From the NCBI GenBank assembly GCA_963662155.1, contig OY759263.1, forward strand, positions 31,349,023-31,413,022: 64,000 nucleotides of DNA. The letters run 5' to 3'. Each line of letters opens with the position of its first letter. Within the stretch, counting starts at the first letter, position 1. Made by a program: the position numbers and the translations under genes. The notes under the pieces were generated by a model. It was given only the letters and a program-made list of their open reading frames with translations. It was not told the DNA's origin and searched no databases. Below are positions 1-64,000 of this stretch, one piece after another. This stretch comes from Lamellibrachia columna. Its lineage: Eukaryota; Annelida; Polychaeta; Sabellida; Siboglinidae.

Positions 1-195
1 GCCAGGAGCACCAATGTATGAGCACCAATGTATGAGCACCAATGTATGTATGATATTGTATACCAGCAATGGTTGACTGAACATGGCTCAGGTAGATGAC
101 TGGTAGATGACAGGTAGATGACTGGTAGATGACAGGTAGATGACTGGTAGATGACTGGTAGATGACTGGTAGATGACAGGTAGATGACTGGTACT
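1..195. repeat. Two short tandem repeats
   Basis: Positions 8-49 repeat a 14-bp unit (gagcaccaatgtat) about three times. Positions 92-191 repeat a 10-bp unit alternating tagatgactgg and tagatgacagg about ten times. This is simple non-coding satellite sequence with no gene nearby. Confidence 0.85.
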
Positions 196-369
196 ATAAG
201 AGCAGACATCATTTTTTTATATAAAGGGTACCATATAAAAATACTGTGTGATCTGTACTATTAGACAATGTTTGGAGGATGTACTATTAGACAATGTTTG
301 GAGGATGGACATATATCATATTTTAATGGCTGTCATATAAATAAACAATATGCCACCCATATTGCAAAA

Positions 370-2130
<1,761 letters not shown>

Positions 2131-2261
2131 TTACACTTCCCTTCAACATTTCATCTTTCGATGTAGGTTTCCAGTATTACAGGGTATCACAGCTTAATGG
2201 CATAATGATGCTGTCATGTAAATCTTTACAGGAATCATTGTGTTGTATGTTTGTATATGAT

Positions 2262-2535
2262 ATATAATCATCGTCTGACTTGTGAATCCACTTTCACAAC
2301 ATGTTCTTTGTAAATGTGATCCGTAATGGTCAGATTATTGAATCATTGTCTGACTTGTGAATCCACTTTCACAAAATGTTCTTTGTAAATGTGATCTGTA
2401 ATGGTCAGATTATTGAATCATTGTCTGACTTGTGAATCCACTTTCACAAAATGTTCTTTGCAAATGTGCTCTGTAATGGTCAGATTATTGAATCATTGTC
2501 TGACTTGTGAATCCATTTTCACAGCATGCCCTTTA
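2262..2535. repeat. 75-bp tandem repeat, ~3.6 copies
   Basis: The word tctgacttgtgaatccac recurs at 2274, 2349, 2424 and 2499, an exact 75-bp period. Copies differ by a few substitutions only. No coding potential is seen. Confidence 0.9.
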
Positions 2536-2999
2536 CAGTTGTAACAGTGCATACTAGTACTTTCATTTCTTACTTATTGTTTAATGGACCCCTTGTTTAT
2601 TCACAGTTCAGCACCTACTGCAATTACAACTCAGGCAATCAACAGCATTGTAACTCAGGATAAGCACCTACCCAATGAGCTGCCTTATTTAGTGAATAGG
2701 GGTATGAAACTAAAAGTAATTGCAATTGTGACAAAGTACTTTACTATGAAATCACTAGTGTGTCCACATGGAGTGCAAAAGGACTCATTCTACAATAGGA
2801 CTACCAGTATAATGTGACTAAACTCACAACGGGAATAAACTCACAAAGATATAAATAATAAAGTTATATAATAATATGTAAAATACTAAGTTACAAATCC
2901 CTAGATAATATGTCTACAACATATTGTTTTATTATGATTGCTTTTTCAGGCTTAATACATAGAGAGAAGATATCATTTATAACGGTTTTTAAATCCTTG
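2536..2999. other. Unassigned AT-rich spacer
   Basis: Nothing recognisable between the 75-bp repeat and the next LINE fragment. A 77-codon plus-strand ORF at 2584-2817 resembles no family I know and has no splice or promoter context. Confidence 0.5.
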
Positions 3000-3210
3000 T
3001 ATGCCCTTACATCCATATAACATACAATGCCAACAAATCGATATTGATAACAAACATGAGGACAAGAAAATTTTTCAAGAAGTTGTTAGGCAGACAAATG
3101 TTTTAGCCAGAAAATTTCACTTATACAGCAGTACTATTAAAACAACTTCTATTCTTTTTTCTCGTGTACTTCGATCTCCAGCTTGTTACGGAGGCACTCA
3201 TTAGCTTTTA
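3000..3210 (+). mobile_element. LINE ORF2 C-terminal fragment
   Basis: Translation gives KIFQEVVRQTNVLARKF followed by SSTIKTTSILFSRVLRS and ACYGGTH. This matches the conserved tail of many invertebrate LINE ORF2 proteins (an N-v-L-x-R-K-F segment, then a K-x-x-LF-x-x-y segment ending near a tryptophan or histidine). Only this tail is present. It may belong to the element that starts near 370 or to a separate insertion. Confidence 0.6.
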
Positions 3211-4866
3211 TCGCATGTTAAACACTAACTATTGTACAGGGTGGTGTAGCTATATTAAAATGCTAAGACGTTAAGCTACAACAGCACTGCTGCCATCAGG
3301 TGCCTGTGTTATTTGATCATGTTATGCTGTTATCTGCAGATGACACTGGACTGCTGTCTAGCAGGCACAATGACATGCAAAGAAAGATGGACAAACAACA
3401 ACAGCACCACAGATTGGGTTAAATTGTTGGTGCTATGCAGCTAAATCGGTATGCTAATGCAGCTAAATAAGGTATCAGTATGGGCACATGGTCATGTTTT
3501 GTATTAGTAAGCACGTATGTTATACATTGTGATCCACTGTTTTTCTTCGATGACACTACCAGGGTGTGGAAGATGTAGGAGGTGGTGCTGCTGTCTGAAA
3601 AAATTCCATGTAAACCCAGTGACGGTGTTACAACATGGCAAGTGCAGGTCACCATCAAACAAGCCTGTGCCTTCCCACTGCCTTGGGTTCAATCATGGAC
3701 ATATGATTTTATATTGTTACAGAATTGTCATAATTATTGTACGAATTAACACATGTATGCATGAATTATAAAAAATAAACATCCAGATTTCTGTTTATAT
3801 TCCTGCTTTGTGTTTAGTTGTTTTGACAAGTTAGGTTGTGTTTAACTAGTCAAATTTTAATTATTTTTAATTTATAATGTACCTTATGCAGTCATTAAAT
3901 ATTATTCAAGAAATGTCAAATAAACAAGGAATTGCTTAACTATAATAATGGCAATAGACCACACATGCCCATACTATCAATCAACCCTTCAAGGGAGCAA
4001 CCATTACATTTCATAAAGAGGGACGGGTTTATAACTTAACTAAGTCCGAGATATCTACAAGCCGAGATCACCATGAATAACCCACTAATGTAAGGTCGCC
4101 CACTAGGTGATGTTTAATAGACGGAACAGCCAAAACATGGCCGCCGATCGCCAATAAGTCATCGTTCCGGGAGCACAAAACATACCTTAATGCAATAATG
4201 TACGTGTAATTATTTCCCATTTGGTGGAAAGTTGCATTATGACATTATCTATCTACACATTCCAGTGACATCATTATATAGATAACGCTATTCGCCATTC
4301 CATCTGGTTCCGGGCTCGTTCCGGCTAATATGCAGGCCCGACTCCATTATCGCCCATGATCGGCATAGTTTCCTGCAATTGCGTTTCCACTCACTTTAGT
4401 TCCATGGTAATCATCACAGACGTCATCATCCCTTCGTGCTTGTGGGTACTTGAACTTAGTGCACTGCATCTCGATGACTTATCGCAATGATAACGGGCTT
4501 ACACACTAATTTGTTTTCGTTCCAAACGTTACACCGTATAATTCGTATATCACCAGGTTAATAAAAGTAACATTGTTTCCAAATCATTCACTAGAGGCGC
4601 TCCGCAAACACCGCGCAACTTCACACGAAAGGAAATCAATGTGTAGGAATATGCTTTGTTCCTACACATTGGAAATTACACACACAACACCCTACAGAGT
4701 AGTTTAAAATGCAATACATGTTTGGATAGCTCTCTGTAGAGGAGAGGGCAATCTAGCCCTTCGGGGTATTGGTTTATATATGTCCAAACGTTTCAATTAC
4801 ATTTTCTCTCAGTTCAAACTTGATACCACGACTTTCTATATAGTAATGAAACCTAGCTAGCTACTT
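3211..4866. other. Intergenic sequence without recognised features
   Basis: AT-rich DNA with short ORFs only. I found no coherent family similarity, RNA gene or tandem repeat. Confidence 0.45.
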
Positions 4867-5600
4867 TTATTATATCATTCAGAACCAATATCGGAAGGGG
4901 CTGGATGAGAAAGTATTAAACACAGTTTCCTTGGCAAAGGATGTGCTGAATAAAATATAGAAAGCGTGTAGCACTTTTTTAGTCAAAGACTAACATCTTG
5001 CCCCATGTAGACCCAGTACTGGACCACTAATGTTCCAGTCAGTAACGGCATGCTGTACTGGCCCAGTACTGTGCCAATGCCCTATTCCAGTATTGAACCA
5101 CTACCATTCCAGTGTAGTACCAGTACGGGGCCAGTACAGCATACCGGTACTGGCCCAGTACTGTGCTAATGCACTATGCCAGTACTGGACCACTACCATT
5201 CCAGTATATTGCCAGTACTGGGCCAGTACAGCATGCCGGTATTGGCCCAGTACTGGGCCAGTACAGCATGCCGGTATTGGCCCAGTACTGGGCCACTACC
5301 GTTCCAGTACTGGCCCAGTACAATATGCCGGTACCGGCCCAATTCACAGCCTCTGTGCAGAACTGTACTGGACCAGTAATGTTTAACAGCGTTGGGCCAG
5401 TACTGCGGTAGTTACTGGGCCAGTACAGGCCCATTACAGTCATGTTTGCTGGGAATATGAGTATATGACAACTTTTATTATATCGTTCATGAACCAATAC
5501 CGGAAGGGGCTGGATGAGAAACTATTAAACACAGTTTCCTTGGCAAAGGATGTGCTGAATAATATATAGAATGTGTGTAGCACTTTTTTAGTCAAATACG
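4867..5600. repeat. ~120-bp direct repeats flanking a CCAGTACTGG palindrome array
   Basis: Positions about 4875-4990 and 5485-5600 are near-identical direct repeats (shared words include ggaaggggctggatgagaaa and tttccttggcaaaggatgtg). Between them, 4995-5450 consists of variants of the palindromes CCAGTACTGG and GGCCAGTACTGGCC, with spacers such as agcatgccggtat. Because the unit is palindromic, both strands show similar proline/serine/tyrosine ORFs (5030-5497). These are not genes. Confidence 0.85.
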
Positions 5601-6255
5601 TGTAAGTCTCTTTGTGTGCAAAGATACTTCAATTGTAATTGAACTGTACACATTGTCGTACGAATAATTCATGGCGATTGGGCCGTGACAGTCGGGATGC
5701 GTCGTGTTCGCATCTGATTCAATTGTGTTTAGTTGTGCAGTATGCAGTAGGCTTTGCCTTAATTTCGTGACTAGCCACGATTAATGTCTGGTTACCGAAC
5801 TATATTGAATGGCACATAAGTCGTGATTTACATTATTTAATGTAAATGTTTTTTCTCTAATAAAATTCTCTAATAAAATGTGTAACTATGTGTTATTTAC
5901 ATTTGATGAGACTCCTGCTTGTGAGAATGTACGTAGGCCTATAATATAAACCCAAATTTTTCCACAATTTCTCAAAACAACGGTATCTATTGCTGAACTT
6001 ATCGCATTTTTATAGCATAATTAACGTCCTATTTGTGTTTACCTTTTAAAACCTTGATGACTTGCAAAATACAGAACTTCGTCACATTTGACAGTAATTG
6101 TTTGGCAGTCACCCGGGTGCGACACTGCGCCATGCCAGGACGATTTTTTATTAATTGCAGAAAATTCCTAATAGGGAATTTTCAATGGAAAAAAAAATAA
6201 CACAACAGCATTGCAAACATATCATGATGTCCTCTTTGATATACTGGTACATATA
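5601..6255. other. Intergenic sequence without recognised features
   Basis: No ORF with family similarity, no tandem repeat and no RNA gene seen. Confidence 0.45.
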
Positions 6256-6428
6256 TGCAGTGGCGTATCTAAGATCTCGCAAAGGGGAGACCAAAGGATC
6301 GAGGGGCCATGCCTATATTCACCCATGCCACCATGTAGCGGCGCAATGGAAAAATACGGGGACAATAATAAAAATTAAGCCAAAGGGGCATGACTTAAAT
6401 TTTAAGCCGCCCTAAATACGCCACTGCA
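6256..6428. mobile_element. MITE with TGCAGTGGCGTA terminal inverted repeats
   Basis: The segment begins TGCAGTGGCGTA and ends with its exact reverse complement TACGCCACTGCA, 173 bp in all. Such CAGTGGCG ends are common in non-autonomous hAT-like DNA elements of invertebrates (from memory of the family). No clean 8-bp target-site duplication is visible, so the superfamily is tentative. The 86-codon ORF at 6155-6415 runs through it and is not a gene. Confidence 0.7.
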
Positions 6429-6660
6429 CCTACATGTGTTGTGCATTATTTAATATGTGTAGTGTGTACTACCAATGTACAACGGTAAGCAATATACTAA
6501 TATTAAATCATATCATATCATGGTAGTCTCCAACTTTTCCGAAACATCGAAAAGGGTGTCAGTTTGTGATAGCATCAGTTTAGTCGCGTTCGTTTATTAG
6601 TCTCTCGCATCATTATTCTAACAAGCAAATGTGGAACGTGCAATTCTCTGTTGGAATAAA

Positions 6661-6671
6661 TTGTGTGTGTG

Positions 6672-6746
<75 letters not shown>

Positions 6747-6764
6747 AGGCGGGCGTGCGTGCGC
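6661..6764. repeat. (GT)n/(GCGT)n microsatellite
   Basis: About 100 bp of alternating purine-pyrimidine: first GT dinucleotides, then GCGT tetranucleotides. This composition could adopt Z-DNA. Confidence 0.97.
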
Positions 6765-7404
6765 TAAGATATTAACCACATTAATGGTTAATGCTGATCA
6801 GCACATATAAAACTACAACCACCAAAGTGGTTTTTGATTATATCGGCGCCTGCGATGTAAAAACCCCGAATCTAAATTTAGCATTTGTTTGCGTAGTCAG
6901 TAGTGTATCCACATAGCCGTTGTCACGCGATCGACTCACACGTTTCACATATCGCGTAAACGTTGTCCAAGACACGGACGCAACCATGGTCGTGGCCGAA
7001 CACTGCTCACAGGTAAACAAATATTTTGGAAACTGAAGATTCGTAGAAATATAGTTTGTTTACATTTCGCGAGGACTTACGTTGTATGTGTGCGTATACT
7101 AATACTGTTACAACAATGTACGTTACTTAGACGTACCCTTCCAAGATATGTTACAGACAGACAGATATGTTAGCCGAATCAGTAATGACCAGTGGTATAT
7201 AGTTCAGCTTTTGTATAATAGTCGCTAGGCTTTGTATGTTCACGAGGGTGTTTACGAACAAGGATTAGTCGCGTTTGGTACTCGTAACTCGATCGCCTGC
7301 ATACACTCTTCGGCGTCTATTGTTTAGCCCATAGTCGTTATAACAATATACGCACTGGTGTCGGCAAGCGTAGTGGTTCGATCGGTATAGTTAAGTTTTT
7401 ATAT

Positions 7405-7560
7405 TTGACCGTTACTGTCAGTGACACAATCGTAGAAAAGTACAGATACGAAATTGCCAGCTTCGAAACGACAGCAAGAGGATTCGAATCCGGGTTCCCT
7501 CGATTGAGAGCCCGGTGTTCTAACAGCTACGTACGCTACCGCGCCTCACAAATCCAACCC
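7405..7560 (-). mobile_element. tRNA-derived SINE
   Basis: Read on the minus strand, 7560 downwards gives a tRNA-like head with an A-box-like TAGCTGTTAGAACACC and a good B box GGATTCGAATCC. A body follows (CTCTTGCTGTCGTTTCGAAG, then AATTTCGT) that is shared with the SINE at 52,695. The acceptor stem does not pair and the body continues past a tRNA 3' end, so this is a SINE and not a tRNA gene. Confidence 0.7.
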
Positions 7561-10224
7561 ACTCCCCCGTCCGCCGCCAACAAGCCTAGATCCACCACTG
7601 CAGTCTCTCCCCAATGAAACAAATGGACCCTGAAACCACCCTTTAAGTGATCTGTCGGTGAGACCGCGTTATCCTGCCCTGTATTGCGTAGTATCAACAT
7701 TAACCACATATGAGGTTATGTGCAGAGCCTATACACACCGATCACCATTGACGCGCGGCTGTTGACGGTGGACGTGCGTGAAAACCCAAGTGCTATTTAT
7801 GTATTACCGCCAAACGCGTCATTGTCGTCGATCGAACTAATAATTAACGTACAGCTATGAAGGTGTGGCCAGCCAGTCAGTCAGTCTAGCTGTCTGTCTC
7901 TGTCTGTCTCGTTGTCTCTCTGTCTGTGATACATATTATATGCATATAAACATGCATAGGCCATAGCAATAGGCCTACAATTTAACTACTGACTACTCCA
8001 CTTCGTCCTAGCACAGGCGTAAGGTCTTAATTATAAATTACTGTATGTAAAACCATGAGTAAGCCTAGTTATAAGCTACCTGTTGCTACAACATCAATTC
8101 GTTTCCCGGCGCGTAAACATGATGAATCATGTTGCCTGGGACATAACCTAAAAATGAACTGTAATTAATTATGTATGATGTGGACCGAGATGTCTGAGCA
8201 CCATGTAAACATCCACACACGTCGTGATTTAATTTTTTACTTCAGAAGCGACTCATCGTCACATTAATCGTATATTTTTAGCTTGGAACGACCGACCCGC
8301 TCCACGCGAGTAAAAGTAAAACTATCTGGTAACGATTAATTTCGGGAGCGTGTCGGGCTCCTACAGTATTTTTCGATTTGTGGTTGACTTCTTCGCCAAG
8401 ATAAACAGGTATTTAACATTTAGATAACAATGTTGTTCACAGGTAGTGAACATTTCAGTGAGTCATTTCTTCGTGTGAGGTTTTGAAACAGTTGTTCCAT
8501 CAAGACTAATATCGTGTTCAATTTACTGGACTAGAGGCTGAGACTGTGGCGTTCGCCACACTATGCTTAGCCTTATTTAATATTTTACGCGATGCAGGGT
8601 TAACACAGACAAGTATTGTGTTAAATCAACACGAACACATAATCAAAGCATCTGTAGAATGTGTCAAAGGGCTGCGTCTGTTGAAGTTGTATGTTTCGAT
8701 GGAACTGTGAAGTGTTGCATACGTTATGAACAACTGGGCGATAATGCCGTGCCGTGGGTCGCCAACTCGCCATCATATTTGCCGTATTTGGTATTTTGGC
8801 GGGAGTATCCTTCTTAGCATTCCAGTTTTTCATTTGATTTTATTCAACATAAGACGTCATTACAGTTATATGTATAAACTTGGTAACAATATGAATGATA
8901 AAATGACTCCACCAGATTAGTCTAAATCTAGCCCTGGCCTTGGGGCTAGTGCTAGGCTTGTCTAGGCCAGATTAGGATAGGTCCTGGAAGGTTCGGCCCA
9001 TGACGGGTTCGGTCTAATCGTTTCGGCCCACGTAAACGGATGGTTTGGCCCATTTCACTGAAAATCGCGTCGCTGTTGAACTAGGCTACGATCAATTCGA
9101 CCCACTCTAGTAGCAATGCTGGAGCTCGTTAGGCGGCGCTAGTTGTGCTATGATCGGCAAGTCGACCAAAACGTGTCCCCAGAGAGGCCCGTTTACAGGG
9201 GGTGCCTTTAACGGTCCATAGCAACTGACATAGACCACCCATGATAAAAGTGCGCATATGCCTGTAAAGCTGAATAAACGTTCTTTACTCTGATGTACAC
9301 CCTGTTTTATTTCTTTAGGTGAAAGTATTTTGTTTTTTAAGGTGGAAATTTCACGATTCTCGCAAATCCGGGATTCACCTTGATTCATGAAAAAACAATT
9401 GTATGTCTTTTATTGGTCATTTATTAACACAAAAATATTTTTTTTGATTTTGGCTAGGTCTGGCTAGTAATGTACTGTACAACTAAAACAACCCCCTATC
9501 ACTATCCACTGACGCCAATAATTATCTAGCTATTTGAACGTTAGGTGGCGCCACACACATGTCAGAATAATAAATTACGCGATGTCCTAGCCCGCTGTTG
9601 TTTCAAGTTCATCTTTCTCGTCGTAGTTGTTGAAAGTTCATAAATATCCATTCTTCAAGTACGTGTGTAAGTAATAATTGATCTATCTAACTATATTATC
9701 GTGTAGCAGTGTATGTTTGAAGTTCTGGAGGGTGTTTTGCTCATTTTGGCGGGAGATAAAACATGTAAACAAACTAGCAAAGTGACGGCGTGACTGACCT
9801 GTCAAACGATGTCCCAGCAGACAAGACGAAGAAAGGCATCCATTACTCACATTAAGCTCAAAGCTGACAGTCTTACACTTGGAATGTTAATATGATTTAC
9901 ACTGCTTTCTGATTGTTTTTCATTATAAGTACTATCATAACTGTGGATACGACTTATGTATAGTGACTATATAATGACTAGTATTATAATTATCTATTTT
10001 GGATATGATGATGGCCTAGATGATGGGTGAAGGTGTATGAAACTCTAAAAATGATGTACAACTGATAGTTGGTATGCAATATTGTGTCAGAATAGTTATT
10101 TACTCAATGATCCACACATATTGATATGATATACTTGTAATGACGTACATATTTATAGTAGTTGTTTCTTATTTTAACTACTAATACACCCAGATAATGC
10201 AATAAGTATGACAATAAAAGCTTA
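7561..10224. other. Intergenic sequence without recognised genes
   Basis: Contains a short TCTGTC-rich run near 7890-7925 and a few repeated ttcggccca words near 8990-9060. Short ORFs at 8621-8920 and 9107-9388 show no family similarity. Confidence 0.45.
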
Positions 10225-11880
10225 CATTTCATCCTACATGATACAGCTGTGAAAAGGCTTCTGTCAAAATCTGCATAATAGTTCGCAGTTAAAACCTTGT
10301 AAACAATATTTTCATATACATAATAATGCTAATGACCTATACATGTCAATCATGCTTAGAAATAGACACCAAGTTTTAAAATGTCTCTGTAGGGTATATA
10401 TTGTTTTTTTATCTTTTTACCAACTGCCCCTGTATAAATGTGCAACATAAGTGAAAAATAGCACGGTTTACAGTTTTCTTGCAACCAAAATAATGGATGC
10501 ACTGGTGTGAATGACTCCCACACAGGTTGAGAACATTTAGTACTTCCACAATATGTAAAAAAAAATTACGTTAATATTAGTAATTTTTTTAAAGCCAGGT
10601 ACACTTTTTTAATCAAAATAGAAAAAACGTGTTTTGGAAATGTTGACGGGGTGTCTTTAAAGTGCTCTAACATAAAAACTAATTAACCTACAGCCACACA
10701 ACTGATTCCATGATGCATCTTAATAATATATCTTTCCAATGATCATCATCCTACATGTTACACATGTCAAATATTTATCTTGCATCAGCATGTGTTCAGC
10801 TGCGAACAGGCTTCTGTAAAAATCTGCATAATAGTTTGCAGTTAAAAAATCTTGTAAAAAATATTTTGTATATACATAACAATGCTAATGACCTATACAT
10901 GTCAAACATGCTTAGAAGTAGACACTGAGTTAAAACAAATGTCTCTGTATGGTATATACTGTGTTTTTTTTACTTCTTACCAACTGCCCCTGTATAAATG
11001 TGCAACATAAGTGAAAAATAGCACTGTTTACAGCTCTCTTGCAGCCAAAATAATGGATGCACTGGTATAAATGACCCCCACACAGGTTGAGAACATTTAG
11101 TACCTCCACAATATGTCAAAAAAATTACATTAACAGTAATATTAGTATTTTATTTAGGCAAGATACACTTTTTTGATCATAATAGAAAAACGTGTTTTGA
11201 AAACGTTGATGGGGGTGTCTTTAAAGTGCTCTAACATGAAAACTAATTAACCTACAGCCATACAACAGATACCATGGTGTATCTTAATAACAGACCTTTC
11301 CAATGATGTTCATTCTACATGACACACATGTAAAATATTCATCTTGCATCAGCATGTCTTCAGCTGTGAAAAGGCTGCTGTAAAAGTGTACATAATAGTT
11401 TCCAGTTAAAAATTCTTGTAAAAAATATTTTTCATATAAATAACAATGCTAATGACCTATACATGTCAAACATGCTTAGAAGTAGACATTGAGTTTAAAA
11501 AAAAATTCTCTGCAGGGTATATACTGTGTTTTTTTTTACGTTTTACCAACTGCCCCTGTAAAAATGTGCAAAATAAGTGAAAAATAGCACTGTTTACACC
11601 TCTCTTGCAACAAAAATAATGGATACACTGGTATGAATGACCCCCACACAGGTTGAGAACATCGAGTACTTCTACAATATATCAAAAAAATTACATTAAT
11701 ATTAATATTAGTAGATTTTTTAGGCCAGGTACACTTTTTTGATCAAAATAGGAAAAAACGTGTTTTGAAAACGTTGACGGGGGGTGTCTTTAACGTGCTC
11801 TAACATGAAAACTAATTAATATACAGGCATACAACTGATATCATGATGTATCTTAATAACAGACCTTTCCAATGATGTAT
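10225..11880. repeat. Threefold ~560-bp tandem repeat
   Basis: Three consecutive diverged copies share long blocks. Examples are cagctg(t/c)gaa(a/c)aggct at 10,244, 10,797 and 11,361, and gtgtctttaa(a/c)gtgctct at 10,651, 11,215 and 11,784. Each copy also contains ccaactgcccctgta and cccacacaggttgagaac. The unit is 553-569 bp because of small indels. No ORF is conserved among copies. Confidence 0.9.
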
Positions 11881-11930
11881 AATACTTTGTAATAAATTAA
11901 TTATCTCAAAATGGTCCAGCATAGCTAACT

Positions 11931-12930
11931 CTAGTAGCGGACGTCTAAGCAGTGGAATTCTAAGAATAGTCGAATCAACCCATGACCTGGTTTGATAAAA
12001 TATAAATTATGATTGCGCACATAAACACAGATTTTTTTCGAAATCTGGTACATAGACATTTATACTTATAAAATATTTTAAACATGTTCTATTCAAATTT
12101 ATTTGGGTACTTGTCTTAACAGAGGGTACATGATTTTTGTTTATATAAAGTTATATAATTATAATATAGTTTGATTTACAACAGCAGCAAAACTGTCATT
12201 TTAAAATACATATATAATAATAATGTATTTTATTTGATATAGCGCCAGATCCAGTTTTAAATTGTTCGTGGCACTCATTGGGATGAATCCACCCATTAGA
12301 CAATGTCCACAAATGTTCTCCAAAGGCCTCACCACATGTAGTTGCTGTCTTGGAAAGGAAAGCATGCTGTGTGTTTGGCTGTAGCCCTGATAATTATTGT
12401 TTGCTGAGAGGGTGGATTAGCACCTGCCCCAGGCTCTGCCTACTCTAAGGGTTTCTAACCAGACTGCAAACTGATACAGTATTAGTCTGTAGCCCAGACT
12501 GTCTCACTGGAGTCAAAATACTGAATTGGTAACAACTAGCACAAGCTTTAAGTGGACTTTACTCAGGGCTTCTGACTTGAAAATATACTTCCTCTAGAAG
12601 ACAAATTTGCATGGCTTCACAACATTCAGAAAGGGAATAACTCAAACATACACAAAACTTTGTTGATCTCGATGCTTGTAAACAATTATTTGTGTTAAAT
12701 TCATATAAATCAGCGACTAAAAAAATCGGAAATAAAAATTAAAAGATTGAAAACAAATTTTGGATTGATTTAAATCAAATGATTTAAATCAAACAACTCT
12801 GATTATATATTATTATGTTAGCGTGTGATTGTGTATGAATGTTTCTGTGAATCATAATTTCCTTTTTTATCGAACCAGGCCATGTGCCGAAACGGCTATT
12901 CTTAGAATTCTGCTGCTTAGAATTCTGTAC
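11931..12930. mobile_element. ~1-kb DNA-transposon-like element with long inverted ends
   Basis: The left end (11,931-12,025) reads ctagtagcggacgtctaagc, then ggaattctaagaatag, then cctggtttgataaaa and aaattatgatt. The right end (12,840-12,930) carries the same blocks inverted (aatcataattt, atcgaaccagg, ctattcttagaattctgctg). The inverted match spans roughly 80-95 bp with mismatches. No transposase is visible inside, so it is non-autonomous. An internal stretch at 12,222-12,290 resembles another dispersed repeat at 40,678-40,740. Confidence 0.65.
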
Positions 12931-13132
12931 AAGTTTGTTCTACATATGCGTTTCTTGTAATTTTGTTATTGGGACATTGGTGTTTTACCTATCTAGAGGG
13001 ATCTTGACCTGGACCTGTGTTTCCTGCCAGTAAGTGTCAGATGTTGGGTGAAGCTATTATAGAGATCACATGGCTTCTTCAAGGGTAAACAACTTTGAGT
13101 CCCAACAACTTTAACCCTTTGTTTGGCTGTAT

Positions 13133-13950
13133 ATCATTCCATGTCACATCAACCAATGGTCCAAAAGTTGATGTCTCAGAATTAAAAAATTTACCAGTAA
13201 ATAAGTAACTACTAGCTATGCCTCAGCACTTCTGTGCAAATTGTGTATACGCTCTATAATGTGAACAAGGGGTTAGCACACAAAAATGCACCCATTATTT
13301 TCTGTTTTCTGGTGCTTCTGACTCGAGAAGTTTACAAGCTACATGTCTGAAATTTGATGGTGTTCTGCCACATTTATTTTGGATATTTTTGGCCAATTTG
13401 GGAGAAATTTAGGAGAAAACTCCATTGGGCAGAACAGTGACTTTCAGCTGCAATATAAATTAAATGAAACAGAACACCATCCTGAAGTTTTAATATGTTG
13501 TATACCTAATGAAGCACTATGCAATGTTACCCCCATGGAACGGCTCAATGCAGATCCTTGTGTTGCAGCAAAATGGTGGTTATCGAACTTGCCCCACATT
13601 CTCATTTTGGATGGTGAAATTCGTAAAATATAGAAAAAGTAAAATTATTCTGAAAGTATAGCAACTAGAAGCCTACTGAAATAATAGGCTGTTATCAGCA
13701 TCCCCTGACAACAGATGGTAGCAATTAGGACATTGTACTATAATGTAACAATGAAATACAGACTGCTGAAATCCTTGTACGAAATTTTCTTTTCCATTTT
13801 CATGCACCCGGCACACACATTGTCCTTTATCCTATCATTCTTGAATTTTGCATAGGTAATCTGTACTAATATATCTACATATTCAGCAAAGTTAAGATAT
13901 GTGGCTATTGAAATGTCCTGAAAATTGGTTGATTTGAAACGGAATGACCC
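13133..13950. mobile_element. Inverted-repeat element, longer relative of the 50.3-kb copy
   Basis: The left end has atcattccatgtcacatcaa and ccaaaagttgatgtctcaga. The right end has aaaattggttgatttgaaac followed by ggaatgac, which is the left end inverted. The left part and two internal blocks match the shorter copy at 50,294-50,620. The ORF at 13,379-13,633 lies inside and shows no known domain. Confidence 0.6.
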
Positions 13951-15074
13951 ATATATAATTATGATCTTTCTTAAGTTATAATTGTGCAACAATTCAGCAT
14001 TGGTCAGACCTAACCCACCTGCACATCATCACTTCCTGGGAAGGACAGTGGAAAGGGTGCCCCACTCATTACCAGATAGATAAGGATGAGCCTTGTTATT
14101 GTGTATAGTTGCCTGAGTTTTTAGATGCAGAAGTTGAACATATGGTGTTAGTTTATCTGTTCAAATTAAGTAACTTTGTTGGTGGGAAAATAAGGTGTAA
14201 TGATTGGCTAGTGTTTGGTCACAATGGTCAGTCAGGGTTGGATGTGATTCAATGTTGTAGACAGGGAAAAAGTCAGTCAAGTTGTTTGTGAGCTGCTTAG
14301 GTGGTGTAAGCTTGGTTGGACTAGCAGACCATATGGTTTGGTAATGGGAAGCCTGTTAGAGATTAATGTGGATTGTTGTGATAATAAGGTAGGGGTTGGT
14401 TATTAATATATTAAAATATATTAATTATATAAACAATAAATATATTAATTATATTAAAAATAACGTGAGTCCAAGGGAACGGTCTTTGAAAAGTTTAATG
14501 TTAAATTGCAAGCCCGACAGGGACAATAGCAGGATCCGGTGGACAGATGGCACACCTGAAAGATCATAGGGCAGATATGGATGATGTTATGAAAGGGCTA
14601 GCAAAATGGCTGGGTCAGAGGGTATGAAAAGAGGATACCTACACCCCACATGAAAAGACCAGAAAATAATAATTATAGGGTGAATGTAATTCCACATATA
14701 ATACGGTGGGTGCTATGAAAAGCTGGCATGATTATAGGCTGTAGCTTCTGAAACTTGGTTGTAGGATATATGAAAGGTCTGTGGCTGAATTAAAGTCACA
14801 GAAACACAATAAGACTAACTATAATGAGAGATCTGGACAGATGACATTGGACATGTAGCACTGCATCCCTATCATTGTTGGCTGTTTTCCCACACAGTTG
14901 GTTCTGCAGCATTGTGCAGCGATTCCCAGTCTAGTTCTTTACCTATAAATTATTTCTCATGATTGACACATGATAAAGCAGTTGACAATTTATACTGTGA
15001 CACCATGAGAAGGTTGCTACGTGGTTTCAACCCCAGTTGGTCTACACTTTTCATTCATCACATCTAGTCTGTTG
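13951..15074. other. Intergenic sequence without recognised features
   Basis: Includes an AT-rich patch with repeated tatattaa words at 14,400-14,460. No gene or repeat family was recognised. Confidence 0.45.
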
Positions 15075-15600
15075 TGCCCCTAAATTCCTAAAAGCGAGGT
15101 CATGCTTAACGAATATGTTTATGTTTTTTAGACGAATTCACTAAGTGGATAGACAAGGGATCACCAGTAGATATTATGTACTGAGAGGTCTTAGTTATGA
15201 AGAATGCCTAAGAGAGTGTGGTTTAACAACCCGAGAGATACGATGTTAAGAGGAATTCAAATTGAAGTTTTTTAAGATAATGAATGGGTATGAAAATATT
15301 AATAGAAATATTTGTTCTCACTCAAGAAAGTTTGTGACATTAGTAAAGGATAAGTGTAGATTGGATATCAGGAAGTATGTGTTCTCACAGAGGACATTAA
15401 ATGAATGGAAGAAATATCTACAGATTGTATAAATGCTAACAGTGCGAATATGTTTAAAAGCAAGGTTGACACATATCACAGGAAGGCGGGATACTGATAG
15501 ATGAAACATTTTTGGACTCGAAAAGCCAATGGTTTCCTTGTCCACTTACCACCTGGGCCTTTGTCTTGGATGGTAATCGTGTAAAATCATGTAAAATCAC
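15075..15600 (+). mobile_element. CR1-type LINE fragment with internal deletion
   Basis: Plus-strand sequence follows the 36-kb CR1 family in two blocks. One is the RT palm part (AAAGCGAGGTCATGCTTAAC, then a translation like EFTKWIDKGSPVDIMY). It is joined directly to the C-terminal block beginning RGLSYEECLRECGLTT. About 240 codons in between are missing. The 3' untranslated part (agccaatggtttccttgtcc) and a repeated gtaaaatcat tail end the copy. Stops and frameshifts mark it as dead. Confidence 0.85.
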
Positions 15601-15760
15601 ACCAGACATGGGTTAATTTCAATTGTTAATTGAATTAACTAATTTAAGTTAATTTAATGAACTAACAACAAAGACTAACTTAATTTAATTAATTCACTTT
15701 ACCAAAAAGGGTTAATTCAATTGACAAATTCCCAATTAAATTTCAATTAAAATAAAATTT
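15600..15760. repeat. Low-complexity TTAATT-rich sequence
   Basis: A run of ttaattgaattaactaattt variants, directly after the CR1 fragment tail. Confidence 0.7.
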
Positions 15761-15943
15761 GGAATAGAGGGTATTTTGATCTTCCATGTCACCCAGTGCT
15801 GTTTCCAGTAGGCCTGCATTCACTAGTCACAGAGATCATGTTCAGACATGTGTGAATGGGAGACAATGTCAATTAAGTTGGGCTGTAGCCATAGAGTTAC
15901 ATCATTAATCAGCCCCATATAAATTTTGTTGTTGAGTCAGGTG

Positions 15944-15996
15944 GTGGGCTGAAACGACTATTCTTAGAATTCTGCTGCTTAGACTTCCCCTACTAG
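15944..15996. mobile_element. Solo terminus of the 12-kb inverted-repeat element
   Basis: Contains ctattcttagaattctgctg, then cttagacttcccctactag. This matches the right terminus of the 11,931-12,930 element and, inverted, its left terminus including the ctactag end. Only about 50 bp is present. Confidence 0.55.
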
Positions 15997-16060
15997 GGTG
16001 GGCCAAATTGACCATAGCTGAATTCAGTAGCTCCATGGTTTTTACTAACAGGTGTTCTAC

Positions 16061-16733
16061 TTAACCCATTAGACCCCACAACGGCCACGGCCGGCCGTTC
16101 CAGGACTGCACAGAGCGGCCGCCGGCCACATATAGGACCCTCTATTCAAAAAATCCTGGCGAATAACTACTGAACTAAACGCTACCAAATTTTGCCACAC
16201 CCATGCGGATACATTTTGCAACAACAACAGCTCGTTACGTACATGTGTTTCCCTTTCTGAAATCTTGATTTTCATCAGTTTTGTTCACGCTATCTCAGGA
16301 AATTTTTATTTCTATATTTGTCATGATAAATATGGTGTAACCTGAAAAATAACCGTCAGAATTTGATAATGTTTTCAGTGGTGCAAAGCTAACACATATA
16401 GCTACATTTTCTTCGCTGAGCTGCATATGGTTATAGCATGGGATCATTGTCAAATGTCAGTGGCAAATTTCAATGTTTTAACAAATGTACTATGTTGTCT
16501 TTGCAAATTGTGATCAAATGTCAACATTTTATTAACATATCCTATTTCTATGTATACATGCATATGGAGAAATTACCACTCTTCAAAATAAACACAACTT
16601 GTAATTGTCAATATTGAATAGTTTTTTATCTACAGATTTTTGAACACAAGGAGGTAAAATCGCTCGAAATTTGCCAGAAATCCTGGGAATATGGTGGCAT
16701 GTTTTAATAAAATCCTGGGGCCTAATGGGTTAA
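16061..16733. mobile_element. piggyBac-type non-autonomous element
   Basis: The segment is bounded by TTAA on both sides. Inside it begins CCCATTAGACCCC and ends GGGGCCTAATGGG, so the inverted ends match at 12 of 13 positions. A TTAA target duplication with ends beginning CCC is the hallmark of the piggyBac superfamily. The length, 673 bp including both TTAAs, and the lack of a transposase ORF make it a MITE. The minus-strand ORF at 16,069-16,275 is inside it and not a gene. Confidence 0.8.
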
Positions 16734-16751
16734 CTTATGTATGTGGCTCTA

Positions 16752-17205
16752 GGGGTAAGACCACAGTTGACCTTCCTGTTTATTGTTTCACATGAATGTA
16801 GGGCGTATTAAATTGCGATATGTGAATTTAAAGAATTCATATGATGTGACGTAAGTGCAATTGAGCAGGCATATTCACAGGTTTGTTTGTAGAAGCTATT
16901 GGCTGTGAAATGGTGCATTTTTTTGAGAGTTTAAAAGGCGGAGGGATTTATGGGAATTTTTCTGCTATGGGCGACGTGGGCGCATGAATACAAGGCTATT
17001 TTTGTCAAAATTGATGGGCATCGCACGTCGGGGCGTTTTAAAAGAGCTGGAGGTATGTGATTTTGATAAAACTTGGTCAGCATGTCAATGAGATGATGGC
17101 AGATGCTGTGAAAAAGTTTCAGAATTTTTAGTGGTCACGTTTTCTTATAATCTAACAAAACGTTAACATGGCCACCAATGCAATTTTCAACTGTGGTCTG
17201 ACTCC
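16752..17205. mobile_element. 454-bp MITE, copy 1
   Basis: Begins GGGGTAAGACCACAGTTGA and ends with the near reverse complement (TCAACTGTGGTCTGACTCC), 17 of 19 positions matching. It is almost identical to copy 2 at 18,838-19,291; I counted two substitutions. No ORF of note. Confidence 0.85.
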
Positions 17206-18837
17206 AAATAGACGGAAGTCGGGGTCACAAACACGGTTATAAAATGTTGATATGCTTATGTTTTGGTCGTTGTTATTAGCTTAATTGTGGATATTACACG
17301 TAATTTGGATGAAATTATTAGTTTGTTATAAAAAAATTCTTATAATTTTTATAATTTGCAATTATGATAATATAATTAGGGCTCATATTTTGGAAAATAA
17401 ATAAATAAATAAAAACGGTTGCTAACCTGTCCCATGTTGTGTGTGTTTGACTTAGACAATTGTCGGTGTCAGACTGGATAATATTATATTATTATATGTA
17501 TGTTATAGATTCCATCTAGTGAACAAGATCATTACTGGTTAAACGCCGCTACTATTTAAACTGTTTAACAGTCTCCCTTAGGAGGTGTCTTATAACCGAT
17601 CTACTAAATATAAAACATGTCAAATAAATGTACATTTAAGTTTTGTACTATAACGTTTGATGTGCACGAGCTGATATATTGCGCAAGTTGATGTTTAATA
17701 TGATATTTCATTGCTAATAAATACAATTTGTTTATTTTTCATATGCTAAAATAGCATTATAGAACTTGTAGTAAGCTAAAAGTGTACAATAAGCAATTTT
17801 TAATATCAACAATAACTGTTGCCTTTCCAAAATGTCTGCTCACCACATATCAATACCAATTTCATGTTGTGTGCAGTACTTTGCAACCCTAACCGTAGCT
17901 AACCCCATCTTTAGCTAACCACATGCCTGGCTAACCCCATCTCTAGCTAACCCCATCCCTAGCTAACCATAACTCTGAAGTGGTTAACATAAGATATAAT
18001 CATTCCCATAGGCACAGGTTGATAGGAAAAGGGAACAGTTTGCTTGGATAAGGCAGACAGCAGTAGCAATCACGAACATCATGATACAGATCGGATGCCA
18101 AAATGGAAAGTTTGCGAAAATGAGGGGGTATGACATAAGTATGTGACGGAACAGGTAACCATTTTGGACTAGAGCGATCATTGGTGATATTTGTCTTGTG
18201 GCCCAGTGCGTTAGCAACATTGTGTAACAAATTTGGACAGAATAGTTGTATTTTGGTTGTGTCACACCCACTGGAAGCACTGCGTAGATCAGCATTTTCA
18301 AATCTGGCCGCGACTGGCATCTGGTCATGTGATACCCTTTTATGGTGGCATATCGAAATCAAGCCGTTCGCCTTGTATCTTATCAACTAGAAGTATGAAA
18401 GCAGTCACATAAACAATAAAATTGGACAAACCTGAATCATTTGAATTTACCCTAAATCCTGTTAAATGTGAAAAATGTCCAATTTTCTTACAAAGTTATG
18501 CCACGTTTGGTTTAAAATCAAGCAATTATATGAATAATAATTTAAAAATAAACTCATTAGTATATTCAAAGGGACAGTAAGCAGGCTTCATTGGTTCGCA
18601 GTGCTATGTAAATCTAGTGTACATGATCTATGATTTATCAAGTGTCAAAATCGACCTATAATTAAATTATGTGACTGGTTTTCAGCTAATAATATGGACA
18701 AAGCATTGTTTAGACTTGGCTGTCAAACAAATAATAATGACTTGACAAGTAGGAGTGTTCCATAATGTGTACATATACACTGTGCCGCAACTTGATATAA
18801 AATTTTACACTTTCTGAAACAAACAAATTCCCTATTT
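17206..18837. other. Segment between two MITE copies, including a short tandem repeat
   Basis: 1.6 kb bounded by the two near-identical MITE copies. At 17,885-17,975 agctaaccccatc-like words repeat about five times. ORFs on both strands near 18,000-18,390 overlap each other, show no known domain and are not supported as genes. The segment starts AAATAG and ends CTATTT. Confidence 0.6.
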
Positions 18838-19291
18838 GGGGTAAGACCACAGTTGACCTTCCTGTTTATTGTTTCACACGAATGTAGGGCGTATTAAATT
18901 GCGATATGTGAATTTAAAGAATTCATATGATGTGACGTAAGTGCAATTGAGCAGGCATATTCACAGGTTTGTTTGTAGAAGCTATTGGCTGTGAAATGGT
19001 GCATTTTTTTGAGAGTTTAAAAGGCGGAGGGATTTATGGGAATTTTTCTGCTATGGGCGACGTGGGCGCATGAATACAAGGCTATTTTTGTCAAAATTGA
19101 TGGGCATCGCACGTTGGGGCGTTTTAAAAGAGCTGGAGGTATGTGATTTTGATAAAACTTGGTCAGCATGTCAATGAGATGATGGCAGATGCTGTGAAAA
19201 AGTTTCAGAATTTTTAGTGGTCACGTTTTCTTATAATCTAACAAAACGTTAACATGGCCACCAATGCAATTTTCAACTGTGGTCTGACTCC
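18838..19291. mobile_element. 454-bp MITE, copy 2
   Basis: Same length, orientation and ends as copy 1, differing at about two positions. The near-identity indicates a recent event, either transposition or segmental duplication. Confidence 0.85.
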
Positions 19292-20395
19292 TCTAGCACT
19301 AGTGGTCATTCAGACAGGTATGAATTGGAAGCAAGGCCTATGCCTAGACAATAGAATGTCCACTGGCTGTGGGTCAATCTCTATGGTAAATATTTACAGT
19401 TCACTTGTACATAACAGAAAAAGGTAATATATCTTTGTGTGTGAGCTTAAATATTATAATTTTAGGTTCTCAACTTGATTCAAAAACAAACCATATGTGT
19501 AATGTGTACGAATGGAATACTGTATATACTAAGTGAACCCTAGACACTGATCCATGTCATGGCTAAAAAGCATGATTTACATCATTTTGTTACAAAGAAT
19601 GCCCAGTTCTGCAGCATGGAAAGGTTGTCACATAGCACTTGCCATGCCAGACTCTTTGCTGTGTCTATGGTTATTGCTTTGCCAGTGGCAGATGTTTTAA
19701 TTCACAAACTGAGCAGATTGCTCTATTGAGTAGATTAGTTACTGCGAAGTATTTAGTGTTTCGCAATGCACATCTGTTATATTTCTATCTTTTCAACAAA
19801 GGCACTCAAGCATATTGTTTAGCCTAATCTATATTCACTGTGTGGGTGCAAGTCACGACCCAGCATGTCTGTAAGATTAACCCATCTGTAGAGGTCGCCA
19901 AGTGCATTCATATGCATATGCACCATGAAACCAATGCACCAGTTACAAGTCAGTAATTACATGCTGGTGTTAATTATATAATCATGTTTTGATGGGGTCC
20001 AGGTTTATGACCTCAATACAGTACTCAATAGCTAGGTTCATGAGAACATCCCAGCATCTCAAACCAACTGCCAGGTGGTTGTTGCAGTTATCAGCTTGGA
20101 CTTGTCAGATAACACAAGATAACACAAGATAACACGAGCATTGTACTCATGAATGCTGCACATGTCTGATAGTATCATGCATGTGATGACGTGATGTCTT
20201 GTCAAATCATAGAACATCCACTATTTTACCTGTCTCCAGCCTATCACCCATTCTTACACAGTAAAGTAAAAAGGGGAACCACAAAAAGACCGTCATTGAC
20301 AAAAAAGTACAGCAAATTTAAGATAACAACACAAGCTGACATTTAACATGCAAGTTATGTAATACTTCAGTGTGCCTATGATGGTACCTCAAAGG
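19292..20395. other. Intergenic sequence without recognised features
   Basis: No gene or repeat family recognised. A threefold ataacaca(a/c)g word occurs at 20,108-20,140. Confidence 0.45.
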
Positions 20396-20560
20396 GGTCA
20401 CTCACGGAATATCTAACATTAAAAGTGTTTGATATGCTGAATATTGAATAGTGTTCAGAAACTCAAGGGGGTCACTCACAGAATATCTAATATTAAAAGT
20501 ATCCGATATGCTGAATACTATTCAGAAAATTTTAATATTAGATATTTCACGAGTCACCCC
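20396..20560. repeat. Short direct plus inverted repeat
   Basis: A block containing tcactcac(g/a)gaatatctaa and gatatgctgaata occurs at 20,398 and again at 20,469. It is followed by an inverted copy (attcagaaaattttaatatt, agatatttc, gagtcacccc). The arrangement could fold into a long hairpin. It is probably a MITE remnant. Confidence 0.6.
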
Positions 20561-21364
20561 TTCAGTTACGAATTTGTAAGTTTTTCAAGACAACGGGCCC
20601 TGATGTGTTGCCTGGTCCAGTCTGCTGGGGGCCATTACAGTCTGCTGGGGGCCATCAAGTTGTCCATTCGTTTCTCCTAGAAACTGGTTATGAATTGGAG
20701 GGGTTGACTCAACTTATTGTACAGCAGCTGTCATGCGAATTGATGTGAATTTCCTGCTTCAACTGTGTGTGTGAGTGTGTGTGTGTACGTGTCACATTCC
20801 ATCTGGCAATTTTACATGGACAAAGGTGTCTATGTATGGTGGGTGCCAGTCCTGCTGACAGACAGACAGAAACCTGTCTTGTCTGGTTTCTAAGTTGTCT
20901 TCACTGTCTGCAAAACTTAGTACAGCATAAACAAGTAATGGTTCAGTGACCCTTCTCTTCACACAAGTTCATGACAAGTAAATAGAGTTCATGACCCTCT
21001 GTCAACTGGTAATTATGAGTTGCCAACCGGGACCCCTTTTAACTTTCAAGTTCTCCACTGGTACAGGTAGTAGTTACAAGCGAGATACAAGAATCTTCTT
21101 GTCTGCCTTTGTTTACTCTCCATTGCCCAAGTTCACTCCTGAAGCTGCATTAAAGATTGTCTATACATAGTGCTAGACTTGTGTAAAGGAATTGCTTTTG
21201 TGCAGTGGTTGCAGCATGCCTGAATACGAAGTTGAGATAGTGTTGGAAGGAATAGATCTACCGGCTAGGGACTGTGTTTTGATTAGACCTTTAGTATCTT
21301 ATAATGTGCTATGTAAGAACATGCCTTTTACTGTATAAACAGAGACAGCTCTGGAGAGTGAAAT
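20561..21364. other. Intergenic sequence without recognised features
   Basis: Contains two adjacent copies of cagtctgctgggggccat at 20,618-20,655 and a short GT run near 20,770. No gene recognised. Confidence 0.45.
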
Positions 21365-21369
21365 AACAT

Positions 21370-21460
21370 CAGGGTCTCAGTGTGGCCATTACTTGAACCC
21401 AGGGTCTCTGACTTGTGACAGAGTTGCTCTAACAATTGCATAACAGCTATTAGCTGAAGT
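21370..21460 (-). mobile_element. tRNA-like SINE head
   Basis: The minus strand reads TAGCTGTTATGCAATTGTTAGAGC (A-box region) and later CCTGGGTTCAAGTAATGG (B box GGTTCAAGT). Spacing is tRNA-like but the stems do not close into a functional cloverleaf. Its tail differs from the 7.4-kb SINE family. Confidence 0.5.
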
Positions 21461-21845
21461 GTAAAGCATTTTGAGCGGTCCTACGGACTGGATAAATTCC
21501 TTTTTAGCAGTTTCATAGAGTTACATAATTAATCATCCCCCTATAAACTAAAGTGTGTTCTATTTATGTCTGTAAGCAGTCCTTGGCACAGTAACATGCT
21601 GTGTCTCCTGCCTCCTGATGTGCAGCTATACTGACTGACTGACAGATCTGGCATGTCAGCCTTGTTTATATTTGTTGACAATAACTAGTGTTTGAGTCCA
21701 TGCATTACTCTGGTGTTGCTGCCAACTTCAATCAATCAAATAATTTAACATCACAGCCTGGCTGACTTATAACTTGGATGTTATACACCAAACAGCCCTA
21801 CCTAGGGCTAGCAGTAGTGGTTTATGTAGTAGTGGTTTATTTTTA

Positions 21846-22015
21846 GAGTTTGTAGCATAGATACCAGGTAGAAGAGACCAATGCTTTTAGCGTCTTGTCT
21901 GAAGGACACAGGCAAAGTGGGGTGAATGAAGTTGCCCACGTTCCGAAACAACAGATCTTTTGATTGACAGTCTAGTGTTGTAATGCTGAGCTACTACACC
22001 CTAATATGACTCAGT
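21846..22015 (-). mobile_element. tRNA-derived SINE
   Basis: The minus strand gives GGGTGTAGTAGCTCAGCATT as the A-box region. A body follows with TGCCTGTGTCCTTCAGACAA, then AAGCATTGG and CTTCTACCTGGT. The body matches the plus-strand SINE at 29,884-30,035 (tgtgtccttcagaggaagca, cccttctacctggtgtc). It sits about 180 bp upstream of the TDRD7-like start codon. Confidence 0.65.
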
Positions 22016-22195
22016 CATCTGCTGGCAGCTGATATGATTAAAACGTAATGAAATGGGCCTGTTGTTACGACCCTGGCAAAGCACACTGGCTTGTAAAATT
22101 TACGTTTACATAGTTTTCACATTAGGGTTACTTCATCGGACGGTCAATACCGTCCATGATGTGCTACATCTTTGTGATTGTGTGTTTTGTAGAAG

Positions 22196-23809
22196 ATGGA
22201 TGCAGAAAAAGTGAAGCCACTTCTACGAGCGGTCGTACAGAGCAACAAGGGAGGCGTGTCCGCTCACCGATTCAATGGTAGGGTAGCGACTCCAAGATAA
22301 CACTGCTCTATTATTAATGAGGCACGGTAGATACTAGACAAAACAAAGGTTTCTACTCCCCAAAGATAGCTCCCCCCACACCCGAACTGAATCCTACCTC
22401 CATATTTTCAAGGTTTTTTCACAGCATGTCGCCTTATTTGTTTCTAAAAAATGTCATAATGTTCATGATGTAATGCTTAACGATTCTGCGTTGTTGCGAC
22501 TCTTAGCTCGGGTTCCCAGGGGTTTAGGTGCTATGGAAGTTTATTATTATAATTGTCTTGTAGCTCCAGGCTTGCGTTCTATTATTTAGCCCCCCCCCTT
22601 AGTGCATCCCACCACAAAAATTACCCACTTGAAAAACTGTACGTTATATTTGTTTACAGTTCAGTTTGTCTTTATTTTAGTAACTGTTGTTCATATGCTA
22701 ACCAAAGCTTTGTGCTTTGCAGTGCCTTACATCTGTGCCATGCTATTTCATAAATAATAAAACATGTTGGAAGACCTAATTTGTTAAATTCTGTCTGTCT
22801 TTCTAATGTTTGAAATATGGCTGTAAGTGTACCCTTGTATTTTTATCCAGTACATGGTATTTATCAATAAAAAATTTAGTTTGTAGATGCAACTGTAGTT
22901 AAAACAATAAAAGTAGAATTTTTATTTACTGCTTAAATGTTGCTTCACTGAACATTCCTTGAAAGTGTTAAGCGAACATTTCTAGACATGTTCAGATATG
23001 TAATTTTTCATGTCCCCCTTTGCAGGTGAGTTTCGTGGCATCATGGGGGAAGACGTCCCCTTCAGGAAGTTGGGATTCCCCAGTCTCAATGCCTTCATTG
23101 AGACAATACCAGACACCATCAGAATAGGAAGGTTTGTGTTGCTCTGTTTAGATGGCTCGATTCCAGCTGTGCAGGTTATTGTTAAATGCTATCTGGTTTG
23201 GTCAAGATCAAGTTGTACATGCTCATTTGAATGTTTGTTGGAAAGGAACATGCTAAGAGAGAAAGACTGAAAGTTAATTGGGACTAGATTGTGACATTTT
23301 TCAGGCTAACATGTGTTCTCAAAAAACTTCAACATCTTAACTGATATGTTGTGTGATTCTGGTAGATATACATGGTGGACTTGTAAAATTTCATACTATT
23401 TAACAATAATGCAGCACTACGAGGCCAGACATTTTAGGAAGGTGTGTGGCAATGACTGAATACAGGTGTGTGTAGTTTGGTGGAAAAGAGCACCAATAGT
23501 TAGTATATTTGGCACAATCTGTCCTCAGGTGAAAAAATTAGCAAGTAGGCAAACTCGTGAAAATTTTTTTGGCCAATTCACTGCTAGGTAGCTGGGAATT
23601 GTAGTGTAGATGTGCATGACTATGAGATGGAACTTAACGTGTGCTGAGATTGTGTTGTTGGATATCAATGACCCTGTCTTGTGTTCAGGAGCCCCGAGGG
23701 TGATTTGACATACTTTGCTGTGGCCGATGCATCAACTGCCCACATACAGCGCATGGTGGCAGCACAAAAGTCGAACAAAAGTCGAAAAATCCGCAGCAAA
23801 CCTGCAAAG
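22196..23809 (+). CDS. TDRD7: TDRD7-like exons 1-3: N-terminal LOTUS (OST-HTH) domain
   Basis: Exons 22196-22277, 23026-23131 and 23689-23809 encode residues 1-103. The domain runs from VKPLLRAVVQSNKGGVSAHR through EDVPFRKLGFPSLNAFIETI to SPEGDLTYFAVADAS. The words K-L-G-F, L-x-x-F-I-E-T-I-P-D and the final Y-F-A-V strand are diagnostic of the LOTUS winged-helix fold. Phases are 1, 2, then 0. A basic tail (KSNKSRKIRSKPAK) follows, suited to RNA contact. The intron after exon 3 is full of minisatellites. Confidence 0.9.
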
Positions 23810-26800
23810 GTACACATTTGTTGTGTCCCGTATTATCGTCAAAACACATAGCAAGGCTTTTGTATAATATGGTGACGCTTGTTTCTTTCAACCATATCCA
23901 CATTTTTATTGTCGACAACTTCCGTGTATGACTCCAATGTAACTTTCTTATTGTAGACTGAATCATCACGTGGCTCCAATGTCACTTATTGTAGACTGAA
24001 TCATCATGTGGCTCCAATGTCACTTTTGTATTGTAGATTGAACCATCACATAACTCCAGTGTCACTTATTGTAGACTGAATCATCGTGTGGCTCCAATGT
24101 CACTTTTGTATTGCAGACTGAATCATCATATGACTCCAATGTCACTTTCTTGTTGTAGACTGAACCACCACATGACTCCAGTGTCATTTTTTATTGTAGA
24201 CTGAACCATCACATGACTCCAATGTCACTTTCTCATTATCAGCTTAAACATGATTCTTTTTCTTGTAATATTGCAGAAACGCTAATTTGTTTCAAATGAA
24301 CAATAGGGTAGACTACATCTAGATTTCAAACAATGTATTGCAAATTTATTACATTTGCTGTTATGTGTAAGACATGTTTAAAAAAAATTTATTATGATGA
24401 TTAAAACACTTTGTATATTTGTAATTGTCACATTTCTAAAGTGTCCATTTTTTCTGTTGACTCAACTGTCACATTGCTAAAGTGTCATGTTTTCACTGTT
24501 AACTGTCACGTTGCTATAGTGCCACTTTTTTACTGTTAACTCGATTGTCACATTGCTGCAATGTCACTTTTTACTGTTGACTCAACTGTCACTTTTACTG
24601 TTAACTCAACTGTCACATTGCTACAGTGTCACGTTTTACTGTTAACTCAACTAACACATTGCTACAGTGTCACTTTTTACTGTTGACTCAAATGTTACAT
24701 TGCTATAGTGTCACTTTTTACTGTTAACTCAGCTGTCACATTGCTACAGTGTCACTTTTTACTGTTAACTCAATTAACACATTGCTACAGTGTTACTTTT
24801 TACTGTTGACTCAACTGTAACTTTTTACTGTTAATTCAACTGTCACATTGCTATAGTGCCACTTTTTTACTGTTAACTCAGCTGTCACATTGCTACAGTG
24901 TCACTTTTTATTGTTGACTCAACTGTCACCTTGCTATAATGTCACTTTGCATTATGTTGCAGGGGTATCTGAGGAAGCCAGCATATAAGGCATCATGGTC
25001 GACGCGTACAAATCCTGGAATGCGCGCCCCACAACGGCCACATGTGACGCGTAGCTTTGCTGGGGCTCGATCACCACAATATGGGCATCCATCACACGCG
25101 ATACGGAGTTCCACTGCACACCTGTCACACAACATACAGGCAACTAGTAGCTACCTGGCCAGGCCGCGCCCATCACAGAACATTCCATCGCAGTTTCTAC
25201 ATGGCAATCTTACCGGGCCGCGCTCCTCACTGAACACTAAGTCGCAGTTTGTACATGGCAATCTTACCGGGCCACGCTCCTCACAGAACACTAAGTTGCA
25301 GTTTATGTGTAACAACCTTGCAGGGCCACGTCCGTCACAGAACACCCGTCCGCAGTCAGTGATTACGAGTCTCGATGGGCAGCTCCCGTCAAGGAATATA
25401 CAGAATGTTAAACCACATCCATCACAAGTCTTACAGTCGCATCCAGTGAGCAAAGACATTGCGCCGTGCCCAAAGCAGGAAGCTCGGTTAGAGTTTATGC
25501 GAAACTACGCTGCCCCTCACCCCCAACAAGAGTCGACGACGTGTTGTGCCGTGTCGCAGTGCCCGTCTGCTGTACAGACCAGCGAGAGCTCCTCAATGGT
25601 ATGCCAATTTGTCACTCATGTCAGCATTGTGATTCGACTTCTGTCATCAATCAGCCATCCTTCATGATTACAATCTTGTTTATTATATGTCATCAAGCCA
25701 TTTTATGTATTTCCGTTTGAGTATTTCTGGAGATTGTGTGGCTTTTTGTTGACAGCAGTTTCTAAAAACAAAATTAAATAACCCAAAACAGTTGGAAAGA
25801 TTGAAAATTAATGTCAACAAATTTTTCTCCTGAGTAGTTTCTATTGTTTTGCCTTCAGTCGTCATCATTAGAAAGAGCATTTAACCTGTTATCTTCATTG
25901 CGTTCATTTGTTTGCACCCAATGTAAGAGCTTTGCATGGCTTTCAAAGGAACCGCTTCCCGAGACAACGGAATCATCCCCTCCACCAGTGACACTACAAG
26001 GAAGGTTCCCCTTGGCACACATTACCCCACCGAGGGTAGGCCGGGCAACAGTGACAAAATCACGATTATTCAAAAGGGCGCTAGATCAGGCCACGACGGT
26101 GTGTGGCTTGTGTGTTTATTGTGGTAGTCGTGACGATGCACTGTTTGCTTTCATCTTGTTTTCTGTACGTGTCTCATGCTTTCGGTCGCTGGCATGGCGT
26201 GGTGGCACTCCTTGGTTTTATTACTATGCTTTCTGTGTATGCGCACTGCAAAGTCATCCAAATATCTGAAACTCCTGAGAAGTTTTTTTATTTACAGGTG
26301 CGCTTTTGAATTCGCGCGTAAAAAATTACTAAATAGATTGTAGTTACCATATAGCAGTAACAAAGTTGTGGTATGTGAAGATTTTTTCAAAAATAAATGG
26401 ATGTATTATTTTATTTACTTTACATGCCTGTTGGAATTCTCCAAATTTATGTGTTACTATTTAATCATTAAGTTATATTTTATCTGTTTAGTAGGAAATC
26501 ACAAACTCTGACTTGTGAACTTCAAACTCACAACATTTTCTTTAATATTTAAATATCGTCCAGTATTTTCTGTGGAATTGACAGCATATTTCTTGTGTTG
26601 CTATGGCAACAACTTTTTTCTTTTATTTGGTCCACTTTGCAATAAGTAATATTATAATGATTTATGCCCCATGCCATGCAACTGGCAGACCTCGTCTAAC
26701 ATTTCAATTGAATATACCTTTTTTGTAGTAATGCCTGCAGCACTTAAGGTTGACAAAATAGATAATTTTTCTTTAATTTCTTCAGTTATTCACTATCACC

Positions 26801-29800
26801 TTTAGCATGCAGTTTATTTAAGAACTGTTGGCTGAAACTGATCAGATCAGATACTTTCAAAAGTAATTAAACACAGATGTTTTGTTTTGTTTTTGTAGAT
26901 GAGTTGGGTTAGTTTAAATGCAGACGGGAATATTTTGTGGAAGTATTTCAAATACTTTTTTTAATATGTGCGTTAATGTAGTGTGTATGTTTTCACATAC
27001 ATGCCTTGAAATTAACACTGGCTCAGCACCTTTTTCGGATGTCGGGTCAGTTCGGACCACAAGTTTTCATATTTTACTGGCTTGGTGGGTCACCATAGTT
27101 TTAGATTGTTTTTGTTCTATTAGTCCCTGCCACAGGTCATCGTTTCAATCACTGTGTACAAAGGCTTAATGTCAAGGCCTGTATGTATGCACGCATATAT
27201 GTAAGTACATGTATGTACAAACAGATGTACAATGTATGTACACTTGCAATCACACATATCAGTTACAGCGCTAATGATTAAAATGAGTAAAATGTTGTGG
27301 AACACACTAGATATGTATAATTTTTTTAAACACACTAACTGCACCTTAAGGGAAAGACTGAACATGGAAAACTATTTAAAATGCACTTGAAAAATCTTAT
27401 ACTTTTTAATTAAGTGCAAGCGAAAATATCTTTATATAAGGTTCACCAAGGTCCATATTCTCAAAAGACACCAGAACATTTTCTATTTGAATTTGTTTGT
27501 GGTGGTGGTGAAACTAGGTATGAGCCAGTAAAGGCTAAGTAGTAAAATAACCATTGTCTTGCTTGCTAAAATAACTATTGTTGTCCACAATCTGTGAAAG
27601 GTACAGAATCTGATTGTTTTAGGCGTGTTATCTGGTATAAACTACAGCCATGTATATCTGTTCTAGCGTCTTCGCTTCCTAAATGTCTATTAATGAACTT
27701 ATGTTTATCTCATATAGTTTGACCATTACCTGTTCAGTGAATGTTGAATTTGTTGTTCAGTACATTTGTAAACAGCTGTCAACTACATACAATTAACACC
27801 ACTAAATTATATTCCACATGCTATGTATGACATTCAACCCTGAGACATTCAAATTAGACAGATAGCGGTGAAAGTAGATTTTTTTAATGTGGTTTATGAA
27901 GGTGTTGGAATGGGTGTAGCATATGCTATATAACATGACTTTATGATACATATAGGTGCAGCGTATGCTATATAACATGACTACGATACAAATAGGTGCA
28001 GTGTATGCTATATAAAATGACTTTAAAATGCAAATAGATGCAGTGTGTGCTCTATAACATGACTTTACGATACAAATAGGTGTAGCGTATGCTCTATAAC
28101 ATGACTTTACGATACAAATGATCAAACTTTGTACGTTTCATAGTGGTAAAGGCAGCCTGTTGCCATTATGCTGGGAACATTCTGTGATCTGGGTGTAAAG
28201 AACACCAAGTGTTGGGAAGGTCCAACAAGGAGTGCCTAACTCTTCAGAAATCCAAGCTCAGGGGGCAACAAACCAGAACCATTAAGTGTGATATCTGATT
28301 ATCTGTGACTGTCTGCACTTCTGTCTGTACTGAAACTTCTTTTATGGTTTGAAGTATTCTGTTGTTTGAAGTATTCTATACTTTGATGTATTCTGTTGTT
28401 TGAAATATTCTCTAGTTAAGTATTCTGTAGTTTGAAGTATTCTATATTCTTTTGTTTCAAGTATCATGTAGTTTTAATTAGTCTCTCATTTGAAATATTT
28501 GTATAGATAGCAATATAATTACTACTCATGAAACGAGTGAAGGTATGGTTTGCCGGTTATATATGCAGTTTCCTAATATTCCCTTGTGTGAATACATGTT
28601 ATTTTAAAATTAAGAAAATTATATGTTAACAAGAAAAAATAAACATGCATGCATGCATGCATGTTTATTAAATTCATCAAGTTGGTAGATAATAGATGAA
28701 TCATAATTTTGATAAGTAAGTAACTGAATAGTTGGGTTAGATGATAATTGTGATTCAGGTTATTTTGTTGTTATTATATGTTAGTTTGTTTAGTTATCCC
28801 TATTAGTTTGTTTAGTTATCCCTATTAGTTTGTTTAGTTATCCCTATTAGTTTGTTTAGTTATCCCTATTGGTTTGTTTAGTTATCCCTATTGGTTTGTT
28901 TAGTTATCCCTATTGGTTTGGCCATTTTCAACAAGTGAACATTTATTTTGAGTCTGTCTCATCTGATCAAATGTGCACTGATTAAGTGAAAAGGTAAAAA
29001 GGGCAGGCATTTTCGTCTCTGTCAGTTGAAGCACTGTGAACTTAAATGAGCAATGACGTGTACCAGATCTGTGGTGGTGTTTCAGCCGAAAAAACTCATG
29101 CCCAGTACGAATTCGGGCAGGTTGTGTGTGAAGTTTGATCGGATGAAAATCTCGCCAACGATAAACCGATTTCGTGAGAGCTCCACTGAGACTGGGTCGC
29201 AGCCTATTGGTCTGCAGATTACCGTGAAGGGACAGGAGGACGTCCCAACTGAGATCGTAAAGTACGGCAAGACGTACAAGATAGCCCCACGGTTCCAGCG
29301 ACTCGAGAAGCAGCGAAACATGGAGAACTCCGACGTCCAACTCTTCTTCAACGACGACTCGTCTCCGAGCAGTCCAGATAGTGACACATCATCATTATCG
29401 TCACATCTCGCGCGCGAGGACCGTGAGTTAAAATTTTCATGACCCTGGGGATCAGACCGTAGTTTACATCCTCATTGGTGACTGTGTTAAAACTAGCCCA
29501 TCAGAAATGCTAAAGTTCATGATGTGCCTTTTACCAGCGAGATGGTGCTCAAATCCACCATCTCACTGGTAAAAGGAATCAACTGAAGTTGGCTGATTTT
29601 TAGGCATTCGTTTATTTGAACAGCATGGAAAGTATAATTGTGGTCTGAGCCCTCAGCATTTGTCAAATAGCAACTATGTGGCAGCTGTATCATGATTGAT
29701 AATTCATATTAAATGAAACATAAAACTTAGAATTTTTTTGTCTTTCGTGCCAAAAAACTAATATGTTATTGTTGTGCTTTGAGTAATCGTATGCTTCAAA

Positions 29801-32800
29801 ATTCAGTTCTGTCCAGTAAGTACTGTTCTGCAAATTGTCACAATGACAGGCAATGGGTGGGTGGGTGGGTGGGTGGGTGGATGGGGCAAGGTAGCTCGGC
29901 AGTTAGAGCACTGGACTGTTGATGGACAGGTATTCGAAAATTGAAAATTTGAAGAAAAAAATTCGCCACACATTGTCTGTGTCCTTCAGAGGAAGCATTA
30001 GATGCCATTGATCCCTTCTACCTGGTGTCAATCCAGTACTGATGCGTTAGCCCAAGGAGTATACAAGTTGAGAATTGACAATGTGTTCAGAGAAAATTAT
30101 ACTTGTCTAATATCTGTCTGGAACTGTTATGAAACATTTGAAGTGATGCAGTGGACGTGCTCCCCCCCAATCTTCCAGGGTGCATCATTTGTGACATGCA
30201 CAAAACCCGTATTACCTAACCTACTATCCGGTAAAAGGTTTACAACAGAATTTGATTCTGGAAGCTGGCTTCAGAAAATAAGTTTTCTGCAAAACAATTA
30301 CGTTACTAAAAATAACATGTTGATTGTGTTGCCATGGCAATGACGTAAGTTTAAACCATCCACTGTAACTGTCGCAGTTGTAAGATTAGCAGACTGCTGT
30401 ATACTTGGAGGTTTTGAGCACATGTGTGTCTTGTTAGTGTCCAGTAGCAACACCTAGGGGGGAGAAAGTGCACCACCAAGTAAGGTTGCCTTTCCTAGTG
30501 ATTATTGCATTATTAAGTAATTAACGCTGAACTTTTTAAGTTACTTGAGGTTGCTGTTATATCATGTTATATAACAAATAATAAGCTTAACAACGTTTTT
30601 GCTTGTTGATTGCAAACAATGCTGATCAATTCCCTGAACTTTCTCCTGGTCAACATTTGTATTCACACGTGAACAATTCAACACCATTAGGGTATCTTCC
30701 TTAGAAGTGTGGACGCTGAAAATCTTAGACCCAGTCTGTTGTGTCTTGTTTCATTAATTTCTTTGTTTTGTATAATGATATGACATTGAACTAAACACCT
30801 GGTTGTTTATTTCAGGTGTTTCATTGTCCATTACAGAGAGAAAGTTGTTGAGTAACTCGTCCAGGGATCCTGTCAGACAACGTAAGTTTTCCCTTATCAC
30901 ATGATTACACGTATGCAACATATGTCGAAATCTTCTTGCAGAATTTGATTATCATTATTGAATTTAAAATATAACATTTTCATTTTTTTATATGTATGTA
31001 CCAGTGTTAGTGGTACATTTAGAATGTGTTCAGTGTTTTCCCACAGTAGTTGTAGTGTCTCTTTATTTTTTATGAGTTGTTATGGCCACATATTTTAAAG
31101 CTGATTCAATAGTTCACATCTCATAACTTCTATGGCACCTATATCCTCAGGAACCTGAGCTCAAGAGGTGCAACAAAATAGAATCATGAAAAGGCCGTGC
31201 AAAAGTCATCAGAATGAGGGACAACCGAAGATTTATGGTGGAAATGCAATTTGGAATAAATGTCTATAGTTTTTTTTTAGAAGATAACTTAGCAATAACA
31301 GTTTGTCCGATGATATCATCAAAACTCTTAAATGACATGCATAAACAAGCTAGCATGTCATAATGGATGCTAGATAGGTTTGATTTGTTGTGAAACGAGA
31401 CATTTGGAAGTTAATCTCTGTTGTTGTTAGTGCCTGTTGTTAGTTGTTGTTCCTGACTGTTGTTGACAATGTGTCGTAGACGTCATTGACGCGCAGTTCA
31501 AAACCATGCTGGCCAGTTACCTACGGAAAAACAGCACGTCGGCCAGCTATGAGACAGCCTGGGTCGGCACGAAGAAGAACCCCAACAGATATGTCAGTTC
31601 AACCAAGATCGATGGCGTCATCTTTGGCAGTCTGCGTGAGTTGTCTTCACCATCATTCTTCCGTCGTTCACCCTTTTTTCTTTTAACGGAATGTGTTGTT
31701 GACATCATGGCCGCTACAAGATGTTTAAATCTGAGTTGCACTATCTGACCCATAGCATTGTAGTAACTTACAAATGTTACATGTATGTACGTATATACAA
31801 GTGAGTGAGCTTGCATGTTTTCACGTCATGTATGTACGCGTATACAACTTGAGTACACACACATATATATATGTGTGTGAGCTTGCATGTATTCACACAC
31901 CATAGTGCATAGTTAGATGCACGCGTGCACGCATGACCAAAAGCACAACCACTACGTTTTTTTTGCATATTTTCATGTCTCAATGTCTTCACGAAGCTTC
32001 ACCAAAGAAATGTAAAACCAAAGTTTTGTTCGTCTGGAGTGTTACTATTGCAATTGATGATCATCAACAATGATTTGCAGTTTCATGAAGTTTCTCCCGC
32101 AGTCATCAATCATCAGCAGTTCTATGTTTTCCGATCACAAATTTTCAGAATTCTTTTGAAATGATCAGTACTACGTCTTCTTGATAGTATGTCCAAAGAT
32201 AGTCACACAGTAAGATACCAAACTCGGCGGTGCCAGTGGGTATTGTGCGATCGCAGCGCCACCTTGTGAACAGCGGCTCGGTCGAAGTAGATTTGGCGTT
32301 TGCATGAATGGCGCTTCAAAAAAGTTTTTGTGCAGTTTTCTGTGAAAACGGCTGTCTATGTTCAGCTATTATAAACTGTAAGCCATGCACCATCAGGTTG
32401 TTCATCACATTTTGGATGATAATTGTACATGCCAGCTGAAAGTTGTACTTGTCATGGATCATATTTTATGACATGTTAGGCATGTTTTACGTTATACAAA
32501 ATTACTACCACATGTGCTGTATGGCAAAATGCAATACATTAAACTTGTGTACATCAAAGAGCCATTCGATATAACTTTTCTGAGGTGCTTATTGTGAACT
32601 GTTATGTAAATTTTTTTGTAAAATCAAGTGAAATATGTTGTGTGTCTGACATTGCCTATAATAAGTAATTACAGTGTCCCCTTTCATTCATTCACTTTAA
32701 TGCATTTATCTGCAACTTTAGTGGTAATATTTTGTTCTAAGAGAATCATATTTATATTGGCATCATCTTTTATTCTGTTTGAAGATATACAAAAATGCTT

Positions 32801-34265
32801 GAGGAACTTTTATAGCCGCAAAATGTTAGTAATGTAGTTCTGCATATAGCAGTTGAATGCAGCTTGCCATTACAGCCGCCATCTGAACAGTGACGCCACC
32901 GTCACGTCAATAACGTGAGTGGGCAATGGAAGCCCCCCGAGTTTGGTATCTTGTGTGAATATCTTTGGTATATCTAAGTGCCCCGTCACATTGCACCCTC
33001 CGCATCGTTGATGTTGTTATCTGTTCATGCGATGACAGATGTCTTCCCAAGTGCAGAAGAAGCGGAGGAGAAGGCTGCCCAGAATGCCTGCCAGGAACTG
33101 TCCATTAGTGGTGCGTCCCATTGCACGGTCTGCTTACTGACATGCGCTTTAGGGATCCTCACAAAACATCAATGCACAACACTACATGAAACTCCCGTCT
33201 GCGTCTCTCGTGCTGTAACCATTGCATACCAGTTGCACAACTGCTTGCGTGCACTCAAAATCTTAACTGTCATCGGAAAATATGATGTTTTTGGACATTT
33301 GCATCAATGTACAAAAGTAACTGACACAGCTGCTGACTTCCTCCCTCCACCCCCTGCCTCCACCCCCTGCCTCCACTCCTTCTTTGTTGATGTTTTGAGA
33401 TCATCTTTTTGAAATAAACAACAGCCTGTCTGTTTCTAACTGTAATTCATGTCTAAATGTGCATCCAGATATACATTATTTGCACATATATAAAAGAATG
33501 ATTGTTGTGTTGTAAAATCGTTCAAGTGGATGCCTACAAAAATAGTTTTGTGTATTGTGAAAATGACTGCTCCGAGAGTTTAACCCAGGTGAGAGTGCTT
33601 GAATGTGGCTGGGACACAAAAGCAAGCAGTGTCACATGTAGGAGCCTTCATCATGTCATGCGTTTCTCCCATCAGCGCCAAAAGATGAGAAGAGAAGTGA
33701 AGCAAATAGAAAGAAGAAGGGCGCGGCAGCAAAAAGTGGCACTGCAACACCGACATCTGGTGAGCTTACTGTCAAACAAAGTCATACAGTTCAGAACTGT
33801 GAATGTTGTTTGCACTGAGACCAACCTGCTGTTCAGTGTGTGGCTGCAGGTGTTGTCTTCAGATGTTGGTGCACGTCAGTGCTGTTTCCTTTATATTTCC
33901 CGTCTACACTACAAAACAGTTTGTTTCTATGTGTTTGTTTATTCCCTCATATCTCCGTCAGTTTCGCATGTATGAGGCTGACATTTTGTAGGCGTGCTCG
34001 GGGACCCATAGGGATGGTTCATAATAATTTTTTTAATCCCCAGGGGATGGGATCTTAGTGGATGTTTGATGTAGAATACATAACTTCTGGTGACATCCAC
34101 AATGAGTTGTCTCCAACCATCAACATGATTTTTGGGGCAAGAAGTTGTGTCCATCATTGCCATTGGCATTGCCCTCGTAAAACTTGACTGGTCAGTGCAA
34201 GGAACTCTTGCAGTGGCTGCCGTTTCTCCCGTGCAACTCAGCTAATACCATATATATTTGTGTGC

Positions 34266-34352
<87 letters not shown>

Positions 34353-37300
34353 ATATATAGTATATATATATATAGTATATATATATATTATACATATATA
34401 TATATTAGTGCCCTGCGCGGGCCAGGCTTTTGGTCCAAGCCCGGCCGGGCCGGGCCTCTACATAATTTCGCAGGCCGGGCCTGGGCCTACATACTGCGGG
34501 CCCGGGCCGGGCCTGTGCTGAAAACAATTTAAACACATCGGGCTTGGGCCGGGCTTGGGCCTAGTGTGAGCGGGCCGGGCTGGGCCTGGGCTGGCTTTTT
34601 TAAAATAAAAACTGATTATAAATTGTAATTGTCTGGGTCGGGCCTGGGCCTAAATTCTAGTTTGCGGGCCTGGGCCGGGCTGGGCTTGAAAAATTATTGC
34701 GGGCCTGGGCCGGGCCTGGACTCTAACTGCTAATTGCGGGCCGGGCTTGGGATCAAATTGTATGTTGATGATGATGTATGTATGTTGTTGTTTATCATGG
34801 TGTTTCTGTTTGACAGAACCTAGCACCGATGACAAGGTCAAGAAGAGAGTAAAAGAGGTTAGTTTCTTCATTTCTGGAAGTGGTCTATCACTTGGTACCT
34901 GCACCATGTACTGCATTTCAAATTAGCACACATAGTTTGGGAGACTTTAGGGTAAAGTTTAGTAAGTAAAACTATAACACCTGAATGTTTCATTTTGGTT
35001 TCATGTAATAATTCCCTTGTAAAATGTGTATCAGATTAGTTAAAATGGTTTGTTTATGTAGAATGGCAGTGTTTCTCAGTAAGATTTAGTATCGTATACA
35101 TAATTTAGATAATTGGTTTGTTTTTTGTCTTAGTAGTGAACAGTAACTTGAAACTATACTCTGATACAATGTGTTGAAATTTGTGTGTACTAAATTCTAT
35201 TGCTTTTGAGTGCATGATCATTATTAGAGCAGCAAAACTTTCCATAGATGAACAATTGAGGGGGTGAATATTCCATTATTAAATGCATACTCAGGGGGTG
35301 CTTTTTTCATATGAAATATTTGGAAGGGAGTGAACATTTGATTTCACATTTCATCTTGCATGAAATATACATGAGTCAGCACATACGTAATTTGTTGATG
35401 TTAGATTGCATCGAAGCATGTAAGTGGACTTTGGATCGCCCAGTTGGCGGTGGAGTACAGAGCCACCTACTGGGAGGAACCGCCAGCAGACATCCTCCAA
35501 CTCATCGAAGAATGGACAGACATCATCAAACTGGAACAGTAGGTTTTTGTGTACCACTGCACCCTTGTTAATGCAGACGCCAATAATTATGAAGCCTTTT
35601 TATCTGAACATCTTATTGGAATGGTATTTCTAAATGCCAATACTGGTAGTCGCCAGATTTGGAAGTCTAAATCAGGCACTAAACATTACTTTTACTGAAA
35701 ATCTTAGTGCAACAATTCGATAATTTTGAATCGATCAACAATTGTTTGCTTGTTATTCGGAACACTGATAATAAGGTAAACACATTCATTTTAATATTTT
35801 GAAGTGATTGATTCTAACAGCGATATAATAAAAACAGTATACATCAACATATTTATGTACAGTAAATCGATGTTTGATGCATATTGATGTTCAAAAACGT
35901 GTGTATAATTCATCTGTCTGGAAAACTTAATCCAGACATCAGTTCTTCAGATTAACGATGTTCGACTCTTCTAAGTTCATCCATCGGCGCTGCCAGTAAT
36001 TATTGCTCGTTTTACATCTAAATTAACTTGCTAGTTCATGTGCTAGAATAGTTCTTCCTAATTTGAAATAATTCAAGTTTCTATGAGATTTAACAAGATT
36101 TAACAAGATTTGCCATCCAAGCCAAAGGCCCAGATGGCAAGTGGACAAGGAAGCCATTGGCTTATCGAGAGTCCAACAATGTTCATCTACTTATAACCCG
36201 CCCTCCTGAGATATGTGTCAACCTTGTTTTTAAACATATTCACGCTGCTAGCAGTTACACAATCTGTAGACAATTTGTTCCATTCATTTATTGTCCTCTG
36301 TGAGAACGAGTGCTTCCTGATGTCCAATCTACATTGATCCTTTACTAATTTTACCTCATGTCCTCTAGTTCTGCTATCCTTCTTGAGTGAGAAAAACATA
36401 TTTCTATCAATATTTTCATACCCATTCAATATCTTAAAAACTTCAATCTGATCTCCTCTTAACCTCCTTGTCTCTAGAGTTGTTAAACCACATTCTTTCA
36501 GGCGTTCTTCATAACTAAGGTCTCTCAGTTCTGGAATCATTTTAGTTGCTCTCCTTTGTATGCGTTCAAGCGTATCTATATCTTTCTTACGATATGGTCT
36601 CCATGCTTGTATACAGTATTCTAAATGAGGTCTAACTATTGCTTTATAAAGAGGTATAATTAACTTTTTTCCCTTGTATGTTATGTTTCTTCTAATCAAT
36701 CCAAGAATTTGATTACCCTTTGAAGCTGCAATACCACACTGCTCTGAAACTTTCATATCAGCGCTTATTGTAACTCCTAAGTCCTTTTCTTTTACAGTAG
36801 TACCCAGAACAGTATCTCCCATTTTATAGTTTACATTCAAGTTCCTATGTCCTGTATGTAGGCATTTACATTTCCCAAAATTGAACAACATCTGCCATTT
36901 CTCAGACCATTTCACTAATCTGTCTAGATCGTTTTGTAAATGTTGTTTATCACCATCAGTATTAACCTTTCTAAACAGTTTTGTGTCATCCGCAAATTTC
37001 AGTACGTTACTTGTTATACTGTCGTCCAAGTCATTGATATAAATTAAGAATAATATAGGTCCTAATACTGATCCTTGAGGTACCCCACTCAAAACCGATT
37101 TCCAATTTGAAACTTCTCCATCTACTACAACTCGTTGTCTTCTGTCAGTCAGCCATTGTTCTATCCAGTCAGTTATGCTGTCCCCGATACCATGGGCTTT
37201 TAATTTAAGTAGTAATCTTTGATGTGGCACTTTGTCAAAAGCTTTCTGAAAATCTAAGTAGATAATATCTACTGGCGATCCCACGTCTATCCACTTAGTG

Positions 37301-40300
37301 ATTTCTTCCAAAAAACATAACATATTTGTTAAGCATGACCTCGCTTTAAGGAATCCATGTTGAGATGAATTTAATAATTTATGCTTAACGAGGAATTCCA
37401 CCATATGGTCTTTAATTAACCTTTCTAATAATTTACAAATCACTGACGTTAAACTCACTGGTCTGTAATTCTCTGACTTATTTCTCAAACCCTTTTTAAA
37501 TAATGGTATGATGTTTGCTTCTTTCCATTCAAACGGAACAACTCCCTCTTTTAATGACAAGTTGAATACTCTTGCAAGTGGTATACTGATTTGTTCTACT
37601 GTTTCCATTAGTAATTTTGGAGGAATCCCATCCACTCCCGGTGATTTGTTATCTTTCATTGCCTTTATTTTCTTAGCTACCAATTCTGGAGTTACAACTA
37701 ACGGACCTAAATAGTCAGATTTAGCCTGAGATGCAGACACTTGGCTGTTGCTTTAGTGATTGTAAATTTGGACATAATTCCATCTGTTTATGCATATGTA
37801 AAGTTGGCATAAGACGCTAAATTGATAAAAAGCTTGATGTGTTTGTGTGAAATTTGCTCTGTGCCAGTTTGTATAAATTAATCCATACCTGAGTAACATC
37901 CCTGTGGAATCATGGAAGTATGTGGTTAAATGTGGTTCTCTGCTTTGATTTTCAGGATGGCTGCTTCAAACCGGAAGATCATGTACCCTGTCACTGAGCA
38001 AAAAGCAGTTAGACTTGTGCAAACCTCGAAGGTAACATATCACTTTTGTTACATAGACAGCCATGGTGGTTACCATGTTACAAAGATAGCCATGGTGGTT
38101 ACCATGTTACACAGACAGCCATGGTGGTTACCATGTTAAACAGACAGCCATGGTGGTTACCATGTTTCACAGACAGCCATGGTGGTTAACATGTTAAACA
38201 GACAGCCATGGTGGTTACCATGTTACACAGACATCCATGGTGGTTACCATATCTGCTGCTTTAGTTCACTTCACTTTCTGTCACTTTCTGTATTAGTACT
38301 GGGAGGAGACCGTTGACAGTGATGACATTTCAGTGATGGAAGTATATGAACAAAGCACATGATTCTTGCTCTGATAGTGGAGTAAGCATCACGAGCACCT
38401 TGTCTAGGCAAATACTGGCGCTGTATAAGACACGTTATATTATTACATTTTGTGTGGTAATTTTCACATAACTGATTCCTTTATACACCTACCTTTTATA
38501 AGAAGTAATGGTTGAGTTTGTTGAAACATGTCTACCATGGGAGAAGTGTAAAGGTGTTAATTGGTTGTGACAGGCAGTAAATATATCTGTACCTGCCATA
38601 TACAGTCACGACTATGTTGATGTTCACTCAGTTTCTCCGTACCTTTGGACAAAATGCACACAGTTTGAATGCAAATGGGCAAATGCAGTAGTTTGCAGAA
38701 CTAATATGGAAGTTATGGGATTCTTGATATTGCCAGAGGAATTAGCATAAAAGTAATTGGTTAATTATTTAATATGGTGGAACTTAGATCTACTAAGATG
38801 TGTAGTGTAATCGGGCAAACATGCATGTAAAGTTTGGTGATGATCGATGAGCCGATGTTGGAGGTGTTTGCTTTGAAACATTTAGCAATTGTAGTAAGAC
38901 TGTGCGGTGATTTTCAGATGGAGCACTTCAAAGTGCCACCTGCCACTGTTCCCAAGCCAGAGTAAGTTGAATTCCTACCCTTTGTAAATTGTATAAAAAT
39001 AAATATTTATTGTCATTCATGTTGTATATGATGTGTTGATACAAAGTGTGTAGTTGTTGGAGCGTTTACTTGCAGTAATTGCTGTTCTTGTTAAATGTTT
39101 CGTACACTTCTAATTGTTCTTCTGGAGCTGACCAGCTGACTCCCTCCAAGCTAGACAGATGTTGTTAAACATGTTTTGGTGTATTTGCAAATATTTTAAA
39201 AGTGCCATTTCTCAGTATTGTGATGTTCAGGTTAGACTGATTTCTGGGGATAATCAAATGATGTTCTTCCTCGTAGTTCCCGTAAAGGGGTGAGACTGAC
39301 TAGTTGTTGTACTGCCACGTTGCTTCCTGTTGGTACAGCCGTTCCCCTCCACTTTTCGTCCCCCTTATCTTTTCTCACATTCCTCTTAGCTGACCTTCCC
39401 ATCTTAATTGTGGTCTTTTCCCGCGACCTCACTGTTTCACCGCCTGTGCTATTTTTGGTGGTCGACCCCTCACCCCCCCCCATCTGCACCAAGTGACTCA
39501 CCTCATCTGGCTTTTTAAATAATTGTTAGGTGCACAATACTTTTTGTGCACAAGGATTGTCAAAGTAGCATTGCCATTACTCTCATGTGACCATCATTGC
39601 AGTGCAACCATTACGGTGCTGATAAGCCATCTGGTGGACTGTTCACACTTCTACGTCCAGTGTGCCGATTCAACCATCAATGAAATCATGGAAGAGCTCG
39701 CTGGTGTTTACGAGGTAACCCCCCTTTCTAACTACCAAACCTATGCGACAGTATTATCTGTTAAAAATCTCTAGATGTGTGTCTCGCAAACTGAACATGT
39801 AAAGAGATCAGTTAATAAATATATTTGGAGTTGTGACTGTATTAGACTGAATCTCACCACCAATTGCACAACAACAAACTTGTTCCTCACAGGGCCGTGG
39901 AAGTCCGAAGAATATCCTCAACCCTGAGCCGGGGCTGTTCTGTGTCGCCAAGTACGAGGACGGCAACTGGTATCGCGCCCTGATCCTCGCAGTACACCAC
40001 ACTGCGGCCGACGAGGTGAGACCGCTGCATCTTCTTTGTTTGTCACACATAATAACTGCCACACTCGGTGCTGTCAAGATATTATGATAAAGGCCTGTGT
40101 GAATAAGAAATATCTCTTGATATTGCTTTTGATAAAGGCAACAAGCTGTTCTGATTTTAGTCGTTCTTATGAGTGCCACAGTTTGTGAAGGGCATATTTT
40201 TACTGTTGAATTCTTTGGAGACACATTTCTTGAACGAATCCTCATTTAAAATTGACAGATATTTGACAAATATAGATGACTAAGGCAGTGATGATAAACT

Positions 40301-43300
40301 GTTGGAATCTCGGTAGGTCAACATTTGGGTTCCTTGTCACTTGCCATATGGAGTTTGTTGCTTTGAATGGCAATCTTGTTAAATCTTTGACAGATTGAGT
40401 GTGAAGTCATGTATGTTGACTTTGGAAACTGCGACACGGTGCCAGCGTCCAAGATTAGCCGCATCCTGGAGAGCCTTTGCAAGGAACCAGCCCAGGCCAT
40501 CCGATGTTCCCTCCATGGTATCTTCCCAGCCGAGGTATATGAATATTCAGTAGTCACATGTCATGTCATTCCTATCTTGTTTGGTCACCAAACCTGTCGG
40601 CGAGTTATTTGGATGTAGGGAAACTGACATGAACCAATTTTGCTTTGGGTTTGAAAATGGGAAGACCTGTCAGTAATAGTAATAATATAATTTATTTAGT
40701 ATAGCACCATATCTAAAATTGTTTGTGGTGCTTTCCAGCATATTAAAAATTAATAAGATAATCTAGGATTGCTAAATAAACAAATAACTAAATAAATAAA
40801 TTCAAATACCACTAGTAATGAGAATTATTGTAAAATAAATACAGTACAATGATTATATAGCAATACAATAATAATAAATAAATAAAAAAATTATAATAAT
40901 AAATACTAAATAGGCAAATAATTTTTTTTAAATATTGCTGTGCTTGGACATGAATGGTTGTCGGGCTGACGTTTGCATGAGATCGTTGTGTCTGCAGGGC
41001 GAGACATGGAGCGAGGACGCCATCAACTTCTTCTTCAACCTGTCGATGGAGACAGAGCTGAAGATGGACGTGATCAAGGCAGACGGTAGGAACAGTTCCC
41101 TCTATGCCGCTCGTGTTATTTACATACCGTTTACAACTATCAACATTCGCCTATTCGTACAAAGTGCACTAAAGGGGGGTGAAGGCCGGCATACTCGTTT
41201 TTAGATGTCGGTCGCAAGCGAAATATGACCACTGTTGCATCATGCAGCACCGCGCGGTGAACTATTACAGAACTACTGTTGGTTTTATTTTCGTAAACGG
41301 TTACGGTGTGGGCACTGTAATACAGGCTGACATCTTGGAAATTCACAACGTCGTGGAAAACAATTATCAATGTGATGCCATGGAGTTGTTGGAAAAACAC
41401 AAAGCTTTAACATAATTATTGGAGATAAATGTTTGTGAACTTATTCTGGTGGTTATTAGTGCATGTCCTGTACAGGTGCACTGTGTTGTAACATTGTTAC
41501 ATGTCCTGTACACGTGCACTGTGTTGTAACATTGTTACATGTCCTGTACACTTGCACTGTGTTGTAACATTGTTACATGTCCTGTACACGTGCACTGTGT
41601 TGTAACATTGTTACATGTCCTGTACACTTGCACTGTGTTGTAACATTGTTACATGTCCTGTACACGTGCACTGTGTTGTAACATTGTTACATGTCCTGTA
41701 CACTGCACTGTGTTGTAACATTGTTACATGTCCTGTACACTGCACTGTGTTGTAACATTGTTACATGTCCTGTACACTGCACTGTGTTGTAACATTGTTA
41801 CATGTCCTGTACACTGCACTGTGTTGTAACATTGTTACATGTCCTGTACACTGCACTGTGTTGTAACATTGTTACATGTCCTGTACACTGCACTGTGTTG
41901 TAACATTGTTACATGTCCTGTACACTGCACTGTGTTGTAACATTGTTACATGTCCTGTACACTGCACTGTGTTGTAACATTGTTACATGTCCTGTACACT
42001 GCACTGTGTTGTAACATTGTTACATCAATATTTTTTGTGTGAAGAAGTATGAACATTTTAAATTAGTAATTCAGAGAGGGGGTGTGATAATTAGTTTGGT
42101 ATGAATAGTAAACGACCCCTGTGACATACATATTCATAATAACTACAGATGTGTTCCTTTGCTCAGACTGGTTGGGTCCCTGAGCTATGCTTGGAATGTC
42201 ACAAATGTTTTGATCCTGGAAAATTTTTAATTTCTGGTGTGAAATATGCTGGGGGGGGGCAGTAACCTAACTAAAAATACATGCATTCATTGTAGGTGTC
42301 AATTCATTATTATTCACGTAAAGCATGCATGCAAGCACAACCGTGCATCTTGTTCCATTCACCGATTGTGATAATAATTTAAGTAGTACATTGAATTTAG
42401 CTTGTTGGTGTCCTGGAAGACTGTTTTCTGATCACTGCAAATCCATTCCCACATTGTCCTGATTTTCTCCCGGGGCACTATGGCTGAACGAACGTTTTAT
42501 TTGCAGAAAATACTTGCTCTGTGGTCCTCCGCGACATGACAGATGGCAGCACAGACATATCAATAAATCGCCAGATGGCGTCAGACGGTGTCGTAGCTTC
42601 AGTGGAACCACGTAAGTTCATCATTGTTCATATTGTTATTATAGCTCTACCTTGCTCTACAGATGTTAGGCATGGACACTCCACATATTGTTATTATAGC
42701 TCTACCTTGCTCTACAGATGTTAGGCATGGACACTCCACATATTGTTATTATAGCTCTACCTTGCTCTACAGATGTTAGGCATGGACACTCCACATGAAT
42801 TAACAATTACTTGATCTAACTTGTTTTTTAAATATCAGTGCTGTGGAAAACTTGAGTTCAGTTTACCAGTTTAATGTAATACATAGAAATAGTTAAGTGG
42901 TGCAATCATTTACTAATGTAAAAAATATATAAACTCTCATGATCACTACAATAGTTGCAATTTATCAGCGTATACACACATCTGTAACGATTTAAGTAGG
43001 TCCATCTAGTATATAATATATAAATTTATTATCACATCAATTGATCAACTGGCGCAAGTATAATTAAACAGAAATGTGTTTTAGCTTTAACGTTTACAAA
43101 TATATTACTTTTGAGTGGCGTAAGACATGCCATAGAACGACGGTGTGGCAAGTGTTTGCATGTTGTGACTGCGATGTTATTTGCGATGCAGCACCCCTCA
43201 TGTTGCCTGAAAACAGCGACTGGCCCGTGCTGGTCACCTCGGTCAAGATGACCACAGAAGTGACCATCAGACTGGTTGGACCTGACCACTCAGTGAGTCA

Positions 43301-46300
43301 TGTGTTTGGTTGCAAGTCACATCTGCTGGGCTTTGTCTACCAGCCCTTTATGGTTAAAACAAACACGTTTTTTTTTATAGCAAAATAAAAAATTTGTGTG
43401 TGGATATTTGGCATTAAATTAATATTTTATATAAAGCCCTTTCAAACATGTTGTATTCAAATCAATTTGGGTGTTTATTCTCAAATGATTTTTATTCATT
43501 GTTTTGACGACTCAAATTTACAACCGATAAAGCAAATGATTTGACGGTGGTTTGTTATTGATACATTTGAATCGTAATAATGATAATAATAATAATAATG
43601 ATCTAATTAATTGTGATACAAGTAACATAACGGAGTAAACACACAGCATCATCTGTGTTATTGTCCTGAATGGAAATTGGAAGATGCACTGCTGCCTGCT
43701 TCAGGACAAACTAGAGGAGTTGGAGGAGAGGTTGTCTTCGCTGGCGGACATGGCGGTGCCCGACACTGCGCCACACGTTGACAGCGTCTACGCCGTGTGC
43801 ACCACCGACACTGAAGGGTCGTCGTGGAGCCGCGTACGCATCCTCAGCATCAAGGGACTTGAGGTACTACTTCAGACCCAGGCATAACATCTAAAACTTT
43901 TTGTATTTTCCTGAGTTACAATTCTCTGTGATTTTACTCAGAATTGGCCCTTCAAAGTTTGCGATTGGTTTGTATCCTTGAATATCATTCTCTTCTTCAA
44001 CTCTGTTAATTTTTAGCAATAATGTAAATTTTTAGGTAATGTAAATTTTTAGGAAAATACATTTTTAGGTAACTATGTTCTTAGACGATGGCAGAATGCA
44101 GCATTTTTAAGATGTAATGTTATTTTCAGTGCGAAGTGACATTTCTTGATCACGGGGACTCAGACTTTGTCAGCCGCGACGCCCTTCGACCTTTGAGTCG
44201 AGAGATGAATCAGCTGCCATACCAGGTATGTTGGGGCTGAAGCCACAAAAACAAGTTGATGATTATGTGCAGATTTTTATATGCACAATTTTAATTAGAT
44301 TCACAAAATGATCACCGTACATGGTGATATTATAACATATTTCACATGTCCAAGAGTCTTAATAATTAAGTAATGTTTTTTATACTAGTCGTATTATTAA
44401 TATACATTAAAATCTAAAAATGTGAACATACTAATGATGTTATTAATAGACAGTAATATGTTGTGAATCTTTAAAAAAGGGAGAAGGCTCTGAGAAGGTG
44501 CAGGATTTGCAGACCCCTGTTTTCATTGGTCCCTCTTCTCAACCAGTTGTGTCGTTCATATAGATCTGTAAACAATCTATATTAGTGTTGCTATTAATGT
44601 ATCTTGACACGTTGCAGGCACTGTCGTGCAAGTTGACTGGTCTGGAGGCCTACGAGAAGGACCAGAAAGTCATTGACTGCCTGGTGGAGATCTCCCTCGG
44701 CAAGACATGCATTGCTGCCGTGGATGACAGGTGAGGAACTCACACAGTGGGTCACAGTTCACTGCATCTTGTCATTGTTAGCTTGCGATTACACCTGAGT
44801 CTGCTCACTGTGTTTGGGGCAGGGTGTAACTGCGAGAGGAGTGTAAGTCACTGTAAGCATAGTGTTATGTTGACAGTATTATAACGCATTTTAGAGGTTT
44901 CCAAACATTTTGATGAGGACAACCTAGCTTCTGTATCTAGTGGCCTCTTGCTGTATGGTCTCCTGACGTAAGGAACAACTGTGAAATCCCGTTCTAGTCT
45001 GCACTGTATTATATAGTGATACAACATTATTAGCTGCGTGATGTTACCTTGCTATCATGTCTTGCAGGCTAGATAAAGTGTCGCTGACACTGTGGGACAC
45101 GTCGGAGGAGGAGGACGTCAACATTAACGAGACTGCGGCCAAAGTACTGAAGACAGAAGACTTGACACCTAAGCTACCCGAGGTGGGTGTTGTTAGAAAC
45201 ATCCCAGCTTTTATATCCACGCTAGAAATTTTGCCAGACGACAGTCAAATGTTTCCAAGTGAGGAAGTAGTTTAGTTTCTTGACCTGTAATATAAGTTTG
45301 CGTTCTTGAGAGGCGATAGTTCTGTTCGAGATGGCACTATAATGTTTTGCTAGATTCTATTGTCAAGGCGGTTATTTATTGCAATCAAAAAAGGTTTTAT
45401 TGTTTGAAGGTCCCTCCTAAATTTGATAGGGATTTTTTTTAAATTGACTGGATGTTACATAAACTATTCACACACTACATATTTGGTCATAAACAAACCG
45501 GATTTGCAGTAGGCTAAATCAGATGAGGATGGAGTTTTAAAATATATGCTTCTCACTGAATATCAAGTTGATTGCTGTGTTGGTTGTAGCGTGGTGGTAC
45601 CATAGAGGTGTATGTGAGCTGTGTTGGTTGTAGCGTGGTGGTACCATAGAGGTGTACGTGAGCTGTGTTGGTTGTAGCGTGGTGGTACCATAGAGGTGTA
45701 CGTGAGCTGTGTTGGTTGTAGTGTGGGGTACCATAGAGGTGTATGTGAGGTGTGTTGGTTGTAGCGTGGGGGTACCATAGGGGTGTGTGTGAGCTGTGTT
45801 GGTTGTAGCGTGGGGTACCATAGAGGTGTATGTGAGCTGTGTTGGTTGTAGTGTGGGGGGTACCATAGAGGTGTATGTGAGCTGTGTTGGTTGTAGCGTG
45901 GGGGTACCATAGAGGTGTATGTGAGTTGTGTTGGTTGTAGCGTGGGGGTACCATAGAGGTGTATGTGAGCTGTGTTGGTTGTAGCATGGTGGTACCATAG
46001 AGGTGTATGTGAGCTGTGTTGGTTGTAGCATGGGGGGTACCATAGAGGTGTATGTGAGCTGTGTTGGTTTGTAGCGTGGTGGTACTATAGGGGTGTGTGT
46101 GTGAGCTGTGTTGGTTGTAGCGTGGGGTACCATAGAGGTGTATGTGAGCTGTGTTGGTTGTAGCGTGGGGGGTACCATAGAGGTGTAAGTGAACTGTGTT
46201 GGTTGTAGCGTGGGGGTACCATAGAGGTGTATGTGAGCTGTGTGACGCAGCAGGGAGACATCTACATCCAGTGCCAGGGACCGGGACTGCAGCAACTGGA

Positions 46301-49300
46301 GAAGGTGGCAGACCACATCGAGGAGCAGTACGGCAAGGTCTGCTTCTATTTCCCCTCTGCAGTGACTCATATTCATTCAGATTCCATATCAAATGTCTAT
46401 TGTGCCTTAAGGTAGTATTTACTTTATGGAATGTTAGATATTCACACTTTCTGACAGTGTGTTAGCAGATCGTGTTCTATTGTTTGAAGTGTCGTATAAA
46501 ATCACTTATAATTTCGTGCTTATAGCCTAAAATTTTTTTAATCTTTCTGTCAGTTCTGTCACACTATTACTGTTTATTCTGTAAAGCAGAATTTGCACTT
46601 GGGTAGCTACTGTGAAAGGGGCTAGCTGTTAGCCTTGATATGAATCTCTCAGACCGTTGTTTGATATAATTTTCATTGTTATTTACCCTGTAGTGACCCT
46701 GTGTTACACAAAATATGTATTCGTATCTGTGTTTATACTGTTGTAAAGCATGTAACTTTCTTCATCTTGACATCAACCATTATATAATAGACGGGGTAAA
46801 TATATAGTTTCACTCGTAATAACGGGTGAAGTAAAGAATTGTACATCTCTTCCTGATATCCTACATGTTTCTTCCAGGCGGGCAATGCCAGCGCGTTCGT
46901 ATCATCGCCCCAGGTCGACCAGCTGTGTATAGCCAAGAACTCCGACAGCGGCAACTGGTACCGTGCAAAGGTGATGAAGATTCTGCCTGGCCGAATGGTA
47001 TGTATACATGACACAATGTGTGCAACATCTAATGTTTGTATTTAAAATGTTGCTTACATAAGAACTGTATGTAAAATATCTTAATGAATTGCAAAAAAAT
47101 TACTGTTATGAATACCCTGAATATAACTGAAATGTGGTATAACAAATTTTTTAAATAATTTTTTTGTGAAGTTTAGTAGTTTCGTCATGGTATAAACGCA
47201 GATGTTCATATCGTATGATTACTGTACAATTAATTTTTTGTCTGCCACTGTTCCACTTTTATTTGCCACATGTATTGTATGTATACATACAATAACCACA
47301 TCAAAAGTTGGCCGTTGAATTGAACGCATACAGAGGAAAGCAACTAAATTTATTCCAGAACTGAGAGACCTTAGTTATGAAGAACGCCTAAAAGAATGTG
47401 GTTTAACCACTGTGTTTTAACTAGAGACAAGGAGGTTAAGAGGAGATCAAGTTGAAGTTTTTAAGATATTAAATGGGTATGAAAATATTGATAGAAATAT
47501 TTTTTTCTCACTCAAGTAAGATAGTTGAACTACATCAGGAAGTACTCGTTCTCACAGAGGACAATAAATGAATGAAACAAATTATCTACAGATTGCTAGC
47601 AGCGTGAATATGTTTAAAAACAAGGTTGACAGATATCTCAGGAGGGCGGGTTACACATAGATGAAAAATGTTGGACTCTTGATAAGCCAATGGCTTCCTT
47701 GTCCACTTGCCATCTGCCTTGGAACATCTTGTTAAATGATTTTATGTCCAGGTGGAAGTGAAGTTTGTGGACCATGGCATCATTGACACCATCCACTACA
47801 GATATCTGAGAGACTTGCCTGTGGGAAGCGACCTCCGTGATCTGCCCTATCAGGTAAATACCCCCCCATACTTAAACCTTTTCACTCAATGGTGGATAGG
47901 CCATCAACTACTCCATTCCACAGAACACGACTTTGAGCTTGCATTTCTAGTTCTTTCATTTATATCGTGCTTTTGTCATTTCTGCTTCTACTTCTCAGTA
48001 CCACGTGTTTCTTTTGTCATCTCTGCTTCTACTTCTTAGTGCCAGGTGTTTCTTTTGTCATCTCTGCTTCTACTTCTCAGTGCCAGGTGTTTCTTTTGTC
48101 ATCTCTGCTTCTACTTCTCAGTGCCAGGTGTTTCTTTTGTCATCTCTGCTTCTACTTCTCAGTGCCAGGTGTTTCTTTTGTCATCTCTGCTTCTACTTCT
48201 CAGTGCCAGGTGTTTCTTTTGTCATCTCTGCTTCTACTTCTCAGTGCCAGGTGTTTCTTTTGTCATCTCTGCTTCTACTTCTCAGTGCCAGGTGTTTCTT
48301 TTGTCATCTCTGCTTCTACTTCTCAGTGCCAGGTGTTTCTTTTGTCATCTCTGCTTCTACTTCTCAGTGCCAGGTGTTTCTTTTGTCATCTCTGCTTCTA
48401 CTTCTCAGTGCCAGGTGTTTCTTTTGTCATCTCTGCTTCTACGTCTTAGTGCCAGGTGTTTCTGTGCCTTCCTAATTGGTTCTCACCACTAGATTAGCGC
48501 ATTCATGTATACAAACATTCAGTTGTCTGTTCAGTTTGTGCTTATTGATTTAAGTTTGAATTTTAATTATTTCCCAGTATAATTTAGTAATTCCCAGTAT
48601 AATTTAGTCATTTTTATTCAGAGTACTTTTGAGAGGGTATTGTGAAGACCAGTGAATATTTACTCTAAAAGGGTAATAAGATTATTTAAACACAAAAGGG
48701 CAACATGTCAATTTAAAAAATTACAAAAACTGACAACAGCAGTATCGAAACTGGTGTAAAAGTTGTCAGAATCGGAGACAATAAGCCACATACAAACCAC
48801 TGATAAATGGCAGCATGTGTGTGGAATCTTAAAACTGCATCTTTTTAAGACCTCGAACATAGAAACACAAATAGAAACAGTGATATTTATCAATTATATT
48901 GATTAACTTCTATGATTGATTGATCCAAAACCAATGATCGATCATGACAATTTCACCAATTCCCAAAACTAGTATCTGCTTCTCAGTACCAATGAAACCA
49001 TAGACTGAATCACGATTGTTGACTGGTTCTCTGTCAGGCCGTCAGATGTCAGCTCTACGGTTTGCCACCGGAGGACAGCGAGTGGACGACGGCCGTCCTT
49101 GACCGTCTGACAGAGCTGATGCCCCCGGACGAGCTGCGTGTGTTGGAGGTCGTCATGGGTGCACGGGAGACTGAGGATGGAAAGGTGTTGGCACAGGTGG
49201 AAGTCTACGAGATAGCCAAGGACGGGGAACTGATCGCCGTGAGTGAGACGGTCATGCGGGAGGTGGACTTGTGGTAAGTCTGTCATTGACTGTCGACACA

Positions 49301-50276
49301 TTGCCATCAGTCTGGCTGAGCCAAGTGTCCTGCTTCGGGAAGAAGATCTTTTCTGCGAATTTGTTCACATTTCCTTCCAAATAATCTACCTTTTGAAAAA
49401 TAATCTCCCTTTAAATTAAATATTCTCCTTTTAGAAAATAATCTCTTTTTGAAATTATCTCCTTTTTGAAAAATAATTTTCCTTACCAATAATCTCCTTT
49501 TTGAAAAGTAATCTCAAATAATCTCCATTTCAGATAATCTCCTTTTTAGATAAATCCACATTTTCTATGAAAGGTGGCTACAGAATGCTTGAAACGTCCC
49601 CCTGAGACTTTCATAAAAAATTTTATTATGGGGGTTTCCTTCACCCCCTGCAGGGGAATCTCCTTCCTCTTAAATATTTAATTTGGTCCCTTTGAATAGT
49701 GGGAATTAATATTTATGCAATGAGGTTGTTGATTTTTAAAGTCAAACAAACATGAAAGTTACAATACACCAAATACAATACAACACAGAGAGTCACTTAT
49801 GGGCGTTGTGGTGAGTTTGTCTTTGAATAAACTATGTGGTTAATTTTTGGTTTTTATTTGAATACCAAGGGTAGTGATCCCTGAATACCAAGGGTAGTGA
49901 CAACTGGATATTTTTATATTAATAATACAGTTGTACACTAATAAAACTTCTCTAGTGCCTAAATCTTCAGGAACCCGAGCTCAGAGGCCCAACAAACCAG
50001 AATCATTAAGCATGATCGTGAACAGGGACACGCAGCAATTATGTTAATACAATAAGAATTGGGTAGACAGAGAATGTATGGAGTGAAATTTCAGGATGTG
50101 CTAACGGGCTGTGTCTGTTTAGGGCCGAGAATGACGTGTTTGAGGATGCCTCTAGTGAACCATATCAAGACGTCAGCCCCGGCTCCGACGAGTCATATGG
50201 AGACCGTTACCTTCAAGCAGATCCTCCTGCATCACTGCTCACAAAGGTCGGAGGCATCTCCATAGCGACACACTGA
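22196..50276 (+). CDS. TDRD7: TDRD7-like LOTUS/dsRBD/Tudor protein, 29 coding exons, 1,348 aa
   Basis: Predicted germ-granule scaffold of the piRNA/mRNA-regulation pathway. In animals TDRD7 proteins bind RNA or Vasa through LOTUS domains and dimethyl-arginine partners through Tudor domains. I joined the exons 22196-22277, 23026-23131, 23689-23809, 24963-25598, 25859-26098, 29086-29422, 30816-30881, 31480-31635, 33039-33110, 33676-33759, 34817-34857, 35405-35538, 37956-38031, 38918-38961, 39603-39714, 39893-40015, 40394-40534, 40998-41085, 42507-42611, 43192-43292, 43705-43863, 44130-44225, 44618-44730, 45068-45182, 46251-46337, 46878-46997, 47752-47853, 49038-49273 and 50123-50276. Every junction is GT-AG and in phase, with no internal stop. 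The start ATG has a good context (agaagATGG). An AG 4 bp before it could be a 5'-UTR acceptor. TDRD5 is less likely because there are three Tudor domains. At 1,348 aa it is somewhat longer than vertebrate TDRD7 (about 1,100 aa). Confidence 0.88.
23930..24235. repeat. ~40-bp minisatellite in TDRD7-like intron 3
   Basis: About seven copies of a unit built on ttgtagactgaatcatca, ctccaatgtcactt and similar, varying from 36 to 42 bp. It begins about 120 bp after the exon 3 donor. Confidence 0.9.
24430..24955. repeat. 41-bp minisatellite ending at the exon 4 acceptor
   Basis: About 12 copies of a 41-bp unit (actgttaactcaactgtcac followed by attgctacagtgtcactttt). Some copies are shortened by internal deletion. 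The last degenerate copy (caactgtcaccttgctataa) runs into the tgttgcag acceptor of exon 4 at 24,963, so the array supplies the branch-point and pyrimidine region. Confidence 0.9.
24963..25598 (+). CDS. TDRD7: TDRD7-like exon 4: basic linker with four 18-aa repeats
   Basis: Residues 104-315, entered and left in phase 0. The segment is rich in Arg, Pro, Ser, Gln and His, and predicted disordered. Residues about 169-241 are four tandem 18-residue units of the type GPRSSQNTKLQFVHGNLT (54 bp each), diverging towards the C-terminal side. The ORF starts upstream at 24,939, but the intron acceptor shows translation begins at 24,963 by splicing. No catalytic motif is seen. It links the first LOTUS domain to the middle of the protein. 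Confidence 0.85.
25859..29422 (+). CDS. TDRD7: TDRD7-like exons 5-6: low-complexity linker
   Basis: Exons 25859-26098 (residues 316-395) and 29086-29422 (residues 396-508). Exon 5 follows a strong pyrimidine tract and gttttgccttcag. Exon 6 contains a short acidic Ser/Asp stretch (FFNDDSSPSSPDSDTSSLSS). I recognise no domain here. Phase agreement (0, then 1) and the flanking exons support both. The exon 5 acceptor is less certain because a later in-frame AG (before EPLPETTESS) could serve. Confidence 0.7.
27915..28120. repeat. ~43-bp tandem repeat, ~5 copies
   Basis: Units contain gtatgctatataacatgact, then (t)ta(c)gatacaaataggtgcag, with scattered changes. The 107-codon minus-strand ORF here is a by-product. 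Confidence 0.85.
28785..28920. repeat. 22-bp tandem repeat, ~6 copies
   Basis: Perfect or near-perfect repeats of tagtttgtttagttatccct plus at. The last copies change tagttt to tggttt. Confidence 0.95.
29850..29885. repeat. (GGGT)n microsatellite
   Basis: About nine GGGT/GGAT tetranucleotides directly upstream of the SINE head at 29,884. Confidence 0.9.
29884..30040 (+). mobile_element. tRNA-derived SINE
   Basis: The tRNA-like head contains aggtagctcggcagttagag (A box) and ggtattcgaaa (degraded B box). The body has tgtgtccttcagaggaagca and cccttctacctggtgtc, shared with the minus-strand SINE at 21,846-22,015. It lies in TDRD7-like intron 6. Confidence 0.65.
30816..33110 (+). CDS. TDRD7: TDRD7-like exons 7-9: linker and double-stranded-RNA-binding-type domain
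   Basis: Exons 30816-30881, 31480-31635 and 33039-33110 encode residues 508-606, all in phase 1. From residue about 532 the protein reads DAQFKTMLASYLRKN, then YETAWVGTKKNPNRYVSS, TKIDGVIFGSL, and FPSAEEAEEKAAQNACQEL. This is the alpha-beta-beta-beta-alpha layout of a dsRBD: an L-x-x-Y/L-L helix, a Y-E-T strand, V-x-x-(F)G, and the closing helix with E-A-E-x-x-A-A-Q-x-A. In classic dsRBDs the last helix begins with a K-K-x-A-K basic patch. Here it is A-E-E-K-A-A, so RNA affinity may be weak or the domain may serve protein contact. The fold call is my inference from pattern. Confidence 0.75.
32204..32960. mobile_element. ~750-bp MITE in TDRD7-like intron 8
   Basis: The left end has tcacacagtaagataccaaa followed by ctcgg. 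The right end has ccgagtttggtatcttgtgt followed by ga, its inverted counterpart over roughly 25 bp with a 2-3 base gap. No transposase is found inside. It ends about 80 bp before exon 9, within the intron that splits the dsRBD-type domain. Confidence 0.6.
33676..38031 (+). CDS. TDRD7: TDRD7-like exons 10-13: lysine-rich linker and second LOTUS domain
   Basis: Exons 33676-33759, 34817-34857, 35405-35538 and 37956-38031 encode residues 606-717. Residues 606-636 form a Lys/Ala/Ser/Thr linker with RKKKGAAAK that could act as a nuclear or RNA-contact patch. The LOTUS fold follows: DKVKKRVKEIASKHVSGLWI, then AQLAVEYRATYWEEPP, then DILQLIEEWTDIIKLEQ. The pattern of a leading helix, a G-L-W/L turn, Y-x-x-x-Y, and an (L)xxLIE helix fits OST-HTH. 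The exon 12 start at 35,405 was chosen because it keeps phase 0 and the reading frame with IASKHVSGLW. A CR1 insertion sits in the intron between exons 12 and 13. Confidence 0.8.
34262..34400. repeat. (TA)n microsatellite
   Basis: About 80 bp of pure TA, then imperfect tatatatagt units. Tyrosine-isoleucine ORFs on both strands are artefacts. Confidence 0.97.
34408..34755. repeat. GGGCC-rich irregular repeat
   Basis: A block of very high G+C in an AT-rich intron. It is composed of cgggccgggcctgggcct-like words, irregularly spaced by short AT-rich pieces. It immediately follows the TA microsatellite and ends 60 bp before exon 11. Pro/Gly/Ala ORFs on both strands come from this repeat. Confidence 0.9.
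36087..37738 (-). mobile_element. CR1-type LINE, 5'-truncated, intact RT domain
   Basis: A minus-strand ORF of 517 codons (37,740-36,187) holds an uninterrupted reverse transcriptase and its C-terminal part. The RT finger/palm includes MKDNKSPGVDGIPPKLL and EWKEANIIPLFKKG. The core has IIYLDFQKAFDKVPH, SGVPQGSVLGPILFLIYIN, and the catalytic VLKFADDTKLF. The C-terminal part includes RPHLEYC and YLRRAGYK. The endonuclease and ORF1 are missing, as expected for 5' truncation. A 3' UTR and a tail of cttgttaaat repeats follow to about 36,087. It lies antisense in TDRD7-like intron 12. The intact frame suggests recent insertion. It is not a host gene. Confidence 0.93.
38043..38252. repeat. 29-bp minisatellite, ~7 copies
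   Basis: Unit cagacagccatggtggttac plus catgttaca. It starts about 12 bp after the exon 13 donor, so it directly abuts that splice site. Confidence 0.92.
38918..42611 (+). CDS. TDRD7: TDRD7-like exons 14-19: first extended Tudor domain
   Basis: Exons 38918-38961, 39603-39714, 39893-40015, 40394-40534, 40998-41085 and 42507-42611 encode residues 718-922. The extended Tudor fold starts at ITVLISHLVDCSHFYVQC. Its core contains LFCVAKYEDGNWYRALI (W795, Y796) and CEVMYVDFGN (Y817, D819, F820, N822). The SN-like C-terminal half follows, with AIRCSLHG and WSEDAINFFFNLS. The aromatic-cage residues and the closing Asn used for symmetric dimethyl-arginine binding in this family are all present, making this the best candidate for ligand binding. 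Confidence 0.9.
40678..40935. repeat. Dispersed repeat and AT-rich low-complexity DNA in intron 17
   Basis: At 40,678-40,740 the sequence (tttagtatagcaccatatct, attgtttgtggtgcttt) resembles 12,222-12,290. Then aataaata-rich low-complexity DNA runs to about 40,930. Confidence 0.55.
41455..42025. repeat. 37/38-bp minisatellite, ~15 copies
   Basis: Unit tgtcctgtacacgtgcactg followed by tgttgtaacattgttaca. The first six copies are mostly 38 bp (acacgtgc or acacttgc). The later ones are 37 bp (acactgc) and almost identical, showing directional homogenisation. It is in TDRD7-like intron 18. Confidence 0.95.
42629..42796. repeat. 55-bp tandem repeat, 3 copies
   Basis: Catattgttattatagctct and the following bases recur at 42,629, 42,684 and 42,739 with an exact 55-bp period. 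It begins 17 bp after the exon 19 donor. Each unit contains a pyrimidine-rich accttgctctacag that resembles an acceptor. Confidence 0.93.
43192..45182 (+). CDS. TDRD7: TDRD7-like exons 20-24: second extended Tudor domain
   Basis: Exons 43192-43292, 43705-43863, 44130-44225, 44618-44730 and 45068-45182 encode residues 922-1116. The order is WPVLVTSVKMTTEVTIRLVG, DKLEELEERLSSLADMA, VYAVCTTDTEGSSWSRV, CEVTFLDHGDSDFV, then LPYQALSCKLTGLE and the SN-like half. Compared with the first Tudor domain the cage is degraded. Tyr after Trp is Ser (S997), the F-G-N core is H-G-D (1016-1018), so dimethyl-arginine binding is doubtful. The fold itself appears intact. Confidence 0.9.
45583..46245. repeat. ~44-bp minisatellite abutting the exon 25 acceptor
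   Basis: About 15 copies of a 43-46-bp unit (gctgtgttggttgtagcgtg, then ggggtaccatagaggtgtat, gtga). The exon 25 acceptor (gtgagctgtgtgacgcag) is itself a modified unit. Two overlapping 279-codon minus-strand ORFs (45,537-46,392) rich in His/Thr/Pro are by-products. Confidence 0.95.
46251..50276 (+). CDS. TDRD7: TDRD7-like exons 25-29: third extended Tudor domain and C-terminus
   Basis: Exons 46251-46337, 46878-46997, 47752-47853, 49038-49273 and 50123-50276 encode residues 1117-1348. The third Tudor domain has GDIYIQCQGPGLQQLEKVAD, DQLCIAKNSDSGNWYRAKV (W1172, Y1173) and VEVKFVDHGIID, then AVRCQLYGLPPED with the SN-like half. F and N of the cage motif are His (1193) and Ile (1195), so this copy also departs from the ligand-binding consensus. 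The last 50 residues are acidic and probably disordered, ending SLLTKVGGISIATH and TGA. Exon 25 uses a weak-looking donor (gtctgc). Confidence 0.88.
47320..47736 (+). mobile_element. CR1-type LINE 3' fragment ending at the exon 27 acceptor
   Basis: Plus-strand copy of the 36-kb CR1 family. It starts in the C-terminal RT tail (GGAAAGCAACTAAATTTATT, then GAACTGAGAGACCTTAGTTA) and continues through the 3' UTR (gataagccaatggcttcctt) to the family tail catcttgttaaat. It has small indels and stops. Only about 15 bp of other sequence (gattttatgtccag) separates it from TDRD7-like exon 27. Confidence 0.88.
47985..48465. repeat. 41-bp minisatellite, ~11 copies, containing acceptor-like motif
   Basis: Exact 41-bp units tttcttttgtcatctctgct plus tctacttctcagtgccaggtg. 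Each carries a pyrimidine tract followed by CTCAG. Because 41 is not a multiple of 3 and no stop occurs in any frame, all three plus-strand frames stay open (47,967-48,492). It lies in TDRD7-like intron 27. Confidence 0.96.
49310..49560. repeat. Degenerate ~20-bp repeat in intron 28
   Basis: Variants of aataatctcctttttgaaaa recur about eight times between 49,375 and 49,545. The minus-strand 60-codon ORF is an artefact. Confidence 0.7.
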
Positions 50277-50293
50277 GGTCAACGATTGCCTGT

Positions 50294-50620
50294 GGATCAT
50301 TCTCTGTGAAATCAACCAATGGTCAAAAAGTTGATGTCTCAGAATTTACTTTAATTTTTACCAGTGACTATGTGGCTATACTTGACACTCCTGCAAAAGA
50401 ATTAGGTATTTACATGGAAATGTCTGTAATGCCCTATTATGTGAACAAAACCGCGCCCGTTGTTTTGACTGTTTTCAGGTGCCTCCAATCTTGATAAGTT
50501 TACGAGCAAAATTTCTGAAATTCTACATTTCTGAAACTCAGATTCCGAATTACAATTTGCATGCTGAGACATAAACTTTTTAATTTCCAGGAAATTGGTT
50601 GACTCGACATGGAATGACCT
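50294..50620. mobile_element. 327-bp MITE just after the TDRD7-like stop codon
   Basis: The left end has gatcattctctgtgaaatca followed by accaatgg. The right end has ggttgactcgacatggaatg followed by ac, which is the left end inverted. It is a shorter relative of the element at 13,133-13,950. It starts 18 bp after the stop codon and so probably forms part of the 3' UTR. Confidence 0.65.
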
Positions 50621-51114
50621 AGAAAGCAAGAAGCAATGTTTGTTCAGTGCAGTGGTTGTCTTAGTGTGATCTGAGGTGAACAAGAAAGGAAAGTAGTCTA
50701 GTGCAATGATTGTCTTTATTTGATCTTCGGTCGAATTGGGCAATGTTTGTCATTGGTGAATAGTCAAAAGTCCAAAAAGAAAATTCCTAAGCTATCCAAA
50801 ACAGACGTTCGTGATATTAACTTTTAGTAGATGTGATATTGGTTGCGGTGGAGACGATTTGTGTTTTATGTTCTGCATTATGTGTCAACTGTCAAAGCTA
50901 TATATGAAGGCCAGTACATCTGTAATACCAGGTGCTATCATCCTGCCAATTATTAATTGAAATGTTTGCGTGACTACGGTGTTATTGAGTGACATGAAAG
51001 CACTGCTATACGTATTACTAGTCAGCAGCAAACACAGCCGTTTTGACACATTGACTTGGATAATGGTGACTGTTTAAAAATGTACGATGTAAAAGCACAA
51101 ATATGCAGTATGGA

Positions 51115-51120
51115 AATAAA
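51115..51120 (+). promoter_or_regulatory. Candidate polyadenylation signal of the TDRD7-like gene
   Basis: A canonical AATAAA lies about 840 bp after the stop. No closer canonical signal was noticed. A 3' UTR of this length would contain the MITE at 50,294-50,620. This is weak evidence because AATAAA is frequent in this AT-rich DNA. Confidence 0.3.
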
Positions 51121-51159
51121 TACTTTGTAAATGGCAAAGCACCACTCAACAAATAAGTA

Positions 51160-51275
51160 GGGGAATGCAGTGTTAGTTGAGCCACTGGGTTAGTTGAGCC
51201 ACTGGGTTAGTTGAGCCACTGGGTTAGTTGAGCCACTGGGTTAGTTGAGCCACTGGGTTAGTTGAGCCACCCATG
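51160..51275. repeat. 17-bp tandem repeat, ~6 copies
   Basis: Perfect units of gccactgggttagttga. Related words recur at 51,600-51,635 (ctagttgagccaccc, tttagttgagg). Confidence 0.95.
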
Positions 51276-52690
51276 TTTCCCAGGAAAGTACAGCAACGAC
51301 AGTTACATGGTACCACCAAGTGATTGAACATGTTATTAGAACATGATTGACGTATAATAGGTTATGTTTGTCGCACGCAACAGTCAGAACATGTGAGTTA
51401 AAAGTATGTTTTCTGATGTTTTTCGAAACTTTTAGGAATTGTGATTAATGTCTGCTGGTGTGTAAACTATCAACGCACGTGACCAGACATTGTTGTTTGT
51501 GCACTTACAAATGGTTCGACTATGCACAGAGAAAAAGATTATTTACATCAATTCACGCATTAATGACAAGTTAATTAAATAAGCTTAATAGTCGAAACGG
51601 GGCTAGTTGAGCCACCCAAGGGAGGTTTAGTTGAGGAGTGGTTAAAGTACGAAGACGAGTATTCTTTATCCCAAAATACATCAAGGAATGCTATGCCAAC
51701 ATCTAGGATGTTACTAAACATTTCTTTCAAGTATAATAATACTAATTGTAGACTCTACCTATTTCTCTGCTCGAATTGTACATAGACTTGTAAAGTAACT
51801 GTGGCTTAGGATTTGCTTTGTTAATTAAATTTACTTTTGCCATTTCTATGCCAGATGAGGTGGTGGGTTACCATGGTACGTAACAATTATCTAGTTATAA
51901 TTCCGTTGTATATTGTATTATTTTATTATTACTGCATATTTATATTAGCTAGGACACATGTGGTGTTAGCACTTGTAAAGTGTATTTTGTCTCTGGATTA
52001 GTTCTAGGAGGAAATGTTTAGTGAAATGAGACATTTTATCATTTAGTATTTTAGTTGAGATGGTACAGCACAGTTAATTTTCTGTATCAGTGCGTTACTA
52101 TATCCGTTGTAAATATGTAAAATCTATTTCATGTGTGTATGTGCCTTTGTCAATTTCACGTGTAGAAAATTATAATTGTGAAACTTCTTGAAACTTGTAT
52201 TCCATAAAACTGTTTTCTTTCATGTGTTTCTGGTGTTTGTTGCATTAATGTTGGAGCTGTGTTTACAACAAGTTTGATATGTTCGGATTAGTGTCACAGC
52301 TTGGATTGCAGCATGGTCAAGTTATTGCGAGGACAGAAGACAGTGTACAGTTGAATATCTAACTTAGAACTTATTGCGGTTGTATGTCAGCAAGTATGTT
52401 AAAGTTGAAATTAATAGGTTGGCATTATATGCTTGGTGATATTTACCACATTAAAATTTTAGCAATAAAATATATGGGTGTCGTTATTTTATATATTTTT
52501 TAAATCAAACAAACATGACCTTGGAATACACCAGATTTTTATTGTTTGCAAATATATGTAACTTCAAAACATTACTCCAGACTTTAAAATACATATTTAC
52601 ATGTTTAAACACGTATTACTCGTATCAGTCTAACCTACCTATTCATATATTCTCCTATTTCTGGTAGAGATGCTTGCCTGGTTGTTTGAC
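51276..52690. other. Intergenic sequence between convergent genes
   Basis: AT-rich DNA. No ORF, RNA gene or repeat family recognised apart from tagttgagcc words near 51,600. Confidence 0.45.
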
Positions 52691-52694
52691 CATG

Positions 52695-52860
52695 GCCATG
52701 TCTGTAGTGTCGTAGTGGTTAGAACATTGGACCCAAAGGAGAGAACCCGGGTTTATATCCTCTTGCTGCCGTTTCAAAGCTTGGGTAATTTCGTTTGGTG
52801 TCACATGCAGATGTTTAGGGCACACATGCAAATGCACGGAACATTTCACAGCTGCATTTA
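52695..52860 (+). mobile_element. tRNA-derived SINE
   Basis: The head has ctgtagtgtcgtagtggtta followed by gaacattgg (A-box region) and a degraded B box (gggtttatatcc). The body ctcttgctgccgtttcaaag, then taatttcgt, matches the minus-strand SINE at 7,405-7,560. A short duplicated tail word (aaatgcacggaaca) follows. Confidence 0.65.
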
Positions 52861-52869
52861 AATGCACGG

Positions 52870-54070
52870 AACATGCTGGACATTCGCAGTACACATTCAA
52901 ATGCTTTTGTATTGTGACGACAAGCCTGATTTCCATAGTCTAGATCAGAAAGTTTTATTTATTACCAGGTCACACTTGAGTACAAAGGCCTCATTCATGG
53001 GCCATTCTGTGATAAAATGAGCATCATAAACATACATTAGCATAATTAACGATGTACACATGCGGCCATTGTACTTTAACTGGCCGTTTTCAGGTGAAAA
53101 AGTGGCCGGAATTGTCATCGTCCAAGATATCATTCTAAGTCTATTTTTCTTAAAGAAATCTCAAGGGCAATTCTGCAATTTTTTATCATAAGAATGGACG
53201 CGTGTCGCACATCATTACTTTGGCTGAGCTATAATGGAAGACCTACAATATAACGTTAATTACCAAGAATATCACGTAAATTACAAATCATGCATATTGG
53301 AATTTTATTATGAGTTTCACATAAAGTAACAGAAAATAAACCTTAATGCTTCAAACCTATGAACATACACACACTTATTACAGCCTGTTATCCCACCAGA
53401 TCATTGCAGTGTGACTTGGATGAGAGGACAACTTCAAAGCAAAGTGAAGCAAAACCGTTGCAACGGTTATACGTAACGTAACGTACCGTAACGTAACTTA
53501 CGGCTGTGAGGCTTTTGGTCTCTACTCGTTGAAGGTAGACTGGCCGAATAGGTCAATATGTTAGGTACAAGAAGGTGGGTCCTGAATTTCGCAAAGGATG
53601 GTTTTGATTAACAGGTAGGAACAAAATGCCACTGAAATTATACATTCAAATGAATGCCAACTTTCCGCAGCACAACGTTTGTAACAAACCATGTTACGGC
53701 GAATTTATATGGTTGCCCACTAAAACAGAACATATTCCTTATTGTGTTCTATCCCGGAATTTGACCATAGGATGACTTGAACTGTTCGCGTGCGTGCTTG
53801 CGTGCGTCCGTGCTGGCGTGCTTGTGTGCGTGCGGGTGTACTATATCTAGCTAAATGATTTTTTTCTAGCGCGCAATTTATGCTCTTTCTAATTACCTAC
53901 TGACGTTTTCTGGTGACATAATGTTGACATGTGTCCGCCCATAATGAACTGATACATGCAGACTGCCAGTGCGAGCATAGGTTCCTGTATTCATTGTGTT
54001 GCGTGTATTAAATGGAAATGACGTGGCCACATTCTCCGCATGAACAGAAATAGAGATATAGTGTTCCACG
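52870..54070. other. Intergenic sequence without recognised genes
   Basis: Contains cgtaacgta repeats at 53,470-53,500 and a GCGTGC-rich run at 53,785-53,835. No gene seen. Confidence 0.45.
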
Positions 54071-54074
54071 TGCT

Positions 54075-54260
54075 GCTTTGAAATGGACACGACCTGGGAG
54101 AAAAGGCGGCACACAGGGCACCTGGAGAAGAACCGTGAAGGAAGAAATGATGCTGGTTGGGAAGACGTGCAATGGACTCAGTTGCTCGCCCAAGACCGTG
54201 CTGGCTGAGGGAGATTTGATGGCGCCTTAAGCTCCCGTGGGAGCGAGGAGAATTGAGTGA
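54075..54260 (+). mobile_element. LINE ORF2 C-terminal fragment
   Basis: Translation WTRPGRKGGTQGTWRRTVKE is followed, after one frameshift, by QLLAQDRAG, a TGA in place of the usual Trp, then GRFDGALSSRGSEEN and a stop. The G-T-W-R-R-T-V-x-x-E-M and L-A-Q-D-R motifs with the closing G-A-L-x-S-x-G-S-E-E are the conserved ORF2 end of a widespread non-LTR family. Frameshift and nonsense change mark it as dead. It lies 240 bp beyond the SLC22 stop codon. Confidence 0.75.
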
Positions 54261-54503
54261 TGTGTAATGGATGCCACATTCAGAGTCTTGGGTTTGCTGC
54301 TTGTGTTCTCATCATACGCCAATTGTCGATACGCAGGATTCCAAACAAACGTCGCGCTAGAACACCTCCCGGTAATTATTAGATCTAGTCTAGTTCAATC
54401 TGCTACAATGCCGTTATGGTAACACGAGTCTGGCGAAGATTTCTTACAAGGATGAAGCAATCTGCTGCAAATCGTCGTACAGGACGATCGGACGTTACAG
54501 GCG

Positions 54504-57500
54504 TTAGTTGTTGTCGTAGTCCGTCTTGTAGACATCCATGTTTGTACTGACGTTGTCTGTTTGCTCTCTGCTCGGTTTCCTGACAGAGGAAGAGAACAGA
54601 GTAAGAAAACAATACAAAGTATCATGTATTCTGACGTCAGTAATATAGGGGAAGTTCCTGAAAACCCATCCTTCTCAGAAAGCACACCACGTTTAGTTCT
54701 AGGACAAACACTGATGATAACGCGACCTTTCTATAGTGTTAATTTTTTAATCATAACATAACTTGTGTTATTTATTTAATCGGCTGACAAAAGTTGCATA
54801 AGTACAGTATTGGTGTCATCACACTAGATGAAGTGACTTACACACTGTGCAAGCTTTACTTTTATGCATTTTGGGAACTATGATATAGATAGGATAAGTT
54901 AAAAAAAATTAGGTATTTGAATACGCACCTTCCGAACTCTTCCCCATCTTCCAACGTCTCGGGAAGGGTTTTGTTGAGTGTTTCTGGGAGCAGGGTGGTC
55001 GACAGGCTGGCAGTAATGGCTGCGATCCCATATAGCAGGAATGGCATCGGACCCCAATATGTAGTCTGAAAATGAAATTGTAAAATTACATTTTAAATAG
55101 TGTACGACAATACTACTTTTGTGTCGCCTATATGTACAGGTCCAGAGTTCAGAGGTCTTACAGCCTCAGTTACCTGGAATGTACAACGGTTTTCATTGGT
55201 CATCTGATACGAAGCTATTTTTGTATAAAAAAAAACAATGCCCTCATTTTTCTGAATTTTTCGATTTCAAAGTATATCTAAATTGTGTTGTACTTGTCTA
55301 TTTCATGTTTACTTTGTATTGTTATACTATATTTAGGGCCTACCACCAGACATTTTATCAAACGTGAACTTGACAGATCAATAAATCCTACGAAATACAT
55401 TATCTGTTTTACGTATTTCTGTACAGTTGACTACTAACAATGAAATGGGCACAGAACGGCAACGAAAGAAGGGATACCGGAACTACTTACAAGGCGACCG
55501 AACTGCGGCTGTATGAGTCCACCGACGCGGGCACACATCGACGAAGATCCGACCCCGACTTGTCTAACGACGGTAGGGAACAATTCTGCCGAGTACACAT
55601 AGATGACGCCGAACACGGCGGAGATGAAGAACTTGCCGCACATACTGAAGACAACCAGAGCCGTGTGGAGACCTGAAATATCCATTGAATGACTTATTTA
55701 CAAACACCACACGATGCTGAAGACGACTAGAGCCGCGTAGAGACCTGAAAGGTTCAGTGAATGACTTATTTACAAAGACCACACAACGCTGAAGACGACT
55801 AGAGCCGCGCAGAGACGTGAATGGTCCAGTGAATGACTTATTTACAAAGACCACACGATGCTGAAGACGACTAGAGCCGCGCAGAGACGTGAATGGTCCA
55901 GTGAATGACTTATTTACAAAGACCACACGATGCTGAAGACGACTAGAGCCGCGCAGAGACGTGAATGGTCCAGTGAATGACTTATTTACAAAGACCACAC
56001 GATGCTGAAGACGACTAGAGCCGCGCAGAGACGTGAATGGTCCAGTGAATGACTTATTTACAAAGACCACACGATGCTGAAGACGACTAGAGCCGCGCAG
56101 AGACCTGGAAGGTTCGTATAATGATTAAGTAAACACACATCAGTGTTGAAGGCCAATGTCGCCGTTTACAAACATGAACGGATCGTGAAATGACTTAATT
56201 ACAAAAACACCACATCATGCTGGAGGAGAGTAGAAACGTGAAGCGTTTATTGAATGACTCTAAGTTTCAAACACTACATGATTTGGAAGGCCAGTATACA
56301 GACGAGTTAAGACCCGACATCTTAATTTCCGTAATCTTGGTGCAGCAGCGACTTACTTACTTAGGTTTACTTAGGTTCTTCCTGACCGTAGGCGGTGGCC
56401 TCGGTGGTCAGATCTTCAACTTTCCCTTGGAATGCTCTACGACTTCCTGGCAAGGCAGCTTTGTAGTTGTGGAGAAACTCCTTAGTACTCCAATGTCTAT
56501 CTAGACGGTTTTTAAATGAGTTGACACTTGGGGCAGTTACAACTACTTTCGGTAGATCATTCCAAAATCTGGTAACTCTAAGTGAGAAGCTTTCTTTTCT
56601 AACATTTGTACAAGCACGTTCTATAAACAATGTCAAACTATGACCCCTTGTTCCTTCCCTTGTATCACTGTCTTTGTACAGCTTGACAATGTTAGATACA
56701 TCACTGTCATATTTCCCTTGGAGCAGTTTATATACCTCAATCATATCACTACGAGTTCGTCTATATGCAAGTGTAGGAAGTTTAAATATATGAAGTCTTT
56801 CCTCGTAAGGAATATTTTTCATACCAGGAAGCTGCTTTGTTGCGCGTCTCTGTACTTGAATTTGGTGCAGAAAATTTACAGGAAAGCGTGGAATATCGAA
56901 TAGAGTAAGTATTACTATTGCATATATATTATACATAAACGTATTGTAGACATATATTAGGAAACAGTTTTTGTTAATTATTAGTCAAAGGCAGTATTTT
57001 AGAGTAAGTTAGTTCCGGAGTCAGAAACAGTGGAACATAGGTTAGAATAAGTATTACTATTACACATATATTATACACAAACTTCTTATAGGCATATATT
57101 AAGAAACTGTTTTTGTTAACAGAGGCAGTATTTTCCCGGACTCAAATTCAACGAGCGATAAAAGGGAGTTTGTATACAGGTCGTGAATTAAACTGATGTA
57201 CTAAACTATCGTAACGTAAGTTGGTATACACTGACTTCGTTGTTTTGTTAAAGTGTTCTCCGTATTCGTTATGTGGCAGGCTTTTTCTTTGCTCGTGCGA
57301 GCTTAGTAGAACATACATAGTTAGCAAGTATATTAGCCTAAAGTGTTCTTTTGAACACACAACAGCAAGGCTAACGTAGCAATCAAATTAAAACTAAATT
57401 ATGTGATGGCGCCGTGCAAACGGCAGGTAAAGGCCACCGTTTAATATGCAGCAGCTGCAGCAAGTCCGGATGTGAGAAGTCCTGGGCTGAGGTTCAGGCG

Positions 57501-60500
57501 GATAGTTTTAGTTTTGAGTGTAGGGGATGTACGAGGATGAAGGAACTATACAGAACTGAGGCTGCTCGTTGTGGCAATGGTGGGAAGGGAACAGGCGGGT
57601 TGTGCCAGTGGTTCAGATTAGGGGACAGTAGATGATAAAGTGGGGGCAGACGATGAGAGAGATGCTAGGGAGAGCTCACCTCAGTCTTGGAGGAGGATGA
57701 GAGGAGGTAAGGTGACAGGATGTAAGGAGACGGGACGTAGGGAGACAGGACAAAAGGAGACGGGAAGGAAAGAAATGGGAGGGAAGACAAGTGGATCGAA
57801 GGAGAGGGGAGTGGGGGAGACAATAGTGAAGGAAACGGGAGACGGGAGGGAATGCGACGGGAGCGCAAGTTAGCCAGGAGACGGGAGGGAAATGTGACAG
57901 GTTGATGGATGCAGTCTGCCAAGTGACAAAGCTGCAGGACAGAATGTGATGGAAGGGATCCATCGGAAGAGCTATTCTGAGGCAGTGATAGAGGGGGTGA
58001 GAAAGAGAGCGAGGGTGTTTGTGGGGGACTCAACAGTTAGGAAGACCGACAGAGTCTAAAACAAGGGATATGACATGGTGGTTTGCTTGCCTGGGGCCAA
58101 AATAGAGGCGATAACTGAGAGGGTAGAAAACACCGTGGGTTTGGGCAAGGGTGGATCTGTTTTAGTACACATAGGGACAAATAACGTAGAGAGGGAGGGT
58201 ACAACTACCATAGTTAGGAAATACAGGAAATTGGTCAGAACACTAAAGCAGAAGCAGGTTGAGCAGGTAATACTGTCAGGGATTTTACCAGTAATAGGAA
58301 GGAGGGATCACAGATATAGAAATTGCCGGAGGATGGCAATTAACATGCTAGTCCAGAAACTATGTAGGGAAGAGGACGTTGGATTTGTGGGAAAGTTTTG
58401 TTGGAAGGGCTAATATGTACATGAAGGATGGGCTTCATCTAAGTGGAAAGGGGGCAGCAATATTTGCGGATGGACTCACAGCAGCAGTAGACAGTGACAT
58501 GGGTAGCATAACAAATATTTTTGGTAGTAAACATTGTTTAAACTAGAAGCGCAGGGGGGTTACCTAGAGATGCCTCAATCAGGACAAGAGGCCACTAGTA
58601 CAGACAAACCAATAACAAAATGTCCGAAAAACATGTCTGAAGCAGGTTATAGATGCGTGTATTTAAATGCTAGGAGTATAATAAATAAGAAAAACGAATG
58701 AAACATTATGGTAGAAGATATTGACCCTCACATAATTCGTATTACCGAATCATGGGCCAACACAGACATACCAGATGCTGAATAAGGATTGACAGGATAT
58801 GTAATGTTTAGGAGAGATCGAATAGGAAGAAGTTAAAGAATCTATTCAGGCTTAAGAAATAAAATTAGAAAGGGAAGCAAATTGCGGTGAAGCTGTTTGT
58901 TGCAAAATAGTTTCAGGAAATTAAAAAATTAACTATTGGATTAGTTTACCGAAGTCCAAACATAAACGAAGAGGATAACACAAAAATACAAAATGCTATA
59001 AAGGAAGTTAGTAAAGGGGAATGTATCATAATGGGATATTTTAACCATGGACACATGGAGAGTACAGGGGGTGAGGACCAACAATTTATATTTTTAATTC
59101 AGGATAGCTTCCTTACTCAGCACGTGCTAGAACCAACCAGGGGAGATAATGTATTAAATATTGTTTTGTTATCACAAAAAGAATTTGTGGACTATGTAAA
59201 AATACATGAACCAACAATCAAATACATTTTGCCATCAATGTAAAATCAGAAAGTACAAATAAAAAACGTATAGGAGAAACTTCTACAAAGGTAACTATAA
59301 AGATATCAGAAAATGTTCCCTTGAAAAATTTGTTCCCTTGAAAAACAAGGAAAACGGTCTAGAAAGAAACACTTGTCAAAAGAAGCTATTAGAAAATAGT
59401 GTTCAAGCAAACTATGTGGAGGGTTTATAGGCGTACCATAAAGGATGAAGACTATGCAAATTACAAAGAGGCACTTAGTGGAGGGTTTATAGGCGTACCA
59501 GAAATGATGAAGACTATGCAAATTACAAAGAGGCACTTAATGCAGCTACAACTGAAATTAGACAACCTGAAAGAAGGTATGAACAAAAACTAGCATGTAA
59601 CATAAACAATGACAGCAAGAGTTTTTATGCATACGTCAGAAGTAAACAAAACGTACAAGACAATGTCGGACCTCTAGAAGACAGTGCTGGTAATATAATA
59701 TCGCAGGGTTTTTAATGGCGGAAGAGCTAAATGGTTACTTCAGTTCAGTGTTTACGAGAGAGAACATTAGTTCATTACCAGTTCCAGATGCTAAATTTCA
59801 GGGGGCTAAATCGGATTATTTAGGGCAGTTAATTGTAACTCCAGAAAAGGTAGCTAAGAAAATAAAGGCGATGAAAGATAATAAATCACCGGGAGTGGAT
59901 TTCCTCTAGAACTACTAATGGAAACAGTAGAACAAATCAGTATACCACTTGCAAGAGTGTTCAACTTATTATTAAAAGAGGGAGTTGTTCCTTTTGAATG
60001 GAAAGAAGCAAACATCATACCATTATTTAAAAAGAGTTCGAGAAATAAGTCCGAGAATTACAGACCAATGAGTTTAACGTCAGTAATTTGTAAATTATTA
60101 GAAAGGTTAATTAAAGACCATATGGTGGACTTCCTTGTTAGCCATAAATTATTAAATTCATCTCAACATGGATTCCTAAAAGCGAGGTCTTGCTTAACAA
60201 ATATGTTATGTTTTTGCAACCACACCAATGTGCCATATAGTATGTCAATACAACCACAGAACAGTACTATCAAAAGCGCCTTGTGAACACCAAGTACATG
60301 TTGGTAGCCAACGCAGGCACGGACATACTAACGTAGGTCCCCACTAACATTTAGGGGAGAGTTGCCGGGATTAGCGATAAACTTAAATATAGACGCGAAA
60401 ACAAATGGAATTGATGTAAACAATATATTAACATAGATATTTTATTTTCATTCAATAACAAACTATTAATAACAAGAAAATCATTGATGAATTTTGTTTT

Positions 60501-63500
60501 AAATTAATAAAAAATAAATCTGGTACTGCTTCCATGGCAACAGCTGTCAGTGTTGGAGCTGCAACAGCTGGGGTCAGAGATGCCATAGGGTTGTGCTCTT
60601 GTGCAGTCACCATGCAACAGCTGTCAGTGCTGGAGCTGCAACAGCTGGGGTAAGATGTGCCATATGGTTGTGCTCTTGTGCAGTCACCATGCAACAGCTG
60701 TCAGTGCTGGAGCTGCAACAGCTGGGGTCAGAGGTGGCGTAGGGGTGTGCTATTGTGCAGCTTCCGTGATTACATTAGTTAACGTAGCAGTAGCGAAGTC
60801 GGGGTCTTGGAATACGTATATTGCCAATGACCACATACCAGCCTTCCTGAAGCCACTAACAGCGTCTGGACGGATGCCGATTTTATGTACGCCACATTAA
60901 GAATTTCGGCGACTTGCCAAGTTGTCACTGGTCTGCCTACATAATATTGTCTCAACCGCATCCTCAATGCATCATCGTAACATTTCCCAAACGGTCCAAA
61001 AAAGGCCCCATCCAAAGGCATAATAAAGTCTTTGTCCGAAACAATGTAAATTTACATGTGACCAAATGTGATCTGTTAAAAGTTCCCTCTATTGGACCAC
61101 TTAGCAAATTCTTTTATTTGCATTATTATAACTGCTCTCTTATCTAATATTATTTTCTGGTAATCAATGGAATAATTACACACATTTAATGATGGCACAC
61201 CCTTATGTGGTTCACTGGTCCAATTGTGGCAACTGCAGTGGTCCAATCGTGGCATTTCACGTGTTAAAAATATTGCATTGTCGTCACAAGCAGAAGACAT
61301 CCACTGTGAAATTCTTATTATCGCCACATACGTTTGGCTCATATACTCTTGATGGACATACATTTTCTGATTATTATGTCGGGGACATAGAAAACCTACT
61401 TCCGTTGATAAATATTTAACAAGTGCTACTATTTCGTCGAAACTTACCGTGTCATCCGAAATGCCACTGATGAATGATATAATCGATAGAGGACGCCACG
61501 GTATACAGCAATATGGAATATACAGCACTGGTCCGATCGAGGAACTGGTCCAATCCCGATAACTCTCTACACGTCGAAGAATTCGTTTTTGGATAGGTGT
61601 AATACAAACCTGGCTTGTTGAAGAGCCCAGTACAGACGAAGCAGGAGATGTACAAATGTGTAATACAAACCTGGCTTGTTGAAGAGCCCAATATAGACGA
61701 AGCAGGAGATGTACAAATGTGTAATACAAACCTGGCTTGTTGAAGAGCCCAATACAGACGAAGCAGGAGATGTACAAATGTGTAATACAAACCTGGCTTG
61801 TTGAAGAGCCCAATACAGACGAAGCAGGAGATGTACAAAGGTGTAATACAAACCTGGCTTGTTGAAGAGCCCAATACAGACGAAGCAGGGGATGTACAAA
61901 GGTGTAATACAAACCTGGCTTGTTGAAGAGCCCAATACAGACGAAGCAGGGGATGTACAAAGGTGTAATACAAACCTGGCTTGTTGAAGAGCCCAATATA
62001 GACGAAGCAGGAGATGTACAAAGGTGTAATACAAACCTGGCTTGTTGAAGAGCCCAATACAGACGAAGCAGGGGATGTACAAAGGTGTAATACAAACCTG
62101 GCTTGTTGAAGAGCCCAATACAGACGAAGCAGGGGATGTACAAAGGTGTAATACAAACCTGGCTTGTTGAAGAGCCCAATACAGACGAAGCAGGAGATGT
62201 ACAAAGGTGTAATACAAACCTGGCTTGTTGAAGAGCCCAATACAGACGAAGCAGGGGATGTACAAAGGTGTAATACAAACCTGGCTTGTTGAAGAGCCCA
62301 ATACAGACGAAGCAGGAGATGTACAAAGGTGTAATACAAACCTGGCTTGTTGAAGAGCCCAATACAGACGAAGCAGGGGATGTACAAAGGTGTAATACAA
62401 ACCTGGCTTGTTGAAGAGCCCAATACAGACGAAGCAGGAGATGTACAAAGGTGTAATACAAACCTGGCTTGTTGAAGAGCCCAATACAGACGAAGCAGGA
62501 GATGTACAAATGTGTAATACAAACCTGGCTTGTTGAAGAGCCCAATACAGACGAAGCAGGAGATGTACAAATGTGTAATACAAACCTGGCTTGTTGAAGA
62601 GCCCAATACAGACGAAGCAGGAGATGTACAAAGGTGTAATACAAACCTGGCTTGTTGAAGAGCCCAATACAGACGAAGCAGGAGATGTACAAAGGTGTAA
62701 TACAAACCTGGCTTGTTGAAGAGCCCAATACAGACGAAGCAGGAGATGTACAAAGGTGTAATACAAACCTGGCTTGTTGAAGAGCCCAATACAGACGAAG
62801 CAGGGGATGTACAAAGGTGTAATACAAACCTGGCTTGTTGAAGAGCCCAATACAGACGAAGCAGGAGATGTACAAAGGTGTAATACAAACCTGGCTTGTT
62901 GAAGAGCCCAGTACAGACGACGCAGGATATGTACAAAGGTGTAATACAAACCTGGCTTGTTGAAGAGCCCAATACAGACGAAGCAGGAGATGTACAAATG
63001 TGTAATACAAACCTGGCTTGTTGAAGAGCCCAATACAGACGAAGCAGGAGATGTACAAAGGTGTAATACAAACCTGGCTTGTTGAAGAGCCCAATACAGA
63101 CGAAGCAGGAGATGTACAAAGGTGTAATACAAACCTGGCTTGTTGAAGAGCCCAGTACAGACGACGCAGGATATGTACAAAGGTGTAATACAAACCCGGC
63201 TTGTTGAAGAGCCCAATACAGACGAAGCAGGAGATGTACAAAGGTGTAATACAAACCTGGCTTGTTGAAGAGCCCAGTACAGACGACGCAGGATATGTAC
63301 AAAGGTGTAATACAAACCTGGCTTGTTGAAGATCCCAGTGCAGATGAAGCACGAGATGCTGGCGGCAATTAGAGAACCGACCGTAGTCCACCGACGGCCG
63401 AGCTTGTTCATTACGGGAATCACGAGGATGTAGCACGGGATCTCGATGCCGCCGGATAGGAATGAGTTTAAGAATATGTTACCGCCTATGAGAGTCACCC

Positions 63501-63845
63501 CCAGTGACAAGCCGTAGTAGACCATACTTGTGACGAACCTAGGTCAGAAGTGTTCACGTTACCTCTTTGATTTTGGTAGATCATTAGACGGTGTAACGGT
63601 GTGGTTAGTTGACGACGCACTATAGAGAACTTCAGTAGCAAAGATAAAAAACAAAGATATCAGACACCCAGATAGAGGCACATTAACCGAGTGATTGTAA
63701 CAATAGAAATATAGACCATAACGGAAACAACTTAAAAAAAGCAAACTCACCAGGCCCACCACATAACAATTGTGATTTTCCGCAGGTTCGGAGTTTTGAG
63801 CAAGTTCAGTAGAGTAGGGTTGGTTGTTTTGTCTTCTACCTTTGT
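54504..63845 (-). CDS. SLC22-family organic-ion transporter, C-terminal part (5 exons)
   Basis: Major facilitator of the plasma membrane that moves organic cations, anions or zwitterions; the substrate cannot be told. Minus-strand exons in coding order are 63845-63751, 63538-63318, 55672-55491, 55065-54929 and 54579-54504. Phases 0/2/1/0/2 agree and give 236 residues. The first exon covers the TM6-TM7 loop and TM7 start (TPNLRKITIVMWWAW). Then come FVTSMVYYGLSLGVTLIGGN, the loop NKLGRRW between TM8 and TM9, and GKFFISAVFGVIYVYSAELF with PTVVRQVGVG, the SLC22 signature. Next are TTYWGPMPFLLYG with LLPETLNKTLPETLEDGEEF and a hydrophilic tail ending KTDYDNN. Family members are about 550 residues, so the 5' half lies beyond the right edge. 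The 7.6-kb third intron of this set is described separately. Confidence 0.92.
55673..56110. repeat. 72-bp minisatellite duplicating the SLC22 exon acceptor junction
   Basis: About six copies of a 72-bp unit, with gactagagccgcg at 55,731, 55,803, 55,875 and so on. On the minus strand each unit reads from intron (ataagtcattcactggacca) into GTCTCTGCGCGGCTCTAGTC and GTCTTCAG. That is a close copy of the first ~30 bases of exon 55672-55491. The nearest extra copy and the farthest one keep an AG before GTCTC; the four middle ones have CAC instead. The 168-codon ORF of 24-residue repeats is a by-product. Confidence 0.92.
56365..56936 (-). mobile_element. LINE fragment, C-terminal part of RT ORF (second CR1/L2-like family)
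   Basis: A minus-strand ORF gives QVQRRATKQLPGMKNIPYEE, then RLHIFKLPTLAYRRTRSDMI, and FSLRVTRFWNDLPKVVVTAP with SVNSFKNRLDRHW. This is the post-RT tail of CR1/L2-type elements but clearly different from the 36-kb family. The RT catalytic part is missing. It lies in the SLC22 intron, in the same orientation as that gene. Confidence 0.85.
57400..60216 (+). mobile_element. CR1-type LINE: ORF1, endonuclease and N-terminal RT, truncated at 3' end
   Basis: ORF1 begins near 57,414 with a Cys-rich finger (ICSSCSKSGCEKSW, then FECRGCTRMKEL), then a charged Gly/Lys/Glu segment. An SGNH-hydrolase-like esterase part follows at 58,000-58,410 (VFVGDSTVRKT, VLVHIGTNN, ILSGILPV), as known from CR1 ORF1. 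ORF2 starts near 58,640 with endonuclease motifs (YLNARSIINKK, IITES-like W). The RT amino part lies at 59,715-60,216 (AKKIKAMKDNKSPGVD, EWKEANIIPLF, LLNSSQHGFLKARSC). RT blocks are close to the 36-kb copy. Frameshifts and stops occur in all parts, and sequence similarity ends abruptly inside RT. It lies antisense in the SLC22 intron. Confidence 0.88.
60217..60530. other. SLC22 intron segment after the CR1 break
   Basis: Starts abruptly after the CR1 RT similarity ends (aaccacaccaatgtgccata). No recognised family or ORF. Confidence 0.5.
60533..60768. repeat. 77-bp tandem repeat, ~3 copies
   Basis: Caacagctgtcagtg(t/c)tgga and following bases recur at 60,538, 60,615 and 60,692. Each unit includes gctgcaacagctggggt and ggttgtgctcttgtgcag. 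Confidence 0.93.
60770..61025 (-). pseudogene. pogo/jerky-type DDE transposase remnant
   Basis: The minus strand translates PLDGAFFGPFGKCYDDALRM, then GRPVTTWQVAEILNVAYIKS. After one frameshift it continues as NAVSGFRKAGMWSLAIYVF and DPDFATAT. The L-D-x-x-F-F-G-P-x-K, G-R-P-(I/V)-T and G-F-R-K-(A/T)-G words are the C-terminal hallmarks of DDE_1 (pogo/Tigger/jerky) transposases. The catalytic residues lie upstream and are not present. It is a fragment in the SLC22 intron. Confidence 0.72.
61590..63350. repeat. 61-bp minisatellite duplicating the SLC22 exon donor junction, 28 extra copies
   Basis: The word tggcttgttgaaga recurs every 61 bp from 61,611 to 63,319, exactly 28 periods. On the minus strand each unit is GCTTCGTCTGTATTGGGCTC, TTCAACAAGCCAG, then GTTTGTATTACACC and GTACATCTCCT-like bases. 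That is the last 33 bases of exon 63538-63318 plus the donor GTTTGT and about 22 intron bases. Copies differ at only a few sites (gagatg/gggatg, aatgtg/aaggtg, and a tacagacgacgcaggatatg variant at 62,909, 63,153 and 63,275). The 638- to 786-codon minus-strand ORFs are by-products. Confidence 0.97.
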
Positions 63846-64000
63846 CTAAGGAAAAGAAACACATATGAAGATGACGTCGAATATTGTAATAAAGAACCAA
63901 GTAGAAGATAATACCTCTATTTATACATCTAGAAAGAGAGTCCGGCATTTCTAGAAGAATAATTCTGAACAGTTGACTTTACTTAAATGTTTTATACTTG
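63846..64000. other. SLC22 intron running off the right edge
   Basis: Sequence upstream (in coding sense) of exon 63845-63751, preceded by a good acceptor (ttttccttag on the minus strand). No further exon is visible before the window ends. Confidence 0.7.

Follow-up and report, generated by a model that had tools for sequence, protein, structure and literature searches.

The window, a stretch of 64,000 nucleotides from the tubeworm Lamellibrachia columna (C3:31349023-31413022, within an assembly of 879,693,805 bases in 30 contigs), contains on the minus strand an SLC22-like transporter gene, hereafter gene A, which belongs to a tandem paralogue cluster at C3 31.40-31.73 Mb. The exons considered here are exon a (TKVEDKTTNPTLLNLLKTPNLRKITIVMWWAW; 63751..63845, donor G|GTGAGT), placed by tblastn with the splice signals read by eye; exon b (63318..63538, donor CAG|GTTTGT), a true exon with an amplified end, delineated by direct reading, tblastn and continuity with exons a and c; exon c (LHTALVVFSMCGKFF...QFGRL; 55491..55672), the next one downstream of exon b, placed by tblastn; and exon d (54928..55066), also placed by tblastn, with the acceptor read by eye. 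The residues of the Ridgeia protein P0001 run continuously through exons a, b and c.

The best NCBIfam model for the joined exons of gene A is TIGR00898, which is matched over positions 1-506 of 506 with an E-value of 1.2e-129. Among the 698 homologues detected, of which the best 120 were listed, the top 4 all come from vestimentiferan tubeworms, and 3 of these bear the name organic cation transporter or solute carrier family 22, so that the label “SLC22-like” appears fair; such names, together with PF00083 and PF07690, recur in many of the 120 listed homologues. The protein matches reach 76% in Ridgeia piscesae and 70-89% in Lamellibrachia satsuma. The assignment to SLC22 in an earlier reading made from the sequence alone (hereafter, the sequence-only reading) thus holds at the level of the nearest relatives; for the family model, the score of 433.4 bits is below the curated TIGR00898 cut-off of 550.75.

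The donor of exon b is followed by an array (61590..63297, minus strand) of 28 units of 61 bp, identified by TRF and direct extraction, each consisting of 41 exon-derived and 20 intron-derived bases and each containing a GT; the 3' end of the last unit has diverged. TRF reports positions 61595-63358, with a period of 61, 28.9 copies and 97% matches, and direct extraction yields 29 GT donors at a constant spacing of exactly 61 bp, namely, the one at the end of the exon, whose final base is 63318, and those of the 28 units, with the final donor at 61610. Both methods bear out the description of a 28-unit minisatellite of exon end plus donor in the sequence-only reading, and its view that the true exon is the outermost copy, with 29 donors in series, is likewise confirmed. 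Some details had to be revised. The exon contributes 41 bp to the unit, not 33 bp, because each unit extends from the CATCTC of the exon to the CATCTC of the intron, the exon part reading CATCTC...CCAG; and, of the donors said to be intact as CAG|GTTTGT in every unit, all 28 retain the GT, with CAG|GT in 27 and CGG|GT in one.

We compared the exon b donor in genes A to E, that is, the cluster members remaining once the more distant or degenerate copies are set aside. There are 28 extra donor units in A, 35 in C and none in B, D and E, all three of which have the same GTTTGT donor as gene A with no array attached. The consensus unit of A is the same as that of C at 61 of 61 positions. In gene C, the GT is present in all 35 units, and a single unit (1/35) has a stop in one of the frames. 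The 16 units that come directly after the exon end of gene C all have exactly its sequence, as would be expected if this array had recently grown on the exon side. The units of gene A are not exact copies of its own exon: at the end of exon b, 5 of the 41 positions depart from the array consensus, whereas paralogues B, C and E match this consensus at all 41 (41/41). The array therefore either keeps a paralogue-like sequence that the exon has lost or was copied from a paralogue. Three substitution types (at unit positions 3, 20 and 54) are common to the A and C arrays, which may point to descent from one array or to exchange between them; on the question of shared or separate origin, the gene tree provides supports of only 17 to 59.

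The single-donor paralogues also bear on how the unit arose. In genes D and E, the exon and the intron each contain a CATCTC, the two words lying 61 bp apart, and B keeps five of the six bases (CATCT), in agreement with the proposal that the first duplication started from microhomology at a shared CATCTC-like word. The arrangement in D and E likely represents the state before the duplication, or else one restored by collapse of an array, and microhomology-mediated tandem duplication is the simplest origin of the 61-bp unit. The intron between exons b and c is common to paralogues that lack the donor array and was therefore not created by the array.

A search with the frame of gene A that reads through the array retrieved P0124, a predicted protein of 486 aa encoded on an ENA contig of 814,726 bp; P0002, which matched via the exon part, was the only other hit. 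P0124 begins with 70 residues identical to exon b of gene C and closes with 70 residues identical to the end of the frame through the gene C array, but it includes about 20 units compared to 35 in gene C. P0124 may represent the other allele of gene C, with the deposited alternate haplotype (GCA_963667965.1) as a likely source. The protein itself resembles a naive open-frame call that runs through the array.

Tandem arrays are prone to misassembly, so that a copy number inflated or collapsed by the assembler is a natural concern, but the array of gene A, at 1.8 kb, is well inside the usual length of HiFi reads. Furthermore, genes A and C carry the same unit with distinct variants at two loci, and the separately listed contig of P0124 encodes a shorter C-type array. 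The sequence-only reading had reckoned with long reads that reduce the array to one copy; given the independent array in paralogue C and the contig of P0124, such an outcome is unlikely. The assembly was built from PacBio HiFi reads, as stated in the part of PMC13080331 available to us, and we attach next to no weight to an assembly artefact.

The sequence-only reading correctly recognized the donor end of the intron as amplified but overlooked the opposite end of the same intron, where there is an acceptor array (55645..56148, minus strand; TRF and direct reading) with 6 extra copies of a 72-bp unit (44 intron-derived and 28 exon-derived bases), 4 of which have AC in place of AG. Counting the real exon start, there are 7 acceptor copies in A, 8 in B, and 2 each in C, D and E. 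Of the 7 extra copies in B, 3 have AC, and the one extra copy present in each of the other three genes has AA in D and retains AG in C and E. If the next upstream acceptor copy were used, the reading frame would meet a TAA in genes A to D. Thus, one intron is amplified at both junctions, the donor far more than the acceptor.

Junction arrays are not confined to this intron. The donor of exon 6 is followed by an array of 55-bp units, the copy number being 11.0 in A, 3.4 in both B and C, and 2.9 in D. Elsewhere in the window, a plus-strand Tudor-domain gene carries an acceptor array (45574..46243; TRF and direct reading) of 15.2 units of 44 bp, each with CATAG| and about 19 nt of exon start, the real exon starting at about 46225. 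The homologue search for this gene returned 3 weak matches; the query is a fragment, so that full-length relatives possibly fall outside the length limits of the search. Inspection of a 41-bp array (47970-48463) and a 55-bp array (42629-42796) established no spanned junction in either.

Beyond the transporter cluster, we sampled kinase exons, using 40 of the 136 PF00069 matches listed, with 80 nominal edges. Junction arrays were found at 4 of the 40 exons and 5 of the 80 edges, one of these via a diverged copy, a rate that is rough because a profile match does not necessarily end where the exon does and because the exons were not drawn at random. Two loci carry acceptor arrays that are open in the exon frame, with units divisible by three (57 bp in L043 and 63 bp in L067); in L068, a 105-bp acceptor array and a 35-bp donor array lie at the two edges of one exon; and the 36-bp acceptor array of L045 is counted from the visually diverged copy only. 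At three other loci (L046, L053 and L038), arrays are present near the end of the match, with none visibly spanning a junction. Of the 28,000 flanking bases at the kinase loci, 4,552 are inside arrays.

We also asked how often exon edges fall inside arrays in genes A to D, taking as edges the approximate tblastn ends of 40 exons, without gene E and without scoring the two-copy junctions (exon c of C and D) as arrays. Eight of the 80 edges are inside arrays, compared to 8.3 expected from circular shifts (P of at least 8, 0.55). A mechanism that aims arrays at splice sites is accordingly rejected for this sample. Minisatellites are abundant in the regions sampled, and exon edges are hit at or below the background.

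What, then, is the array of exon b? The sequence-only reading considered either a neutral array tolerated through choice of the first donor, or a device by which donors three, six or nine units downstream insert blocks of 61 residues, giving rise to variable transporter isoforms. The latter possibility draws on the reading frames. All 28 units of gene A are free of stops in all frames, as had been noted, three units (3 x 61 bp) are divisible by three, and the frame of exon b remains open through both arrays, for 658 aa in A and for 789 aa from M in C. The kinase arrays of L043 and L067, open and built of multiples of three, lend this possibility some further support. Nevertheless, the openness itself stands as an observation but not as a signal of selection, which we reject: its probability by chance is 0.05 with mononucleotide shuffling, 0.09 with dinucleotide shuffling and 0.27 when the exon part is fixed and only the intron part is shuffled, and one of the 35 units of gene C does contain a stop.

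Several other observations run against isoform production at exon b. The frame is kept by only every third donor; 3 of the 5 close paralogues (B, D and E) do without the array; and the insert would be expected near a transmembrane segment, as judged from the topology of SLC22 proteins. Sister arrays of the same gene contain in-frame stops, with TTG TAA after the exon-6 donor and, in genes A to D, a TAA within the units at the acceptor of exon c. Among the 8 sister junction arrays, 6 have such stops: the donor array of exon 6, the acceptor arrays of exon c, the Tudor-domain gene and L045, and the two arrays of L068. Together with exon edges that are at the background array density in genes A to D, these observations render the production of long, variable isoforms very improbable, and the first-donor alternative is favored. 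As a possible source of extra isoforms, the arrays of L043 and L067 are more promising than that of exon b.

Selection could, in principle, act on the donors rather than on the frames. The GTTTGT donor of exon b appears weak by eye compared to the other donors of gene A, and many donors in a row might raise the local binding of U1 and strengthen the definition of such an exon, with which the retention of GT in all units of both A (28/28) and C (35/35) is compatible. However, B, D and E rely on the same GTTTGT donor with no array at all, exon edges are not enriched for arrays, and the arrays contain only 10 and 12 distinct substitutions, too few to reveal constraint. A selected splicing buffer of this kind is, in our judgment, improbable.

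The explanation we prefer, with a probability of roughly 0.8, is a nearly neutral minisatellite that formed by tandem duplication across the junction between exon b and its intron, with the extra copies being spliced out. The segment between the CATCTC of the exon and that of the intron would have been duplicated in tandem through microhomology, and the resulting array would then have lengthened by unequal exchange or slippage. Splice-site choice is guided by exon definition and exon enhancers, and in this case, these would lead the spliceosome to pick the donor on the exon side, the remaining donor copies being removed along with the intron. If the exon-side donor is indeed the one used, the extra copies leave with the intron, and the array would therefore be close to neutral. 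The junction arrays examined here have the appearance of a neutral side effect in a genome rich in repeats.

Some observations do not sit easily with neutrality. The GT is present in all 28 decoys, with no decay that would mark these donors as harmful or ignored, and given that the donor appears weak by eye, identical copies downstream could compete with it; in studies in vitro with duplicated 5' splice sites, the site proximal to the acceptor can reportedly win. The two kinase acceptor arrays with open units divisible by three also count against a neutral reading.

Arrays of this kind have been named mirages in amphioxus, where, in the portions of the two reports available to us, they are described as minisatellite-like tandem copies of exon/intron boundaries, variable in length and with AG or GT in many of the copies, in the genes for Adh3, the globins BflGb6 and BflGb9, troponin C and PGBD5 (PMC3087553, PMC3902484). 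According to the same portions, amphioxus mirages affect either the 5' or the 3' boundary of an intron and might be a general cephalochordate phenomenon (PMC3087553), regular splicing is reported to proceed undisturbed (PMC3087553, PMC3902484), and somatic instability is reported for the Adh3 mirage (PMC3087553). The array of exon b, with its unit spanning the boundary (41 + 20 bp, 28 units) and a GT in 28 of 28, is mirage-type by structure, which implies no common descent with the arrays of amphioxus. The differences are that the host is an annelid rather than a cephalochordate; that 29 donors in A and 36 in C compare with 6 and 3 repeat units in BflGb6, as given in the text at hand; and that both ends of one intron are arrayed in the tubeworm, as are both ends of one exon in the kinase locus L068. 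In the literature searched, which did not cover most subscription journals, no mirage was found in an annelid or siboglinid. The array of exon b extends a known kind to another phylum; the more interesting result is how frequent such arrays are in this genome.

Two other systems invite comparison. Internal tandem repeats of human paralogues likewise alter the structure of duplicated genes but, in the part of PMC2812944 considered, are not presented as splice-junction arrays. In the intron-gain model of Rogers, as outlined in the portion of PMC3087553 that we considered, duplication of a segment containing AGGT sets splice sites in tandem; the units of gene A all have G|GT, and 27 of 28 have CAG|GT, but, unlike in that model, the intron is present in paralogues that lack the donor array.

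The present observations carry a phenomenon named in amphioxus over to annelids and suggest that it is common there. Tentatively, and with doubts that outweigh our confidence, we extend this to the proposition that several percent of the exon edges in vestimentiferan genomes carry mirage-type arrays, arisen independently of those in amphioxus; that the spliceosome might reliably choose the exon-side copy among dozens of identical ones; and that array turnover might sometimes copy the end of an exon outward and, in the other direction, replace the last or first ~40 coding bases with array sequence. The arrays touch on the long-standing questions of choice among identical tandem splice sites and of intron gain by tandem duplication, and they come with natural replicates, namely close paralogues with 0, 28 or 35 extra donors at the same junction, and both edges of one kinase exon. 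They provide a natural test of splice-site choice among many copies, for which public RNA-seq from the same specimen is available (ERR12245607, as listed in the accessible part of PMC13080331). Finally, the arrays are a warning for annotation because a naive open frame passes straight through, as in the 658 aa of gene A.

In gene A, the SLC22-like gene on the minus strand of the window, exon c carries an array of 72-bp acceptor units at the opposite end of the same intron as the 61-bp donor array, and in four of the six extra acceptor copies (window 55673-56148), AG is replaced by AC. The same replacement is found in three of the seven extra exon c copies of its tandem paralogue, gene B (C3:31484178-31484720, where C3 denotes the same contig in absolute coordinates). 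In contrast to these acceptor copies, none of the units in the donor arrays of genes A and C, another paralogue, has lost GT.

Gene A contains another donor array, at exon 6 (L009; C3:31416022-31416628), which consists of 11.0 copies of a 55-bp unit; the paralogues B, C and D have 3.4, 3.4 and 2.9 copies, respectively. Read-through beyond the exon 6 donor in gene A meets TTG TAA.

Elsewhere in the genome, the acceptor arrays of two protein-kinase (PF00069) loci, L043 and L067, have units of 57 bp and 63 bp, respectively, both divisible by three, and the exon frame is open in both. These two acceptor arrays are the best candidates for array-encoded isoforms. At another kinase locus, L068 (C9:2959975-2960733), both edges of a single protein-kinase exon are amplified, with acceptor units of 105 bp and donor units of 35 bp.

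An intron of the plus-strand Tudor-domain gene contains 12.0 copies of a 41-bp unit (window 47970-48463), most of which include a pyrimidine tract, AG and CCAG|GT; when this array was examined for junction spanning, no junction was established. The 44-bp unit of the acceptor array in the same gene (window 45574-46243) closely resembles that of an array located ~176 kb away (C3:31571218-31571442).

Arrays are also present near degenerate SLC22-like copies. A 19-kb satellite with a motif of ~44 bp (C3:31451077-31470167) adjoins the retained part of exon 2 in one such copy, and a shorter array with a similar unit occupies the same place in a second (C3:31518330-31518840). Finally, the window encodes a reverse-transcriptase frame of a non-LTR-type element on the minus strand (36190-37752; PF00078, E-value 1.1e-32), and fragments of similar frames were recognized by eye, on both strands, in the 7.6-kb intron of gene A (window ~56367-60286).
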